A program made the translations under genes and the position numbers. DNA of 53,491 nucleotides from NCBI GenBank assembly GCA_900299185.1, contig OMIV01000091.1:1-53491 (forward strand). The letters run 5' to 3'. This DNA is from Planctomycetaceae bacterium. GTDB lineage: Bacteria > Planctomycetota > Planctomycetia > Planctomycetales > Planctomycetaceae. Positions 1-53,491 of this stretch are shown here, piece by piece. The notes under the pieces were generated by a model that saw only the letters and a program-made list of their open reading frames with translations, did no database searches and was not told where the DNA came from. The first letter of the stretch is position 1. Each line of letters starts with the position of its first letter.

Positions 1-1239
1 ACCATAAGCGTTGTGATCGCGGCCCGTTCCCGATGCGTATTCCGCAGTCGGCTGCCGACCGAATTCTCCGCCCCAAATCACGATCGTGTCCTTCAGCATG
101 CCTCGTTCTTTGAGATCCTTTAGGAACCCAGCAATCGGACGATCGGTCGCCCCGGCGTGCTTGGTGTGATTCGCAACGAGATCACCATGAGCGTCCCAGT
201 TGTAATCGTTGTGGTTGCCGCCCGAGTAAACCTGCACGAAGCGGACGCCGCGTTCGATCATCCGTCGCGTGAGCAACAACTTCTTGCCGAAGTCCTCAGT
301 CTTTGGATCGTCCAGCCCATACAGCTTCTGGGTGTCGGCAGACTCTTGCGCAAAGTCCACGGCCTCAGGCGCGTGCTGCTGCATCTTGAAGGCGAGTTCG
401 TAACTCGCGATGCGAGCACTGAGTTCGGTGTTATCCACTCGCGAAGCATGATGCTGCTGATTCTTGTCGCGCAGGCGATCCAACAAATCGCGTTGCAGCT
501 CTCGAGTCATCCCTTCCGGCGGCACCAAACTTTGGATGGGAGTACCGCTGGCCTTGATCACCGTTCCCTGATAAGCGGCAGGCATGTAGCCGCTCGACCA
601 ATTCTTCGCGCCGCTGATTGGGCCGCCAGAATTATCGAGCATGACGACGAACCCAGGCAGGTTCTCATTCACGCTGCCCAGACCATAAGTCGCCCATGAA
701 CCCAAGCACGGATGACCGCTTAGCAGCCGCCCGGAGTTCATCATCAACATCGCCGAGCCGTGAATTGGAGACTCGGCATACATCGAGTGAATGAAGGCCA
801 TGTCGTCGACGCAGGTGCCGACATGCGGAAAGAGATCAGAGACGTGCTTGCCGCATTCTCCGTATTGCTTGAACTGCCACTTGGGGCCGACCACTCGTCC
901 CTGATTCTTGTGGCCACCTCGGCCAAACGTCTTCACTGGAATCGTTTTGCCATCGAGCGGATACAGCTCTGGCTTATATTCGAACGTGTCAACATGAGAT
1001 GGTCCTCCGTACATAAACAGGAAGACCACAGCTTTCGCCTTCGGCTCGAAGTGTGGCTTCTTGGCCGCCATTGGATTGACCCATTTCGAGCCATCAGCCG
1101 CGACCGCTTGCCCTTGCAAGAAGCCATCATTCGACAACATGCCGCTCAGTGCCAGTCCCGTGAAACCAGCCCCTGTTTCCCAAAAGAATTCGCGGCGAGT
1201 CCGACGGCAGAAATTAGAAGTCGATGTTGAATGAGTCAT
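1..1239 (-). CDS. DUF1501 family protein (partial, C-terminus off the window)
   Basis: Open frame of 413 codons from an ATG at 1239 to the left edge with no stop, so the C-terminus is missing. The N-terminus has a twin-arginine-like stretch (RRTRREFF followed by a small hydrophobic segment), as is usual for DUF1501 proteins, which suggests Tat export. Family signatures seen are FLFMYGGPSHVDTFEYKP near residue 75 and GGEFGRQP with GRDHN close to the cut end, the metal-site-like region related to alkaline phosphatase/sulfatase folds. In planctomycetes DUF1501 genes normally sit directly beside DUF1549/DUF1553 cytochrome genes; here that partner lies upstream (1922-4894) but a toxin-antitoxin pair separates them. 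The biochemical function of the family is not established; a role in extracytoplasmic polymer degradation is inferred from context. Confidence 0.93.
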   Translation of the reverse strand, partial: MTHSTSTSNFCRRTRREFFWETGAGFTGLALSGMLSNDGFLQGQAVAADGSKWVNPMAAKKPHFEPKAKAVVFLFMYGGPSHVDTFEYKPELYPLDGKTIPVKTFGRGGHKNQGRVVGPKWQFKQYGECGKHVSDLFPHVGTCVDDMAFIHSMYAESPIHGSAMLMMNSGRLLSGHPCLGSWATYGLGSVNENLPGFVVMLDNSGGPISGAKNWSSGYMPAAYQGTVIKASGTPIQSLVPPEGMTRELQRDLLDRLRDKNQQHHASRVDNTELSARIASYELAFKMQQHAPEAVDFAQESADTQKLYGLDDPKTEDFGKKLLLTRRMIERGVRFVQVYSGGNHNDYNWDAHGDLVANHTKHAGATDRPIAGFLKDLKERGMLKDTIVIWGGEFGRQPTAEYASGTGRDHNAYG

Positions 1240-1271
1240 GATTAAGAACCTAAGTGCCTTTCAGATTAAGG

Positions 1272-1589
1272 TCACAACACAGCATCGCGGTTCGCAGAGC
1301 CGTGCAGGACTCGAATGATTTCCACTCCGGTTGGTCTTGGTAGGTAATAGATAATGTGATTCAGGAATCGAGCTGAAACTAGACAACAGCGAAGGTTTAG
1401 CAATCGCTCATGAGGAAGATCGATCAAGCCACTGCTGAGTGGGTTTTCGGCAATAAGGCGAAACCGTTCGTGGAGTTCAACTCGAAATTGCGCGGCCGAC
1501 TCAGGTCTTTGTGCGTGGATGTAAGCAATGTGGTCCGTCACATCAGCTTGTGCTTCCTTCGTGAGAAAGATTTCGATTTCAGCTGCCAC
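1272..1589 (-). CDS. RelE/ParE-superfamily toxin
   Basis: A 105-residue protein starting with GTG at 1589 and overlapping the end of the upstream gene by 11 nt, typical of translationally coupled toxin-antitoxin pairs. The fold signature is that of ParE/RelE toxins: a basic/acidic helical N-terminal half (LTKEAQADVTDHIAYI), a middle RFRLIAENP segment, and a C-terminal strand pair ending IIRVLHGSANRDAVL, which matches the usual IxRVLHGxRD ending. Members either poison gyrase (ParE) or cleave ribosome-bound mRNA (RelE); the IAENP and RVLHG features fit the ParE branch better, but the target cannot be fixed from sequence. Only 32 nt separate it from the downstream DUF1501 gene. Confidence 0.85.
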   Translation of the reverse strand: MAAEIEIFLTKEAQADVTDHIAYIHAQRPESAAQFRVELHERFRLIAENPLSSGLIDLPHERLLNLRCCLVSARFLNHIIYYLPRPTGVEIIRVLHGSANRDAVL

Positions 1590-1833
1590 TTCTAATCCGC
1601 TCTGACTTCGCCACAGCCTGATCCCACATGTTCTGCTCTAGTTCAGGAGTAAGTTTGAGACGCGGCGATTCCATGCCTTTCAGAAGTGCTTGGGACAACT
1701 CCTCGCGTTGTCGAACTTGATCAAGCACATTGAGGACATATTGCTCGGGGCATGTGAAGCCTTCGATTACAGACTGACGACTGACGAATTCCGAAGTTGG
1801 CTCATCAATTGAAAGCTGAAAAGTAAGCGTCAT
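1579..1833 (-). CDS. Probable antitoxin of the RelE/ParE-type module
   Basis: An 84-residue protein starting at the ATG at 1833, which has a clear AGGAG Shine-Dalgarno about 8 nt upstream; the frame extends further upstream, but that part overlaps the preceding gene and has no matching signal. It is acidic and predicted mostly helical, with a tail (LTPELEQNMWDQAVAKSERIRSGS region) of the kind that docks on ParE toxins. The toxin begins inside its last codons, giving the usual antitoxin-first order. It is named an antitoxin mainly from position, size and overlap; I do not recognise a specific DNA-binding family such as RHH or Phd in the N-terminal part. Confidence 0.7.
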   Translation of the reverse strand: MTLTFQLSIDEPTSEFVSRQSVIEGFTCPEQYVLNVLDQVRQREELSQALLKGMESPRLKLTPELEQNMWDQAVAKSERIRSGS

Positions 1834-1921
1834 GAAGTTACTCCTACATACCTGCCGAAATACCTTTGACCGACGATGAAGACTGCAGTTTTCAAGAGAT
1901 GCTCGAACTCCATCAGACCTG

Positions 1922-4894
1922 CTAATCCACATACACGAACTCGTTCGTGTTGAGCATGAGCAAGCAATAATGCCGCAAGGCTTGATCGACGGAGAGTTGT
2001 CGGCGTGCTTGGAGGTCGCGAACAAAGCTGACGTCTGAAGTCACCTCGTCATTCGACGGGACTCGCGATGTTGTCAGTCTCAATGCCAGCCGAACTTGAG
2101 CAGCCAAATCGTTCGGAGCATCTTGCTTTAGCCGTGCGGCCAACTTGTTCGCTTTCTCGTTCGTGAAGTCGCCGTTGAGCATGCCCAACGACTGAGTCGG
2201 TACGACGGTGTTGTAGCGCACGGGACAACTGGAATCGGTGTCGGCTTGGTCGTGCATCTCGAGGATCGGCACGAGCAATGACCGCTTCAGATGGATGTAG
2301 ACGCTGCGACGCACTTCATCCTCAGGCGAGGACTTCGACCAACCAGCTCCAGGACGCGATTGACCTGCAAGGACTTCAGCCGGAATGGGCACGTAGATGC
2401 TCGGTCCGCCGGCCTTCAAGTTGAGTTCGCCCGTCGCGGCCAGCATCGAGTCACGAATCTCTTCGCTCGTCAGGCGCCGCGAGTTCATCCGCCACAGCAA
2501 TGAGTTCGCAGGATCGACTTCGTGCGGCGACTTCGCGGACTTGTCGGTAGCGGCCGCATACTCGCTCAAGCTGGCTTGCTGATAAGTCGCCGACAGCATC
2601 AGCAGCTTGTGCATTCGCTTGAGCTTCCAACCACCAGCCACCACCTCACTGGCCAACCAGTCGAGAAGTTCGGGATGCGTCGGTTGCTCGCCGAGTTGTC
2701 CGAAATCATTGGGCGTCGGCACGATCGCGCGGCCGAAGTGATGCTGCCAAAGTCGATTCGCGATCACCCGCGCAGTTAGCGGGTTCTCCGGCGACGTCAG
2801 CCACTTCGCAAACGCCAACCGCTTGCCGGAAGTGCCTTGCTTCGTCGGTGATTGAGGCAACTCGGGAGTCTTCGACTTCAACATCGCGGGCACGTTTGGT
2901 TCAACTTGTTGACCCTTCGAATTTGGGCTGCCTCGCAGCAAGACAAACGTCTGAGCGCGACCCGCTTCAGCAACAGCCATGATCGCCGTGCCTGGTTCGG
3001 TCAGTTTCATCTTCTTGCTGTCTTCGAGTTCCTTCGACAGCTTGGCATGTTCTCTCAACGTGTCCTTACCCAACACCGCCTCGCCGTGTTGCTTCATCGC
3101 CGCGAGCAGGTCGAGTTCTTCCGAAGCGATCAAGCCCGCGTCGATGTATTGGCCGCCGCCTGTTTGCTTGCAGTGAATCGCGAGCACGTTGCGTCCGGGC
3201 ACCAACGCCTTGAGCGCCGGCTTCTTCAGCGGGTACTTGGCGTAGTCTGTTATGAACCCCTTCGCCGAGTAGACCTGGAAGCCGTTGATGAAGACTTCGA
3301 CGTCTTCGTCATGGTGTAACTCTAGCAACAGAGCCTTGGGGATCTCGCTCAGTTCGAAGTCTCGTCGCAGCCAGATGTCGTTTGTCTTCCACTCAGTGCG
3401 GACGACGGCACCAGGGGTTCCATTAGTGCCAAAGCCACCATTGCCTTCCTTCCACGACGTAACGCTGTAGTCCGGTTGCATCCAATCATCGGACGGCTTC
3501 TCGGTGCTGAAGTACCACTTCTGAGGTTGCTTGCGAGAATCTGCGAGCAACACCGCTTTTCCATCCGCCGTGCGATCAATCGGCACAATCTTGATGCCGA
3601 GTTTCTCAGCCAACTGAGTCCTGAAGGTCTCTTCAATCGCGCGAATGTCAGCTTGCAGTTTGGCTTCGCGATCGACCTTAGCTTTCACACGATTGGCATG
3701 CTCAACTCGATCCTCTTCATTGGCGAGATGCCGCAGGTTCTGGCTATTCGGATGAGTGACATCATGGAAGTAAGCCAGCATGCGATAGTAGTCGGCATGC
3801 GGAATCGGATCACCTTTGTGATCGTGACAGCGAGCACATCCCATCGAGATTCCGAGCATCACTTCAGAGGTCGTCTTCACAATGTCATCGAGTCCGTCGT
3901 AGCGAGCCAACGGTGGATCAGCCGGCTCATCGTCCCAAATGCCAAGCCGATAGTAGCCCGTCGCGGTCAAGGTCTCGCGCGTGACCACATCCAATTCATC
4001 GCCCGCAAGCTGCTCGATGAGGAAGCGGTCATACGGCTTATCTTGATTGAACGAATCAATGACATAGTCACGGAAGCGCCAGGCTTCGGGCTTGGGACTA
4101 TCGCGTTCGTAGCCATGAGACTCGGCATATCGAACCAGATCGAGCCAATGCCGTCCCCACTTCTCACCGTATTGAGGCGACTCCAGCAATCGATCAATCA
4201 ACTTCTCAAACGCCTGCGGTGAGTCGTCTTTCAAGAAGGCATCAACATCCGCGATCGACGGAGGCAGACCGGTCAGGTCATAGAAGGCTCGTCGTAGCAG
4301 CGCGACCTTGTCGGCGGACTTGCTGGGATTGAGCCCCTTCGCTTCGAGCTTGGCCAACACGAAGGCATCCACCGGACTCTTCACCCACTGCGAGTTCTTC
4401 ACGCTAGGAGCAGTCGGTCGCTTGATCGGTTGATAGGCCCAGTAATCACCGCCATCGCTGGACCCGGCATGCTTCTTCTCGGATTCAACTCCGTAGTCAG
4501 CAGTGCTCGACCAAGGCAGCCCCAGCTTCACCCACTTCGTCAGCACGGCAATCTTGTCCGCCGACAGCTTGGCATTCGGCGGCATCTTAAGGTCGCCGTA
4601 ATTGATGGCTTGCAGCAACAAGCTCTCGTCCGGCTTGGCATCGTTGATGACTGGCCCCAGCTCGCCGCCCTTCACAATTCCAGCGCGGCTGGTGATGCGG
4701 AAATCAGCCTGCACCTTGGCTTCGCCGCCATGACACTTGAAGCAGTTCGCCTTGAGGATTGGCAGCACGTCCTTCTCAAAGAAGGCGACGTCCTCGGGAG
4801 CAAACTTAGGCTCGGGCTTGTCTGCCGCGATGGAAACGCTGGCTAGTCCCAAGGCAATCCAAGACCAACACAATGACCACACAGAAAGACGCAT
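1922..4894 (-). CDS. Secreted planctomycete cytochrome c / DUF1549 / DUF1553 protein
   Basis: A 990-residue protein from the ATG at 4894, chosen because a Sec signal peptide (about residues 1-24, ending SIAADK) follows at once and a purine-rich site precedes it; the open frame runs 80 codons further upstream without coding character. Domain order: planctomycete-type cytochrome c with a CFKCH heme motif (C51, C54, H55), DUF1549 about residues 170-375 containing a second CxxCH (CARCH, C353-H357), a beta-sandwich insertion about 480-590, and DUF1553 in the C-terminal third. This is the classic planctomycete paralogous family. It is presumed to be exported and to work with DUF1501 proteins in envelope-associated oxidation or polysaccharide use; that role is inferred, not proven. 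Confidence 0.95.
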   Translation of the reverse strand: MRLSVWSLCWSWIALGLASVSIAADKPEPKFAPEDVAFFEKDVLPILKANCFKCHGGEAKVQADFRITSRAGIVKGGELGPVINDAKPDESLLLQAINYGDLKMPPNAKLSADKIAVLTKWVKLGLPWSSTADYGVESEKKHAGSSDGGDYWAYQPIKRPTAPSVKNSQWVKSPVDAFVLAKLEAKGLNPSKSADKVALLRRAFYDLTGLPPSIADVDAFLKDDSPQAFEKLIDRLLESPQYGEKWGRHWLDLVRYAESHGYERDSPKPEAWRFRDYVIDSFNQDKPYDRFLIEQLAGDELDVVTRETLTATGYYRLGIWDDEPADPPLARYDGLDDIVKTTSEVMLGISMGCARCHDHKGDPIPHADYYRMLAYFHDVTHPNSQNLRHLANEEDRVEHANRVKAKVDREAKLQADIRAIEETFRTQLAEKLGIKIVPIDRTADGKAVLLADSRKQPQKWYFSTEKPSDDWMQPDYSVTSWKEGNGGFGTNGTPGAVVRTEWKTNDIWLRRDFELSEIPKALLLELHHDEDVEVFINGFQVYSAKGFITDYAKYPLKKPALKALVPGRNVLAIHCKQTGGGQYIDAGLIASEELDLLAAMKQHGEAVLGKDTLREHAKLSKELEDSKKMKLTEPGTAIMAVAEAGRAQTFVLLRGSPNSKGQQVEPNVPAMLKSKTPELPQSPTKQGTSGKRLAFAKWLTSPENPLTARVIANRLWQHHFGRAIVPTPNDFGQLGEQPTHPELLDWLASEVVAGGWKLKRMHKLLMLSATYQQASLSEYAAATDKSAKSPHEVDPANSLLWRMNSRRLTSEEIRDSMLAATGELNLKAGGPSIYVPIPAEVLAGQSRPGAGWSKSSPEDEVRRSVYIHLKRSLLVPILEMHDQADTDSSCPVRYNTVVPTQSLGMLNGDFTNEKANKLAARLKQDAPNDLAAQVRLALRLTTSRVPSNDEVTSDVSFVRDLQARRQLSVDQALRHYCLLMLNTNEFVYVD

Positions 4895-5329
4895 CGGTGA
4901 GGCTCTCTGATAAAGACCAAATGGAAACAATGAGGATGACTCTCGAAGCCAACCGTCAGCCAAGACGTCGGCGGTGTGAGTCGTTCTTACAGGAGTAATG
5001 ACGCGAGAGATAGCGAGGGAAAGAGCGAGGTTGCAGGCGGGACCGCAGCTTAATCCGGGACCACCCGCTTGCCATGCTCGTTCCCGACGACGCGATACTT
5101 CAAAGCGACATCGACGCCCTTGAAGCCTCACCATGCGACGAGAACTTCAAACCAAACGCTCATCGGAAAAGCCCGGCCCACAAGCCCTCACATGCTGACG
5201 AGACGCATTCACCACCGAGCCCGCCCGTAACTTGTTGCGGCAACTTGGCGTGACTTCGCCGAATTCTGGTTAAGCGCACGGATGGCTTGCGGTCCTTGAG
5301 TCAACACCCCGCACTCAAGGAGATCGAAC
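4895..5329. other. Intergenic region between divergent genes
   Basis: This 435-nt space separates the divergent starts of the DUF1549/DUF1553 gene (minus) and the first membrane-cassette gene (plus), so both promoters should lie here. I see no confident -35/-10 pair, no repeat of the families found elsewhere in the window and no conserved small gene. The part next to 4894 stays open in the frame of the cytochrome gene but is unlikely to be translated. Confidence 0.5.
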
Positions 5330-5935
5330 ATGTTGCAATCCACTCTGCGTTCCAGCGTCGCTCACATTGGCTTGGCACTGCGTCAGCCCGAAGACTTCGC
5401 CATCGCCTGGAACTCTGGCACTGCCCGCTATCGCTGGTCGGTGTGGTTCTCACTGTTCGCCACGGCTGTGTTTGGCACCGTGACCTACGGCATGACGATG
5501 GGACTGCTCGGGACCGCTCATGACGTCTACTACAAAGCCGCCGCATGCACGCTGGGAGCAGGACTCGCTTGGGGCATCCCGCTGCCCGCGCTCTACATCC
5601 TCAACAGCTTGTCGGGTTCCAAGCTCAAGCTCAGCAGCACCGTATTGGCGGCGTTGGTCACAACAAGTTGGGGCGGCCTGGCGATGGTGGCTTCAATCCC
5701 AATCAACTGGTTCTTCTCGGTCGCAATCCCTCACTCCACGGTGGTCATGGTGGTGAATCTGGCCGTCTTCAATGGAGTCGGCATTTCGATGATCGATGTC
5801 TTCTCGCGAGTCATGAGAAGTCTCGAACCCGAACGTGACGCACCACCCACATGGTGGTTGGTGTTAGTCGGAGCCATCGGCATCGAACTCTTCTGCTTCT
5901 TCGGTTTGTTCAACTTCAGCTTCGTCCCAACTTGA
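5330..5935 (+). CDS. Polytopic membrane protein, cassette gene 1
   Basis: A 201-residue protein with an AAGGAG Shine-Dalgarno 8 nt before its ATG. Five hydrophobic segments are visible (about residues 36-60, 70-92, 102-132, 136-156 and 175-197). The central segment contains a PLPALYILNSLSG stretch that lines up with LPSLYFYGLLAG in the next gene, so the two look like diverged paralogues. I do not recognise a named family; Yip1-like or other planctomycete-specific small membrane proteins are possible. It begins a same-strand run with 6065-6949 and 7112-7798 and is probably co-transcribed with the first of these. Function unknown. Confidence 0.75.
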   Translation: MLQSTLRSSVAHIGLALRQPEDFAIAWNSGTARYRWSVWFSLFATAVFGTVTYGMTMGLLGTAHDVYYKAAACTLGAGLAWGIPLPALYILNSLSGSKLKLSSTVLAALVTTSWGGLAMVASIPINWFFSVAIPHSTVVMVVNLAVFNGVGISMIDVFSRVMRSLEPERDAPPTWWLVLVGAIGIELFCFFGLFNFSFVPT

Positions 5936-6064
5936 TCGCGTCGTCTCGAACGAGACCTCATCGATCGTTGTGTACTCGATCCTACAAGCTCGATCTGCTC
6001 TTTCGAATTCTCCGAGAGCGAGCCTGCATTGCAGGCCTCATCTCCTCAACACAAAGGTCACATC

Positions 6065-6949
6065 ATGCCCATCACTGCCGACGAAGATTTTGTCGACGAC
6101 CTCGAAGTCATCGAACCCAGCCGCCCCGCAAGCGAGTTCGTCCGCAAGTTCGCCGCTGACAGACTCCCATCGAAACAAGTCCAACCAACAGTCGTCGAAC
6201 CGCTCGATCCAACATTGGTCGGTATCACGGATGCGATCCTCAAATCGCCCGCATCGCTCGATAAGGCCATCACCGAAACAGGCCATAGCGGACAGCTCGT
6301 CCCACGCTTGCTCGTGGTGTCACTGGTGGGCTTCTTGATGTTCGGCATCGCGATGTCGTTGGTATTTAGCTCAGCCGACATGTGGCCCAAGCTCTTGCCG
6401 ATGAAGAAGGCACTGACGACGAACTTGTCCGATGTCATGGCCTTTGAACATACACCCGTCGGAGCCAGCCGGATGACACCGTGGCTTAACGGTCAAGCCT
6501 TCAAACTGATGACGGCCTATGCGATCGGGCTTATCGGAGCGACCTGCATCTGCCTCCCCAGCTTGTACTTCTACGGCTTACTGGCCGGAGTGCGGATGAC
6601 GATGCTGGATGTCGTGCAAAACGCACTGAAAGCCAAAGCCACAACGGCCATCGCGCTGGTCGGCATCTTGCCTGTGTATGCCGCTTTGGCTTTGGGAGTG
6701 ATCTTGTTTGAGACCTCGGACTTCACCCGCACGGCAGTCTTCCACTTTGGTTTGGCGTTGCCGTTCATTGCCGGCATCGCAGGCTGTCGGTCGCTGTATC
6801 GAGGCTTCGGAGAACTGCCTTTCGAGATGCCCGCCGCTCGACGAGTCGAACGCACCTGCTTCCTGCGTCGCTTGGTGCTGTCGTGGAGCGTGATCTTCAC
6901 TGCGGTCAGCCCGGTGATGATTCACGAGCTGTGGGCGTTGATGAATTAG
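6065..6949 (+). CDS. Polytopic membrane protein, cassette gene 2
   Basis: A 294-residue protein. The ATG at 6065 is preferred over the one 36 nt upstream because an AAAGG site sits at suitable distance and the extension is not membrane-protein-like. An acidic, disordered cytoplasmic N-terminus of about 75 residues is followed by five hydrophobic segments (about 82-102, 148-175, 192-215, 222-240 and 266-287). The LPSLYFYGLLAG region and the proline-containing helix after it match the layout of the preceding gene. No catalytic motif is visible. It lies 129 nt after cassette gene 1 and 162 nt before cassette gene 3, with a palindromic repeat in the second gap. Function unknown. Confidence 0.75.
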   Translation: MPITADEDFVDDLEVIEPSRPASEFVRKFAADRLPSKQVQPTVVEPLDPTLVGITDAILKSPASLDKAITETGHSGQLVPRLLVVSLVGFLMFGIAMSLVFSSADMWPKLLPMKKALTTNLSDVMAFEHTPVGASRMTPWLNGQAFKLMTAYAIGLIGATCICLPSLYFYGLLAGVRMTMLDVVQNALKAKATTAIALVGILPVYAALALGVILFETSDFTRTAVFHFGLALPFIAGIAGCRSLYRGFGELPFEMPAARRVERTCFLRRLVLSWSVIFTAVSPVMIHELWALMN

Positions 6950-6980
6950 TGCATGTTCAAGGCTCGATTTTCGGGTGATG

Positions 6981-7028
6981 CGAGTCGCGGAGCGACTCGC
7001 CTACGTAGCTCAGTCGCACCGCGACTGA
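6981..7028 (+). repeat. Family 1 palindromic repeat, copy A
   Basis: A bipartite palindromic element: one hairpin (GAGTCGCGGAGCGACTC), a CTACGTAG core, then a second hairpin (CAGTCGCACCGCGACTG). Other copies occur at 7822-7870, 14720-14770 and 18824-18873. The organisation resembles REP/BIME elements. This copy lies between cassette genes 2 and 3. Confidence 0.85.
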
Positions 7029-7111
7029 GATGAGTGCCCCGCAGGCTTAGCTCTGAAGACGCACTTGGACCGTTCGGAATTGCTCGATCACCACTTCGTT
7101 GGAGCGTCATC

Positions 7112-7798
7112 ATGGACCTCACCATCACGTCGATCTTCTATCTCGCACTTGGACTGGGCGTGGGAGTGGCAATCGGTCTGAAAGAGCGCAGCTCGTCCCC
7201 GCTCAATTATCTGGGTAAGCCGCTGGCCGCGGTGCTGTTCTGGCCGCTGTTTGTGCCACTGCTGATGGAGAGCGATCGACAACCTCTCGATGCGTTTGAA
7301 CGCGGCATGAAGTCACCGCTGCTGGTCTCTGACGACGCGCTGTCGCAAGCCATTCAGCAAGTCGAAGGAGAACTCGATGCGGCACTCGACAGCCTGCAAG
7401 GTTGGGCCGATAGCAACCTGGTTCGTGAGCAAGATCGCTTCCTCAAACTGCGAGTGGCATGGCGCGTTCAAGCTCATCGAGTGCGTGAGTTGGATCAACT
7501 GCTGTCGGCCCCCAGCTTCTCCGCGAAGAACGTTTCAGAACCCAGCAACGACGACGACAAGCGCTCGCAACTCGAACGTTCTCGCAACGAAAACATCGAC
7601 CGGCTGAAACAAGTTCGAGACCAACAACGACATGACTTGCTCACGACCATCGCGTGGGTTCGAGAGCTCGTCACGATGATTCATCTCGCCAAGTACCCCG
7701 GAGCCCCTGCTTCGCGAGCCGAAGAACTCGTGCGACAAATCGCGACAGCCATCGAAGGTGTCGGAACTACGACACTGGTTCAGGAAGCAGTTAGTTAG
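7112..7798 (+). CDS. Membrane-anchored helical protein, cassette gene 3
   Basis: A 228-residue protein from the ATG at 7112, which has GGAG a few bases upstream. Two hydrophobic N-terminal segments (about residues 4-22 and 36-52) are followed by about 170 charged, helix-forming residues rich in Arg, Gln, Glu and Asp with heptad-like spacing, probably a cytoplasmic coiled coil. No family is recognised. It follows two multi-TM genes on the same strand and may be a scaffold or partner for them. The gene is bracketed by oppositely oriented copies of the family 1 repeat (6981-7028 and 7822-7870). Confidence 0.7.
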   Translation: MDLTITSIFYLALGLGVGVAIGLKERSSSPLNYLGKPLAAVLFWPLFVPLLMESDRQPLDAFERGMKSPLLVSDDALSQAIQQVEGELDAALDSLQGWADSNLVREQDRFLKLRVAWRVQAHRVRELDQLLSAPSFSAKNVSEPSNDDDKRSQLERSRNENIDRLKQVRDQQRHDLLTTIAWVRELVTMIHLAKYPGAPASRAEELVRQIATAIEGVGTTTLVQEAVS

Positions 7799-8267
7799 TT
7801 AGTGCGTCTTCCAGGCTAAGACTCAGTCGCGGAGCGACTGAGCTACGTAGGCGAGTCGCTCCGCGACTCGCTGCATCCGAAGTTCACGGCTTGAGGCCAT
7901 ACAAAGAGCATGTCCGAGAAGTGAGATAAGCAGAGCACCACATCGAAGCTCGCCACCAACCGAGCACGAACACTCGCGTCCGGGTGCTCGCTCCGAACGA
8001 CGAATCCGCAAGTGCCCTGCAGTCCGTGTTTCATTTCCCGCCATGATCTATCCTGCCGCCCCAAGTTCAGGCATTGGCGTCGCGGTCGACATGATCCTCG
8101 CGGATGTGGAGACACCCAAGTCAGTGCCTGCTCTTGGTGGCGACCGTGCCCCCGCGGTTCCTGGCGACGCAGACATCGGAAGCACTCAGCCACATCGTCA
8201 ATCTTTGAAGACAGCAGCGTCTCGACGTCGTCGTCAGGCGCGCCAATGAATCCCACACGAAACCACC
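7799..8267. other. Intergenic region with repeat copy B, otherwise empty
   Basis: This 469-nt gap between cassette gene 3 and the RluA-type gene holds repeat copy B near its left end. The remaining roughly 400 nt contain overlapping short open frames on both strands with no Shine-Dalgarno or recognisable product, so I see no gene. The promoter of the pseudouridine synthase is presumably in the right half. Confidence 0.5.
7822..7870 (-). repeat. Family 1 palindromic repeat, copy B
   Basis: The reverse complement of copy A with one base difference in the CAGTCGC hairpin loop: hairpin, CTACGTAG core, second hairpin (GAGTCGCTCCGCGACTC). It lies 24 nt after the stop of cassette gene 3, where its stem-loops could protect or terminate the transcript. 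Confidence 0.85.
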
Positions 8268-9263
8268 ATGAGTCGTCCTGAGATCGAGATCTATCACGTC
8301 AAAGAAATTGACCATCGCAAGCTGCTGGGACAGTTCTTACACGAACAACGCAACGAGTCCTGGCATCAGGCTCGGCGATTGATCGAATCCCTGCGCGTGC
8401 AGCTCAACGGAAACTTGGCCGAGGACGATCAACGGCGTGTGAACCGAGGCGATGTCGTGCGCGTGTTGCCGCATGCTCAAGCTCGGCCCCCCAAAGCGTC
8501 CGATGTGCGGCTGCAATACTTGGATGAGTTTATCGCCGTCATCGAGAAGCCAGCGGGGATGACGAGCGTTCGCGAGCACGCGGACAACGCCGGTCAAAAG
8601 CACGACAAGCTGCCTACTGTCGATGAGATCTTGCCCAAGCTGATGCTCAACGGAGCCGACAAACATTTCGATCGTCGCGTCAAACTGCCGAAGGTGTACC
8701 CCGCGCATCGGCTGGACCGCGACACCAGCGGCCTGATGGTGTTTGGGCTCACTCAGATCGCTCAACAGCACCTCGTCGCTCAGTTCCGTCGCCACTCAAC
8801 GCGCCGCAAATACATCGCGTTGGTGCATGGCGAGTGTGCTCAACAAACGATCGAAACCTACTTCGCGGAAGATCGAGGCGACGGCCTGCGTGGTTCGGTG
8901 TTCGACCCCGAAAAGGGCGAACGAGCCGTCACGCATGTGCGACCTCTAACCCGCGTTCGCGAATACACATTGATTGAATGCCAACTTGAAACCGGCCGCA
9001 CTCACCAGATCCGCATTCATCTGTCGGAGGCCGGGCACATGCTCTGCGGCGAGAAGCTCTATCACCGCCGCCTGGGCCAACCGAGCCAACCCGATGAGAG
9101 TGGTGCGCCGCGATTGTTCCTCCACGCACGCAGTCTCGGCTTCGCGCATCCTGTGACGGGCGAGGAACTAGACTTCGACATGCCACTGCCGGACGACCTG
9201 CAAGAGTTTCTCGATCGACTGCAAGGCATCCGCAGACCCAAGCCGCGCGACCGAGATAAGTAG
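8268..9263 (+). CDS. RluA-family RNA pseudouridine synthase
   Basis: A 331-residue enzyme expected to isomerise uridine to pseudouridine in rRNA or tRNA in the cytoplasm. An S4-like RNA-binding region occupies about residues 15-75 (RRLIESLRVQLNG, NRGDVVRV). The catalytic domain carries HRLDRDTSG with the catalytic aspartate at residue 150, plus the family motifs VIEKPAGM and GRTHQIRIH. A short basic insertion (about 105-140) before the catalytic motif and a basic tail are seen. It could correspond to RluC or RluD, but the subtype cannot be assigned from motifs alone. The Shine-Dalgarno is weak. It appears to be a single-gene unit. Confidence 0.93.
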   Translation: MSRPEIEIYHVKEIDHRKLLGQFLHEQRNESWHQARRLIESLRVQLNGNLAEDDQRRVNRGDVVRVLPHAQARPPKASDVRLQYLDEFIAVIEKPAGMTSVREHADNAGQKHDKLPTVDEILPKLMLNGADKHFDRRVKLPKVYPAHRLDRDTSGLMVFGLTQIAQQHLVAQFRRHSTRRKYIALVHGECAQQTIETYFAEDRGDGLRGSVFDPEKGERAVTHVRPLTRVREYTLIECQLETGRTHQIRIHLSEAGHMLCGEKLYHRRLGQPSQPDESGAPRLFLHARSLGFAHPVTGEELDFDMPLPDDLQEFLDRLQGIRRPKPRDRDK

Positions 9264-9527
9264 CGTCACTGAAACGATGCGATCGAAACGACAATGGCCA
9301 CAAGCAGCACGACCAGGCACAACAAGAAGACGGATGACTTGCTCCGCGCTGCATGCCGGAGATTGAAGTAACAGCCTCGTCTTCGTTTCGTGCCTTGTCG
9401 CGTTTCTCGTGGCCAATCGTTTTAAGGAAGTCGCACAGAGGCGTGAGTTATGAATTCACTTCGTCCGAAACTCTGCGTCCTCAGCGTCTCTGCGTGAGAT
9501 CGCCTTCGGTGCTTCAACGCCGTCGGC

Positions 9528-10658
9528 TCACTTCTTCAACACTGGTCCGAGCACTTTTTGGAAAGCTTCGGCCTGACGCATGAAGCCCAGATCTGTCGGA
9601 TGCGAGCTATCGACGGTGCCTTCCCAGTCGTCGCCCAACAGGTCTTCGCCAGCGATGTAGTGCAGGTTGGCGTCGCTGGGCTTCAGCTTGTCGAAAGCCG
9701 CCTTCAGTGCTTCGCGACTCTTGAGATTGCGAGTTCGCTTCGACGTGATGAAGTGCGAGTCGGCATAGCTGCGATCTTCGACCAACACGATTGGTGTAGT
9801 CGGATGAACCTTCCTCAAGATGGCCACCAGCGGCTCCGTGCGTTGAGCGACCGCAGCAGCTTCCAGGTTGGGCAAGCAGTCGATGACATAGCACGAAGCG
9901 TCAATCTCAGAGATCAGTTGCGCGACCTCTGGTTCCATCTGCCCGTTGCCCGAGAAGCCCAAGTTAATCACGGGCGCATCAAGCCATCGTCCCAAGATGG
10001 CGGTATGCACCATGCCCGGTCGCGACGCGCATGCTCCGTGAGTAATCGACGTGCCCCAGAACACGATGGGCTTCAACCCCGACTTGCGTGCATCTGCCTG
10101 GGCCAACACCGCCGTCTTCGGCACGCCGATCTCGACTGAAGTCACTCCGTTGTAAAGCGGCAGATAGAGCAGGAACTCATGCTTGCCCGGAGCGACTCCA
10201 CTAAAGAGCTTGGCGTTGGACTCTTGAGCCGTCGGCTTGCCATTCACGACCCAGCGCCACTTGCCGTCGTCGCCTTTGACATACAGATCCAGTCCGCTGA
10301 CTCCGGTCGCGGGCATATGCGGCATTTCGAGCTTGGCTTTGGTCAGCTTCCAACGCGCCGAGAGTTCGGTGGAGTCAGTAATAAATCTGACAGCCATGCC
10401 GGCGGAGTCGCGTGAGAGTCCCCAAACCGGAGGCCGCACAATCTTTTCGGCTCGACCCGGCAATCGGTCATACGGAGCACTGGTGTCGGTGAAGCCCTGC
10501 CCTTCCAGACCGAGCAACTTGATGTCGTACCAAGCCATGTCGTTTTCGACCTTGGCCTTTTCGACCGACAACGTCTCGCCCGCCGTCGCGATTGGTCGCA
10601 GACACAACAGTCCCAGACACGCTCCAACGAACGCCGCAACAAACCGAACGCGCTGCAT
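9528..10658 (-). CDS. Secreted SGNH/GDSL-type hydrolase
   Basis: A 376-residue protein with AGGAG upstream of its ATG and an N-terminal signal peptide (about residues 1-26, ending ATAGE). A beta-rich N-terminal domain (about 30-190) is followed by an SGNH hydrolase domain with the block I serine in GTSITHG (S204), a block III-like GNGQ, and a C-terminal DSSHPTDLG in which D350 and H353 would complete the triad. Such enzymes deacylate or hydrolyse esters, often on polysaccharides, outside the cytoplasm; the substrate is unknown. It is convergent with the RluA-type gene across a 264-nt gap that includes a CTCTGCGT-rich repeat-like patch near 9469-9500. Confidence 0.9.
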   Translation of the reverse strand: MQRVRFVAAFVGACLGLLCLRPIATAGETLSVEKAKVENDMAWYDIKLLGLEGQGFTDTSAPYDRLPGRAEKIVRPPVWGLSRDSAGMAVRFITDSTELSARWKLTKAKLEMPHMPATGVSGLDLYVKGDDGKWRWVVNGKPTAQESNAKLFSGVAPGKHEFLLYLPLYNGVTSVEIGVPKTAVLAQADARKSGLKPIVFWGTSITHGACASRPGMVHTAILGRWLDAPVINLGFSGNGQMEPEVAQLISEIDASCYVIDCLPNLEAAAVAQRTEPLVAILRKVHPTTPIVLVEDRSYADSHFITSKRTRNLKSREALKAAFDKLKPSDANLHYIAGEDLLGDDWEGTVDSSHPTDLGFMRQAEAFQKVLGPVLKK

Positions 10659-10832
10659 GTGATGCTCCTAAGCTGAACCCTGTTCTTGGTGAGAAACCAG
10701 CTTTGGATTAGAAGGCTTCGCATCACAAAGAGAAACGCAGGCGCGACGACGATGTTCTCAACGAACGCAAAGCGCCAGCGAGTGCGACCAGTTGCGACTC
10801 AGCCAGAGATTCGCGCATCGAGGAAGGATCCC

Positions 10833-11540
10833 ATGTTCGTTGAACCGGCACCGACTCAATACGACCTGAAGTTCTCGGTCTTTCGCATTCCCGTCAGCGT
10901 CCATCCCGGCTTTTGGTTGATGGGTCTGCTGATGGCCGCCGGATACAACCGCATGGACTTCTTGGTGGTCTCGATCGCCTGCGTGTTCGTGTCGATTTTG
11001 GTGCACGAACTGGGGCACGCCCTCGTCATGAGAAGCTATGGCTGGGCGGTCCGCATCTCGCTCAATGCGATGGGCGGACTGGCAATTCCGGCGGGGTACT
11101 ACAGCGTGTCGCCGGGACGACAAATCTGGATCTCGTTCGCCGGTCCGTTGGCCGGGTTCGCGTTCTTCGGCTTGGTTATCGCCGCCGAGATTGGATTATT
11201 GGCAGTGGCTCAATCGTCACCGGACTATCGCTTACTGCCCTCCGGCAAGAGCGCTCTAGCTTTCGCTCTCAACCAGTTGGAGTTCATCAATCTGTATTGG
11301 GGCTTGGTCAACTTGTTGCCGGTCATGCCGTTGGATGGCGGTCGCATTTGTGCGGAGTACCTTCGCGCTCCCACGTCCTACAAAGGCAAACGCATCACGC
11401 ATCAGATCGGCATGATTGTGGGTGCGATCGTCGCGTTGATGTTCTTCCAAATCGGCTCTGTCTTTGCCGCCGTGCTGTTCGGCAGCTTGGCCTTTTGGAA
11501 CTATCAACAGCTCCAGCAATCCAACCAACGGTTCTATTAA
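10833..11540 (+). CDS. M50-family (site-2-protease-like) membrane metalloprotease
   Basis: A 235-residue protein from the ATG at 10833, chosen because GAGGAAGG lies just upstream; the frame extends 49 codons further upstream, overlapping the neighbouring promoter region. The zinc-binding HELGH is at residues 58-62 inside a hydrophobic segment and the third ligand is in LLPVMPLDGGR (D168), the two hallmarks of rhomboid-independent intramembrane metalloproteases of the S2P/SpoIVFB type. About five to six membrane segments are seen, with no PDZ or CBS domain, so this is the minimal form. It is divergent from the SGNH hydrolase gene. Substrates cannot be inferred. Confidence 0.92.
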   Translation: MFVEPAPTQYDLKFSVFRIPVSVHPGFWLMGLLMAAGYNRMDFLVVSIACVFVSILVHELGHALVMRSYGWAVRISLNAMGGLAIPAGYYSVSPGRQIWISFAGPLAGFAFFGLVIAAEIGLLAVAQSSPDYRLLPSGKSALAFALNQLEFINLYWGLVNLLPVMPLDGGRICAEYLRAPTSYKGKRITHQIGMIVGAIVALMFFQIGSVFAAVLFGSLAFWNYQQLQQSNQRFY

Positions 11541-11716
11541 GAACTGATCCCGACGATGCCTCAATCAGGCTTTTATTGGACTTTTCGAAGCTGCAAAGCG
11601 CGCACGTCCAAACGAGCTCACAACGGATTGACGTTGAGGTTGGAAACATCTCTCACAGCATTACCGCATCAGGTCCGCGAATTGTTCGCAACAGAGTGTC
11701 ATCAAACATAACCCCG

Positions 11717-13381
11717 TCACTTCGTCATCTGCGGCACACTCAAGCGTTGGGACGTCTTCACTGATTTTAGTTCGAACCGACCTTTGCCGTGCGGGCGGAT
11801 GACTTCAATGTCGACTCGCTCGGCTGTGCCAACTCCTACATGCGCGATCGCCGAGTGATTCGAGACGTAGCCGTAACCCGTCGAGATTTCCGCGTGCCGC
11901 AACAGAGCCTTCGCATCGCCGAGCTGCCCTTCGGAGTACACCCGGAACACAGTGCCGACTCCCATGCGATTGTCACCGCCCGAACCCGTGGCTCGAAACT
12001 GCAACCAACGCCCGCTCGGCGTTTCGTTCTTAAGCAACAGCGATGAAGCTTCGACCCACCAGTTGCCCAAGAACATGTCGAGCCGACCGTCCTCATCAAA
12101 GTCCGCTGTCGGTCCCGGAGCGAAGTACATCACCTTGCCTTCCTTGGCGACCTTGTCCCAAAACGGACCGGTGCGAGTCTCGGCTTTGTCGCTCGCATTG
12201 GGAAAGTCGTTGACGGCCGATGCGAACTCACGGAACTGAGGCACGCCGCTTGTCATTCCGAGATTGCGATAGATGACCGGATGCGGTTGCTGCTTCTCAT
12301 CGAACTTCACGATGGCCGTGTAGATGTCGGGCCAACCATCGTTGTCGAAGTCTTGAATCTCGACATGCGGAGCCTTCATCGGCAGAGGCTGCAAACCACA
12401 AGCATCGGTCACATCCTCAAACACCGGCTGCCCGTCTTTCAAACCTCGATTGAGATACAGCCGCAACGACACCGGCTGCAGCCACGGTCGCTTGTAGTGC
12501 TGACCGATCACCACATCGAGCCGACCGTCGCGATCCACATCACCGAAGCAAACGCCCGCGCTGCTGTCATCACTGGCTGTCGGCTTGGCTTTGATCGACC
12601 AATCAAACACGTCTCGACAAGCCACCGCTTCGACGAACTTGCCGTGCCCATCATTCACGAACACTCGGTTGCCGCCATAACGAGCCGACAACATGAAGTC
12701 GGGCCAACCGTCTCCCGTGAGGTCACCGGCAGCGACTCCCAAACCGGGCACGTCGGCAGGCAGACCAACCTCGCGCGACACATCCACGAACTTCAGCCCA
12801 CCTTGATTGCGAAACAGCCGCGAACTCTTGGTCTTGGCATAGACCCCAAACGGATCTTCGCCCACCAGCAGATCAAGCTGACCATCTCCATCAAAGTCGA
12901 GCACCGTCGCGCTGCGTGCTCCAAAGTCCGCACACGGCGCATTGCCTGCTGAGACATCCTCAAACTTGCCGCCACCCTCGTTGCGAAACAGCTTGCTGGC
13001 CGAGACCGTCGGATCTTTCGCCGTCGGCATGCTGGCGACATACAGATCAAGATCGCCGTCGTTATCGAAGTCGGCGAACAAACCCGAGTTGCAGCGGCCT
13101 CGCACTTGAAGCAACGGCTGTTCGTCGAGCGTGAACTTGCCGCCTTTGAACTTGGCCAGCAAGTTGGCTTTGCCATCCGTTCGCGCGAACGTGCCGACAT
13201 ACAGATCCAGTTGCCCGTCACCATCAACATCGCCCCAACCAGCGGCATGAGCTTGCACGCCAGCCACGAGCGGACTTAACCCCGTCTCCCCTGCCACGTC
13301 TCGAAAGACAAACGGCGATTGAGCCAGCGCCGTTGAAGCCATCAGTCCCAACGCCAACGCTCCCGCTACGAACGATTTCAT
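11717..13381 (-). CDS. Secreted FG-GAP/VCBS repeat protein with UnbV/ASPIC domain
   Basis: A 554-residue protein starting at the ATG at 13381 (AAGGTGG upstream) with a clear signal peptide (about 1-20, ending STALAQ). At least six FG-GAP/VCBS-like repeats carry Ca-binding DxDxDG loops (for example DVDGDGQLD, DFDNDGDLD, DVDRDGRLD), predicting a beta-propeller about residues 25-440. The C-terminal about 90 residues match the ASPIC/UnbV domain (WLQFRATG, NRMGVGTVFRV, GYGYVSNHSAIAHVGVG). Such CRTAC1-like proteins are abundant in planctomycetes; the propeller is presumed to bind carbohydrate or protein ligands outside the cell. No enzymatic motif is visible. Confidence 0.93.
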   Translation of the reverse strand: MKSFVAGALALGLMASTALAQSPFVFRDVAGETGLSPLVAGVQAHAAGWGDVDGDGQLDLYVGTFARTDGKANLLAKFKGGKFTLDEQPLLQVRGRCNSGLFADFDNDGDLDLYVASMPTAKDPTVSASKLFRNEGGGKFEDVSAGNAPCADFGARSATVLDFDGDGQLDLLVGEDPFGVYAKTKSSRLFRNQGGLKFVDVSREVGLPADVPGLGVAAGDLTGDGWPDFMLSARYGGNRVFVNDGHGKFVEAVACRDVFDWSIKAKPTASDDSSAGVCFGDVDRDGRLDVVIGQHYKRPWLQPVSLRLYLNRGLKDGQPVFEDVTDACGLQPLPMKAPHVEIQDFDNDGWPDIYTAIVKFDEKQQPHPVIYRNLGMTSGVPQFREFASAVNDFPNASDKAETRTGPFWDKVAKEGKVMYFAPGPTADFDEDGRLDMFLGNWWVEASSLLLKNETPSGRWLQFRATGSGGDNRMGVGTVFRVYSEGQLGDAKALLRHAEISTGYGYVSNHSAIAHVGVGTAERVDIEVIRPHGKGRFELKSVKTSQRLSVPQMTK

Positions 13382-13779
13382 AAGCCCACCTTGGTTGCTC
13401 GAAGTTGTGATGATGGAGCGACGGGACGATTCCAGCCTCAATGGAGTCAGCCCTGCGCCGTGCTCGGCAGATCATGGATGGGCCGTCGTCCGTCGAGAAG
13501 CGGAGCGATGAAACGTCGTCGCAATACCTTCCTAAATTGGGTGGCACGCCCTGAGTACTCGAAGGGCGTGTGATGCCATCGCCTGACCACGCCCTTCCCG
13601 TTGGTCAGAGCGTGCCACCCCAAACACTTCGGGGCGTAATCACAGCCCCGTGCCCATGAAACGTCGCGTCGATCGTGCAACGAAATGAACGTCGATGGCA
13701 ATTTGATCGACATGCCAGGAAAGTGTCGGGGCAGCGACTTCGGTCGGCTTTCCAACGTTCAAGATTCAAGGCCATCGCC
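13382..13779. other. Divergent intergenic region with a long palindrome
   Basis: This 398-nt space separates the UnbV protein gene (minus) from the kinase gene (plus). Its main content is the family 2 palindrome at 13539-13621. The kinase frame stays open upstream to 13675, but that extension lacks the conserved start. Both promoters should lie here; none can be assigned with confidence. Confidence 0.5.
13539..13621 (+). repeat. Family 2 long palindromic repeat, copy 1
   Basis: An element of about 83 nt beginning GGGTGGCACGCCCTGAG and ending with the near-complement GAGCGTGCCACCCC, with a second inner stem GAAGGGCGTG / CACGCCCTTC. It can fold as one long, twice-interrupted hairpin. Nearly identical to 15450-15529; diverged copies at 42836-42918 and 44599-44677. 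Confidence 0.88.
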
Positions 13780-14694
13780 GTGCTCGAAATCCTTAAGAAG
13801 CTCTTCGGTTCCAAACCCAAAGTCTTCAAGACCGACATCCCGCGCCGCTTCGAACTCTTAGGTCGAGTCGGCCAAGGCAGCATGTCCAAAGTTTGGAGAG
13901 CGCGCGATAGCCATTCGGCCAAGACCGTGGCCGTGAAGGTGCTGGATAAGATCAAGACTCAGCGCTTCGAAGCACGCTTCCCTGGACTCAAGAAGCCCAG
14001 CGAAGGCGAGGTCGCCATGAAGCTCAAACACCCGCATATCGTCGAGACCTACGAATACGGAACGACCACCGAAGACGAGCAATTCCTGGTCATGGAGTTT
14101 GTGGAAGGCGTCAGTTTGACGATGGTCATCGATGCTCAAAGCGAGTCACTCACCAAGAACCGCTTGAACTACATGATCCAGCTGGGTGAGGCACTCGAAT
14201 ACTTCCACCGCGAGGGTTGGATTCATCGCGACCTGTGCCCGCGCAACATCATGGTCGATACCAAAGAGCAAATTCGGTTGATCGACTTTGGCCTTGTCGT
14301 TCCCAATTCACCCGACTTCCGCAAGCCCGGCAATCGCACGGGAACGGCCAACTACATGGCTCCCGAATTGATTAAGCGACACGCGACCGACCAGCGGATC
14401 GACATCTTTTCGTACTCGGTCACGTGCTTCGAAATGTGGACCAAACATCTGCCGTGGGAGTCCGCTCAAACGATCGACGCGGTCATCCATCACATCAACA
14501 AGCCGCCGACGGATATTCGCACGCTGGCACCCGGCATTGATGAAGAGGTTGCGGCCACGATCATGAAGGGACTCGAACGAGAACCCGCAGACCGCTGGCA
14601 AACCATCGCCGAGATGCTGGTCCCGCTCAGGCACGCTCAGCAGCGCTTGCAACCGCGCAAGAAGAAGCCGCGTCCAACGACGGATGGCGAGTGA
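13780..14694 (+). CDS. Cytosolic serine/threonine protein kinase
   Basis: A 304-residue Hanks-type kinase, read from GTG at 13780 because the residues from there (LEILKKLFGSKPK) look like the family start; an upstream ATG at 13675 adds 35 doubtful residues. Motifs: glycine loop GRVGQGSMSKV (about 28-38), catalytic lysine in AVKVL (K53), HRDLCPRN with D151 and N156, DFG with D169, and APE in MAPEL. All catalytic residues are present, so it should be active. There is no transmembrane segment or extracellular sensor, unlike PknB-type receptors, and the tail is short and basic. Possible downstream readers such as the FHA protein at 48863 exist in the window but are not linked. Confidence 0.94.
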   Translation: MLEILKKLFGSKPKVFKTDIPRRFELLGRVGQGSMSKVWRARDSHSAKTVAVKVLDKIKTQRFEARFPGLKKPSEGEVAMKLKHPHIVETYEYGTTTEDEQFLVMEFVEGVSLTMVIDAQSESLTKNRLNYMIQLGEALEYFHREGWIHRDLCPRNIMVDTKEQIRLIDFGLVVPNSPDFRKPGNRTGTANYMAPELIKRHATDQRIDIFSYSVTCFEMWTKHLPWESAQTIDAVIHHINKPPTDIRTLAPGIDEEVAATIMKGLEREPADRWQTIAEMLVPLRHAQQRLQPRKKKPRPTTDGE

Positions 14695-14719
14695 TGAGCG
14701 AGGGGTACGCACCAGGTCA

Positions 14720-14770
14720 GCGAGTTGTTGCAGCGACTCGCCTACGTAGCTCAGTCGCTCCGCGACTGAG
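14720..14770 (+). repeat. Family 1 palindromic repeat, copy C
   Basis: Same orientation as copy A: degenerate first hairpin (CGAGTTGTTGCAGCGACTCG), CTACGTAG core, intact second hairpin (CAGTCGCTCCGCGACTG). It fills the gap between the convergent kinase and methyltransferase genes and could act as a bidirectional terminator. Confidence 0.82.
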
Positions 14771-14779
14771 ACTCGCTCA

Positions 14780-15375
14780 TTACCGTCGCACCAAATAGCT
14801 GCTGTAACCAAGCGGACCTTGGACGTGACCGGCGTCTTCGAAGTGGAATGGCCGAATGGCGATCACGTCGAACAGCGTGCCCAGTTCGGAACGGATCTCG
14901 TGCTCGTGCATCTTCGGCGGACCATGCTCGGCTGGATCTTGCGCGTTGCCCGTTAGTGCGAGGAACTTCGAACCCGTCTTCGTCGCGCGAGCCAGCGTCT
15001 GCAAGTACCCATCAAGGTCCGCGCGTCGCACGCAGTGGTAACAACCTCGATCGAAGACGTAGTCGAACGGCGGTACTCCGAGATCCAAGTTGCAGACGTC
15101 GCGACAATTCCAATTCACCGAGACGCCACGTTCCTGCGCCAGCTTCTCGGCAGCCTCGATTGCCAACGGTGCCAGATCGACGGCAGTGACATCGAAGCCT
15201 TGCTCGGCCAAGAAGACGGCATTGGTCCCCGCGCCACAGCCCAGCTCCAGCACTCGTCCCGGAGCCCACTGTGCTCGGCGATGACGCGCTGCAACTCCTG
15301 CGACGGAAGCCCGCTATTCCACGGAGTGTTCCGCACCTCGTAACGCTGGTTCCAATGGGCTTGTTGGTCAGTCAT
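14780..15375 (-). pseudogene. Class I SAM-dependent methyltransferase, frameshifted
   Basis: The N-terminal part, from the ATG at 15375, reads MTDQQAHWNQRYE and NTPWNSGLPS, the typical beginning of small TPMT/type-11-like methyltransferases, then loses its frame near 15262-15275. The rest continues in another frame as APGRVLELGCGAGTNAVF (SAM-binding motif I), AVDLAP (motif II) and YVFDRGCYHC, ending at 14780. The joined protein would be about 198 residues, a normal family length. Adding one G to the GGG at this point, or removing one CA from CACA, restores a continuous protein. It could be a true recent inactivation or a sequencing error. The substrate is unknown. Confidence 0.85.
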
Positions 15376-15449
15376 TTGCTCGCTGCTTTGTGGTGAGTAG
15401 TTTGAATTCCATGTCGAACGAACAATCGAGAAAGGGTTTCTCGAAAGGC

Positions 15450-15529
15450 GGGTGGCACGCCCTGAGTACTCGAAGGGCGTGGCTGGCTGGTATCCCCACG
15501 CCCTTTCCGTTGGTCAGGGCGTGCCACCC
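15450..15529 (+). repeat. Family 2 long palindromic repeat, copy 2
   Basis: An 80-nt palindrome beginning GGGTGGCACGCCCTGAG and ending TCAGGGCGTGCCACCC, with inner stem GAAGGGCGTG / CACGCCCTTT. It is the most symmetrical copy. It lies between the stop of the ABC exporter gene and the methyltransferase start, both on the minus strand, where it could terminate the exporter transcript. Confidence 0.88.
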
Positions 15530-15573
15530 AAACCAGCGTCTATTTCCAAGTCGGAGTTGTCCTCATGGATTCC

Positions 15574-17574
15574 TTAGCGTTTGCTAAGGCTCATGCCGCC
15601 GAGCGTCATGCTGATTTGTTGCTCGACCATGCTGCGATACTTGCCGCCGGCCTCCATCAGTTCGGCGTGAGTTCCCGTTTGGCTGACTCGTCCGTTTTCA
15701 ACGACCACGATCAAGTCCGCGTTGGCGATCGTGCTGAGTCGATGCGCAATCACAAAGCTCGTGCGACCGCGCATCAACTGCGACAAGCTCTGTTGAATGA
15801 GCCGCTCGCTGTCGGTGTCCAGATTGCTGGTCGCTTCGTCCAAGATCAGCAACTTCGGGTCCGCCAAGATGGCTCGCGCGATCGCCAGTCGCTGACGTTG
15901 GCCGCCGCTTAACCTCACGCCGCGTTCGCCGATCACGGTCTGCAATCCCGCCGGCATGCGGTCGATGAACTCAGTCGCGTTCGCAGCATCGGCTGCCAAG
16001 CGAATCTCTGACTCAGTCGCATCGCGTCGCGCGTAGCCGATGTTTTGAGCGATCGTGCCATCGAACAAGAAGACGTCCTGTTCGACGACTCCCAACAGAG
16101 ATCGAAAGGACTCAACGTCGTAGTCGCGCAGATCGCGACCATCCAATGTCACTCGTCCGGCAGTCGGGTCATAGAACCGCGCAACCAGATTGCTGAGCGT
16201 CGTCTTGCCCGCTCCACTGGGACCAACTAACGCCACGGTTTGACCGGCAGCCACTTTCAAAGTCACGTCGCTCAACGCAGGAGTGCTCGTGCCCGGATAC
16301 GTGAATGAGACGCCTTCAAACGCAATGTCTCCGGCCACCGCGAGACGATCAACATGCAACGAAGTTGGAGTCGGCAACATCTCACGCGGCTCGCTGAGCA
16401 AGTCGAGCACTCGATCGAGTCCGCTCAAGCTGTTCTGAAACGTCGTCGCGCTTTGAGCGAGAGCACTCAGCGGTTCCAGCAGCATCAAGAGATAGACCAG
16501 AAACATCATCAAGTCGCCGACGGTCATGTGTCCGTCGAGCACTCGCCAGCCGCCGTAGAACAACAAGCCCGCGCTGGCGATGGGGATCAACGCTTCCCAC
16601 ACCATCTCAACGACTCGCATCCACCACCAAGCGTAAAGCTCTTGGCGAGCCATCAAGTTGTTCTCGGTCGTGAACCGCGCGGCTTCGCGTTTTTGACGGC
16701 TGAAGGCTCGCACGATGCGCATGCCCGCGAAGGCTTCCGTCGCGGAAGCGTCGATCAATTCGCGTTGCTTGCGGATGACTCGAAACTGAGGCCGAATGCC
16801 GTTGATCCACGCGCGATGAGTGAAGAAGACCGTCGGCAACAAGACCAGCCCGCCGATGAGTAATCTCCAATCCACCCAAGCCAAGATGGCCAGACTGCCA
16901 ATCAATTGGATAACCGCTCTCCAAGGATTGAACAGCATCCCAAAGACGAGTTCGCCAACGCTGCCGCCGTCCTCTCGCAAGATCGACGCGACGCCGCCCG
17001 ATCGCAAAGTTTGCACTCGATGCAGCGGCAGCCTCACCGCGTGTTCGAAGACGCGACGACGCAGATCGAGCTGAATCTGTTTGGTGATCTTCGTCGCGTA
17101 CCAACGACCCCAAATGTGAATGCCGATCTTCAGCATCGACACCACAGTCACCGCGATGACGGTCCAGAACAGCAAAGACTTGGGTTGAGCTAACTGTGGG
17201 AAAACTTCCAGCAGCCGCTGCGGAAGTTGCTGGCCGCTCAATCCATAGTCGATCACGAACTTAGTGCCCGCTGGCGGCAGCAGGCCGATCAAAGTTGATG
17301 CCGTGACCGACACCAAAATCCAAATGACTTGCGATTGAAACGGACGCAGCAGACCCAAGAACTGCGTGACTAATTGCCGAGCCGACCGAACTCGATCTTT
17401 GGCACTGCGAGCTTCACCAGTCGAATGAATGCCGCCTTTCGGCAGTTCGCTGCGTTTTACTTTGAGCCGATAACGCTCGAAGCGCTGCCGACTGGCTCGC
17501 GGTTCAAGACCGTCAGACGACGGTGCGGGAGAATTCGAATCGCGATGACGATGGTCGTGAGAATGTGGATGCAT
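15574..17574 (-). CDS. ABC exporter, fused membrane and ATPase domains (MsbA-like)
   Basis: A 666-residue half-transporter. The ATG at 17574 gives a His-rich cytoplasmic start (HPHSHDHRHRD); an alternative start 108 nt upstream would run through an inverted repeat and is less likely. Six membrane helices lie between about residues 95 and 370. The nucleotide-binding domain has Walker A GPSGAGKTT (about 450), signature LSGGQRQR (about 555), Walker B LLILDEATSNLD and the H-loop IAHRLSTI, all intact. It should work as a homodimer exporting a lipid, peptide or drug; the arrangement is that of MsbA/LmrA-type exporters, but lipid A specificity cannot be claimed. Confidence 0.93.
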   Translation of the reverse strand: MHPHSHDHRHRDSNSPAPSSDGLEPRASRQRFERYRLKVKRSELPKGGIHSTGEARSAKDRVRSARQLVTQFLGLLRPFQSQVIWILVSVTASTLIGLLPPAGTKFVIDYGLSGQQLPQRLLEVFPQLAQPKSLLFWTVIAVTVVSMLKIGIHIWGRWYATKITKQIQLDLRRRVFEHAVRLPLHRVQTLRSGGVASILREDGGSVGELVFGMLFNPWRAVIQLIGSLAILAWVDWRLLIGGLVLLPTVFFTHRAWINGIRPQFRVIRKQRELIDASATEAFAGMRIVRAFSRQKREAARFTTENNLMARQELYAWWWMRVVEMVWEALIPIASAGLLFYGGWRVLDGHMTVGDLMMFLVYLLMLLEPLSALAQSATTFQNSLSGLDRVLDLLSEPREMLPTPTSLHVDRLAVAGDIAFEGVSFTYPGTSTPALSDVTLKVAAGQTVALVGPSGAGKTTLSNLVARFYDPTAGRVTLDGRDLRDYDVESFRSLLGVVEQDVFLFDGTIAQNIGYARRDATESEIRLAADAANATEFIDRMPAGLQTVIGERGVRLSGGQRQRLAIARAILADPKLLILDEATSNLDTDSERLIQQSLSQLMRGRTSFVIAHRLSTIANADLIVVVENGRVSQTGTHAELMEAGGKYRSMVEQQISMTLGGMSLSKR

Positions 17575-17889
17575 GCCGCGATTGTAGAGCCCTGCCGTGA
17601 GGACGGCATTGCCGCCGCGAGACAACGCAGCCGTAGCTTGGGATTCCATCCCGAGCGTTTTCTCATGCAGTTTGAGTTTCACCGAGAAGACAAAGACAGC
17701 TCGGGATGGAATCCCAAGCTACGGGGGCTCGCCTTCGGAAACGATTCCGACAGAATCCGCACCCGCGCGTTGGCGACCTTTCCAACACGTCACGTCCCGG
17801 CGATCAGAGCATGTCGAAGGCGTGCTCTGCGAGCCTCATCAAACACAGCATTTTCAAGGCGAGATACTCGCCAATTGCAGGACCGGCGT
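17575..17889. other. Divergent intergenic region with a perfect inverted repeat
   Basis: This 315-nt gap lies between the divergent ABC exporter and truB genes. It holds a perfect 26-bp inverted repeat (17631-17656 and 17699-17724). No other gene is seen; both promoters should be located here. Confidence 0.5.
17631..17724. repeat. Perfect 26-bp inverted repeat with 42-nt spacer
   Basis: The left arm 17631-17656 (starts CCGTAGCTTGGGATTCC, ends CCCGAGC) is exactly complementary to the right arm 17699-17724. The spacer is a 42-nt stretch of ordinary composition without an open frame. The structure could be a long hairpin, a protein-binding site or a miniature mobile element; flanking direct repeats are not evident. 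Confidence 0.9.
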
Positions 17890-18843
17890 ATGACCACCGT
17901 CGCCCCATACGGCGTTATCAATATCAACAAACCGATCGGCAAGACTTCGGCAGACGTCGTTAATCGGGTCGCGTGGCTGCTGCGAAAAAGCACCGGCATC
18001 AAAAAGTTTAAGGCCGGGCATTGCGGCACGTTGGACCCCTTGGCCACCGGCGTGCTGCTGGTTTGCGTCGGCAGCGCCACCCGACTGATGCCTCTGATTC
18101 AAGAACACTCCAAGTCCTATCGAGGTCGCTTCGTTCTGGGAGTTTCGACCGACACTGATGACATCACCGGACGAGTCCTAGCCGAAGCGCCGACAGCCGC
18201 GACCTCGATTCAACGCGAGGACCTAGAGCGACTGCTGCCCGAGTTCACCGGGGTCATCCAGCAAGTCCCACCCAAGTTCTCGGCAGTGCATGTGGATGGT
18301 CGACGAGCCTACGTCTTGGCTCGCGACGGCCAGGCTGTAGAAATTCCACCACGTGAAGTGGCCGTCCAACGTTTAGAACTGACGAGCTTCGAAGCGCCTC
18401 AATTCGAACTGTCGATCGACTGCGGCACGGGCACCTACATTCGCTCGATTGGCCGTGACCTCGGTGAGCGTCTCGGTTGCGGAGCCACAATGACAGAGCT
18501 GGCGCGAACCACCGTCGGCCCGTTCTCGATGGAAGCCGGACATCAACTTGATGATCTCACGATCGACAACGTGCAGGACGCGATCGAATCGCCGCTGCTG
18601 GCGATTCCTAACTATCCCAGCTACGTGCTGGATGACGAAGAGACCGCCCGCATTCGCACCGGCAACTATGTGAAGCCGCGAACTGATGTGCCGGAATCCG
18701 CTAAGGAAGTCGCGTTGCTGAATGAACGCGGAGAACTCGTGGCCGTGGCTCGGCTCAATCATCAGTACCACGTCTTGCGACCGATCATGCTGTTGATCGA
18801 AGCGCAGAAGCTACCGAAGCACTCTCAGTCGCGGAGCTACTGA
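17890..18843 (+). CDS. truB: tRNA pseudouridine(55) synthase TruB
   Basis: A 317-residue enzyme that converts U55 of the tRNA T-loop to pseudouridine. It starts at the ATG at 17890, giving APYGVININKPIGKTS, the usual TruB N-terminus. Catalytic aspartate D49 lies in GHCGTLDPLATGVL; further motifs are SKSYRGRFVLG, QVPPKFSAVHVDGRRAY and CGTGTYIRSIGRDLG. A roughly 70-residue C-terminal extension resembles the usual TruB C-terminal/PUA-like part. The last few codons and the stop TGA are contributed by the family 1 repeat at 18824-18873, so the tail residues HSQSRSY are probably not conserved. Confidence 0.97.
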   Translation: MTTVAPYGVININKPIGKTSADVVNRVAWLLRKSTGIKKFKAGHCGTLDPLATGVLLVCVGSATRLMPLIQEHSKSYRGRFVLGVSTDTDDITGRVLAEAPTAATSIQREDLERLLPEFTGVIQQVPPKFSAVHVDGRRAYVLARDGQAVEIPPREVAVQRLELTSFEAPQFELSIDCGTGTYIRSIGRDLGERLGCGATMTELARTTVGPFSMEAGHQLDDLTIDNVQDAIESPLLAIPNYPSYVLDDEETARIRTGNYVKPRTDVPESAKEVALLNERGELVAVARLNHQYHVLRPIMLLIEAQKLPKHSQSRSY

Positions 18844-18873
18844 GCTACGTAGGCGAGTCGCTCCGCGACTCGC
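18824..18873 (-). repeat. Family 1 palindromic repeat, copy D (overlaps end of truB)
   Basis: Orientation as copy B: hairpin CAGTCGCGGAGCTACTG, CTACGTAG core, hairpin GAGTCGCTCCGCGACTC. It begins inside the last codons of truB, supplies its stop codon and ends 9 nt before the stop of the convergent flippase gene. Confidence 0.85.
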
Positions 18874-18881
18874 ATGTTGAA

Positions 18882-20243
18882 TTAGCTCTTCATCACATCG
18901 TCCTCAGCATCAACTTGGAGTTCACGTCGGACTCGCCACCAGATCCACGTATGCGGCGGCAAGTAGCACAGCCCCAAAGTCAGCAAGTGAGCCAACGCTG
19001 CTCCCAGCGGGCCGTTCTTCGAACCCCAATACCACCCCGCGCAGCCCGTCGCCGAGTAAGCGATCGTCGCTAGCAGGCAGAAGGGATCAATCCGATGTGC
19101 TCGAACGTTGTAAGCCTGCGGAGTGAGAATTTGGATGACGAGTGCGCCGCCAAACAGCACCGCTGTCGGACCAACCGGCAACAACCTGTCGGCCAACTTC
19201 GGCGCAATCGCTTGCAAGCCGACGATCCCCAGTAACACACCTGCCGCAGCCACAGCAGTGAAGCCGAGACTCACCAACGTCAGCCGTTTGAGCAACCGAT
19301 CCAGTTCGGCGAAGCGGCGTTTCGAAACCAGTTCCGAGAACACCGGCACGCGCGTCGAAAGCCAAGCTGCTCCGGCGGTTTGTATGGCGGTGATCAACGT
19401 CAGCGTCATCCCCATCTGCCCCGCAACGACAGCTCCGTGATATTGAAACATCAAGGGGTTAAAGAGGTTGTTCGCCGCCCAATAGCCGAGGCCCTGCAGC
19501 GCGATGCGCCATTGCAACGGCCAGATTTCGTCGCGCCATGAGATGGGATGCTCACCAGCCAAAGCTTGCACGCCGCGTCGCAACTGCCGAAAGCGAACCT
19601 CGACCAGCCAAGTCTCGAATGCCAACCTCACCGCGCCGGAAACGACCGCCGTCCAGAGTCCTGCATGACAGGCGATCGCCGTCCAAACGGCGGCGTTGCC
19701 ACAGACTCCTTGCCAGAACCTCACCGCATTGACGGCGCGCATCTGATGACAGCCTTCCAACAAGGCCATGCGCGGAATCAATCGCAACGACAATCCCGTC
19801 AGCACCGTGAGACACCACCACGGAGCCTGCCACTCGATGTCACTGTTGTGGCTGCGGAAGAAGTAGAAGCCGGATACTCCTGTCACCACGACAAACATCA
19901 GGGCACAGATCGAGTACCAGCGATCCACAAACTTCAGCAGGCTGGCCAGCCTGGAACCTGCCAAGGCATCTCCCGAGATGGTGCCATTTGGCTCCAGCTT
20001 CAGGTGAGCCCACTCATGCGCGACGAGATTCACCAGCACCGTCTGCAAGCCCAGCTCAAAAAACATTTGCAGAGTGAGCACGCTGCCGAAGGTGTAGAAG
20101 TAGCCCTGAGTTTCTTGCGGCAAGAATCGAGCAATCAGCAGCATCGTCACGGGACCGGCTAAGACTTGCCATCCGCGCGCAGCGACCGCGTACGCCACCG
20201 CGCGGTCGACTTCGAGCGTCTTGAGCAACTGTCTGAAAGCCAT
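18882..20243 (-). CDS. Polysaccharide-flippase-like polytopic membrane protein
   Basis: A 453-residue protein with about 12 hydrophobic segments spread over its whole length. The N-terminal pattern (LARFLPQETQGYFYTFGSVL type, with a following MFFELGLQTVLVN) is that of MOP-superfamily O-antigen/teichoic-acid flippases, where an Arg-Phe-Leu-(x)n-Gly-Tyr-(Tyr/Phe) motif follows helix 1. A function in moving lipid-linked glycans or another lipid intermediate across the membrane is inferred from this. No glycan biosynthesis gene lies next to it; the neighbours are truB (convergent) and a sulfatase upstream on the same strand, 67 nt away. Confidence 0.75.
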   Translation of the reverse strand: MAFRQLLKTLEVDRAVAYAVAARGWQVLAGPVTMLLIARFLPQETQGYFYTFGSVLTLQMFFELGLQTVLVNLVAHEWAHLKLEPNGTISGDALAGSRLASLLKFVDRWYSICALMFVVVTGVSGFYFFRSHNSDIEWQAPWWCLTVLTGLSLRLIPRMALLEGCHQMRAVNAVRFWQGVCGNAAVWTAIACHAGLWTAVVSGAVRLAFETWLVEVRFRQLRRGVQALAGEHPISWRDEIWPLQWRIALQGLGYWAANNLFNPLMFQYHGAVVAGQMGMTLTLITAIQTAGAAWLSTRVPVFSELVSKRRFAELDRLLKRLTLVSLGFTAVAAAGVLLGIVGLQAIAPKLADRLLPVGPTAVLFGGALVIQILTPQAYNVRAHRIDPFCLLATIAYSATGCAGWYWGSKNGPLGAALAHLLTLGLCYLPPHTWIWWRVRRELQVDAEDDVMKS

Positions 20244-20310
20244 GAATGATCCCGCTGAGCAACTCTGCGAAAGACATCGATAACGACGCGAACCAACGTC
20301 CGCTGCAATC

Positions 20311-21675
20311 TTACTTCACCAAAAAGTCCGGTCGTTCCTTCGCTAAGTCGCGTTCCCACTCAGCCAGTTGACCCTTCAAAAAGTTGAAGACTTGGGGCTG
20401 TTGAAACTGCAAGTCGCGCCGCTCGCTGATGTCCGCCGTAAGATCAAACAGCATCTCGACATTGCCGTCTTGGATGTACTTCCAATGAGAATATCTGACA
20501 GCTTTTTGCTCGCGACCTTTGCGATCAATTCGCCAACACAGCGTCCTCGAAAACACAGGCTGTTCGCCGGTGACAATTGGCAGCAGGTTGATGCCATCAA
20601 AGGAACGGTCCGACGGAGCTTGCACCCCCGCCATGGCCGCGAAGGTCGCAGTCAGGTCCATCGTGATGCCGACCTGCGGAGTGACTTTGCCTGCCGGGAT
20701 CTTGCCGGGCCACCGCATCAAACAGGGGACTCGAATGCCACCCTCCCACAACGTCGACTTGTGGTGGAACAAGGGCGAGTTGTCCGAGTACCGCTCACCG
20801 CCGTTATCGCTGCTGAGCACGATCAACGTGTTATCGAGCACGCCTTGCTTCTCTAGCTCAGCGAAGATCATGCCCAGCCCATCATCCACGCGTTCTACCA
20901 TCGCGGCGTACGTGCGACGGTCGCCGTCATACATGTTGGCCTTCGTGACTGAGGGCAGCGGACGCCCCGGAGGTTGATACGGACAATGCACAGCCAAGTG
21001 CGGCACATAGAGGAAGAACGGTTCCTTCGCGTGCTGACGAATGAAGTTCGTCGCACGTTGATTGATGAGGTCGGTCAGGTATCCGTCGACCTTCACGGGC
21101 TCCAAGCCATCTCGCAACGCATAGGTGCCGTCGTAGTACGCGTGGTTGTAGTAGTCGCTATGTCCGAGCAGTTCGCCGAAGTACTCGTCGAAGCCATGCT
21201 TGGTGGGGTTGAACTCGTCGCGGAAGCCCAAGTGCCATTTGCCAAACGCTCCCGTGGCATACCCCGCCGACTTCAGCAGCTTGGGCAGCGTGGGAATCGA
21301 AGTCGGCAGCCCCAAACTATGAATGTCCTTCTCGGGCACCCATTCATCGCCGCGCCGACGGAAGGACTCAGCAGAGAATCCCATCGCCCACTCAAAGCCT
21401 ACTCGCTGTTGCCAACGTCCGGTCATGAACCCGCAACGAGTCGGCGTGCAGACCGGACCGTTCGAATAAAAGTCGGTGAACTTCACGCCTTCCTTCGCCA
21501 ACCGATCCATGTTCGGCGTGCGGATATCTTTGGCACCATACGGTCCCGAATCCGCATAACCAAAGTCGTCGATCAGGATGAAGACGATGTTGGGTTTGGG
21601 TGAAGTCTCCGCCGCGAAGGTCGACTGCGAGAGAACGACCAACAGTCCGAACAAGCCCATCAAGAGATGCTTCAA
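20311..21675 (-). CDS. Secreted sulfatase (formylglycine-dependent)
   Basis: A 454-residue arylsulfatase-type hydrolase. The best start is TTG at 21675, with GCGAGGCGG upstream; an ATG five codons later is possible. The signal peptide is about residues 1-21. The C-T-P-T-R motif with C76 is the formylglycine-generating signature, and metal-site residues D36/D37 (LIDDFGY) and SDNGG are present, as are GKWHLG and the HxxxH-like regions. It should hydrolyse sulfate esters, probably on algal or host polysaccharides, in the periplasm-like space. A DUF1501 gene ends 84 nt upstream on the same strand, so the two may form an operon. Sulfatase subfamily cannot be set from motifs alone. Confidence 0.95.
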   Translation of the reverse strand: MKHLLMGLFGLLVVLSQSTFAAETSPKPNIVFILIDDFGYADSGPYGAKDIRTPNMDRLAKEGVKFTDFYSNGPVCTPTRCGFMTGRWQQRVGFEWAMGFSAESFRRRGDEWVPEKDIHSLGLPTSIPTLPKLLKSAGYATGAFGKWHLGFRDEFNPTKHGFDEYFGELLGHSDYYNHAYYDGTYALRDGLEPVKVDGYLTDLINQRATNFIRQHAKEPFFLYVPHLAVHCPYQPPGRPLPSVTKANMYDGDRRTYAAMVERVDDGLGMIFAELEKQGVLDNTLIVLSSDNGGERYSDNSPLFHHKSTLWEGGIRVPCLMRWPGKIPAGKVTPQVGITMDLTATFAAMAGVQAPSDRSFDGINLLPIVTGEQPVFSRTLCWRIDRKGREQKAVRYSHWKYIQDGNVEMLFDLTADISERRDLQFQQPQVFNFLKGQLAEWERDLAKERPDFLVK

Positions 21676-21710
21676 GATCCGCCTCGCAAAGTACGGTCAG
21701 TGTGTTTGGC

Positions 21711-21736
21711 CGACGCTCCGGCGAGCGTGGCTACGA
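21711..21736 (+). repeat. Short GAGCGTGGCTACG-type repeat unit
   Basis: A CGACGCTCCGGCGAGCG hairpin followed by TGGCTACG lies between the sulfatase and DUF1501 genes. A related unit with the same GAGCGTGGCTAC string follows thiG at 37657-37684. A shared dispersed-repeat origin is likely but rests on two short copies. Confidence 0.4.
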
Positions 21737-21758
21737 AGTCAGCTCAGTACCATTGGCC

Positions 21759-23255
21759 TTAAGCCAAGAGTTCGCCGCGTACTTGTCCGTCACCCGCAAT
21801 CCGATAGGGACGGTTCTGGCGATCGTGAATCAGCGTGTTGGGCGAGATCCCTAAGAGATGGAACGCCGTCGCTTGGATGTCTTTGGGCGAGATCGGCGTT
21901 TCCGCCACATCGCCGCCTTGAGCATCCGTCCGACCGACGACTCGACCTTTCGCGATGCCGCCACCAGCCAGCGCTGTCGAGTACGCTCGGGACCAGTGGT
22001 GCCGAGCGGCACCAACCGGCTTCGAGTCGATCTGCGGAGTACGACCATGCTCGGTCGTGCAAACCACCAACGTGTCTTCCAACAAGCCTCGTTGTTCCAG
22101 GTCACGAATCAACGTGGCGAACGCGCCATCAAAGCCAGGGAGTAAGTATTCCTTCATGCGCGGGTAGTGGTTTTGATGAGTATCCCAACCGCCGCTGAAG
22201 TACGTGCCATAAGCGTCCCAAAAGACCGACACAAAGCGACTGCCCGCTTCGAGCAAGCGGCGAGCCGCCAAGCAAGATTGGCCAAACACCGTGTGACCGT
22301 ATTGGTCTCGAAGCTGATCAGGCTCGCGTCCGATATCGAGCGCGGTTTGCATTTGAGTCGAGGTCAGCAACGAGAGTGCTTGCTTCTCTTGCGACGAATA
22401 ATTCCTCACAGCCGACGAGTCATCCACGAGCCGCCGAGCTTGATCGAACTGATCGAGCAACGACTGTCGCGAATTCATTCGCAACGGGGGAAGTCCTTGG
22501 GGGCCTCGCACGATGCCATCGAAATCGAAGCGACCGGCCAGTGGCGTCGAGGCGTAGGGATCGAGGTACTCCTTCGCTTGTTCGTGTCGGCACTTCGGAG
22601 CCAAGCGAGTTCCCTTGCCATCGAACTTCACCCACAGCGGGTCGTATTGCTGACCTAGGAACGACGCATACGGACCGGCAATCAGCCCCAAGTCATCCAC
22701 CTGAGAATTGAAGACCCACGGCAGACCCACGTGCTGCAACAAGTCCTTGGGAGCAGTCGATCGTTGAGCCCACAAGTAGTCCGCAATCGAGCCGAAGTAC
22801 GGCCATTGAGCCGGGTCGCGCGGCTTCACTTCCAGGTCCGTCGTGTAGACCGGCAACCCCGACAGCGCATACGCAACGCCATGCAGCGGATAAGGGTGAT
22901 TCATCGAACGCACGACCGTTAGCCGATCGGTGATCTCAGCCACCTTCGGCAAGCCTTCACCAACAGCGACGCCCGTCAGCGACGAAGGAATGGCTTTGAG
23001 CTCGCCTTGAATCTCGAACGGCGCATCGGGCTTTGGATCCAGCGTCTCGTGCGATGACACTCCACCAAACAGAAACACGAGCAAGCAACGCTTGGCCTTG
23101 CCGAAGTGTGGCAACGGCGATGAATCGGCATCCGATGCCCAGCTCGCGGCGTTAGCCATCGTCAGACCCCACGCTCCGAGCGAGCCCACTTGCAGAGCTT
23201 CTCGTCGAGTCAGGCCATCACAGAGACGCCGCGTTGTTCCCAGGACATTCAACAT
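21759..23255 (-). CDS. DUF1501 family protein, Tat-type signal
   Basis: A complete 498-residue DUF1501 protein from the ATG at 23255. The N-terminus has TRREALQVGSLGAWGL, a twin-arginine-like export signal. Core motifs are CLLVFLFGGVSSHETLDPKP, MNHPYPLHGVAYALSG, WDTHQNHYP and TTEHGRTP, and GGGIAKGRVVGRTD near the end. The pattern equals that of the partial protein at 1-1239, but the sequences are clearly different subfamilies. It is followed on the same strand by a sulfatase gene rather than a DUF1549/DUF1553 partner, and preceded by a short palindrome. The enzymatic role of the family is not established. Confidence 0.93.
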   Translation of the reverse strand: MLNVLGTTRRLCDGLTRREALQVGSLGAWGLTMANAASWASDADSSPLPHFGKAKRCLLVFLFGGVSSHETLDPKPDAPFEIQGELKAIPSSLTGVAVGEGLPKVAEITDRLTVVRSMNHPYPLHGVAYALSGLPVYTTDLEVKPRDPAQWPYFGSIADYLWAQRSTAPKDLLQHVGLPWVFNSQVDDLGLIAGPYASFLGQQYDPLWVKFDGKGTRLAPKCRHEQAKEYLDPYASTPLAGRFDFDGIVRGPQGLPPLRMNSRQSLLDQFDQARRLVDDSSAVRNYSSQEKQALSLLTSTQMQTALDIGREPDQLRDQYGHTVFGQSCLAARRLLEAGSRFVSVFWDAYGTYFSGGWDTHQNHYPRMKEYLLPGFDGAFATLIRDLEQRGLLEDTLVVCTTEHGRTPQIDSKPVGAARHHWSRAYSTALAGGGIAKGRVVGRTDAQGGDVAETPISPKDIQATAFHLLGISPNTLIHDRQNRPYRIAGDGQVRGELLA

Positions 23256-23338
23256 GCCGTCAGCCTTTGCAGGAGATTTGTCGTTTGTGACATCGGAGGA
23301 GCGTGTCTGTGACTTTCGGATGCAGTAGCGAAGTCATT

Positions 23339-23400
23339 GGTCCTTAGTCCCTTGTCCTCAGTTCCAATGACAAATGACAAATGACTAAGGACTAAGAACC
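23339..23400. repeat. Short inverted repeat with ATGACAA tandem spacer
   Basis: GGTCCTTAGTCC (23339-23350) and its near-complement GGACTAAGAACC (23389-23400) flank a spacer with two ATGACAA units. It lies between the permease stop and the DUF1501 start on the minus strand. It may be a dispersed element or a terminator; no U-run follows. Confidence 0.55.
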
Positions 23401-23465
23401 AACCATCGTCCCCGCGAGCACCACCCCTTCGCCCGCTATCGAGATTCGAAACAACACTCATCGCC

Positions 23466-25025
23466 TTAAGCCGGAGCCACCGATCGCCGCTTCCAGACAA
23501 AGTACACGGGCACTCCTGCCGCCACGATCAACAATCCGGGCCACGTGTAGATCGGCTTCACGATCAGCAGATCCAGCATCACGGCCACGCACATCAACAC
23601 ATACAACGCGGGCACGATCGGATAGCCCCACGTTCGATAGGGACGTTCGGCATCGGGACGCGTCTTTCTCAACACAAACAACCCCGACACAGTCAGGGCA
23701 TAAAACAGTAGGCAGGCGAAGATGACATAGTCGAGCAGTTCGCCATACGTGCCCGAAAACACCAACGCCACGGCCCACGCCGCTTGCAGTAATAGCCCGA
23801 TGGTGGGCACTCCTCGAAAGTTGAGTTCCCCGCACGGCTTGAAGAACAAGCCGTCTTTGGCCATCGCGTAATAGAGCCTGGCTCCCATCAAGATCATGCC
23901 GTTCACGCAACCGAACGTCGAAATCATGATGGCCACTGCCATCGCTGGGACACCCAACGACGGAGAGACTTGCTCTAACACCGCCGTCGCCACGCGATCG
24001 TCTTTGGCAAACGCAATGCCTCGTTCGAGCGGCGTCGCGCCGGCGGCATCTCCTTGAATCGGCAAGGCGGCCAAGTAGGCCACGTTTGCCAGCATGTAGA
24101 GCCCAATCACCAACACCGTTCCAATGACCAAGCTCAACGGAATGTTGCGGCGCGGGTTCCGAGTCTCACCCGCCGTAAAGGTTACGTTGTTCCAAGCATC
24201 GGCAGAGAACAGCGAACCGACCATCGCCGCACCGATCACCATCCAAGCGGTGAGCGTCGGACCGACGGAAGTCAGCTTTTGGACGGCAGCGAAACGCGGT
24301 GTCGTTTCAATTCCATCCCACAAGTTCGACCAGTTCGCAGTCATGACTGCAGGCTGCACAGCGACCGTCAGCCCCAGCCCGATGAGCATCACCAATCCGA
24401 TCGTCTTCGCGATGGTGAAGACGTTTTGAATCCACCGACCGTGCTCAACCCCCAAGTTGTTGAGCCACGTCAGGAACACGATCACTCCCACCGCCACCAA
24501 TTGCCCGGACGAGATCGTGAATTCGGTGCGTTCAAAGAATGTCAAAGGCTCGCTCATCCACGGCAACGTCCCCTTGATGGCGAAGTTGATATTGCTGACA
24601 CGCACCAAGATTTGATCGGTCCCCAGCGACGGGACGAGCACTCCCAGATACTTCGCAAAGGCCACGGCCACGGCGGCTATCGAGCCCGGCTGAATCACCA
24701 AGAAGACAGTCCAGCCATAGAGGAAGCCCCACAGCGAACCGAAGGACTCGCGGAGATAGACATACTGGCCGCCAGCATGCGGCATCATGGCGGCGAGTTC
24801 GGCGTAGCTGAGTGCGCCGATGATCGTGATCACTCCCGTGAGTAACCACACGAGCATCAGCCAACCGGTCGATCCAACATCGCGCGCGATATCAGCCGAC
24901 ACCAAGAAGATGCCCGACCCAATCATCGATCCAGCCACCAACATGGTCGCATCGAACAGTCCGAGCCGCTGTTGGAACTGCGGTGCGCCACCATCTGACT
25001 GCTGGTTCGAATCAGGCGAACTCAT
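23466..25025 (-). CDS. APC-family amino acid permease
   Basis: A 519-residue transporter with GGGAG upstream of its ATG and about 12-13 membrane segments. The N-terminus reads LGLFDATMLVAGSMIGSGIF, the APC-superfamily first helix with the GSGIF substrate-binding break, followed by ALSYAELAAMMPHAGGQYVYLRE, another family hallmark. It probably imports or exchanges amino acids; the LAT/YjeH-like subfamily is possible. The loop near residues 165-190 is unusually long. It is followed upstream on the same strand by the zinc-ribbon protein gene with a 98-nt gap. Specific substrate cannot be deduced. Confidence 0.93.
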   Translation of the reverse strand: MSSPDSNQQSDGGAPQFQQRLGLFDATMLVAGSMIGSGIFLVSADIARDVGSTGWLMLVWLLTGVITIIGALSYAELAAMMPHAGGQYVYLRESFGSLWGFLYGWTVFLVIQPGSIAAVAVAFAKYLGVLVPSLGTDQILVRVSNINFAIKGTLPWMSEPLTFFERTEFTISSGQLVAVGVIVFLTWLNNLGVEHGRWIQNVFTIAKTIGLVMLIGLGLTVAVQPAVMTANWSNLWDGIETTPRFAAVQKLTSVGPTLTAWMVIGAAMVGSLFSADAWNNVTFTAGETRNPRRNIPLSLVIGTVLVIGLYMLANVAYLAALPIQGDAAGATPLERGIAFAKDDRVATAVLEQVSPSLGVPAMAVAIMISTFGCVNGMILMGARLYYAMAKDGLFFKPCGELNFRGVPTIGLLLQAAWAVALVFSGTYGELLDYVIFACLLFYALTVSGLFVLRKTRPDAERPYRTWGYPIVPALYVLMCVAVMLDLLIVKPIYTWPGLLIVAAGVPVYFVWKRRSVAPA

Positions 25026-25123
25026 GTCGAACTCCCTCTGAAGTTGGCCCCACGTTGGCGAGTGTTCTGCGAAGTGCAGCTCGCTAAGCCAGTCACGCTA
25101 CAGGCCCAAGAATACCATGCGAG

Positions 25124-25753
25124 CTAACTCGCCAGCTCAGCTTGCTGCAAGGTCGCTTCCAGAAATCGTTGATAGGGCACCAGATCTCCCTGCACCTTCA
25201 CTGCCACAACGTTCGATCCACTGCGGACGACCAGATACCTCGATCGCAGGAAGGCATAGAGCAGCAAGAACAGCAAACCCAAGCCATACACGCCCAGCAA
25301 CATCAAACCCACAACCAAGAACGCCACGTTGCCGCGCGAGCAGAGGTCAGCCGAGTCGATGCGTTTCACCAACAGCTCGACATGCCGACTGCCAATCAAG
25401 CGGCGGCTGGATTCTGTGAGTCGCGTTGCCGAGAGAGTCAACATGCCGGTTCGGAACGGAGACTGCAGAACAAACCCGCCGGGCAACACGATCGTCGTCC
25501 CACCTGAAACCGCGAGCGGCAACCCCAACGGAAGAGTCGGCGGTACGTCGGCCTCAGGTGGCGACGCGGGCTTGGGAGGTCGCGGGCTGGATGAGATCTC
25601 ATCGAACACGACATCGGGGTCGAACACCGGAGGCGGAGGCGAGGCCGGGACTTCGACGATCTCGGCACAAGACGGACACTTCACTTTCTTGCCGGCCAAG
25701 TTGTCGGGAACTTTGAGTGTCTTGCCACACGGGCACGGTATCTGAAGGGGCAT
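25124..25753 (-). CDS. Zinc-ribbon membrane protein of unknown function
   Basis: A 209-residue protein with GAGGATCTT just before its ATG. The N-terminus carries a four-cysteine knuckle pair, CPCG (C7, C9) and CPSC (C26, C29), matching the short MJ0042-type zinc ribbon common in planctomycetes. A Pro-rich, acidic linker (about 35-75) leads to a predicted beta-rich domain (about 75-145) and one or two hydrophobic segments near residues 147-175, followed by a soluble tail. The cytoplasmic ribbon and membrane anchor suggest a regulatory or scaffold role, but no function can be given. Confidence 0.8.
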   Translation of the reverse strand: MPLQIPCPCGKTLKVPDNLAGKKVKCPSCAEIVEVPASPPPPVFDPDVVFDEISSSPRPPKPASPPEADVPPTLPLGLPLAVSGGTTIVLPGGFVLQSPFRTGMLTLSATRLTESSRRLIGSRHVELLVKRIDSADLCSRGNVAFLVVGLMLLGVYGLGLLFLLLYAFLRSRYLVVRSGSNVVAVKVQGDLVPYQRFLEATLQQAELAS

Positions 25754-26172
25754 AAGATCCTCGAACGGAAGGGATAACGAGCCTGGATCTTCCTCCGCAG
25801 TGCGTCTGGTTGCGAGTCACTCCGTCGACTTCTTGTCGACGATGGCCGACGACTTCGCAGGCCCACTCTGAGGTAGAGCATCCCCATCTCGTCCCCCAGC
25901 ACGACGCAGCCCTGGCGTTGTAACTAACGCTCCACTGAAAGCTCGCAGTTCATCCAACTGCGCAACGATGAACTCCACTCGTAAAACATAGGCCAATCTC
26001 CATTCAGAGAGAGTGAGTTCCATCGGCAGCCTTCACTACCGGTGAAACTTCCCGAGCTGCGAGCAATCATTCCGCTCAGATTGATTGCCATGCCCCCCGG
26101 AGGCTCAGTCAACACTGTCGTTTTCGTCACACACTTCCGCTCATAACTCGAGCGCAAGGATCTTGGCCCCTC
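25754..26172. other. Intergenic region, no supported gene
   Basis: This 419-nt gap lies between the divergent zinc-ribbon and FAD oxidoreductase genes. Short frames exist on the minus strand (for example ending at 25817), but none has recognisable content or a convincing ribosome site. No repeat of the window's families occurs. Promoters for both genes should be here. Confidence 0.45.
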
Positions 26173-27768
26173 ATGATGCTTCGAATTTCCAATCTGCAAT
26201 TGCCGGTCGAGTACTCTGAAGCCGAATTGTTCGGCCAAATCCAAGAAGTACTGGGAGTCGAACCCGCCGAAGTCGCGAAGTGGCGCATCCTCAAAAAGAG
26301 CATCGATGCTCGGCAGCGTTACAACCTCAACTTCGTCTATTCCGTCGCTGTCGATCTGATGCCGGACATCGAGACGGAACTCGCTACCCGCCGCATTCCG
26401 GGCGTGGATCTCTATCGCCCCGAAGTCTTCGATGATCCTGTCTCTGGTCCCCAGCCTTTGACCGAACGACCGGTCATTGTCGGTTCGGGACCAGCCGGAA
26501 TTGCCGCCGGTTATTACTTGGCCAAACGCGGCTATCGCCCGTTGATTCTGGAACGCGGCTATCCCGTCAAAGAACGAGTTCCAGCAATTCGTGCGTTCGA
26601 CAAAGGCGGTCCCTTCGAAGCCAATAACAACTACCTCTTCGGAGAAGGCGGAGCTGGCACGTTCTCGGACGGCAAGCTGACCTGTCGGCTGACCGGCGCG
26701 GACGTTGAATGGATCATGGCGTGCTTCGCCGAGTTCGGGGGGCAACCGTCGGTGATCTATGACAACCGCCCGCACCTGGGCAGCAACAAACTTCCGCGCG
26801 TCGTTCGGAACTTTCGTCGAGCCATTGAAGCTCTCGGCGGTGAGTATCGCTTTGCTTGCCAAGTGGAACGCCTGGAAGTCGCAGATGGAGTCATGCGCGG
26901 CGTGCACACTTCCAGCGGCTTTATTCCTGCTCACACCGTCATTCTGGGAATCGGCCACAGCGCCCGAGACACCTATCAAACGTTGTACGAGCAAGGCGTG
27001 CCGTTCATTCAAAAGGCGTTTCAACTGGGTCTGCGAATTGAGCAACCTCAAGAGCAAGTCAATCGCCATAAATACGGCAAGCCTGAGTATCAAGAATTAC
27101 TCGGCGCCGCCGACTACACCTTACAAGCCAAGTCAGAGCGCGACGTCTTCACCTTCTGCATGTGCGCCGGAGGCATCGTCATTCCGAGCATCTCTGAACC
27201 CGGTGCCTTCTGTTCGAACGGCATGAGCAACTCGCGACATGACTCTCCGTTTGCCAATAGCGGCTTGATGGTGACGCTCGAACCCGGCGAATTCGGCAGC
27301 GATCACCCGCTGGCCGGCATGCACCTGCAGCGGAAGTTCGAGATGGCCGCGTTCCAACTCGGTAAGGGCAATTACTCCGCACCGATTCAACGCGCGAGCG
27401 ACTTCATCGCGCGACGTGCTCCTCAACCGCATGAGAACCTGCCGTCTTCCTACGAACGCGGCACAATCGGCACGGCCTTGGACGGCGTGTTGCCACCGCA
27501 AGTCGCTGATGCAATTCGCAAGGCATTGCCATTAATGGACCAGCGCTGGCGGGGCGACTTTCTGAAGAACGCCACATTGGTCGGTCCCGAAATGCGAGGC
27601 AGTGCTCCCGTCCGCATCTTGCGGGATCGAGAGTCGTTTGAGACTCCAGGCTTCGTGGGTCTCTATCCAGTTGGCGAAGGAGCTGGTTACGCGGGCGGCA
27701 TCGTGACGGCCGCTGTCGACGGCTTACGAGCAGCTCGTGAAATCGTTCGCCGATACACGCTGACCTAA
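26173..27768 (+). CDS. NAD(P)/FAD-dependent oxidoreductase (COG2509-like)
   Basis: A 531-residue flavoprotein. The N-terminal about 95 residues form a small helical domain with the pattern WRILKKSIDARQR seen in the uncharacterised FAD-dependent dehydrogenase family; then the Rossmann motif VIVGSGPAGIAAGYYLA (101-117) binds FAD, and FGEGGAGTFSDGKL and FCMCAGGIVIPS follow, both characteristic of this group. The C-terminal VGEGAGYAGGIVTAAVDGLRAA closes the FAD site. The reaction is not known for the family. ATG at 26173 is followed directly by another ATG at 26176; either could be used. Confidence 0.93.
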   Translation: MMLRISNLQLPVEYSEAELFGQIQEVLGVEPAEVAKWRILKKSIDARQRYNLNFVYSVAVDLMPDIETELATRRIPGVDLYRPEVFDDPVSGPQPLTERPVIVGSGPAGIAAGYYLAKRGYRPLILERGYPVKERVPAIRAFDKGGPFEANNNYLFGEGGAGTFSDGKLTCRLTGADVEWIMACFAEFGGQPSVIYDNRPHLGSNKLPRVVRNFRRAIEALGGEYRFACQVERLEVADGVMRGVHTSSGFIPAHTVILGIGHSARDTYQTLYEQGVPFIQKAFQLGLRIEQPQEQVNRHKYGKPEYQELLGAADYTLQAKSERDVFTFCMCAGGIVIPSISEPGAFCSNGMSNSRHDSPFANSGLMVTLEPGEFGSDHPLAGMHLQRKFEMAAFQLGKGNYSAPIQRASDFIARRAPQPHENLPSSYERGTIGTALDGVLPPQVADAIRKALPLMDQRWRGDFLKNATLVGPEMRGSAPVRILRDRESFETPGFVGLYPVGEGAGYAGGIVTAAVDGLRAAREIVRRYTLT

Positions 27769-28354
27769 GAGTTCGCCGCGAGCCAGATTGTCAGCGAACT
27801 CAAATCACCCGACCGCTTCTGCGCTGCTGCCCTCTATTCAATGAGGTCGAATCAACCGTCCAAACGTCTTCCGCCAAGACACTGGAAACTCGTCGCGTCC
27901 ACTGATCACTCCATGCCAACGCGTTGCAGAGACTAACGCTGGCCGCGACGATCGTGCGAAATAGTGGAATTGGGAAGCTTTTGCGGAGTGTGACGGAATT
28001 GATCTCAAGTTACGGCGATAACCTGACGAATCTAAATGCGAACTTAGAACGAACCGAGTTTCGCCAACAGCTTACAATCAAAGAAGTTGTGCTTGACCGA
28101 CTTTTCGAAAGCTCATAGAAACCATCACATCTTCATTGAGCTAAGTCGAGCAACTGTTGATTGGCCAACTGTGACAAGCGATTATGCGGGTTCGGACAAG
28201 GATGTCCTCACAACGTTCTTCCCGATGAAATGCGAACTTCGTCGTGATCATCGGGTTGATTGAACTGGGCAACACATCTCGCCTTTGGGCACCCGGGATG
28301 GTTGCTGTCAAACAGGAGCACGGTGCCCACACGCTTCACAGGAGCCAACGGATT
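27769..28354. other. AT-richer intergenic region
   Basis: This 586-nt region lies between the oxidoreductase and the histone-like gene. From about 27920 to 28250 it is noticeably richer in A and T than the surroundings. A plus-strand frame with a TTG start (27924-28118, 64 codons) is present, but it has no ribosome site and no recognisable content, so I do not call it a gene. The promoter of the histone-like gene should be at the right end. Confidence 0.45.
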
Positions 28355-28498
28355 ATGGCAACAAAAGCAACCGCGAAGACCGAAACCAAGAGCACCAAGG
28401 CCGCAGCTGGCAAAGCCACCAAGGCAGCAGCACCAAAGGCCAAGGCTCCAGCCAAGAAGGCTGCAAAGTCTCCAAAGGCTAAGGCTGGTGCGAAGTAA
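28355..28498 (+). CDS. Lysine/alanine-rich histone H1-like small protein
   Basis: A 47-residue protein from the ATG at 28355 with GGAG about 10 nt upstream. Fourteen lysines and eighteen alanines are arranged in AK, AAAPK and KAAK units with Thr, Ser, Pro and Gly, and only one acidic residue. This is the composition of bacterial H1/Hc1-type histone tails, which bind DNA without sequence specificity. Many such proteins in planctomycetes are short like this. It has its own strong terminator 29 nt after the stop, consistent with a highly expressed single gene. Nucleoid compaction is the likely role; the assignment rests on composition rather than homology. Confidence 0.82.
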   Translation: MATKATAKTETKSTKAAAGKATKAAAPKAKAPAKKAAKSPKAKAGAK

Positions 28499-28526
28499 GC
28501 CTCGCGGCGATTCGCCACAGAACTGA

Positions 28527-28558
28527 AGAGGCCGAGCAATCATTGCTCGGCCTCTTTC
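28527..28558 (+). terminator. Rho-independent terminator of the histone-like gene
   Basis: The arms AGAGGCCGAGCAAT (28527-28540) and ATTGCTCGGCCTCT (28542-28555) are perfectly complementary, giving a GC-rich stem of about 12 bp with a small loop, followed by TTTCATTT. This is the clearest intrinsic terminator in the window. Confidence 0.9.
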
Positions 28559-28700
28559 ATTTCCCGGATAGCACTAAACTCAGCACTCTCATCTCGGCGG
28601 CGTGTTTGATCGTCCGACTTCACCGTCACGACTCGTTGATCTGGGCGATAACTTCCGAGTGAGACTGCATCGAAGACGTTTGCCCTGCGAGGACTCCACC

Positions 28701-29588
28701 ATGTCGATCGATATCGCTGTCGTTCCCGTTGCGGGTCATGGAACTCGACTCTTGCCAGCCACGAAGTCGCAGCCCAAAGAAATGCTGCCTGTCGGCCGTA
28801 AGCCGGTTGTACAATACGTCGTGGAAGAATTGGCACACTCGGGAATCCGACGCCTGCTATTCATCACCGGGGCCAGCAAGACATCGATCGAAAACCACTT
28901 CGACATCGACGATCGACTCATCACTTATCTTCGTGAATCAGGACGAGAAGAAGAGCTAGCACAGCTCGACTTCGAACGCCGCGACATCGAATACTTCTAC
29001 ACGCGCCAGCGACGACAATTGGGACTTGGCCACGCCGTGCTCTGCGCTCGGTCGCTCGTCGGACAGCAACCATTCGTGGTTGCTCTGGGAGACTCAATCA
29101 TCGGAATCAACGCCAAGTCCGACATCGTGCAACGCATGGCAGACGAGTTCGAACGGTCGAAGGCAGACCTCGTCGTCGCATTCGAAGAAGTGCCGCCCAG
29201 TGACGTCGTGCGTTATGGAATTGCCAAGCCACGCGGCGCCGTCAGCGACATCTTTGAATTGGAAGACGTCGTCGAAAAACCTGCCGCCAACGAGGCGCCC
29301 AGTACGTTGGCTGTTGCAGCTCGCTATGTCTTCAGCCCGGCCATCTTTGATGAGCTGGTTGAAACCAAGCCTGGTAAGGGCGGCGAAATTCAACTGACCG
29401 ACGCCATGCGATCGCTGCTGAAGAAAGGCGGCAAAGGGATTGGCTTTCGACTGCCTGCAACCGAGCCGCGTTTCGACATCGGCAACTACGAGAGCTACTA
29501 CCAGTCCTTCGTCGAGTTCGCGCTTGCCGACCCGGACTACGGTCCAGGCTTGAAGGCTCATCTGCAAAAGCTCTTAGCCAACGGTTAA
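28701..29588 (+). CDS. galU: UTP-glucose-1-phosphate uridylyltransferase GalU
   Basis: A 295-residue nucleotidyltransferase making UDP-glucose from UTP and glucose-1-phosphate in the cytoplasm. The start at the ATG at 28701 (GAGGA upstream) gives MSIDIAVVPVAGHGTRLLPATKSQPKEM; the GxGTRxLPxTK nucleotide-binding loop (12-22), KPVVQYVVEEL, and PFVVALGDSI and VVEKP further along are all typical. The length is normal for bacterial GalU. The product feeds capsule, glycan and trehalose/glycogen pathways. It is convergent with the thioesterase gene, with 39 nt between their stops. Confidence 0.96.
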   Translation: MSIDIAVVPVAGHGTRLLPATKSQPKEMLPVGRKPVVQYVVEELAHSGIRRLLFITGASKTSIENHFDIDDRLITYLRESGREEELAQLDFERRDIEYFYTRQRRQLGLGHAVLCARSLVGQQPFVVALGDSIIGINAKSDIVQRMADEFERSKADLVVAFEEVPPSDVVRYGIAKPRGAVSDIFELEDVVEKPAANEAPSTLAVAARYVFSPAIFDELVETKPGKGGEIQLTDAMRSLLKKGGKGIGFRLPATEPRFDIGNYESYYQSFVEFALADPDYGPGLKAHLQKLLANG

Positions 29589-29627
29589 GCCTTCGAATCC
29601 CATTCGATGTCGACGCTGTGACGGATA

Positions 29628-30053
29628 CTACACCGACCCGAGTTGCTCCATCGCCGAACGAATGTCGTCAGGAACTCGGACCGACGTCTGTTGGGCAAAG
29701 TCAAACGTCACCATAGTCGATGTCGCTTCGGCCGCGACTGCGTTGAGTTTCTTGCTGACCAAGCGATGCTCGACATTGAAGCTGCTGTTGCCGAGCTTCG
29801 CTAAGCGAGCCCCGATCATGATGGTATCCGGGTAGAGCAATTGCTTACGGAAGTCGCACTTGATCGACACCAACACGGTGCCGAGCGTCGTCTCCGGGTG
29901 ATATCGCACAATGCCGACGCGTTCCGCAAATGCGATTCTCGAAGACTCCCACCAGCGAAAGAAGACGACGTTGTTGACATGCCCCAAAGCATCTTGATCG
30001 CCCCATTGAACCGGCAGTTCGATGACCACGGGGAAGTCCTTCAGTAGCTCCAT
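29628..30053 (-). CDS. Acyl-CoA thioesterase, hotdog fold (4HBT/YbgC-like)
   Basis: A 141-residue protein from the ATG at 30053, selected because GGAG lies just upstream; the frame stays open for another 38 codons, but that part is not conserved-looking. The motif VQWGDQDALGHVNNVVFFRWWESSR contains the catalytic aspartate and the HVNN signature of 4-hydroxybenzoyl-CoA thioesterase family members, and the following FRKQLLYPDTI strand fits the hotdog sheet. It should hydrolyse acyl-CoA thioesters in the cytoplasm; chain specificity is unknown. The next plus-strand gene starts 258 nt away. Confidence 0.92.
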   Translation of the reverse strand: MELLKDFPVVIELPVQWGDQDALGHVNNVVFFRWWESSRIAFAERVGIVRYHPETTLGTVLVSIKCDFRKQLLYPDTIMIGARLAKLGNSSFNVEHRLVSKKLNAVAAEATSTMVTFDFAQQTSVRVPDDIRSAMEQLGSV

Positions 30054-30311
30054 GCGTTGCTCCAAATCATTGAGGACGTTGTTTGCGACAACGATACACG
30101 ATCTCGTCACGAAGCCAGGAACGACAGGGTGACGCAGCCGGAATCGTTCGAGGCCCCGCCCGAACACAAGCTCCGAACGAGCGCAGTCGACGTCTGCCTT
30201 TTCCTCAAACGCCGATGCTCTAGCCTTCTCGCTCGCGATCTCGATTCACTCACCTTCGCACTCGGATCGCATTTCTAACGAAACTCCAATCCCTGCTCGA
30301 AGGAATGCGGC

Positions 30312-33300
30312 ATGCGTTCGTGCCTTGTGAGTCTCAGTTGTTTCGCAGCCATTGCATTGTCATCCGCTCTGGCATCAACGAGTTCCGCTGCCGACAAAGT
30401 TTGGCACCGCTTCGAGCGAGTGTTGCTCAGCGAAGAGTTTCGCAGTGAGGGCGCGGCTTTCGCCGATCTTGATGGCGATGGCGACAATGACATCGTGTCG
30501 GGCAATCTTTGGTATGAGGGGCCTGACTTCAGAGTGCGGCATGAGTATGTCAGCGGGTCGCGGCATCCCATTACCGGGTACTCGCAGCACTTCTTTTCTT
30601 GGACTCATGATTTCAATGGCGACAAGCGGCCCGACATTCTGGTTGTCGGCTTCCCCGGTGCGGCGGCCAAGTGGTTTGAGAATCCCGGCTCGAAAGACGG
30701 CAAGTGGGTCGAGCATCTCGCGGTCAAAGAGGCGAGCGGCGAGTCGCCTGACTTCGCCGACATCAACGGCGACGGGCGGCCCGAGCTGGTTTGCATTCTC
30801 GGCGGGCAATTTGGGTTCGCTCAGTTCGATCCCACGAAGCCCAATGACGAGTGGGCCTTTACCCCGATCACTCCCAAAGGTCCGTATGGAGCCTTCAGTC
30901 ATGGGCAAGGGCTCGGCGATGTGAATAAAGATGGCCGAGTCGACTTCCTCGACCCGAGCGGTTGGTGGGAACAGACCGCGAAGCCGGGGGAACTCTTCTT
31001 ACAACGCCCGCATACGTTTTGTCCGGCAGGAGCAGACATTCTCGTCTCTGACTTTGATGGAGACGGCGACAACGATGTGATCTCGTCGCAGAACCCACAT
31101 GGCTTCGGGCTCAGTTGGTTTGAGAATCGCGGCAATGGCACCGCGTGGGTCGAGCACTCGATCATGACCGCGAAGCCCGAGGACAATCCGTATGGGCTCG
31201 CAATCTCGCAGATGCATGCGCTCGCACTGGCCGATGTCGATGGCGATGGCGTTGAGGATCTCATCACCGGCAAGCGGTTCTACGCGCATGCGGCGGGAGA
31301 TCCGGGAGTCTCGGAGTTGCCGGTGCTCTACTGGTTTCAGACGGTGCGCGGACCGCAAGGTGTCGAGTTCATCCCGCACTTCATCGACGACACATCCGGC
31401 GTCGGCACGCAAGTGACTGTAGGAGATGTGACAGGCGACGGGCTCAAAGACATCCTTATTGGCAACAAGCGCGGAACGTTCTTGTTCGTGCACAAAAAGG
31501 AAACCGTCTCGGAAGAAAAGTACGCAGCGCTGCTGCCTCAGAAGCAAACAACGCCGCGACATCTGCCGGGCTTGCCAGACTTCGCTCAAGGAGTCCGTGC
31601 GACCGAAGCTCTCGATCCCGAAGCCGAACGCAAGACGTTCGTGCTGCCGCATGGCTTTGAAGCAACGCTTGTCGCTGCAGAGCCCGAGATCCAAAAGCCG
31701 ATGAATCTCGCCTTCGATACGAGAGGCCGTTTGTGGGTCTCGATGTCGCTCGAATACCCGTATGCCGCACCGCTCGATCAAGTCGGCAAGGACATCATCA
31801 AGATCTTCGAAGACACCGATGGCGACGGTCGCTTCGATAAGAGCACGACGTTCGCAGACAAGCTCAATATCCCGATCGGGCTTTATCCGTATCAGGACGG
31901 CGTTGTCGTTTGCAGCATTCCCAACATTTGGTTCCTGCGCGACACCGACAACGACGGAGTCTGCGACAAACGCGAGATCCTCTACGGCCCGATTGGCTTC
32001 GACCGCGATACCCACGGCATGTGCAACGCCTTCCGACGCGGCTACGATGGTTGGCTCTATGCGTGTCACGGCTTCAACAACAACACGACGCTCAAAGGCC
32101 GAGATGGCAACGTCGTGACGATGAACTCGGGCAATACGTTTCGCATGAAGTTGGATGGCTCGCGTGTGGAACATTTCACACACGGGCAAGTCAATCCGTT
32201 CGGTCAGACGTTCGATCCCTTCGGAAATCAACTGACCGCCGACTGTCATACGAAGCCGATCACGCTGCTGTTGCCCGGCGGCTATTACGAGAGCTTTGGC
32301 AAGCCGCATGATGGGCTCGGCTTTGTGCCCAATGTGATGGACCACTTGCACGGATCGACGGCGATCGCGGGCATCGCCCAATGTAATAGTGATTCCTTCC
32401 CGGCGGTCTATCGCGGCAACACGTTCGGCGGAAACGTCATGACGAGCCGCATCAATCGCAACTCGCTCATCGAGAAGGGCTCGACGATCCGTGCTCAAGA
32501 AGAGCCCGACTTTTTGATCGCGGGCGATTCATGGTTCCGTCCTGTCGACATCATCTTCGGCCCCGATGGAGCGATGTACGTCGCCGACTTCTACAACAAG
32601 ATCATCGGCCACTACGAAGTCCCGCTGCCGCATCCGGGCCGCGATCGCTTCCGAGGTCGCGTGTGGAAGATCTCCTACAAGCACGACGCGAATCGCAGAG
32701 ATGCCGTCGCTACTCCGGCAACCGCGTCGCAAAGCAAGCTTGCGATGGCGAGTCTCACTCCTGAGCAGCTCGTTGCGCAATTCGACATCGACAACCTCAG
32801 CCGCCGGATGCTGATTGCAGATCGGCTCGTCGATCACTTCGGAGAGCGCGCTATCCCCGCCGCAACATCGGGGCTGACGTCAAAGTCCGAGTACGTTCGA
32901 GCCCACTCGATGTGGGTGCTCGATCGCCTGAGCGCTCTCAGCGATGACGTGCTCTTGAAGTCAACAAACGACAGCAGCCCGCTCGTGAGAACTCACGCAG
33001 CCCGGATCGCTGGAACGCGGCCCAACGTCGGAGCTCTTCAGAACGCTCTCACCAAACTTCTCGACGACGCGCATCCGCAAGTGAAGCGTGCTGCTGCATT
33101 GTCATTGGGAGAAACTGAAGACCCCGCTGCTGTGAAGCCGCTGATGTCGGCGCTGGCGAAGGCGTCGGGTGATGACGTGCATTTGCAGCATGCTCTGAAG
33201 ATGGCGTTGCGGAACTCGCTCAAGAACGAAGCCGCGTTTGCCAAACTGACGACCGAGCCGATGACGGACGCTGAAGCTCAAGTCGTCGCTGGACTCGCGC

Positions 33301-35006
33301 TCGCGATTAAGACGCCCGCAGCGGGATCGTTCCTGATCAAGCATCTGTCGAAGGTGCCGACGAACGATCGGGCGCGGCTGGTCGAGATCGTCAAAGCCGC
33401 TGCGAGTCAGGCTTCGGCCAACAACGTCGGCGAGATCGTCAACGTCGCCCGCACGCGGTTTGAAGACGACCGCAACTTGCAGATCGAGTTGCTCAATTCG
33501 GTGAAGCAGGGTCTTGCTCAAAGTGGAACTCAAATTCCATCCGTCGTGCGTGAGTGGGCTCTCGTACTCGCGAAGCCGCTGCTGAAGATGGGCGAGGACA
33601 ACAAAGTCATCAGTTGGTCGTACTCGCCGTTCGAGGGGCAAGCCGATCAAGGCAACTGCTTCGTCATTCAAGAACGAGTCTCCGCCGACAATCAAAAAGC
33701 TCTCTACTTCGGAAGCCTGCCGCTCGGTGAGCAACGCACGGGCTACTACCGCTCGGGGGCGTTCGCGCTGCCGAAGAAGCTCAGCTATTGGGTCGCAGGG
33801 CATTACGGTCAGCCGGGGCAACCGATTAAGAAAACGACCTTCATTCGCGTGAAAGATGCGAAGTCGAACGAAGTGCTCTTCGAGTCAATGCCGCCGCGCA
33901 ACGACACCGCTCAGAAGACCGAATGGAATGCCGGCACTCACGCCGGTAAGCAGGTCATTGTTGAGATCGTCGACGGCGACACGCGCAGTGCGTACGCGTG
34001 GCTCGCGGTCGGAAGGTTCTCGGTCGAGGGCCTCAATCCCGATCGCACGACCGACGATCGCAAAGTCGGAGCACAACTCGTCGGAGCGTTCGGCTTGAGC
34101 GAGTTGATTCCCGGCCTGCGCGAATTGTTACAGCAAGCCACAACCGACCGAGACACTTCGATCGCGATTGCTGACGCACTCGTCGCCAATCAGCCGCAGC
34201 CGAAGTTGAGTGCACTCGTCGAAGGTTTTCGCATCGCCGGTTCAACTCCGAAGTTGAAAGCCGAGTGCATTGCCGCATTGCTCGACCCGAACGCTAAGAA
34301 CTTCGAACATGCCGTCACCGACTCCGTGAAAGTGGCGACAACTCCCGAGCAACTCCGCATCGCCGAACGACTAGCGAGCGATACTGCCGGAGCAACGGAC
34401 CTCATCGCCCTTGCCGAGAACGGACGCCTGCAACCGGCTCTGCTCACTCGACCGTCAGTGCAAACAAAGTTGTCGGTTGTGAAGAACGACGAGTTCCAAA
34501 AGCGCCTGGCCGCATTGGTTTCGGCGTTACCGGCTGAAGACGTGAAGGTCGAAGAACTCATCAAGAGTAAGAAAACGGACATCGCCGCGACGCCGGGCAA
34601 AGCCGAACTCGGAGCTGCTCTCTTCAAGAAGAACTGCGCGATCTGTCATCAAGTCGCCGGACAAGGAGCCATGGTCGGCCCGAACCTCGACGGCATCGGC
34701 AACCGAGGTATCGACCGCCTGCTCGAAGACGTGCTCGCTCCGAATCGCAACGTCGACGTCGCCTTCCGAGTGACAACAGTCGTCACGAAGTCCGGCAAAG
34801 TGATCTCGGGCCTCGTAAAACCGAGCGAAGGCCAAGAACTGCAACTCATCGACAATCAGGGCAAGCCCCAAACAGTCCCGCTCGCTGACATCGACGAAAA
34901 GGTGCCCTCGCGCCTCTCCTTGATGCCCGCCAACGTCGCCGAGCAACTCACCCCCGAAGATTTTCGCAACCTGTTCGCGTACCTGCTGACGCTGCGGCAG
35001 CAGTAG
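30312..35006 (+). CDS. Giant secreted protein: FG-GAP propeller, PVC-type dehydrogenase-like propeller, HEAT repeats, cytochrome c
   Basis: A 1564-residue protein with AAGGA before its ATG and a signal peptide (about 1-27). Domain order: FG-GAP/VCBS region about 40-400 with several DxDGDxxxD calcium loops; a PVC-type membrane-bound dehydrogenase/sorbosone-like propeller about 415-790 (FEATLVAAEPEIQKPMNLAFD, FGPDGAMYVADFYN); HEAT-like helical repeats about 810-1100; a beta-sandwich about 1120-1260; further helices; and a C-terminal cytochrome c with CAICH (C1442, C1445, H1446) and a methionine-ligand candidate later. An exported electron-transfer enzyme acting on carbohydrates is the usual inference for the PVC-type domain; substrate unknown. 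The N-terminal FG-GAP extension is an unusual addition. Confidence 0.93.
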   Translation: MRSCLVSLSCFAAIALSSALASTSSAADKVWHRFERVLLSEEFRSEGAAFADLDGDGDNDIVSGNLWYEGPDFRVRHEYVSGSRHPITGYSQHFFSWTHDFNGDKRPDILVVGFPGAAAKWFENPGSKDGKWVEHLAVKEASGESPDFADINGDGRPELVCILGGQFGFAQFDPTKPNDEWAFTPITPKGPYGAFSHGQGLGDVNKDGRVDFLDPSGWWEQTAKPGELFLQRPHTFCPAGADILVSDFDGDGDNDVISSQNPHGFGLSWFENRGNGTAWVEHSIMTAKPEDNPYGLAISQMHALALADVDGDGVEDLITGKRFYAHAAGDPGVSELPVLYWFQTVRGPQGVEFIPHFIDDTSGVGTQVTVGDVTGDGLKDILIGNKRGTFLFVHKKETVSEEKYAALLPQKQTTPRHLPGLPDFAQGVRATEALDPEAERKTFVLPHGFEATLVAAEPEIQKPMNLAFDTRGRLWVSMSLEYPYAAPLDQVGKDIIKIFEDTDGDGRFDKSTTFADKLNIPIGLYPYQDGVVVCSIPNIWFLRDTDNDGVCDKREILYGPIGFDRDTHGMCNAFRRGYDGWLYACHGFNNNTTLKGRDGNVVTMNSGNTFRMKLDGSRVEHFTHGQVNPFGQTFDPFGNQLTADCHTKPITLLLPGGYYESFGKPHDGLGFVPNVMDHLHGSTAIAGIAQCNSDSFPAVYRGNTFGGNVMTSRINRNSLIEKGSTIRAQEEPDFLIAGDSWFRPVDIIFGPDGAMYVADFYNKIIGHYEVPLPHPGRDRFRGRVWKISYKHDANRRDAVATPATASQSKLAMASLTPEQLVAQFDIDNLSRRMLIADRLVDHFGERAIPAATSGLTSKSEYVRAHSMWVLDRLSALSDDVLLKSTNDSSPLVRTHAARIAGTRPNVGALQNALTKLLDDAHPQVKRAAALSLGETEDPAAVKPLMSALAKASGDDVHLQHALKMALRNSLKNEAAFAKLTTEPMTDAEAQVVAGLALAIKTPAAGSFLIKHLSKVPTNDRARLVEIVKAAASQASANNVGEIVNVARTRFEDDRNLQIELLNSVKQGLAQSGTQIPSVVREWALVLAKPLLKMGEDNKVISWSYSPFEGQADQGNCFVIQERVSADNQKALYFGSLPLGEQRTGYYRSGAFALPKKLSYWVAGHYGQPGQPIKKTTFIRVKDAKSNEVLFESMPPRNDTAQKTEWNAGTHAGKQVIVEIVDGDTRSAYAWLAVGRFSVEGLNPDRTTDDRKVGAQLVGAFGLSELIPGLRELLQQATTDRDTSIAIADALVANQPQPKLSALVEGFRIAGSTPKLKAECIAALLDPNAKNFEHAVTDSVKVATTPEQLRIAERLASDTAGATDLIALAENGRLQPALLTRPSVQTKLSVVKNDEFQKRLAALVSALPAEDVKVEELIKSKKTDIAATPGKAELGAALFKKNCAICHQVAGQGAMVGPNLDGIGNRGIDRLLEDVLAPNRNVDVAFRVTTVVTKSGKVISGLVKPSEGQELQLIDNQGKPQTVPLADIDEKVPSRLSLMPANVAEQLTPEDFRNLFAYLLTLRQQ

Positions 35007-35054
35007 CAGACGGTAACCCAAGTGAGTTCGCTTAAGAGTCAAAGGTGGAGAGCC

Positions 35055-35477
35055 ATGTCGAACACATCCCCGACAGCGTCAGGTTCAACAGGCTTTTCAA
35101 CATCGATCAAAACTCGATTCAAGGGACTCGTTGCATTCATCGCTATCGCGGTGGTGATGTTTGGCGCGGTGTATTGGTCGACGACTCCTTCGAACCACAT
35201 TGTCGTCGTGAACGAGTCGGGGCGCGAGCTGCTTCATGTGACACTGGAGTTGGAGACGGACTCTTCTTCTGAGAGGCTATGGGAATGGTCGCAAAGAACC
35301 CTTGCTCCAAATGAGTTGCACGCTGAGTCAGCCCGCGTGCGGTTTGAATCGAGCATGGTCTTGCGAGTGAGTGAGAAAGGTGCGGCCGTCGCCAAGATCT
35401 TGGTCCGTCCGCCGGGAAGATACGGGCGGACGATGGTTGTTGTGGCTGACAACTTCGGGCAGTGGTCCGTGAACTAG
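35055..35477 (+). CDS. Single-pass membrane protein of unknown function
   Basis: A 140-residue protein from the ATG at 35055, which has AAAGGTGGAG upstream. One hydrophobic segment (about residues 24-43) follows a short Ser/Thr-rich cytoplasmic start; the remainder is a beta-rich domain of about 95 residues (HIVVVNESGRELLHVTLEL), predicted to be outside the membrane. No family is recognised. It ends at an amber TAG (35475-35477), after which the same frame stays open into the next gene. The neighbours are the giant cytochrome gene upstream (48 nt) and the DUF3299-like gene downstream. Confidence 0.72.
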   Translation: MSNTSPTASGSTGFSTSIKTRFKGLVAFIAIAVVMFGAVYWSTTPSNHIVVVNESGRELLHVTLELETDSSSERLWEWSQRTLAPNELHAESARVRFESSMVLRVSEKGAAVAKILVRPPGRYGRTMVVVADNFGQWSVN

Positions 35478-35549
35478 TCTCAGTTCAAAGAGATCCCAGA
35501 TAACGAGCCGTCAGCGACAAAAACGCCGATAGCCGAGTCGACGCCGCCG

Positions 35550-36029
35550 GTGGATCAACTGACAAAGCAACTGGTCGCGATTGATGTCGAAGCTGTGCCG
35601 CCGCTTGAGCCGCATGAGTTTGAAGTCGTTGGGCCGGAAGATGCCGTACGCGTGAGGTTTGATGATTTAGACCTTAAGAAGCTCGTGCCCGATGTGAAGT
35701 CGGAAGAAGAGGCGGCGACAAGATTGCCTGATTGGATCAAGGCATTGAATGGCCGCCGGATTCGCATTCGCGGATTCATGGAGCCTCCATTTATGGCCGA
35801 GGGGCTCACTCAATTCCTCATCGCTCGAGACGTCTACACAACAGGTTGGCGGCAGAACCCTATGATTAGCGAACTCGTTGACGTCACTCTGAGAGACGGC
35901 GTTACGACTGACTACATCCATAATCGCGCGTTCGATGTTGTGGGCCTCTTGAGGATCACCGACGAAGCAAAGCCAGGCCGGTTCTATCAGCTCACCAACG
36001 CTATCGTGATCAACTCGCCGCAACGCTGA
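35550..36029 (+). CDS. DUF3299-like protein lacking its own signal peptide
   Basis: A 159-residue frame whose first plausible start is GTG at 35550. The core matches the DUF3299 pattern: VRFDDLDLKKL, then ALNGRRIRIRGFMEPPF, then LTQFLIARD, GVTTDYIHNRAFDVVGLLRI and a C-terminal YQLTNAIVI. Family members are normally lipoproteins or signal-peptide proteins, but this frame has no such start. Instead it is in phase with the preceding gene, separated by one TAG and 24 sense codons of Ser/Thr/Pro/Glu-rich linker. So it may be the second half of a longer protein, or be translated from the GTG. Function of DUF3299 is not known. Confidence 0.68.
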   Translation: MDQLTKQLVAIDVEAVPPLEPHEFEVVGPEDAVRVRFDDLDLKKLVPDVKSEEEAATRLPDWIKALNGRRIRIRGFMEPPFMAEGLTQFLIARDVYTTGWRQNPMISELVDVTLRDGVTTDYIHNRAFDVVGLLRITDEAKPGRFYQLTNAIVINSPQR

Positions 36030-36265
36030 GTTGGAACAGATTGAGTTTGCCGAATGGCCGATACGGATGACGAAGACGAGTGTTCGAATGAAGAACGCGG
36101 AAGCGGCATCATGAGCGATTGCCTTACGAATTGCTGACGCTCCGAGCTCGGTGCGTTGTCGTGGCTGTCGAGAATCATGTTGATCGCATCAACGCGGTTG
36201 GCTTCGATCGTCACGAGTCAGGCATTAAGCTGCGGCATCGGTCTATTTCTTAGGAGATTTTTTCT

Positions 36266-36778
36266 ATGCGCCCCGAAGCGTTGTTTGACATCAGTCAGCC
36301 CAATTTGAATTTCGATAAGCCACTCTACGACATAAACGAGATGCGCAAGATTAACCCGCAGCGACATGAGATGGAGCAGCTTACGGGCATCGTCCATATC
36401 GACCGTGAGGCGAATGGGTTGATTGGCTTTAAGGATGTGACAGAAGACGAGTTTTGGATTCAGGGCCACATGCCAGGCTTCCCTCTGATGCCGGGTGTTG
36501 TGATGTGTGAATGCGCGGCTCAGTTGGCAGGTTTCTATGCGCGAAAGTTCGAACTGCTGGCTGGAGATTTTCTCGGCTTTGGCGGAATGAATGACGTTCG
36601 CTTTCGACTGCCAGTCTTGCCCAAGCAACGACTCTTACTGATGGCCAAGGTCGTCGAGATTCGCGTCAAGCGGCGAGCCGAGTTTGCATTTCAAGGTTAC
36701 GTCAACGACCGCATGGTTTTCAGTGGCAACATGATTGGCGTACCGATCAACCGCGACTCGAAGGTTGATGGCGTCTAG
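36266..36778 (+). CDS. FabZ/FabA-like 3-hydroxyacyl-ACP dehydratase
   Basis: A 170-residue hotdog protein with AGGAG nine nt before its ATG. The catalytic motif GHMPGFPLMPGVVMCECAAQLAG contains the histidine (H68) and glutamate (E82) that correspond to the FabZ active site. A roughly 35-residue N-terminal extension precedes the domain and is longer than in E. coli FabZ. It should dehydrate beta-hydroxyacyl-ACP in fatty acid or a related acyl-chain pathway; a specialised homologue rather than the main FabZ is likely because no fatty-acid genes adjoin it. It lies 65 nt upstream of thiG. Confidence 0.92.
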   Translation: MRPEALFDISQPNLNFDKPLYDINEMRKINPQRHEMEQLTGIVHIDREANGLIGFKDVTEDEFWIQGHMPGFPLMPGVVMCECAAQLAGFYARKFELLAGDFLGFGGMNDVRFRLPVLPKQRLLLMAKVVEIRVKRRAEFAFQGYVNDRMVFSGNMIGVPINRDSKVDGV

Positions 36779-36843
36779 GCGATCTGTAAGTCGCTCTACA
36801 CAGGCTGACTGAGTCTCGACTTCCTACAAACGTGAAAACAACG

Positions 36844-37653
36844 ATGTCCGATAAAGCTCTTGTCCTCGGTAATCACACCCTGCAGTCTCGGCTCATTGTG
36901 GGCACGGGGAAGTATTCAACGTTCGAACTGATGCAAGAGTGCCTCGAAGCGAGCGGCTCGGAAGTCATTACGGTTGCAGTGCGGCGCGAGCGGTTGGTTG
37001 ATGCTGCTGGTCGCAACATCCTCGATTACATCGATCTCAAGCGCTACACGATCCTGCCGAATACAGCCGGCTGCTTTACAGCCGAAGACGCCGTGCGAGT
37101 CGCCCGTCTTGGTCGCGAGATCCTGCTCGGACTAGAGAACCCCGGTGCGGACTGGGTCAAACTCGAAGTCTTGGGCGATAAGAAGACTTTGCTTCCCGAT
37201 CCCGTTGCGACGTTGGAAGCCACAGAGAAGTTGGTAGCAGAAGGCTTCCAAGTGCTGTGTTACACAACCGACGATCCCATCACGGCGCGGCGGCTTAAGA
37301 ACGCGGGAGCAACGTCGGTCATGCCTGCCGGAAGTCCGATCGGCAGCGGGCAAGGCGTGCTCAATCCCAACAACATCAGGATCTGCCTGGAGTATCTCAA
37401 AGAGAACGATCCCGATTATCCGGTGATCATTGACGCTGGCGTGGGCGCGGCGAGCGATGTAGCCGAAGCCATGGAGTTGGGATGCGATGGCGTGCTGCTC
37501 AATACGGCGATCGCAAGTGCTCGCGATCCGCTGACGATGTCCGTAGCCATGAAGCTGGCATGCCAGGCCGGACGGATGTCGTACTTGGCCGGTCGCATTC
37601 CCAAGAAGCTGTATGCGACGGCGTCGAGCCCCGAGACCGGAGTCATCGCTTAG
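36844..37653 (+). CDS. thiG: Thiazole synthase ThiG
   Basis: A 269-residue enzyme that condenses 1-deoxyxylulose-5-phosphate, dehydroglycine and ThiS thiocarboxylate into the thiazole part of thiamine. ATG at 36844 is preferred; a GTG 12 nt upstream is possible. Motifs are [10 protein letters not shown] at the start, [11 protein letters not shown] with the Schiff-base lysine K106, [11 protein letters not shown] and [24 protein letters not shown] near the phosphate site. It is a standalone copy with no thiS, thiO or thiF nearby. No TPP riboswitch is evident upstream: the 65-nt gap is too short for one. Confidence 0.97.
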
Positions 37654-37656
37654 TTC

Positions 37657-37684
37657 GTAGCCACGTCCCGATGAGCGTGGCTAC
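37657..37684 (+). repeat. Hairpin after thiG
   Basis: A 9-bp perfect stem, GTAGCCACG (37657-37665) and CGTGGCTAC (37676-37684), with a 10-nt loop, starts 4 nt after the thiG stop. It shares GAGCGTGGCTAC with the unit at 21711-21736. It could terminate thiG, though it has no U-run. Confidence 0.55.
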
Positions 37685-37711
37685 CGATGCCATCAACGGG
37701 CAGAGGTCGCT

Positions 37712-37981
37712 TTAGTTGCGTCCCAAGAATGTCCGACGCAGCCAAGCGTTTTTACGGTTCTCAAGTTCGATGAGTTGCTGGAATACGTTGGGCTGTTGTT
37801 GCTGGTAGTACTGGTTGCTCTGAGGAACCTGCTGCACGGGAGCGGCTTCGTACTGCTGTGTGTAGGTTGGACGACCGTCGTCCCAAACGAAGATCAAGAA
37901 CTGACGCTCGGCGGCGCTTGCAGATGATTCAATCGCCAAAGCTCCAACCGCAGCCAACATTCCAAATACCAACTTGCGCAT
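37712..37981 (-). CDS. Small secreted Gln/Tyr-rich protein
   Basis: An 89-residue protein from the ATG at 37981, which has GAGAGGG upstream. The signal peptide is about residues 1-24 (ending SSASAAE). The mature part is short, with a QQYEAAPVQQVPQSNQYYQQ segment rich in Gln, Tyr and Pro, then a basic helical end (RKNAWLRRTFLGR). No known domain. Such small exported low-complexity proteins are common in planctomycetes, possibly cell-wall or matrix components. It is convergent with thiG and divergent from the NuoN-like gene. Confidence 0.75.
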   Translation of the reverse strand: MRKLVFGMLAAVGALAIESSASAAERQFLIFVWDDGRPTYTQQYEAAPVQQVPQSNQYYQQQQPNVFQQLIELENRKNAWLRRTFLGRN

Positions 37982-38204
37982 GATGCCCTCTCTGAGTTCA
38001 ATGCTTTGAACTGCTCGCATTCGAGCAGACGGCAAAGTATGTCACATTTCGGAGGTGTGACTGTTTGGAAAGACTGAATTGTCAGGAAGACCTAGCGCCT
38101 CGTTTCGGTTGTAGGTGTTGCACGGGTCGTGCTCAGCCTGCGGCGAGCATCCCTTTGACGAACATTCGCAATCGACTTCATTAACTCTGCCCAGCGAGGT
38201 CCGT

Positions 38205-39548
38205 ATGTCCGGCATGCTGATTGAAACTCTGCTGGCGTTTGCGATGGGATGGAGCTGGCTGGTGTGGTGTTGGAAGTTCGACGTTGAGCGTTCGCCAACA
38301 TCGACATCGACGGCATCGAATCAGTTTGGTTTGTTCTATGGCGGGTTGCTGGCCATCACAGTCTTGACGGGCACTGCCAGCGTGGTGTGGAACGTCGCTC
38401 TCTTGTGGTTGTGCTGGGCCGGACATCTTGTCGTGACGGCCATGTTGGCTCGTCTGATTCCCGATCCGGCTCCCTTGATCATCGATCACGCTGAAGCAGC
38501 CCCGCCTGTTCTCTGGAAACGTTGTCAAGCCGCCGTAATCGCGAGTGGTGTTTGCGGAACTTTGGGCTTGCTGTTGCTCGTCGTAGTTTCAGGCCGATGG
38601 GACTTGACTGAAATCTCGGCGGCACTGCAACCAATCTTACAGCCGACACATTCCTTCGGCGGGGTGCCTCATCGAGTTCTAATAGTACGAGCGGCGGTGG
38701 TTCTGATTTTGGTGGGAACGGGACTGTCCACATTCACGTCACCGTTGCACCTCGCAGCTTTCGAGATGTTGAGACTGTGGCCCGGAGCGATCGCTGGTTG
38801 GTGGCTCACAATGACGAGGCTTTTGGGGCTGACCGTCGTGTGGCGGATCGTGCAGGCGACTTATTCGGGATTGGAATCGACCATCGCTGCCGTCGCAGTA
38901 GCCTTGGGCGTTCTAAGTCTGGTGCATGGAACCATCAGCCTGTGGCAATCGTGTTCGCTGCGAAGTTACGTCGCGCGACTGATGTTGTTGCAAAGCGGAC
39001 TATGCTGGCTCGCCGTCGCAGCCGAGATCGTCAAGCCCGCCGGTGGCGTCGACTTTTGGCAGGGTGGCTTTGACTGGATCAGCATCAGTTGGTGCGGATC
39101 GTCATTGGCGATGTTGGTGCTGCTGGGAGTCGAACAATCGTTGTGCAAAACCAACCAGCGCCTCGATTTCTTCGATCAACTGACTGGGCTTAAGCAGCAC
39201 CATCCCGTCGCGACTTGGTGCTTATTGATCGGCGGATTGTCGCTGACATTGATGCCGCCGCTGCCGCAGTTTTGGAGCTGCTTCACGTTGATTATGGGAG
39301 TGCTAACACCCGGTCGAGCAGTCATCGAACACGCGGGCTTGATGCCGCATCCGGCAATTGTGCTGGGCTTAGTGATTGCGGCGACGTGTCTCGTAGCAAG
39401 CACCGTGCGGACGATTGGCTTACTCAGTCCGCTGGTGTTTGATGAGTCGCTTGGAGGCCAGCATTTCGATCGACGACGTAATGCTTTGGCGATCGCCGTG
39501 GTGGGAGGAGTGTTGTTGGTCGTAGCGGGCGTCATGCCTCGTCTGTAG
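38205..39548 (+). CDS. Polytopic membrane protein resembling NuoN/antiporter-type subunits
   Basis: A 447-residue protein from the ATG at 38205 (GAGG upstream) with about 12-14 hydrophobic segments. Its middle part (LSTFTSPLHLAAFEMLRLWPGAIAG, then LLGLTVVWRIV and LARLMLLQSGLCWLAVA) follows the order of the proton-translocating helices of NADH dehydrogenase subunits N/M: half-helix, discontinuous helix, and the 'RLLAYSS' region. However, the usual conserved lysines and glutamates are weak or missing. It could be a diverged complex I-type or Mrp/hydrogenase-type antiporter subunit, possibly inactive in proton pumping. No other complex I genes are nearby. Confidence 0.6.
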   Translation: MSGMLIETLLAFAMGWSWLVWCWKFDVERSPTSTSTASNQFGLFYGGLLAITVLTGTASVVWNVALLWLCWAGHLVVTAMLARLIPDPAPLIIDHAEAAPPVLWKRCQAAVIASGVCGTLGLLLLVVVSGRWDLTEISAALQPILQPTHSFGGVPHRVLIVRAAVVLILVGTGLSTFTSPLHLAAFEMLRLWPGAIAGWWLTMTRLLGLTVVWRIVQATYSGLESTIAAVAVALGVLSLVHGTISLWQSCSLRSYVARLMLLQSGLCWLAVAAEIVKPAGGVDFWQGGFDWISISWCGSSLAMLVLLGVEQSLCKTNQRLDFFDQLTGLKQHHPVATWCLLIGGLSLTLMPPLPQFWSCFTLIMGVLTPGRAVIEHAGLMPHPAIVLGLVIAATCLVASTVRTIGLLSPLVFDESLGGQHFDRRRNALAIAVVGGVLLVVAGVMPRL

Positions 39549-39615
39549 CGACAAGGCAACCAAGCCAAGCACTGCGACTACGACCAACTCACACCGTTTG
39601 AGCCAAGGCCAAGAG

Positions 39616-41010
39616 CTACTGATCTCCGCCTTTGCCCTTGGCGTCCTTATTGGAGCCACCGTTGTCGCGAGACTTCCACCAGTCCGGTCCTTCGGCTTCG
39701 ATTTCCGTGTTGAGCTTCAGTAGTTCGGCCTTCATTTCGGTCAGCTTGGCAGGCTCGGTCTGACTGAGTTCCTGCTTCTCCTGCGGATCCTTGGCGATGT
39801 TGTAAAGCTCGAACTTGGTGAGCTTCTCGTCGGCCAGAATCTTCCAGTCGTTGATGCGCATCGCGGTCTTAAACGGCTCAGGAGCGATGACACAGCGCCA
39901 ATACAACGGTCGCGTTCTTTCAACGGGCTTACTTTGCAACGCCGACAACAAGTTGCCCCCGTCGAGCACTCGATCCTTCGGCAACTCGGCACCAGCGATG
40001 GTGGCGGCGGTGACAAAAATATCCGAGCCAATCACCGGAACGTCTGAAGTAGCTCCGGCTTTGACATGACCAGGCCACCTCACAATGCCAGGCACTCGAA
40101 TGCCACCCTCATAGACCGCTCGCTTACGACCCCGCAGCCCGCCCGTCGAACCTCGGCCTGCTCCCTTGATGCCATCTCCTTCGGGACCGTTGTCCGAAGT
40201 AAACACGACGAAGGTGTTGTCGCTTAGCTTGAGATCATCCAAGGCTCGCATGAGCTGGCCGAAAGCATGATCGAGCTGAGTGACATTGGCGTGATGTTCG
40301 CGTTGCACTTTGTCGGTCAGGTTCGGGTACTTGGCTTGGAACTCTGGAGCCGACTTGATTGGGTAATGAGGCTCATGAGTCCAAACCGCCAACATGAAGG
40401 GCTTGGCTGGGTCTCGCTTTTCCTTCAGCCACGTGACCGCTTCTTTGACGATGAACGGTGCCGAGAAGTCATCGATCTTTCCGATGGGCTCGCCATTCCG
40501 CACAAAGTTCGTGGGCTGCTCGTGACTGGGTGCCGCATTGTTCTGAGTCGCCAACCACCAGTCATAACCGTGGTCGTTGGGCTGCGGCTGAGTGGGCTTG
40601 TTGAAGTGGCCATTCAAATGCCATTTGCCAACGTGGCACGTCGCATACCCCTTGGCCTTCAAGAGCTTGGGCAACGCGATCTCGCTGGAACGGAGATGAA
40701 TCTCGCGGCCTTCAGGAATCCAGGTGAAGACTCCGTTTCGATACGGCGTGCGTCCCGTCAGGATCGCGGAACGCGACGGACTGCAAACCGCACAAGCGGC
40801 GTAGCATTGAGTGAGTCGGGTGCCTTGCTGAGCGAAGGCATCGAGGTTCGGCGTCTGAATGAGCGGATGCCCATAACAGCCGAGATCTCCGTAACCCAAA
40901 TCGTCGGCCAAGAAGACCACGATGTTCGGTTGCTTGTTGTCGGCCGCAGTTACCGCGACCGACTGCCAACAAGCAAAAACGCCAAGCAACAACGAAGCGA
41001 GTCGAATCAT
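39616..41010 (-). CDS. Secreted sulfatase (formylglycine-dependent)
   Basis: A 464-residue sulfatase from the ATG at 41010 with AAAGGT upstream and a signal peptide (about 1-23). The active-site motif C-S-P-S-R has C76 as the formylglycine precursor; D36/D37 in FLADDLGYGD, VGKWHLNG and TSDNGPEG provide the other metal and substrate contacts. A basic/acidic tail (DNGGSNKDAKGKGGDQ) closes the protein. The sequence differs markedly from the sulfatase at 20311-21675, so the two probably act on different sulfated substrates. No sulfatase-maturing gene is in the window. It is convergent with the NuoN-like gene. Confidence 0.95.
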   Translation of the reverse strand: MIRLASLLLGVFACWQSVAVTAADNKQPNIVVFLADDLGYGDLGCYGHPLIQTPNLDAFAQQGTRLTQCYAACAVCSPSRSAILTGRTPYRNGVFTWIPEGREIHLRSSEIALPKLLKAKGYATCHVGKWHLNGHFNKPTQPQPNDHGYDWWLATQNNAAPSHEQPTNFVRNGEPIGKIDDFSAPFIVKEAVTWLKEKRDPAKPFMLAVWTHEPHYPIKSAPEFQAKYPNLTDKVQREHHANVTQLDHAFGQLMRALDDLKLSDNTFVVFTSDNGPEGDGIKGAGRGSTGGLRGRKRAVYEGGIRVPGIVRWPGHVKAGATSDVPVIGSDIFVTAATIAGAELPKDRVLDGGNLLSALQSKPVERTRPLYWRCVIAPEPFKTAMRINDWKILADEKLTKFELYNIAKDPQEKQELSQTEPAKLTEMKAELLKLNTEIEAEGPDWWKSRDNGGSNKDAKGKGGDQ

Positions 41011-41217
41011 TAAGAGACCTTTGAGGTAGGCAGTGAGGGGGAATGTCGAAGAGTTGGGCTGCGAGATAACCGGGCGGTAACGCTTCTGCCAGTATTCGGC
41101 GTAGCTTTGCTGCAGTGCATCGAGCTATTGAGTGGCAATTGGCCGTATTGAGCAAGCTGTTGGGCTTACGCTGGCCTTCGTGACGATGTGATTTACTGGC
41201 GATTCGAAAGAGGCAAC

Positions 41218-42801
41218 ATGCGAGTGCGGATCGGTTTCATTGCGGGTGCGGCGGCTGTTTCGGTCGGCTTGTTATGGCTGACCGAGATTCCGTTGGGCGT
41301 GCCCGGCGAATGGACGTGGAACCGCATCCGACACGATGGCGACGATGCTCTGATCGTGAGCGTGCTGGGCGTCTTCCAAGCCCTTGTTATGGCGGCGATC
41401 TATCTCGCGATTGCGTGGTTTGGTTTGAGGTACATCGATCGTGCGAAGCGCTGGCAGGTTGGGACTTGGCTCTTGGCATTAGCGATCTCGGCAGGCAGTT
41501 GGCTGATCGCTGTGCAAGAAACTCCACCCGAAGGCTATCGACTGACGAAGGCTCCGTGGGTGCTCTACTACCCGGCCATGACCGGCTACTTCCACAAAGC
41601 TCGTTACGAGATCTCTGACACGGCCTCGTTCCTGCACAATTACGAAAAGCTGATGTCCGGCGGCGACGTGCTGCATGTGGGCACTCACCCGCCAGGCTTA
41701 TTCGTGCTCTATCGAGGCTTGATCTCGCTCACACGTGGAGCGCCGGCGGTGAAGCAATTCTTACTATGGTCGCAACCGCAATCAGTGCGTGATGGGCTGG
41801 ATGTCATCGATGACAATCTCAAACCGAGTCGCAGTTTGACGGACGATGATCGAGCCGTCTTATGGTTAGGTGCATTGCTCGCCCATGCGTCGGTGTGTTG
41901 GGTGTTGGTCCCGCTGTTTGCGATCGCTCGTCAGTGCGAATCGCGCGAGACCGCTTGGAAAGTGATCTGCTTTTGGCCGCTGATCCCCGCGGTCTCCATG
42001 TTCCTGCCGAAAGACGACGTGCTGTTTGTCGGCTTGGTGATGACGTTCCTGTGGAGTTGGTTGCGAGCGGTTCATGCTCGCGGTTCAGCGTCAGCATTCG
42101 GCTGGGGAGTCATCGCCGGAGGCTGCGGACTGTTGGGGTTATGCCTGAGCTTGGTGTTCCTGCCGATTGGTTTGATCGCGTTCATAGCGGCAGTGTTTTC
42201 ATGGCGTCTCGACCGTAGCGACGATAGCCATCAAGCAAGCCTGTCTCGAACTTGGCGAGATATCGTGAAACGCGCGGCACCGGCCTGCATCGGTGGCGGA
42301 GCAGCGATCGCGACCGGCATCGTGCTGGCAGCCATGGTGCTCGAAATCAATCTGTTGGCCGTGTGGCGTTGGAACATCCGCAACCACGCGGCCTTCTATA
42401 GCCAATACCCGCGGACGATGTGGAAGTGGCTGCCGGTGAATGCCATCGAACTCGCGTTCGCGCTGGGAGTGCCACTGGCGATGTTGATTGGGATCGCCGT
42501 ATTGAAGAGCTTGCGAACGAGCGGCGACCGCGTTGATGTCTCGCGTCGCGCGAGCTTGCTCGCCGTCGTCGGTGTGTGGGGCATCCTCTGGTTGAGCGGC
42601 AAGAACTCTGGCGAAGCCGCGCGACTCTGGATCCCGTTGATGCCGCTCGCCGTTTGGTTGTTGCCAGCGGCCGTCGACTCGAAGTCGCTAAACGGCAACA
42701 ACGTACTGACCGATCGAACGTGGCTTAGCCTGCTCGCACTGCAAGCGGTCGTCTGCATGCTCACCGTGATGCGTGTCAGCGGCTTCCACTTTGGTGGCTA
42801 G
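41218..42801 (+). CDS. GT-C-like polytopic membrane protein, possible glycosyltransferase
   Basis: A 527-residue protein from the ATG at 41218 (AGAGG five nt upstream) with about 11-12 membrane segments. An extracytoplasmic loop after helix 3 contains TASFLHNYEKLM and DVLHVGTHPPGL, a His/Pro motif similar to those in GT-C lipid-linked sugar transferases. The C-terminal half has the alternating hydrophobic pattern of that superfamily. Assignment as a glycosyltransferase is therefore plausible but not certain; a specific family such as ArnT/PMT cannot be named. It is divergent from the sulfatase gene and convergent with dapB across a family 2 palindrome. Confidence 0.65.
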   Translation: MRVRIGFIAGAAAVSVGLLWLTEIPLGVPGEWTWNRIRHDGDDALIVSVLGVFQALVMAAIYLAIAWFGLRYIDRAKRWQVGTWLLALAISAGSWLIAVQETPPEGYRLTKAPWVLYYPAMTGYFHKARYEISDTASFLHNYEKLMSGGDVLHVGTHPPGLFVLYRGLISLTRGAPAVKQFLLWSQPQSVRDGLDVIDDNLKPSRSLTDDDRAVLWLGALLAHASVCWVLVPLFAIARQCESRETAWKVICFWPLIPAVSMFLPKDDVLFVGLVMTFLWSWLRAVHARGSASAFGWGVIAGGCGLLGLCLSLVFLPIGLIAFIAAVFSWRLDRSDDSHQASLSRTWRDIVKRAAPACIGGGAAIATGIVLAAMVLEINLLAVWRWNIRNHAAFYSQYPRTMWKWLPVNAIELAFALGVPLAMLIGIAVLKSLRTSGDRVDVSRRASLLAVVGVWGILWLSGKNSGEAARLWIPLMPLAVWLLPAAVDSKSLNGNNVLTDRTWLSLLALQAVVCMLTVMRVSGFHFGG

Positions 42802-42835
42802 GGATCGGGGCTGTGAAGACTTCTCAAGTTCGTTT

Positions 42836-42918
42836 GGGTGGCTCGCTCTTACTAACGTGAAGGGCGCGGTCGCGATAAGCGAGCACGCGCCCTTCTAGTA
42901 CTCATAAGCGGGCTACCC
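42836..42918 (-). repeat. Family 2 long palindromic repeat, copy 4 (diverged)
   Basis: Read on the minus strand it aligns with copies 1 and 2 (GGGTAGCCCGC, then TGAGTACTAGAAGGGCGCG). Many positions differ, but the outer and inner stems still pair. It lies between the convergent GT-C-like and dapB genes, a typical terminator position. Confidence 0.78.
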
Positions 42919-42946
42919 AAGTCGGGAAGTTATTGCGGCCGATCTC

Positions 42947-43750
42947 TTAGAACCCCAGCACATCGTTCATTGAGTATCGACCAGCGGGCTTACCGGCGAG
43001 GAACTTGGCTGCAGCCACAGCACCGTAGGCGTAGCTGTCTCGCGAGTGACCTTTCACCGTGAGGTCGATTGTCTCGCCCATCATGCCGAAGACGATGGTG
43101 TGCTCGCCGACGTTGTCGCCGGTGCGGATGGCGTGATACCCGATCTCGTTCCGTGGCCGTGCTCCCGGTCGACCCGAGCGTCCATGAATGTGCTCAGTCT
43201 GCCCCATCTCTTCCGCGACGATCTCGCCGAACTTCAAAGCCGTGCCGCTCGGAGCGTCCTCTTTGAAGCGGTGATGACGTTCGAGAATTTCGACATCAAC
43301 GCCGCTCGATAGTCCCTTGAGCGCACGAGCTGCTTCGCGCACGAGCTTCATCGTCAGATTGACAGCCATGCTCATGCTGGGAGACCACAGCATCGGAATC
43401 TTCTTCGCAGCCTCATCGAGCGCGGCCTTGTGTTCGGGATGCAAACCGGTCGTCGCACAAACCAGAGCGATGCCGCGTTCAGCACAACGACGAGCCACCT
43501 CAGGCACGGCTTCGGGCATTGAGAAGTCGATCACCACGTCGCCCTTCTCGGCCGGGAAGTCCGACGAGATCGCCACACCGAGCTTGCCGACGCCAGCGAT
43601 CTCACCCGCATCCTGCCCCAATCGCGGGCAAGCGGGAGAATCAACGGCTCCGAAAACAAACGTGCCGGGATCGGCATGAGTGACGGCGGTAATGCGTTGC
43701 CCCATGCGGCCAGCGGCACCGTGAACGATGACTTTGAGCTTCTGCGACAT
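42947..43750 (-). CDS. dapB: 4-hydroxy-tetrahydrodipicolinate reductase DapB
   Basis: A 267-residue NAD(P)H-dependent enzyme of the lysine/diaminopimelate pathway, which also supplies peptidoglycan or its precursors. It is read from the ATG at 43750 because VIVHGAAGRMGQRI (the dinucleotide-binding GxxGRMG) starts there; the frame extends about 100 codons upstream into noncoding sequence. Other motifs are CATTGLHPEH, and EILERHHRFKEDAPSGTA with H159/H160, K163 and the DAPSGT loop in which the catalytic groups lie. Length is normal. No other dap gene lies beside it. The Shine-Dalgarno is weak. Confidence 0.96.
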   Translation of the reverse strand: MSQKLKVIVHGAAGRMGQRITAVTHADPGTFVFGAVDSPACPRLGQDAGEIAGVGKLGVAISSDFPAEKGDVVIDFSMPEAVPEVARRCAERGIALVCATTGLHPEHKAALDEAAKKIPMLWSPSMSMAVNLTMKLVREAARALKGLSSGVDVEILERHHRFKEDAPSGTALKFGEIVAEEMGQTEHIHGRSGRPGARPRNEIGYHAIRTGDNVGEHTIVFGMMGETIDLTVKGHSRDSYAYGAVAAAKFLAGKPAGRYSMNDVLGF

Positions 43751-44111
43751 CTGTTTTTCTCGTGATGGAAATGAAAGAGGGATGGCAAGGACCGGACTCA
43801 AACCACGAGGCGGCAGCATAGTGTTGAGGCTTCGAAAGTTCGCTCGACCGCGCTGCCAGGTTGGCAGCACGCAAAAGGAGAGCAGGCAATGACTGGTCCC
43901 CGAAGCGTCGTAGTCTCTACGTTTTTCGAGCATTGCGAGCACTCGGCAACGAGCCCCTGCCGTCTCGGCAGGCAGGAACGATGTTTGCTGCCGGGGCTTG
44001 CCGAAGCTTTGATCTTTTCGCCGCGGCTGCCTGACCAACCGCTGGCGAACCAATTCATTCGCAGCACTTAGCGGCAGCGTGCCGCAACGTTCAAACCGCC
44101 GGAGTCACATC
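43751..44111. other. Divergent intergenic region with small hairpins
   Basis: This 361-nt gap separates dapB from the first Hsp20 gene. It contains a hairpin CCTGCCG/CGGCAGG at 43956-43972 and a partly complementary GCCGGGGCTTGCCG about 20 nt later. A stretch near 43785-43870 superficially resembles a tRNA on the minus strand, but its arms do not pair. No gene is supported; a heat-shock regulatory element such as CIRCE or ROSE is not seen. Confidence 0.5.
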
Positions 44112-44552
44112 ATGGCAGTGTTTCGTTGGGGACATCATTGGGACGCGTTCGGAGACCTGGAACGCGAGGTCGATCGTTTGCTGAAGAGCGTGAACCTATC
44201 GTTTCAGGGGTTGAGGTTTGGTCGCCAGTACCCGGCGGTCAATCTTTACGACCTGCCGCAGCAATACCTGCTGACCGCCGAATTGCCCGGAGTAAAGCCG
44301 GAAGATCTCGACCTCAGCGTCGCTGGTGGAGTGCTGACCATTCGAGGCAGTCGGCAAGAACCCGAGCACTCTCAAGATCACCGCTATCGCCGACAGGAAC
44401 GTCCGCACGGCAACTGGCAGCGATCGTTGTCCGTACCTGACCGAGTGATCGAAGACGAAGTCCGAGCAGAACTCACCAACGGCGTCTTGAAGATCCATCT
44501 CCCCAAAGCCCCGGAAGAAGTACCTCGACAGATCCCGATTGCCGGGGCCTAA
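44112..44552 (+). CDS. Hsp20/alpha-crystallin small heat shock protein 1
   Basis: A 146-residue chaperone with GGAG nine nt before the ATG at 44112. The alpha-crystallin domain covers about residues 38-135, with YPAVNLYDLPQQYLLTAELPGVKPEDLDLSV and the terminal strand region containing LTNGVLKIHLPK, the conserved G-V-L motif. The tail carries the short IxI-like RQIPIAG for oligomer assembly. It should hold unfolding proteins in the cytoplasm under stress. A second Hsp20 gene follows on the same strand after 169 nt, with a family 2 palindrome between them. Confidence 0.95.
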   Translation: MAVFRWGHHWDAFGDLEREVDRLLKSVNLSFQGLRFGRQYPAVNLYDLPQQYLLTAELPGVKPEDLDLSVAGGVLTIRGSRQEPEHSQDHRYRRQERPHGNWQRSLSVPDRVIEDEVRAELTNGVLKIHLPKAPEEVPRQIPIAGA

Positions 44553-44598
44553 GGATTCTTGGGAAATAACTTCCCGGCCTCGGCACTAGTGATGGTTT

Positions 44599-44677
44599 GG
44601 GTGGCACGCCCTGACCATCGAAAAGGGCGTGGTGAGGCCAGCAGCCACGAGCCCTTCGATTACTCCAAGCGTCCCAC
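44599..44677 (+). repeat. Family 2 palindromic repeat, copy 3 (partial symmetry)
   Basis: The left half is intact (GGGTGGCACGCCCTGA, then AAAAGGGCGTGG), while the right half is diverged (CACGAGCCCTTCGATTACTCC, ending GCGTCCCAC). It fills most of the gap between the two Hsp20 genes and could change their relative expression. Confidence 0.72.
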
Positions 44678-44721
44678 ATACTCAACGCCGAGCGAACGGC
44701 GACACCGAACCGAGCGACATC

Positions 44722-45150
44722 ATGTCCAACGAACTCACTCGCACGATGACCGAGACACCGCAATCAGTGCCGGTCCCCGTGGCTGCAATTCCGCAGCCGC
44801 AACAACCGCAGCCCTTAGAGCGGTATGTCTTCAATCCGCAGATCGACATCTTCGAAATGCCGGACGGGTTGATGCTGCGAGCAGACCTGCCGGGTGTAAC
44901 GCTCGACACACTCGAACTGCAGGTCCAGAACAACAAGCTGACGTTGTTCGGTCGCGTCGAAACCGTGTTGCCGCCCGAAGCTCGGTTGCTCCATCAGGAA
45001 TATCACGAAGGCGACTTCTTGAGATCGTTCATCCTGAGCGACAACGTGGACCACGAACGCATCTCGGCCAAGCTGACCAATGGAGTGCTGGAAGTCTTCT
45101 TACCGCATGCTCCCAAAGCTCAGCCTCGCAAGATTCAAGTCAGTGGCTGA
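44722..45150 (+). CDS. Hsp20/alpha-crystallin small heat shock protein 2
   Basis: A 142-residue small heat shock protein from the ATG at 44722; the open frame extends 31 codons upstream into the palindrome. A Pro/Gln-rich N-terminal arm ([16 protein letters not shown]) precedes the alpha-crystallin domain, which contains [21 protein letters not shown] and [17 protein letters not shown] with the conserved GVL motif. It differs strongly from the first Hsp20 in the arm, so hetero-oligomers with distinct partners are possible. The C-terminal RKIQVSG gives an IxV-like assembly motif. TruD follows on the same strand. Confidence 0.95.
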
Positions 45151-45233
45151 TCAACTCCGTGTGCTGACTCGGTCGCACCGAAGCGCGACCGGTCGCTCAT
45201 CAGCCCACCTCTCTCATTCGGGAGCCGCCCCCC

Positions 45234-46435
45234 TTGAAGCTCAAGTGTCAGCCGGAAGATTTCATCGTTGAAGAACTGCCGCAATTCGCCATCAGTGGGG
45301 GGCCTCATGCGGTTTATCGGCTGCGGAAGCGTTCGATCGGTACTCCTGAAGCGATCGCGTCGGTGGTCGAGCGATGGCAAGTTCCACGCAAGCGATTCAG
45401 TTACGGCGGACTGAAAGACAAGCACGCCATCACGACGCAGTACTTCACGATCTACAACGGACCGCGCAAGAACTTAGAACAGCGGTCGCTGGAAGTGACG
45501 TATCTCGGTCAAGCCGCTGACGAGTTCAACGCCACGCACATTGCCGGCAATCGATTCACCATCGTGATGCGCGACATGACCGGCATCGAGATCGCCACAG
45601 CGCAGCGCGCCGTCGAAGATCTCCAAGGCCACGGCCTGCCCAATTACTTTGATGACCAGCGCTTCGGCTCAATGGGTTTCTCGGGCGAGTGGATCGGCAA
45701 AGCCTGGTGCCAAGGCAACTACGAACGCGCGTTGTGGCTCGCGCTGGCTGATCCTCATCCCGATGATCGTTCGAACGACAAACGTCAAAAGCAAATCTTG
45801 CGCGACCATTGGGGCAAGTGGGTCGAATGCAAAGAACTCCTCGAACGATCGCACCGCCGCAGCATTGTCACTAACTTGGCCGACAAAGAAGCCGTGCAAA
45901 AAGAACCCGACTTTCGGTCCGCGTTCGGATGTCTGAATTGCGACTTGCGAGGGCTGTATCTCTCGGCCTTTCAAAGCGCACTCTGGAACCGGTTCCTAAC
46001 GGCTTACCTGCGTCAACAGTTTGCCGCCGACCGCTTGCAGACCTTCTCTCTAACCAGCGGTCCCAGTGTGTGTTTGTCAGCGGATTGACGAACGACGAAA
46101 CATCACAACTCGCCAATACGCAATTGCCGCTGCCATCTGCGCGTCAAAAGTTGGAAGAAGGTCCGCTGGCCGACATGCTCAACAACGTGCTCGCTGAAGA
46201 GGGACTGGAACAGCGCGAGTTGCGAGTGAAGTACCCGCGCGACAGCTTCTTCTCCAAAGGACAACGCGCAGCACTTTTCAGAGTCGGCAATTTGCAAGCC
46301 TCGGCCAACGACGACGAGCTGTATCCGCGCCGTCAGAAGTTCTCATTGAGCTTCGATTTGCCTCGCGGCTCGTATGCCACGATGGTCGTCAAACGCCTGT
46401 CGGGACTTAGTGGAGCACTCGGAGACGACGAGTAA
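45234..46435 (+). pseudogene. truD: tRNA pseudouridine(13) synthase TruD, frameshifted
   Basis: The start is TTG at 45234 with GGGAG about 10 nt upstream. The first frame reads LKCQPEDFIVEELP and FSYGGLKDKHAITTQY with catalytic D62, and runs to a premature stop at 46088. The remaining C-terminal about 115 residues (QLPLPSARQKLEEGPLADML, then LRVKYPRDSFFSKGQRAA) continue in another frame to 46435. The frame changes near 46061-46076, where CCC, a GTGTGTG run and TTT follow each other; adding one C or T, or removing one GT unit, restores a protein of about 400 residues, normal for this family. It would modify U13 in tRNA-Glu. True mutation and sequencing error are both possible. Confidence 0.9.
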
Positions 46436-46483
46436 TTCGTCACGTCGCAAAGCAACCATCACAGAGGGTTCTGGCACAACTCG

Positions 46484-46546
46484 TCGAGCACGTTTCAAAC
46501 GTGCTCGATTAAATCAAAGGCAGGCACGTTGGAAACGCGCCCCACG
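46484..46546 (+). repeat. Family 3 palindromic repeat, copy 1
   Basis: The hairpin GAGCACGTTTCAAACGTGCTC is followed by a spacer and GGCACGTTGGAAACGCGCC, then CCCAC. A matching copy lies at 50727-50789. It sits between the convergent truD and response-regulator genes. Confidence 0.82.
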
Positions 46547-46639
46547 CAAGTTCTGCATCAGTGCGATCAGCGATCTGAACCAAAGCCGCCAGCAGCATCG
46601 ACACGCCGGTGACAATGAGCACCGCAGCAAGAGCCGACA

Positions 46640-47380
46640 TCAAGCCGGCGGTTCTGTTGGCTCAGCGGGGTTCGAAACAAAGCGATAGCCGGTGCCTCGC
46701 ACTGACAGGAAGTGTCGAGGGTTCGCGGGATCGGGTTCGATCAAACGACGCAGACGCATCACGAAGTTGTCGATCGTGCGAGAACCAAAGGTCGACGAGT
46801 CACCCCATACGTCTTGCATCAGTTGAGCACGCGAGAGCACTCGATCCTCATGCTGAGCGAAGTAACGCAGCAGTTGAGTCTCCATCGTCGTCAGCGTCTG
46901 AATGGCGTCCTTCACGTGCAGCTCAAAGCGGTCGAAGTTCACGACGACGTCTTTGCCGATCCGCAGTTCTCGCGACGTTTCAGGCGACGCCGGCTCGGCA
47001 CCACCAAACAACATCCGCCGTCGCTCTTCGATGTTGCGAATCCGCGACAACAATTCGGGCAACGCGAACGGCTTCGAGAGGTACTGATCCGTACCGCAGT
47101 CAAACGCCATCGCGCGATCTTCACTCAGAGTTCGAGCACTCAAGACCAAGATCGAGACGCGCGGATCTCGCTGCCGAATCTGCTTGCAGACTTCATAGCC
47201 GCTCATGCCCGGCAACATCAGATCCAAGACGATCAACTCGAAGGACGGCTCCGCAGCTTCAAACATTCTCACAGCAGTGACGCCATCTCCTGCGAGCGCG
47301 ACTTCATAGCCTTCCAGTTCGAAGTTGAACTTCAAACCTTTGGCCAAAGCGTCTTCATCTTCGACGACCAAGATCTTCAT
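46640..47380 (-). CDS. OmpR/PhoB-family response regulator
   Basis: A 246-residue DNA-binding regulator. The receiver domain (about 1-120) has acidic pocket residues E7-D8, the phospho-acceptor D53 in VLDLMLPG, T/S-box SART and K103 in LSKPF. The C-terminal winged helix contains LTTMETQLLRYFAQHEDRVLSRAQLMQDVWG, RTIDNFVMRLRRLIEPDP and RGTGYRFV, all standard. It is downstream of the histidine-kinase gene on the same strand, 263 nt away, so the two almost certainly work together. DNA targets are unknown. Its stop faces a family 3 repeat and truD. Confidence 0.96.
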   Translation of the reverse strand: MKILVVEDEDALAKGLKFNFELEGYEVALAGDGVTAVRMFEAAEPSFELIVLDLMLPGMSGYEVCKQIRQRDPRVSILVLSARTLSEDRAMAFDCGTDQYLSKPFALPELLSRIRNIEERRRMLFGGAEPASPETSRELRIGKDVVVNFDRFELHVKDAIQTLTTMETQLLRYFAQHEDRVLSRAQLMQDVWGDSSTFGSRTIDNFVMRLRRLIEPDPANPRHFLSVRGTGYRFVSNPAEPTEPPA

Positions 47381-47566
47381 TGAGGTCTCCGATCGAACTC
47401 CTACACCGGCTGCTTTGCACTGACCGACATCTCACACTGATGCGCTCTGATTGCTGCGAACCATAACGATGCTCGGCTTCAGGCTGAGGATGAGCGTTTC
47501 ACATTTTCGATCCTTCGCGCCACGGTTGCGAGAGGGACAAATTAAGCGACGCTCGGTTTGTTATCG

Positions 47567-47605
47567 CCCCTCACCCCTAACCCTTCTCCCCATAGGGGCG
47601 AGGGG
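47567..47605. repeat. CCCCTCACCCCTAACCC-type inverted repeat
   Basis: CCCCTCACCCCT (47567-47578) and AGGGGCGAGGGG (47594-47605) are complementary apart from one position. This motif type is a widely dispersed intergenic repeat in planctomycete and other genomes. Here it lies between the histidine kinase and the response regulator genes. Confidence 0.65.
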
Positions 47606-47642
47606 AACAAAGAGCTTTGCTTAGCGACAACAGGCTTGCGAT

Positions 47643-48577
47643 TCATTGCAGCGGCCGCCCGGGCAGTTCCACTTCAAAGACACTGCCCGGCTGACCGTCC
47701 AGCCGATCTTGCACCGTGATGTTGCCCTTCAAAATATGAGCCAGCGTTCGCGAGATATAGAGCCCCAAGCCCGTGCCCTTCTGCTTGCGCGCTCCAGTTC
47801 GTTCCCGCCGCGATAAAACATCTTGAAGATCTGCTTGCGAATGTCGGACGGGACGCCAGCACCATTGTCGATCACAAGCACGAAGACTCGATTACGACCG
47901 CTCACAAAGGCTCGGACTTCCACCTTCGGTATGTCGCCCGAGTACTTCACGGCGTTGTCGAGCAGATTGCCGAAGATCATCTCCAGAACGACGCGGCGAG
48001 CGTGAACCAAGATTGGTTCAATGTTGAAGGTCATCACCTCGGCGACTTCCTTCTTGTGATGCCGACATGCGGACTCAGCACACTGACGTAGCAATTCTTC
48101 CAGCGAGATATCTTCGGGAGAGAACTGCTGCCCGAGAGCATCCAGTCGAGCCACTTCCAACAACTGATTGATGAGATGATCGAGCCGCTGCAGCTCATGA
48201 CCCATCACTTCGTAACAGCCGGCTCGCTGCTGATCGTCGAGCTTTCGCATCTGCAGTGTTTCGAGATACAGCCGCAGCGCGGCAATAGGCGTCTTCAATT
48301 CGTGGGTCACGCTGTCGACAAAGTTGGCCTGCCGCTGATTGAGCCGCACTTCTTTGATCGTCACCACGAGGTACACCGACAGCCCGACCAGAATCAGAGC
48401 GAAGATCACAGTTCCGACCGTCAGGGCTCCCCACGAGCGGATCTGCACGAGCAACACGATCCAGCAAATCATCAGAGCGACGTTCAGCGTCATAAGGATG
48501 ATGCTGAGTGTCAGAGGCAGTCGCAGCGTGCGCGTCTTGCGAATGTAAGCGGCGTCGTTGGCTTCGTTGTCGGACAT
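47643..48577 (-). pseudogene. Membrane sensor histidine kinase, frameshifted near the C-terminus
   Basis: Read from the ATG at 48577: two membrane segments (about 21-45 and 52-74) flank only a very short loop, then HisKA with H92 in VTHELKTPIAAL and an HATPase domain with NLLDNAVKYS (N box) and VIDNGAGVP (G1). The frame is lost after GGNELER near 47790. The correct end continues in another frame as KGTGLGLYISRTLA (G2 box), then ITVQDRLDGQPGSVFEVELP, stopping at 47643. Adding one A to AA, or removing one GC from GCGCGC, repairs it. The kinase pairs with the response regulator downstream. Whether the break is real decides if the pair functions. Confidence 0.88.
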
Positions 48578-48862
48578 GCTGAAGAGGCCATGTAGTAAGG
48601 ATTCGGCAGGCGATATCGATTCGCCGAATTGTGCCAGCCGCATGCATCGTAGCGGGTCCAACGAGGCAACTCGCGAACGCGGTGATAACTTTGCCGCGCA
48701 GGTCCGCAGAAATCAGCCAGCAACTCAGAAGGTAACTTTCGACTCGGCAGACATCGGGTAGAGTCTGGGGTAGCCCATCTCTGGCTTCATTTCGGTTGCA
48801 CGTTCTTTCGCGGAGCGAAGGACAACCAAGCTCGCGTCACTTCTTCATCACTCGGCGCTGTC

Positions 48863-49624
48863 ATGTCCCTGCGTCTCGTTCCCGTCGATTACGGCAAGGC
48901 GATCAAGCTCGACAAACCCGTCGTGCTGGTGGGCCGGAACCCGGACTGCGACGCGATCCTGACCGACAGCCGCAAAGTTTCGCGTGTGCATTGTTTGCTG
49001 GCCTGCGTGGGTAAGAAGGTCTTCGTCCGCGATCTCGGCAGCACCAACGGAGTTTGGGTCAACGGCCATCGCGTGGAACGAGAAGCTCGCATGCGAGTCG
49101 GCGACGAGATCACCTTCGCAGACTTGAAGTATGAGTTGGTCTCCGGCGACGACGAGCCCGATCCGCCCGTCAAGAAGAAGCGTGCTCCCGAGCCTGACGA
49201 AGACAGCAAAGAGCACATCCTCAAAGCACCTGCGTTCGACGAACGAGAAACGCGAGACCCCGCTCCCAAGCGGAAGTCACCAGCGGTAAGCAAAGACAAG
49301 CTGGTGGCAATTCCCGATCAGAGCGACAGTTTCGTGGTCGAACCTTCGATCATGCGCCCCGCACGGCCCATCAAATCCGAAGACGAGCTACCGCTCCCCG
49401 ATCTTGATATCGATGTCGCCTCTCTATCGGGACTGCTGGAAGAAGACGCCGAACCCGCGCCGCGATCGGCCAAGAAGAAACCAGCCAAGAGTGCGCCTGA
49501 TGACGATGACGTTGTCCTAGAACTCAACGAGGACGACTTACTCCCGCCACGACGATCGAAGAAGCCTCAGCGTGAGCCGAGTGATTCCGAACCCGTCATT
49601 CGACTGGATCTGTCCGACGGCTAG
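48863..49624 (+). CDS. FHA-domain protein with long acidic/basic tail
   Basis: A 253-residue protein. The N-terminal FHA domain (about residues 18-95) has the phosphothreonine-binding set: VLVGRNPDCDAIL, SRVHC, DLGSTNGVWVNG, and ends in EITFADLKYEL. The remaining about 150 residues are charged and probably disordered, with KKKRAPEPDED, KKKPAKSAPDDDDVV and KKPQREPSDSEP segments. It would bind a phosphothreonine on a partner, for example a substrate of a Ser/Thr kinase. A cytosolic kinase gene lies at 13780-14694, but nothing in the sequence links them. It is divergent from the histidine kinase, with 285 nt between. Confidence 0.9.
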   Translation: MSLRLVPVDYGKAIKLDKPVVLVGRNPDCDAILTDSRKVSRVHCLLACVGKKVFVRDLGSTNGVWVNGHRVEREARMRVGDEITFADLKYELVSGDDEPDPPVKKKRAPEPDEDSKEHILKAPAFDERETRDPAPKRKSPAVSKDKLVAIPDQSDSFVVEPSIMRPARPIKSEDELPLPDLDIDVASLSGLLEEDAEPAPRSAKKKPAKSAPDDDDVVLELNEDDLLPPRRSKKPQREPSDSEPVIRLDLSDG

Positions 49625-49641
49625 GTACGAGCGACCAAAAT

Positions 49642-50577
49642 TTATGTCGCATGCAATTCGGGCTTGAGCCAAATGAAACTCTTGCCGAGTCGTCCGCCGT
49701 AGTTACCAGCAGTGATCTTGAGCAGCCCCGGTGTGGGAGCGGCGGCTTTGATCGCAGCTTGAGTCGCCGCCGATATCGCGGCGATGTTCTTGCCGTTGAC
49801 GACGATCTCCATCACCGACGCAACACCTGCAGGTAAGCGGCTCTTATCACCGAGCTTTTCGCGGAGCGTTGGGCAGTACTCGGCATAGGTACTAGCGATG
49901 AGAAACTTGTACTTGCTGCCGGCCTTCGAGGCGCTCGAAGCCACTCCGCCGGGGAACGTCAAAATGGTGTCCGGTCCGGATTGCCACACGGCCGCAGCAG
50001 CTCGCTCGGCAGCTTCAATCGCCGCCTCTTCGGTCGCTCCCATGAACCACAAATTGCCGCCCATCACGCCGCTCGCGAAACCAAAGCGACGATCAACCAC
50101 GAAGTCGCCGCCCATTGTTGGGATGACCCAAACCTTGCGACCGAAGCGCGTCTGTCGCTCCTGATGACCGTCGCCGAAGTACGCGATCTTCTTGCCGAGT
50201 TTGAAGTACTCCGGCGAGTCAATCAGGTTGAAGCAACGAGTCGTCGGACAGGTCAGCACGTTCTGGCTGATGCGAACCAACAGGGCTCGTTCGAGTGCGA
50301 CCAAGCGATCTTTGCGGAATTGCGGCATATGAAATTGGACGATCGCACCGGGACGTCCATCGGGTGTCGCAAAGGACTCATCGCCACCCGGACCGACATA
50401 GCGATCAAGCCCGGCTTCGCAGTCGCACAAGATCGTGCTGCAAGCATTGCCGGTCGCTTTGTTGACGGCATGATCGAGCCACTTGCGATCGCGAGCCGTG
50501 ATCAACACTTCCGCATAAATGCTCCGAAATCCTTCGGCGTATGTGTCTTCAACTTCGGCCCCGACTCCGTCACTCAT
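49642..50577 (-). CDS. fhcD: Formylmethanofuran:tetrahydromethanopterin formyltransferase (Ftr/FhcD)
   Basis: A 311-residue enzyme from the ATG at 50577 with AGGAG upstream. Landmarks: VEDTYAEGFRSIYAEVLITA at the N-terminus (typical Ftr start, IDDTYAEAF type), GCEAGLDRYVGP-like GEAGLDRY, DGRPGAIVQFHMPQFRKDRL, CPTTRCFNL, and the C-terminal IKITAGNYGGRLGKSF region. Length is normal (about 300). It transfers the formyl group between methanofuran and tetrahydromethanopterin, a step of the H4MPT C1 pathway that planctomycetes share with methylotrophs and methanogens. The other Fhc subunits (A-C) and mch/mtdB are not present nearby, so it stands alone. Confidence 0.94.
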   Translation of the reverse strand: MSDGVGAEVEDTYAEGFRSIYAEVLITARDRKWLDHAVNKATGNACSTILCDCEAGLDRYVGPGGDESFATPDGRPGAIVQFHMPQFRKDRLVALERALLVRISQNVLTCPTTRCFNLIDSPEYFKLGKKIAYFGDGHQERQTRFGRKVWVIPTMGGDFVVDRRFGFASGVMGGNLWFMGATEEAAIEAAERAAAAVWQSGPDTILTFPGGVASSASKAGSKYKFLIASTYAEYCPTLREKLGDKSRLPAGVASVMEIVVNGKNIAAISAATQAAIKAAAPTPGLLKITAGNYGGRLGKSFIWLKPELHAT

Positions 50578-51034
50578 GGCGATTGCTCCTGGTTGTTGAT
50601 CCTGTCGACGAACGTGGGCCGAATCGTCATGGACCATGCGTTGATCGGCAAGCCGACGAAGAGTCATCGCCGCTCAGATGTCAGCAACGTTCGTCAGTTG
50701 CAGAGCTGTCATTTGCAACGGACCTCGTGGAGCACGTTTTCAACGTGCTGGAATCAGTCGAATTCAGGCACATTGAAAACGTGCCCCACATGAATTCTGG
50801 ACTTCGGTCGGAAACGCCTGAGCTGTGATTTGCGTTACAAAGTCGGCGCTCGCTGAAACTCTGCCGCCTCTTGCCGAGTAGTCGTCGTGCCGAGTTCTCG
50901 TTGCAATGCTGTCGCGAGTCCGAAGTTCGACCTGCGTTCTCATTGCTTCAGCAATGAGCGGCCTGCGGGCTCGAACACGAATGGAACTCGGCACCGTTGC
51001 TCATCGTCCCGCTGCGAACATCAGGATTCTGATT
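50578..51034. other. Divergent intergenic region with a repeat copy
   Basis: This 457-nt gap lies between fhcD (minus) and the polytopic membrane gene (plus). It carries family 3 repeat copy 2 at 50727-50789. The membrane-protein frame stays open back to 50906 but lacks coding character there. No small gene is supported. Confidence 0.45.
50727..50789 (+). repeat. Family 3 palindromic repeat, copy 2
   Basis: GTGGAGCACGTTTTCAACGTG, a spacer, then GGCACATTGAAAACGTGCC and CCAC: the outer GTGG/CCAC and the two inner hairpins all pair. It matches copy 1 at 46484-46546. It sits in the space between two divergent genes. Confidence 0.82.
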
Positions 51035-52288
51035 GTGCTCCCCACTGAAACTGCCGAGACCGACATCCCTCTGGCTGAAGTCGTGAACGCCGAGCCGCAG
51101 GAGACGTTCGAAGAAGCCTCGCCCGAGATGATCGCGGAACGCGCGGGAGTGGACGTCACCAGCTATCGGTTGCCTGAGTTTCCTCATCCGCTGCGTCGAC
51201 CGTTCGCGGCCTTGGGCTGGATTGTGCGAGCGTTGTTTGGCATCGGCAGTTTGATCGTGATGCTGGCTTTGATCGCAGCCATTCCGATCGTGAACTTCTT
51301 GGCGTTTGGTTATCTGCTGGAAGTCGAAGCGCGAGTCGCTCGCACGGGCAAGTTACGCAATGCGTTCTTGCTGCTGGATGTCGCTCCCCGCCTGGGTTCA
51401 ATCGCGCTCGGCATTTGGCTGTGGCTGATCCCGCTAAGGTACCTGGGGCTGTTGAGGAACGACGCGTATTGGCTCGACCCACAAGGCGCAGCCAGTCGTC
51501 GACTGGAATTTTTCGTACCTCTGGCCGCGTTCTTGGTCGGGACGCATATCTGTTTGGCGTTGGCTCGCGGCGGGAGTCTGTCGTGTTTCTTCCGGCCCAT
51601 TAAGAACGTCAGATGGCTGCTGCAGCGCTGGCGACAAGGCGACTATTGGGCGATCGCCACGGCAGGCATTCAAGACGTCGTGCAACGACTGCGACTCAAG
51701 CACCACTTCTTGCTGGGAGTGCGCGGCTTCTTTGGAGCGTTGGTGTGGCTGCTGATTCCGTCCGCGCTGTTGGCGGCGGGCAATCCCGAGCAGCCCGCCA
51801 CGTTCATCTTGTCGGTGATCGGCGGAGTCCTGCTGCTGTTCGTGCTGTGTTGGGTGCCGTTCTTGCAAGCGCGGTTCGCTATGACGGGACGTTGGAAGAC
51901 GATGTTTCAACTCTCGGCCATTCGGCAGTTGTTCTGCTTTGCTCCCATCGCGTGGTTGGTGGCCATCGTGCTGACGTATGCGCTGTCGTTCCCACTGATT
52001 CTTTCCAAGGTCTACTTACTGCCTCAGGACGCGCGGTGGTTCATCACGTTGATCTTCATCGTGAGTATCTATCCGGCCAAAGTCGTCACGGGCTGGGCCA
52101 TGCATCGAGCACTCAAGCGACAAGACTGGCCGTGGTTCGGTTGGCGATGGATGGTGCGAGCCTTGTTAGCGCCGCTGTTGGCCGTCTACGTCTTCGTCTT
52201 GTTCTTCACGCCACTGATCAGCGAGCACGGACGAGCGGTGCTCTTCGAACATCACGCCTTGCTCTTACCCGCCCCAGCGTTGTTCTAA
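51035..52288 (+). CDS. Polytopic membrane protein of unknown function
   Basis: Read here from GTG at 51035 (AGGA upstream), giving 417 residues; ATG codons at 50906, 50957 and 50981 in the same frame are alternatives. An acidic N-terminal region (about residues 1-60) precedes about eight hydrophobic segments, the first at about 65-97 (ALGWIVRALFGIGSLIVML, with IVNFLAFGYLLEVEARVARTG after it). The rest is a chain of helices with basic loops. I do not recognise the family. It resembles conserved planctomycete membrane proteins with a GYLLEVEARVARTGK motif, whose function is not known. Confidence 0.72.
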   Translation: MLPTETAETDIPLAEVVNAEPQETFEEASPEMIAERAGVDVTSYRLPEFPHPLRRPFAALGWIVRALFGIGSLIVMLALIAAIPIVNFLAFGYLLEVEARVARTGKLRNAFLLLDVAPRLGSIALGIWLWLIPLRYLGLLRNDAYWLDPQGAASRRLEFFVPLAAFLVGTHICLALARGGSLSCFFRPIKNVRWLLQRWRQGDYWAIATAGIQDVVQRLRLKHHFLLGVRGFFGALVWLLIPSALLAAGNPEQPATFILSVIGGVLLLFVLCWVPFLQARFAMTGRWKTMFQLSAIRQLFCFAPIAWLVAIVLTYALSFPLILSKVYLLPQDARWFITLIFIVSIYPAKVVTGWAMHRALKRQDWPWFGWRWMVRALLAPLLAVYVFVLFFTPLISEHGRAVLFEHHALLLPAPALF

Positions 52289-52423
52289 ATCGAGCTGTTG
52301 AGGCAATCTCCGAGGCACCCCTTGAGGACGAGCCGAAGGCGTGAAACGCAGGTGCGAATCTGGTCGGAATCTGCCGCTAGCGTTTTGCCACTTGCTGCCT
52401 CCGACATAGTTGGCGAATGGCCC

Positions 52424-53308
52424 TCATTTCTTTGCCGGTGGACTTTCTTTGGGGCTCTTGGGAGTCAGGCTTTCTTTCACCATTTTGAGTTGCACCACAT
52501 ACGACTTATCAATTCCGTGCTCCTTGGGGTCGAGCCGTTGGAACTCTTTGAAAAACTGCTCACAAAAGGCGATGAAGCGACCGACCTCCGGCAAACTGGC
52601 CAGCCAGCTTGCTTCAAGCTCAGAAGCTGCAGCCATGTCGAGATTGGCTCTGCCTTCAGCACCGTCCTTCAAACTGAATTGCGTCGTGACGACGTGCGCG
52701 TATTCGAAGGCAAAAGGCATAACTCGAGGCACGGGGTCATTGGATGCAACCCACATCGTCGTCTTTTGATCGAGTCCCAAAACACGATAGTCGGCAACCA
52801 TCACGGAATCGCCAACGCGTGGCGCGCCATACGTGAAGACACCACTGATCTTCGTGCCCGCCTTCGCGAGCCAATACGCAATGATCGTTGCCAGTGCTCC
52901 GCCGAGACTGTGACCACAAAGGTAGATCCGCTGCTCGGGTTCTCCCGACTCCGGCTCGTGGTTCTTGATATAGCTCTTAACTTTTCCAAAGACTGCATCC
53001 GCTGCCGCTTGAAATCCGGCATGCAGCGTCCCAGCGCCGTGCAGGTTCTTGATGTGCCCGTTCTCGCAATCCGTCTTGAGGTCCTCGACGGTGAACTCCG
53101 TTCCTCGGAACGCGATGATCAAGTCATTGTTCCACAAGAACATGCGGCCTTGAGTGCCACTGGCGTCGTCATTCAGTCGCTCTTCGCTGTCTGCTTTCTC
53201 GAAGCCCTCGATCTTGCGAATCTCGCCATTCTTGTAAGCCGTAGAAGCGAACTCGGCGAATCTCAGCGACTGACTAACGATGTCCAATGACACGAATCCG
53301 TCTGGCAT
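52424..53308 (-). CDS. Cytosolic class 3 lipase (alpha/beta hydrolase)
   Basis: A 294-residue protein from the ATG at 53308, preferred because AAGGAAG is directly upstream; a GTG five codons earlier is possible. It has the fungal/Lipase_3 pattern: LIIAFRGTE (oxyanion-side strand), the nucleophile in CGHSLGGALA (S134), TYGAPRVGD, and NDPVPRVMPF with the acid residue. No signal peptide is seen, so the enzyme should act in the cytoplasm or be released by another route. It would hydrolyse acylglycerols or related esters; the true substrate is unknown. It is convergent with the membrane protein. Confidence 0.92.
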   Translation of the reverse strand: MPDGFVSLDIVSQSLRFAEFASTAYKNGEIRKIEGFEKADSEERLNDDASGTQGRMFLWNNDLIIAFRGTEFTVEDLKTDCENGHIKNLHGAGTLHAGFQAAADAVFGKVKSYIKNHEPESGEPEQRIYLCGHSLGGALATIIAYWLAKAGTKISGVFTYGAPRVGDSVMVADYRVLGLDQKTTMWVASNDPVPRVMPFAFEYAHVVTTQFSLKDGAEGRANLDMAAASELEASWLASLPEVGRFIAFCEQFFKEFQRLDPKEHGIDKSYVVQLKMVKESLTPKSPKESPPAKK

Positions 53309-53491
53309 GTTTTCTTCCTTCACACGTGATGCGAGGCTGCGCAGCTTCTTAAGGCCCGTCGCATTCAGAAACGCATACCATTTGCTTGAGCAATGGTACT
53401 TCGCGGAGACAGTAATGGATTGCTCACTGCAAAAAAGGGCACTCCGACACCCGTGCTGAAAAACATCGAGCGGCGAATTATTCGCGGCCGG
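53309..53491. other. Right-end noncoding stretch
   Basis: The last 183 nt upstream of the lipase show no supported gene. They should contain the lipase promoter. Confidence 0.4.

Follow-up and report, generated by a model that had tools for sequence, protein, structure and literature searches.

What becomes of the end of a housekeeping gene when a repetitive element lies across its last codons? The 3′ end of truB in a Planctomycetaceae bacterium raises this question. We analysed the whole 53,491-nt stretch of DNA carrying the gene (assembly GCA_900299185.1, contig OMIV01000091.1), referred to here as the window, and followed the repeat at its end through the genome and the family.

The 3′ end of truB

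The truB gene (17890-18843, forward strand) is an open reading frame of 317 codons followed by a TGA stop codon. Its product, tRNA pseudouridine-55 synthase, contains the Pfam domains TruB_N (3.3e-52) and TruB_C_2 (8.7e-11). A repeat, copy D, with a core of 50 nt on the forward strand (18824-18873) overlaps the end of the gene. The first base of this core falls within codon Ser312 (18823-18825), codons 313-317 (CAG TCG CGG AGC TAC, encoding QSRSY) lie inside it, and the TGA follows at 18841-18843. The last five residues of TruB and its stop codon are supplied by the repeat. Among the three forward frames through the element, only that of truB meets a stop, at core offset 18-20. The nine codons preceding Ser312 (codons 303-311, IEAQKLPKH, 18796-18822) are located outside the repeat and have no conserved counterpart in the orthologues. 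The sequence-only reading had placed the beginning of copy D in the last truB codons, and the stop codon and last residues in its first hairpin; the codon read-out bears out both statements. Its start at 18800 correctly located the copy at the truB end, but included 24 nt of flank ahead of the core.

On the other side of the repeat, a convergent ORF of 453 amino acids (18882-20243, reverse strand), called by codon usage and without a Pfam match at 0.001, ends with a TAA at a distance of 8 nt from the repeat. Between the two stop codons lie 38 nt, 30 of which are occupied by the repeat. An intrinsic terminator, consisting of a GC-rich hairpin and a T run, was not found at 18700-19000.

A tail-to-tail pair of GTAG REPs

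The element consists of two halves, each made up of a GTAG tag and a stem of 9 bp closed by a 3-nt loop. REP 1 (18824-18844, forward strand) reads CTCAGTCGC-GGA-GC(T)ACTGAG and encodes the end of TruB, stop codon included. The abutting tags of both REPs, CTAC and GTAG, are read directly at 18845-18852, and REP 2 (18853-18873, forward strand) forms a hairpin with a predicted fold of -15.3 kcal/mol. In full, the truB copy reads CTCAGTCGC-GGA-GCTACTGAG, CTACGTAG, GCGAGTCGC-TCC-GCGACTCGC. The consensus halves are GTAG-GCGAGTCGCTCCGCGACTCGC and, on the opposite strand, GTAG-CTCAGTCGCTCCGCGACTGAG, each a GTAG tag with a short imperfect palindrome. The truB copy is 98% identical to the window copy 7822-7871 and departs from the consensus by a single change, G to T at 18838, which turns Asp into Tyr.

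This change breaks one pair of the local hairpin, whose predicted energy shifts from -13.7 to -7.7 kcal/mol. The fold of 18824-18873 reaches -27.7 kcal/mol and is equalled by 3 of 200 shuffles; for the consensus core, a single long hairpin of -33.7 kcal/mol is predicted, equalled by 0 of 200. The weaker fold of the truB copy is due to the change at 18838. For 71-nt windows, 3/200 and 5/200 shuffles were as good on the two strands. Within the local hairpin 18824-18844, the TGA belongs to the 3′ arm. When the full 50 nt are folded, the best prediction is a single long hairpin built from both REPs, with the TGA close to its apex, one base being paired and two bulged.

A REPIN is a head-to-head inverted pair of REPs in which the GTAG tags lie on the outside and a spacer separates the two. 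Bertels and Rainey (2011) are said to have described REPINs as paired inverted REPs. The truB repeat resembles RAYT-linked REPs and REPINs in that its REPs are paired, inverted and headed by GT(A/G)G, but unlike a REPIN it carries its tags inside and has no spacer, and the REPIN layout is ruled out for this copy. PMC2817692 describes REPs that accompany RAYT transposases and form inverted pairs headed by GT(A/G)G. In the terms of PMC3733652, the repeat at the truB end is a tail-to-tail heterodimer of GTAG REPs.

The 17-nt centre of the element, allowing up to 2 mismatches, has 113 + 94 = 207 matches in the 7.87-Mb genome; the reversed 17-nt pattern, used as a control, has 3 + 0 = 3. A repeat this frequent, in an assembly of 383 contigs, could have caused unrelated flanks to be misjoined, and the overlap with truB would then be an artefact. 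We regard this as exceedingly improbable: the core is just 50 nt long, the truB copy is one base off the consensus, and an intact truB is joined to an intact convergent ORF.

Across 100 aligned sites, the majority base accounts for 79-100% per column over approximately 51 nt, and most columns reach at least 90%. Many cores are flanked by degenerate inverted arms (left ..GTGCGTCTTCAA..TTCGGGTTGCCAAT, right TGAACCCGAAG..GAAGAAGCAC..), for which the majority base over all copies is 29-67% per column. The contrast between core and arms is visible, for example, at window copies 6957-7030 and 7822-7894. Closer analysis used 96 copies, which are the best-preserved and not a random sample: they are distinct sites in flanks and window with a core match of at least 42/50, drawn from 100 listed of the 207 places (93 exact, 7 with one mismatch). 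A few places fell below 42/50, such as L095, L104, L106, L113 and the window copy 14721-14770. By alignment, one or both arms score above the 99th percentile of random flanks in 53/96 copies, and neither does in 43/96; an earlier arm model gave 55/94 copies with an arm and 39/94 without. The truB copy has no arm at the 99th percentile (7.0), and its right flank (6.0) exceeds the 95th (5.5). An exact-pattern search of the same genome for arms without a core returned 0 matches. It may be that the core is moved or converted on its own, independent of the outer arms.

Further palindromic repeats are found in the window at 13539-13626, 15450-15535, 42832-42870, 44595-44633, 46480-46555 and 50724-50799; these six are grouped as families D5, D12, D15 and D16. 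Upstream of truB, at 17631-17724, lies another palindrome with perfect arms of 26 nt (CCGTAGCTTGGGATTCCATCCCGAGC), which is unrelated to the truB repeat; Rfam microRNA look-alikes at 17632-17724 scored far below threshold and are taken as chance.

Gene ends, orthologous C-termini and the history of the overlap

Genes around the copies were called by codon usage and not by a gene finder. The neighbours of the 96 copies are co-directional in 58 cases, convergent in 23 and divergent in 11, with one side missing in 4. The family is present in high copy number and is mostly intergenic, with 92/96 analysed copies overlapping no called gene. Copies are faced by 105 gene 3′ ends in all. The stop is 8-60 nt away from the core in 64 of these and more than 60 nt away in 37; the interval of 0-7 nt is empty, and the remaining 4 ends lie inside or across the core. 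When only the well-scored facing ends are considered (n=91, at the 96 copies), truB alone has its stop inside the core, which makes it an exception in the examined part of the genome. At L096 (G000:C189:49790-52400; centre at 1303), a weak ORF of 468 nt ends at the same TGA with the tail WESWSGSD; at L114 (centre at 1303), a weak ORF on the other strand ends at the TGA of the opposite core edge; and at L067 a weakly scored call runs through the core. Core-internal stops end truB and perhaps the weakly scored ORFs at L096 and L114. The TAG in the TAGTGC at the outer arm end doubles as the stop codon for 9/105 facing genes (L039, L041, L049, L068, L077, L092, L110, L131 and window copy 6978-7029).

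A truB match is present in 154/170 family genomes, including the genome studied here. We compared the C-termini of 40 orthologues, 28 in a first alignment and 12 further ones, omitting L019 because of a stop within its match. Conservation extends to the column of P298, present in 26/28, and four mostly hydrophobic positions follow up to L302. The sequence-only reading had expected homology to end just before QSRSY; instead, it ends at residue 302. TruB homology, closing at P298-L302, thereby stops 9 codons (303-311) ahead of the repeat, and 15 residues extend beyond L302. Tails past this point are mostly short and unconserved in the orthologues. Their median length in the 26 orthologues bearing the proline is 5 residues (range 1-34), with at least 15 in 4/26 and at least 9 in 5/26; the 12 further orthologues have tails of 2-7 residues. 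High-scoring orthologues at 52-53% identity have tails past PxxxF of 5 (L002), 2 (L136), 2 (L137) and 6 (L138) residues, L137 being a weak witness owing to an internal TAA in its match. In a fifth orthologue in this range, L004, the tail comprises 15 residues, the same length as here. None of the 40 orthologues has a C-terminus resembling QSRSY, and the case named beforehand as contrary to a repeat-derived end, a repeat-less orthologue with the same last residues, was not found among them. The genomes searched are all too distant to reveal the ancestral site: nearly full-length matches do not exceed 53%, some partial ones reach 57%, and a search of GTDB contigs for nearer truB relatives gave only 3 distant loci (38-48%).

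In the sequence-only reading, the element had inserted at the gene end and replaced the native C-terminus. The repeat does provide the present stop codon and the last five residues, but replacement of a native C-terminus cannot be demonstrated, because orthologue tails are mostly short and unconserved. An insertion into the last truB codons, with the TGA of the element taking over from the native end, is nonetheless a tenable though tentative account. The truB frame runs uninterrupted to the core, the well-matched orthologue L004 has a 15-residue tail, and REPs at gene ends are documented in PMC3733652. When the flanks are joined with an assumed unit of 51, 52 or 54 nt removed, an early stop appears 1-4 codons past the join (HMLN or HLLN, HC, QLN, each followed by a stop), so that a gene ending almost there is possible; assumed units of 50 or 53 nt give a long read. 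These joined-flank reads neither prove nor exclude insertion. Against insertion stand the ancestral tail of at least 9 residues that it requires, found in 5/26 and 0/12 orthologues (5/38 together), and the 92/96 analysed copies that spare every called gene.

We slightly favour, with middling confidence, another course of events: the element was present in the 3′ spacer first, the native stop of truB disappeared, and the frame was then read on into the repeat. A copy of the GTAG-REP pair, related to REPINs and presumably moved in trans by a RAYT-type transposase, lies between the convergent truB and the unnamed ORF, and was more likely in the spacer beforehand. The native stop would then have been lost within the first few codons past L302, lengthening TruB by up to 9 non-conserved codons and five element codons. 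That the truB frame enters the element and that translation ends after QSRSY is read directly. Within 18796-18822, the codons GAA, CAG, AAG and AAG are each one change away from a stop. Had the native stop followed a tail of t residues, its distance from the core would have been 25-3t nt, so that tails of 1-5 residues correspond to 22-10 nt. Measured against all 105 facing ends, the nearest of which is at 8 nt, tails of up to 5 residues fit, as in 21/38 orthologues with the anchor proline. Support for stop loss is reduced, however, since on the truB-facing side of the element, its CTCAG half, the nearest other stop is at 17 nt; by this measure only tails of 0-2 fit (7/38 orthologues). The 7/38 that fit stop loss on the truB side are hardly above the 5/38 that fit insertion.

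Relatives, precedents and possible effects

The 17-nt centre has 0-5 matches in each of 58 relatives. With a 20-nt centre and up to 3 mismatches, a scan of 170 family genomes gave 220 matches in the genome studied here, 49 in G157 and 1-23 in genus g72 (twelve genomes); the others had 0-4, similar to the reversed control. Near-identical REP cores occur in two further genera (G131-G142 and G157; L148-L191), a patchy spread, and have different surroundings there; copies in other genera were viewed for 23/30 loci of L148-L177, the remainder being mostly from G157. In G139 and G138, near-identical REPs whose loops are one base longer occur in two layouts: as tail-to-tail cores flanked by other arms, and as spacer-separated pairs in head-to-head orientation. 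Spread of the repeat family from genus to genus, with gene ends set by it time and again, is conceivable but in our view unlikely.

The genome contains three Y1_Tnp genes (L133-L135), and in this incomplete assembly none of the three loci has this exact core or REP nearby. At L135 (4781-5700; G000:C269), a RAYT-like Y1_Tnp gene lies between GTAG-headed palindromes of another sequence; this locus is perhaps a REPtron. At L133 (6026-6762; G000:C305), the Y1_Tnp gene is flanked by inverted repeats (62 nt, 85%), and the flanking hairpins on this contig are 2-3 mismatches away from the 15-nt hairpin of the REP at the truB end.

As background, R. baltica is a planctomycete, RU-1 is the element also called ERIC, and RPE-1 insertions are read through in frame. 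PMC3733652 describes GTAG-tagged REPs as short palindromes, high in copy number and mostly intergenic, which form tail-to-tail dimers and heterodimers, in some species nested in longer palindromes; it mentions a model in which dimers may arise from circular intermediates, and reports several REP families coexisting in R. baltica. The truB repeat shares with these REPs the GTAG tag, the short palindrome, the copy number, the intergenic bias and the tail-to-tail heterodimer. This likeness to the 24 families of that source is one of description and not of consensus, and we do not claim that the family is undescribed. The same paper reports that flanking ORFs take TAG stops from REP termini and that REPs are present in truB of three species (maltophilia, E. 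litoralis and S. alaskensis). There the TAG derives from the tag, whereas the stop of truB studied here is a TGA in the stem. Stops supplied by REPs and REPs in truB are already published in PMC3733652, and the present case is ordinary in kind. According to PMC2759123, the 127-bp RU-1 is fused to gene ends in enterobacteria, and in E. carotovora ECA3499 the repeat apparently cost the gene its normal stop and lengthened the C-terminus by some residues; RU-1 is likewise a small mobile repeat at a gene end, but its sequence is unrelated and its 127 bp set it apart. In Rickettsia conorii, truB is interrupted by the palindromic repeat RPE-1 (PMC3733652), which is similar in being a palindromic repeat in truB but is another element. 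On the unlikely wider reading of a family that spreads between genera, and given REPs or RPE-1 in the truB of four other species, the gene may be a preferred or tolerant acceptor.

Since alignable sequence stops at residue 302, the extension is probably near neutral for the TruB enzyme. In the mRNA, the element would place a strong predicted hairpin between the convergent genes, possibly shielding their two 3′ ends or fixing where they lie. REPs close to stop codons in E. coli suggest, as an analogy, that it may also slow truB termination slightly; TruB synthesis or the 3′ ends could be mildly affected. In E. coli, REPs less than 16 nt from the stop lower translation (Liang et al. 2015, quoted in PMC12306157). 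This precedent and the strong predicted fold also speak for an overlap that was selected, with the hairpin over the stop tuning TruB synthesis through ribosome stalling or 3′-end protection, as do the 70 nt around the stop in L021, L014 and L002, which fold strongly (-42.3, -34.6 and -32.8 kcal/mol). Other orthologues, however, fold weakly there (for example L026, -3.4 kcal/mol), the truB copy carries a change that weakens its hairpin, and no second well-scored gene end with such an overlap exists at the 96 copies. We regard selection of the overlap as very unlikely.

The truB locus is a clean case of a short repeat capturing the end of a housekeeping gene while leaving the alignable part of truB untouched. 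If the pattern of arm ends and stop codons holds, some stops adjoining such repeats would be element-derived. As a caution for annotation, terminal residues in a predicted protein can be repeat-derived.
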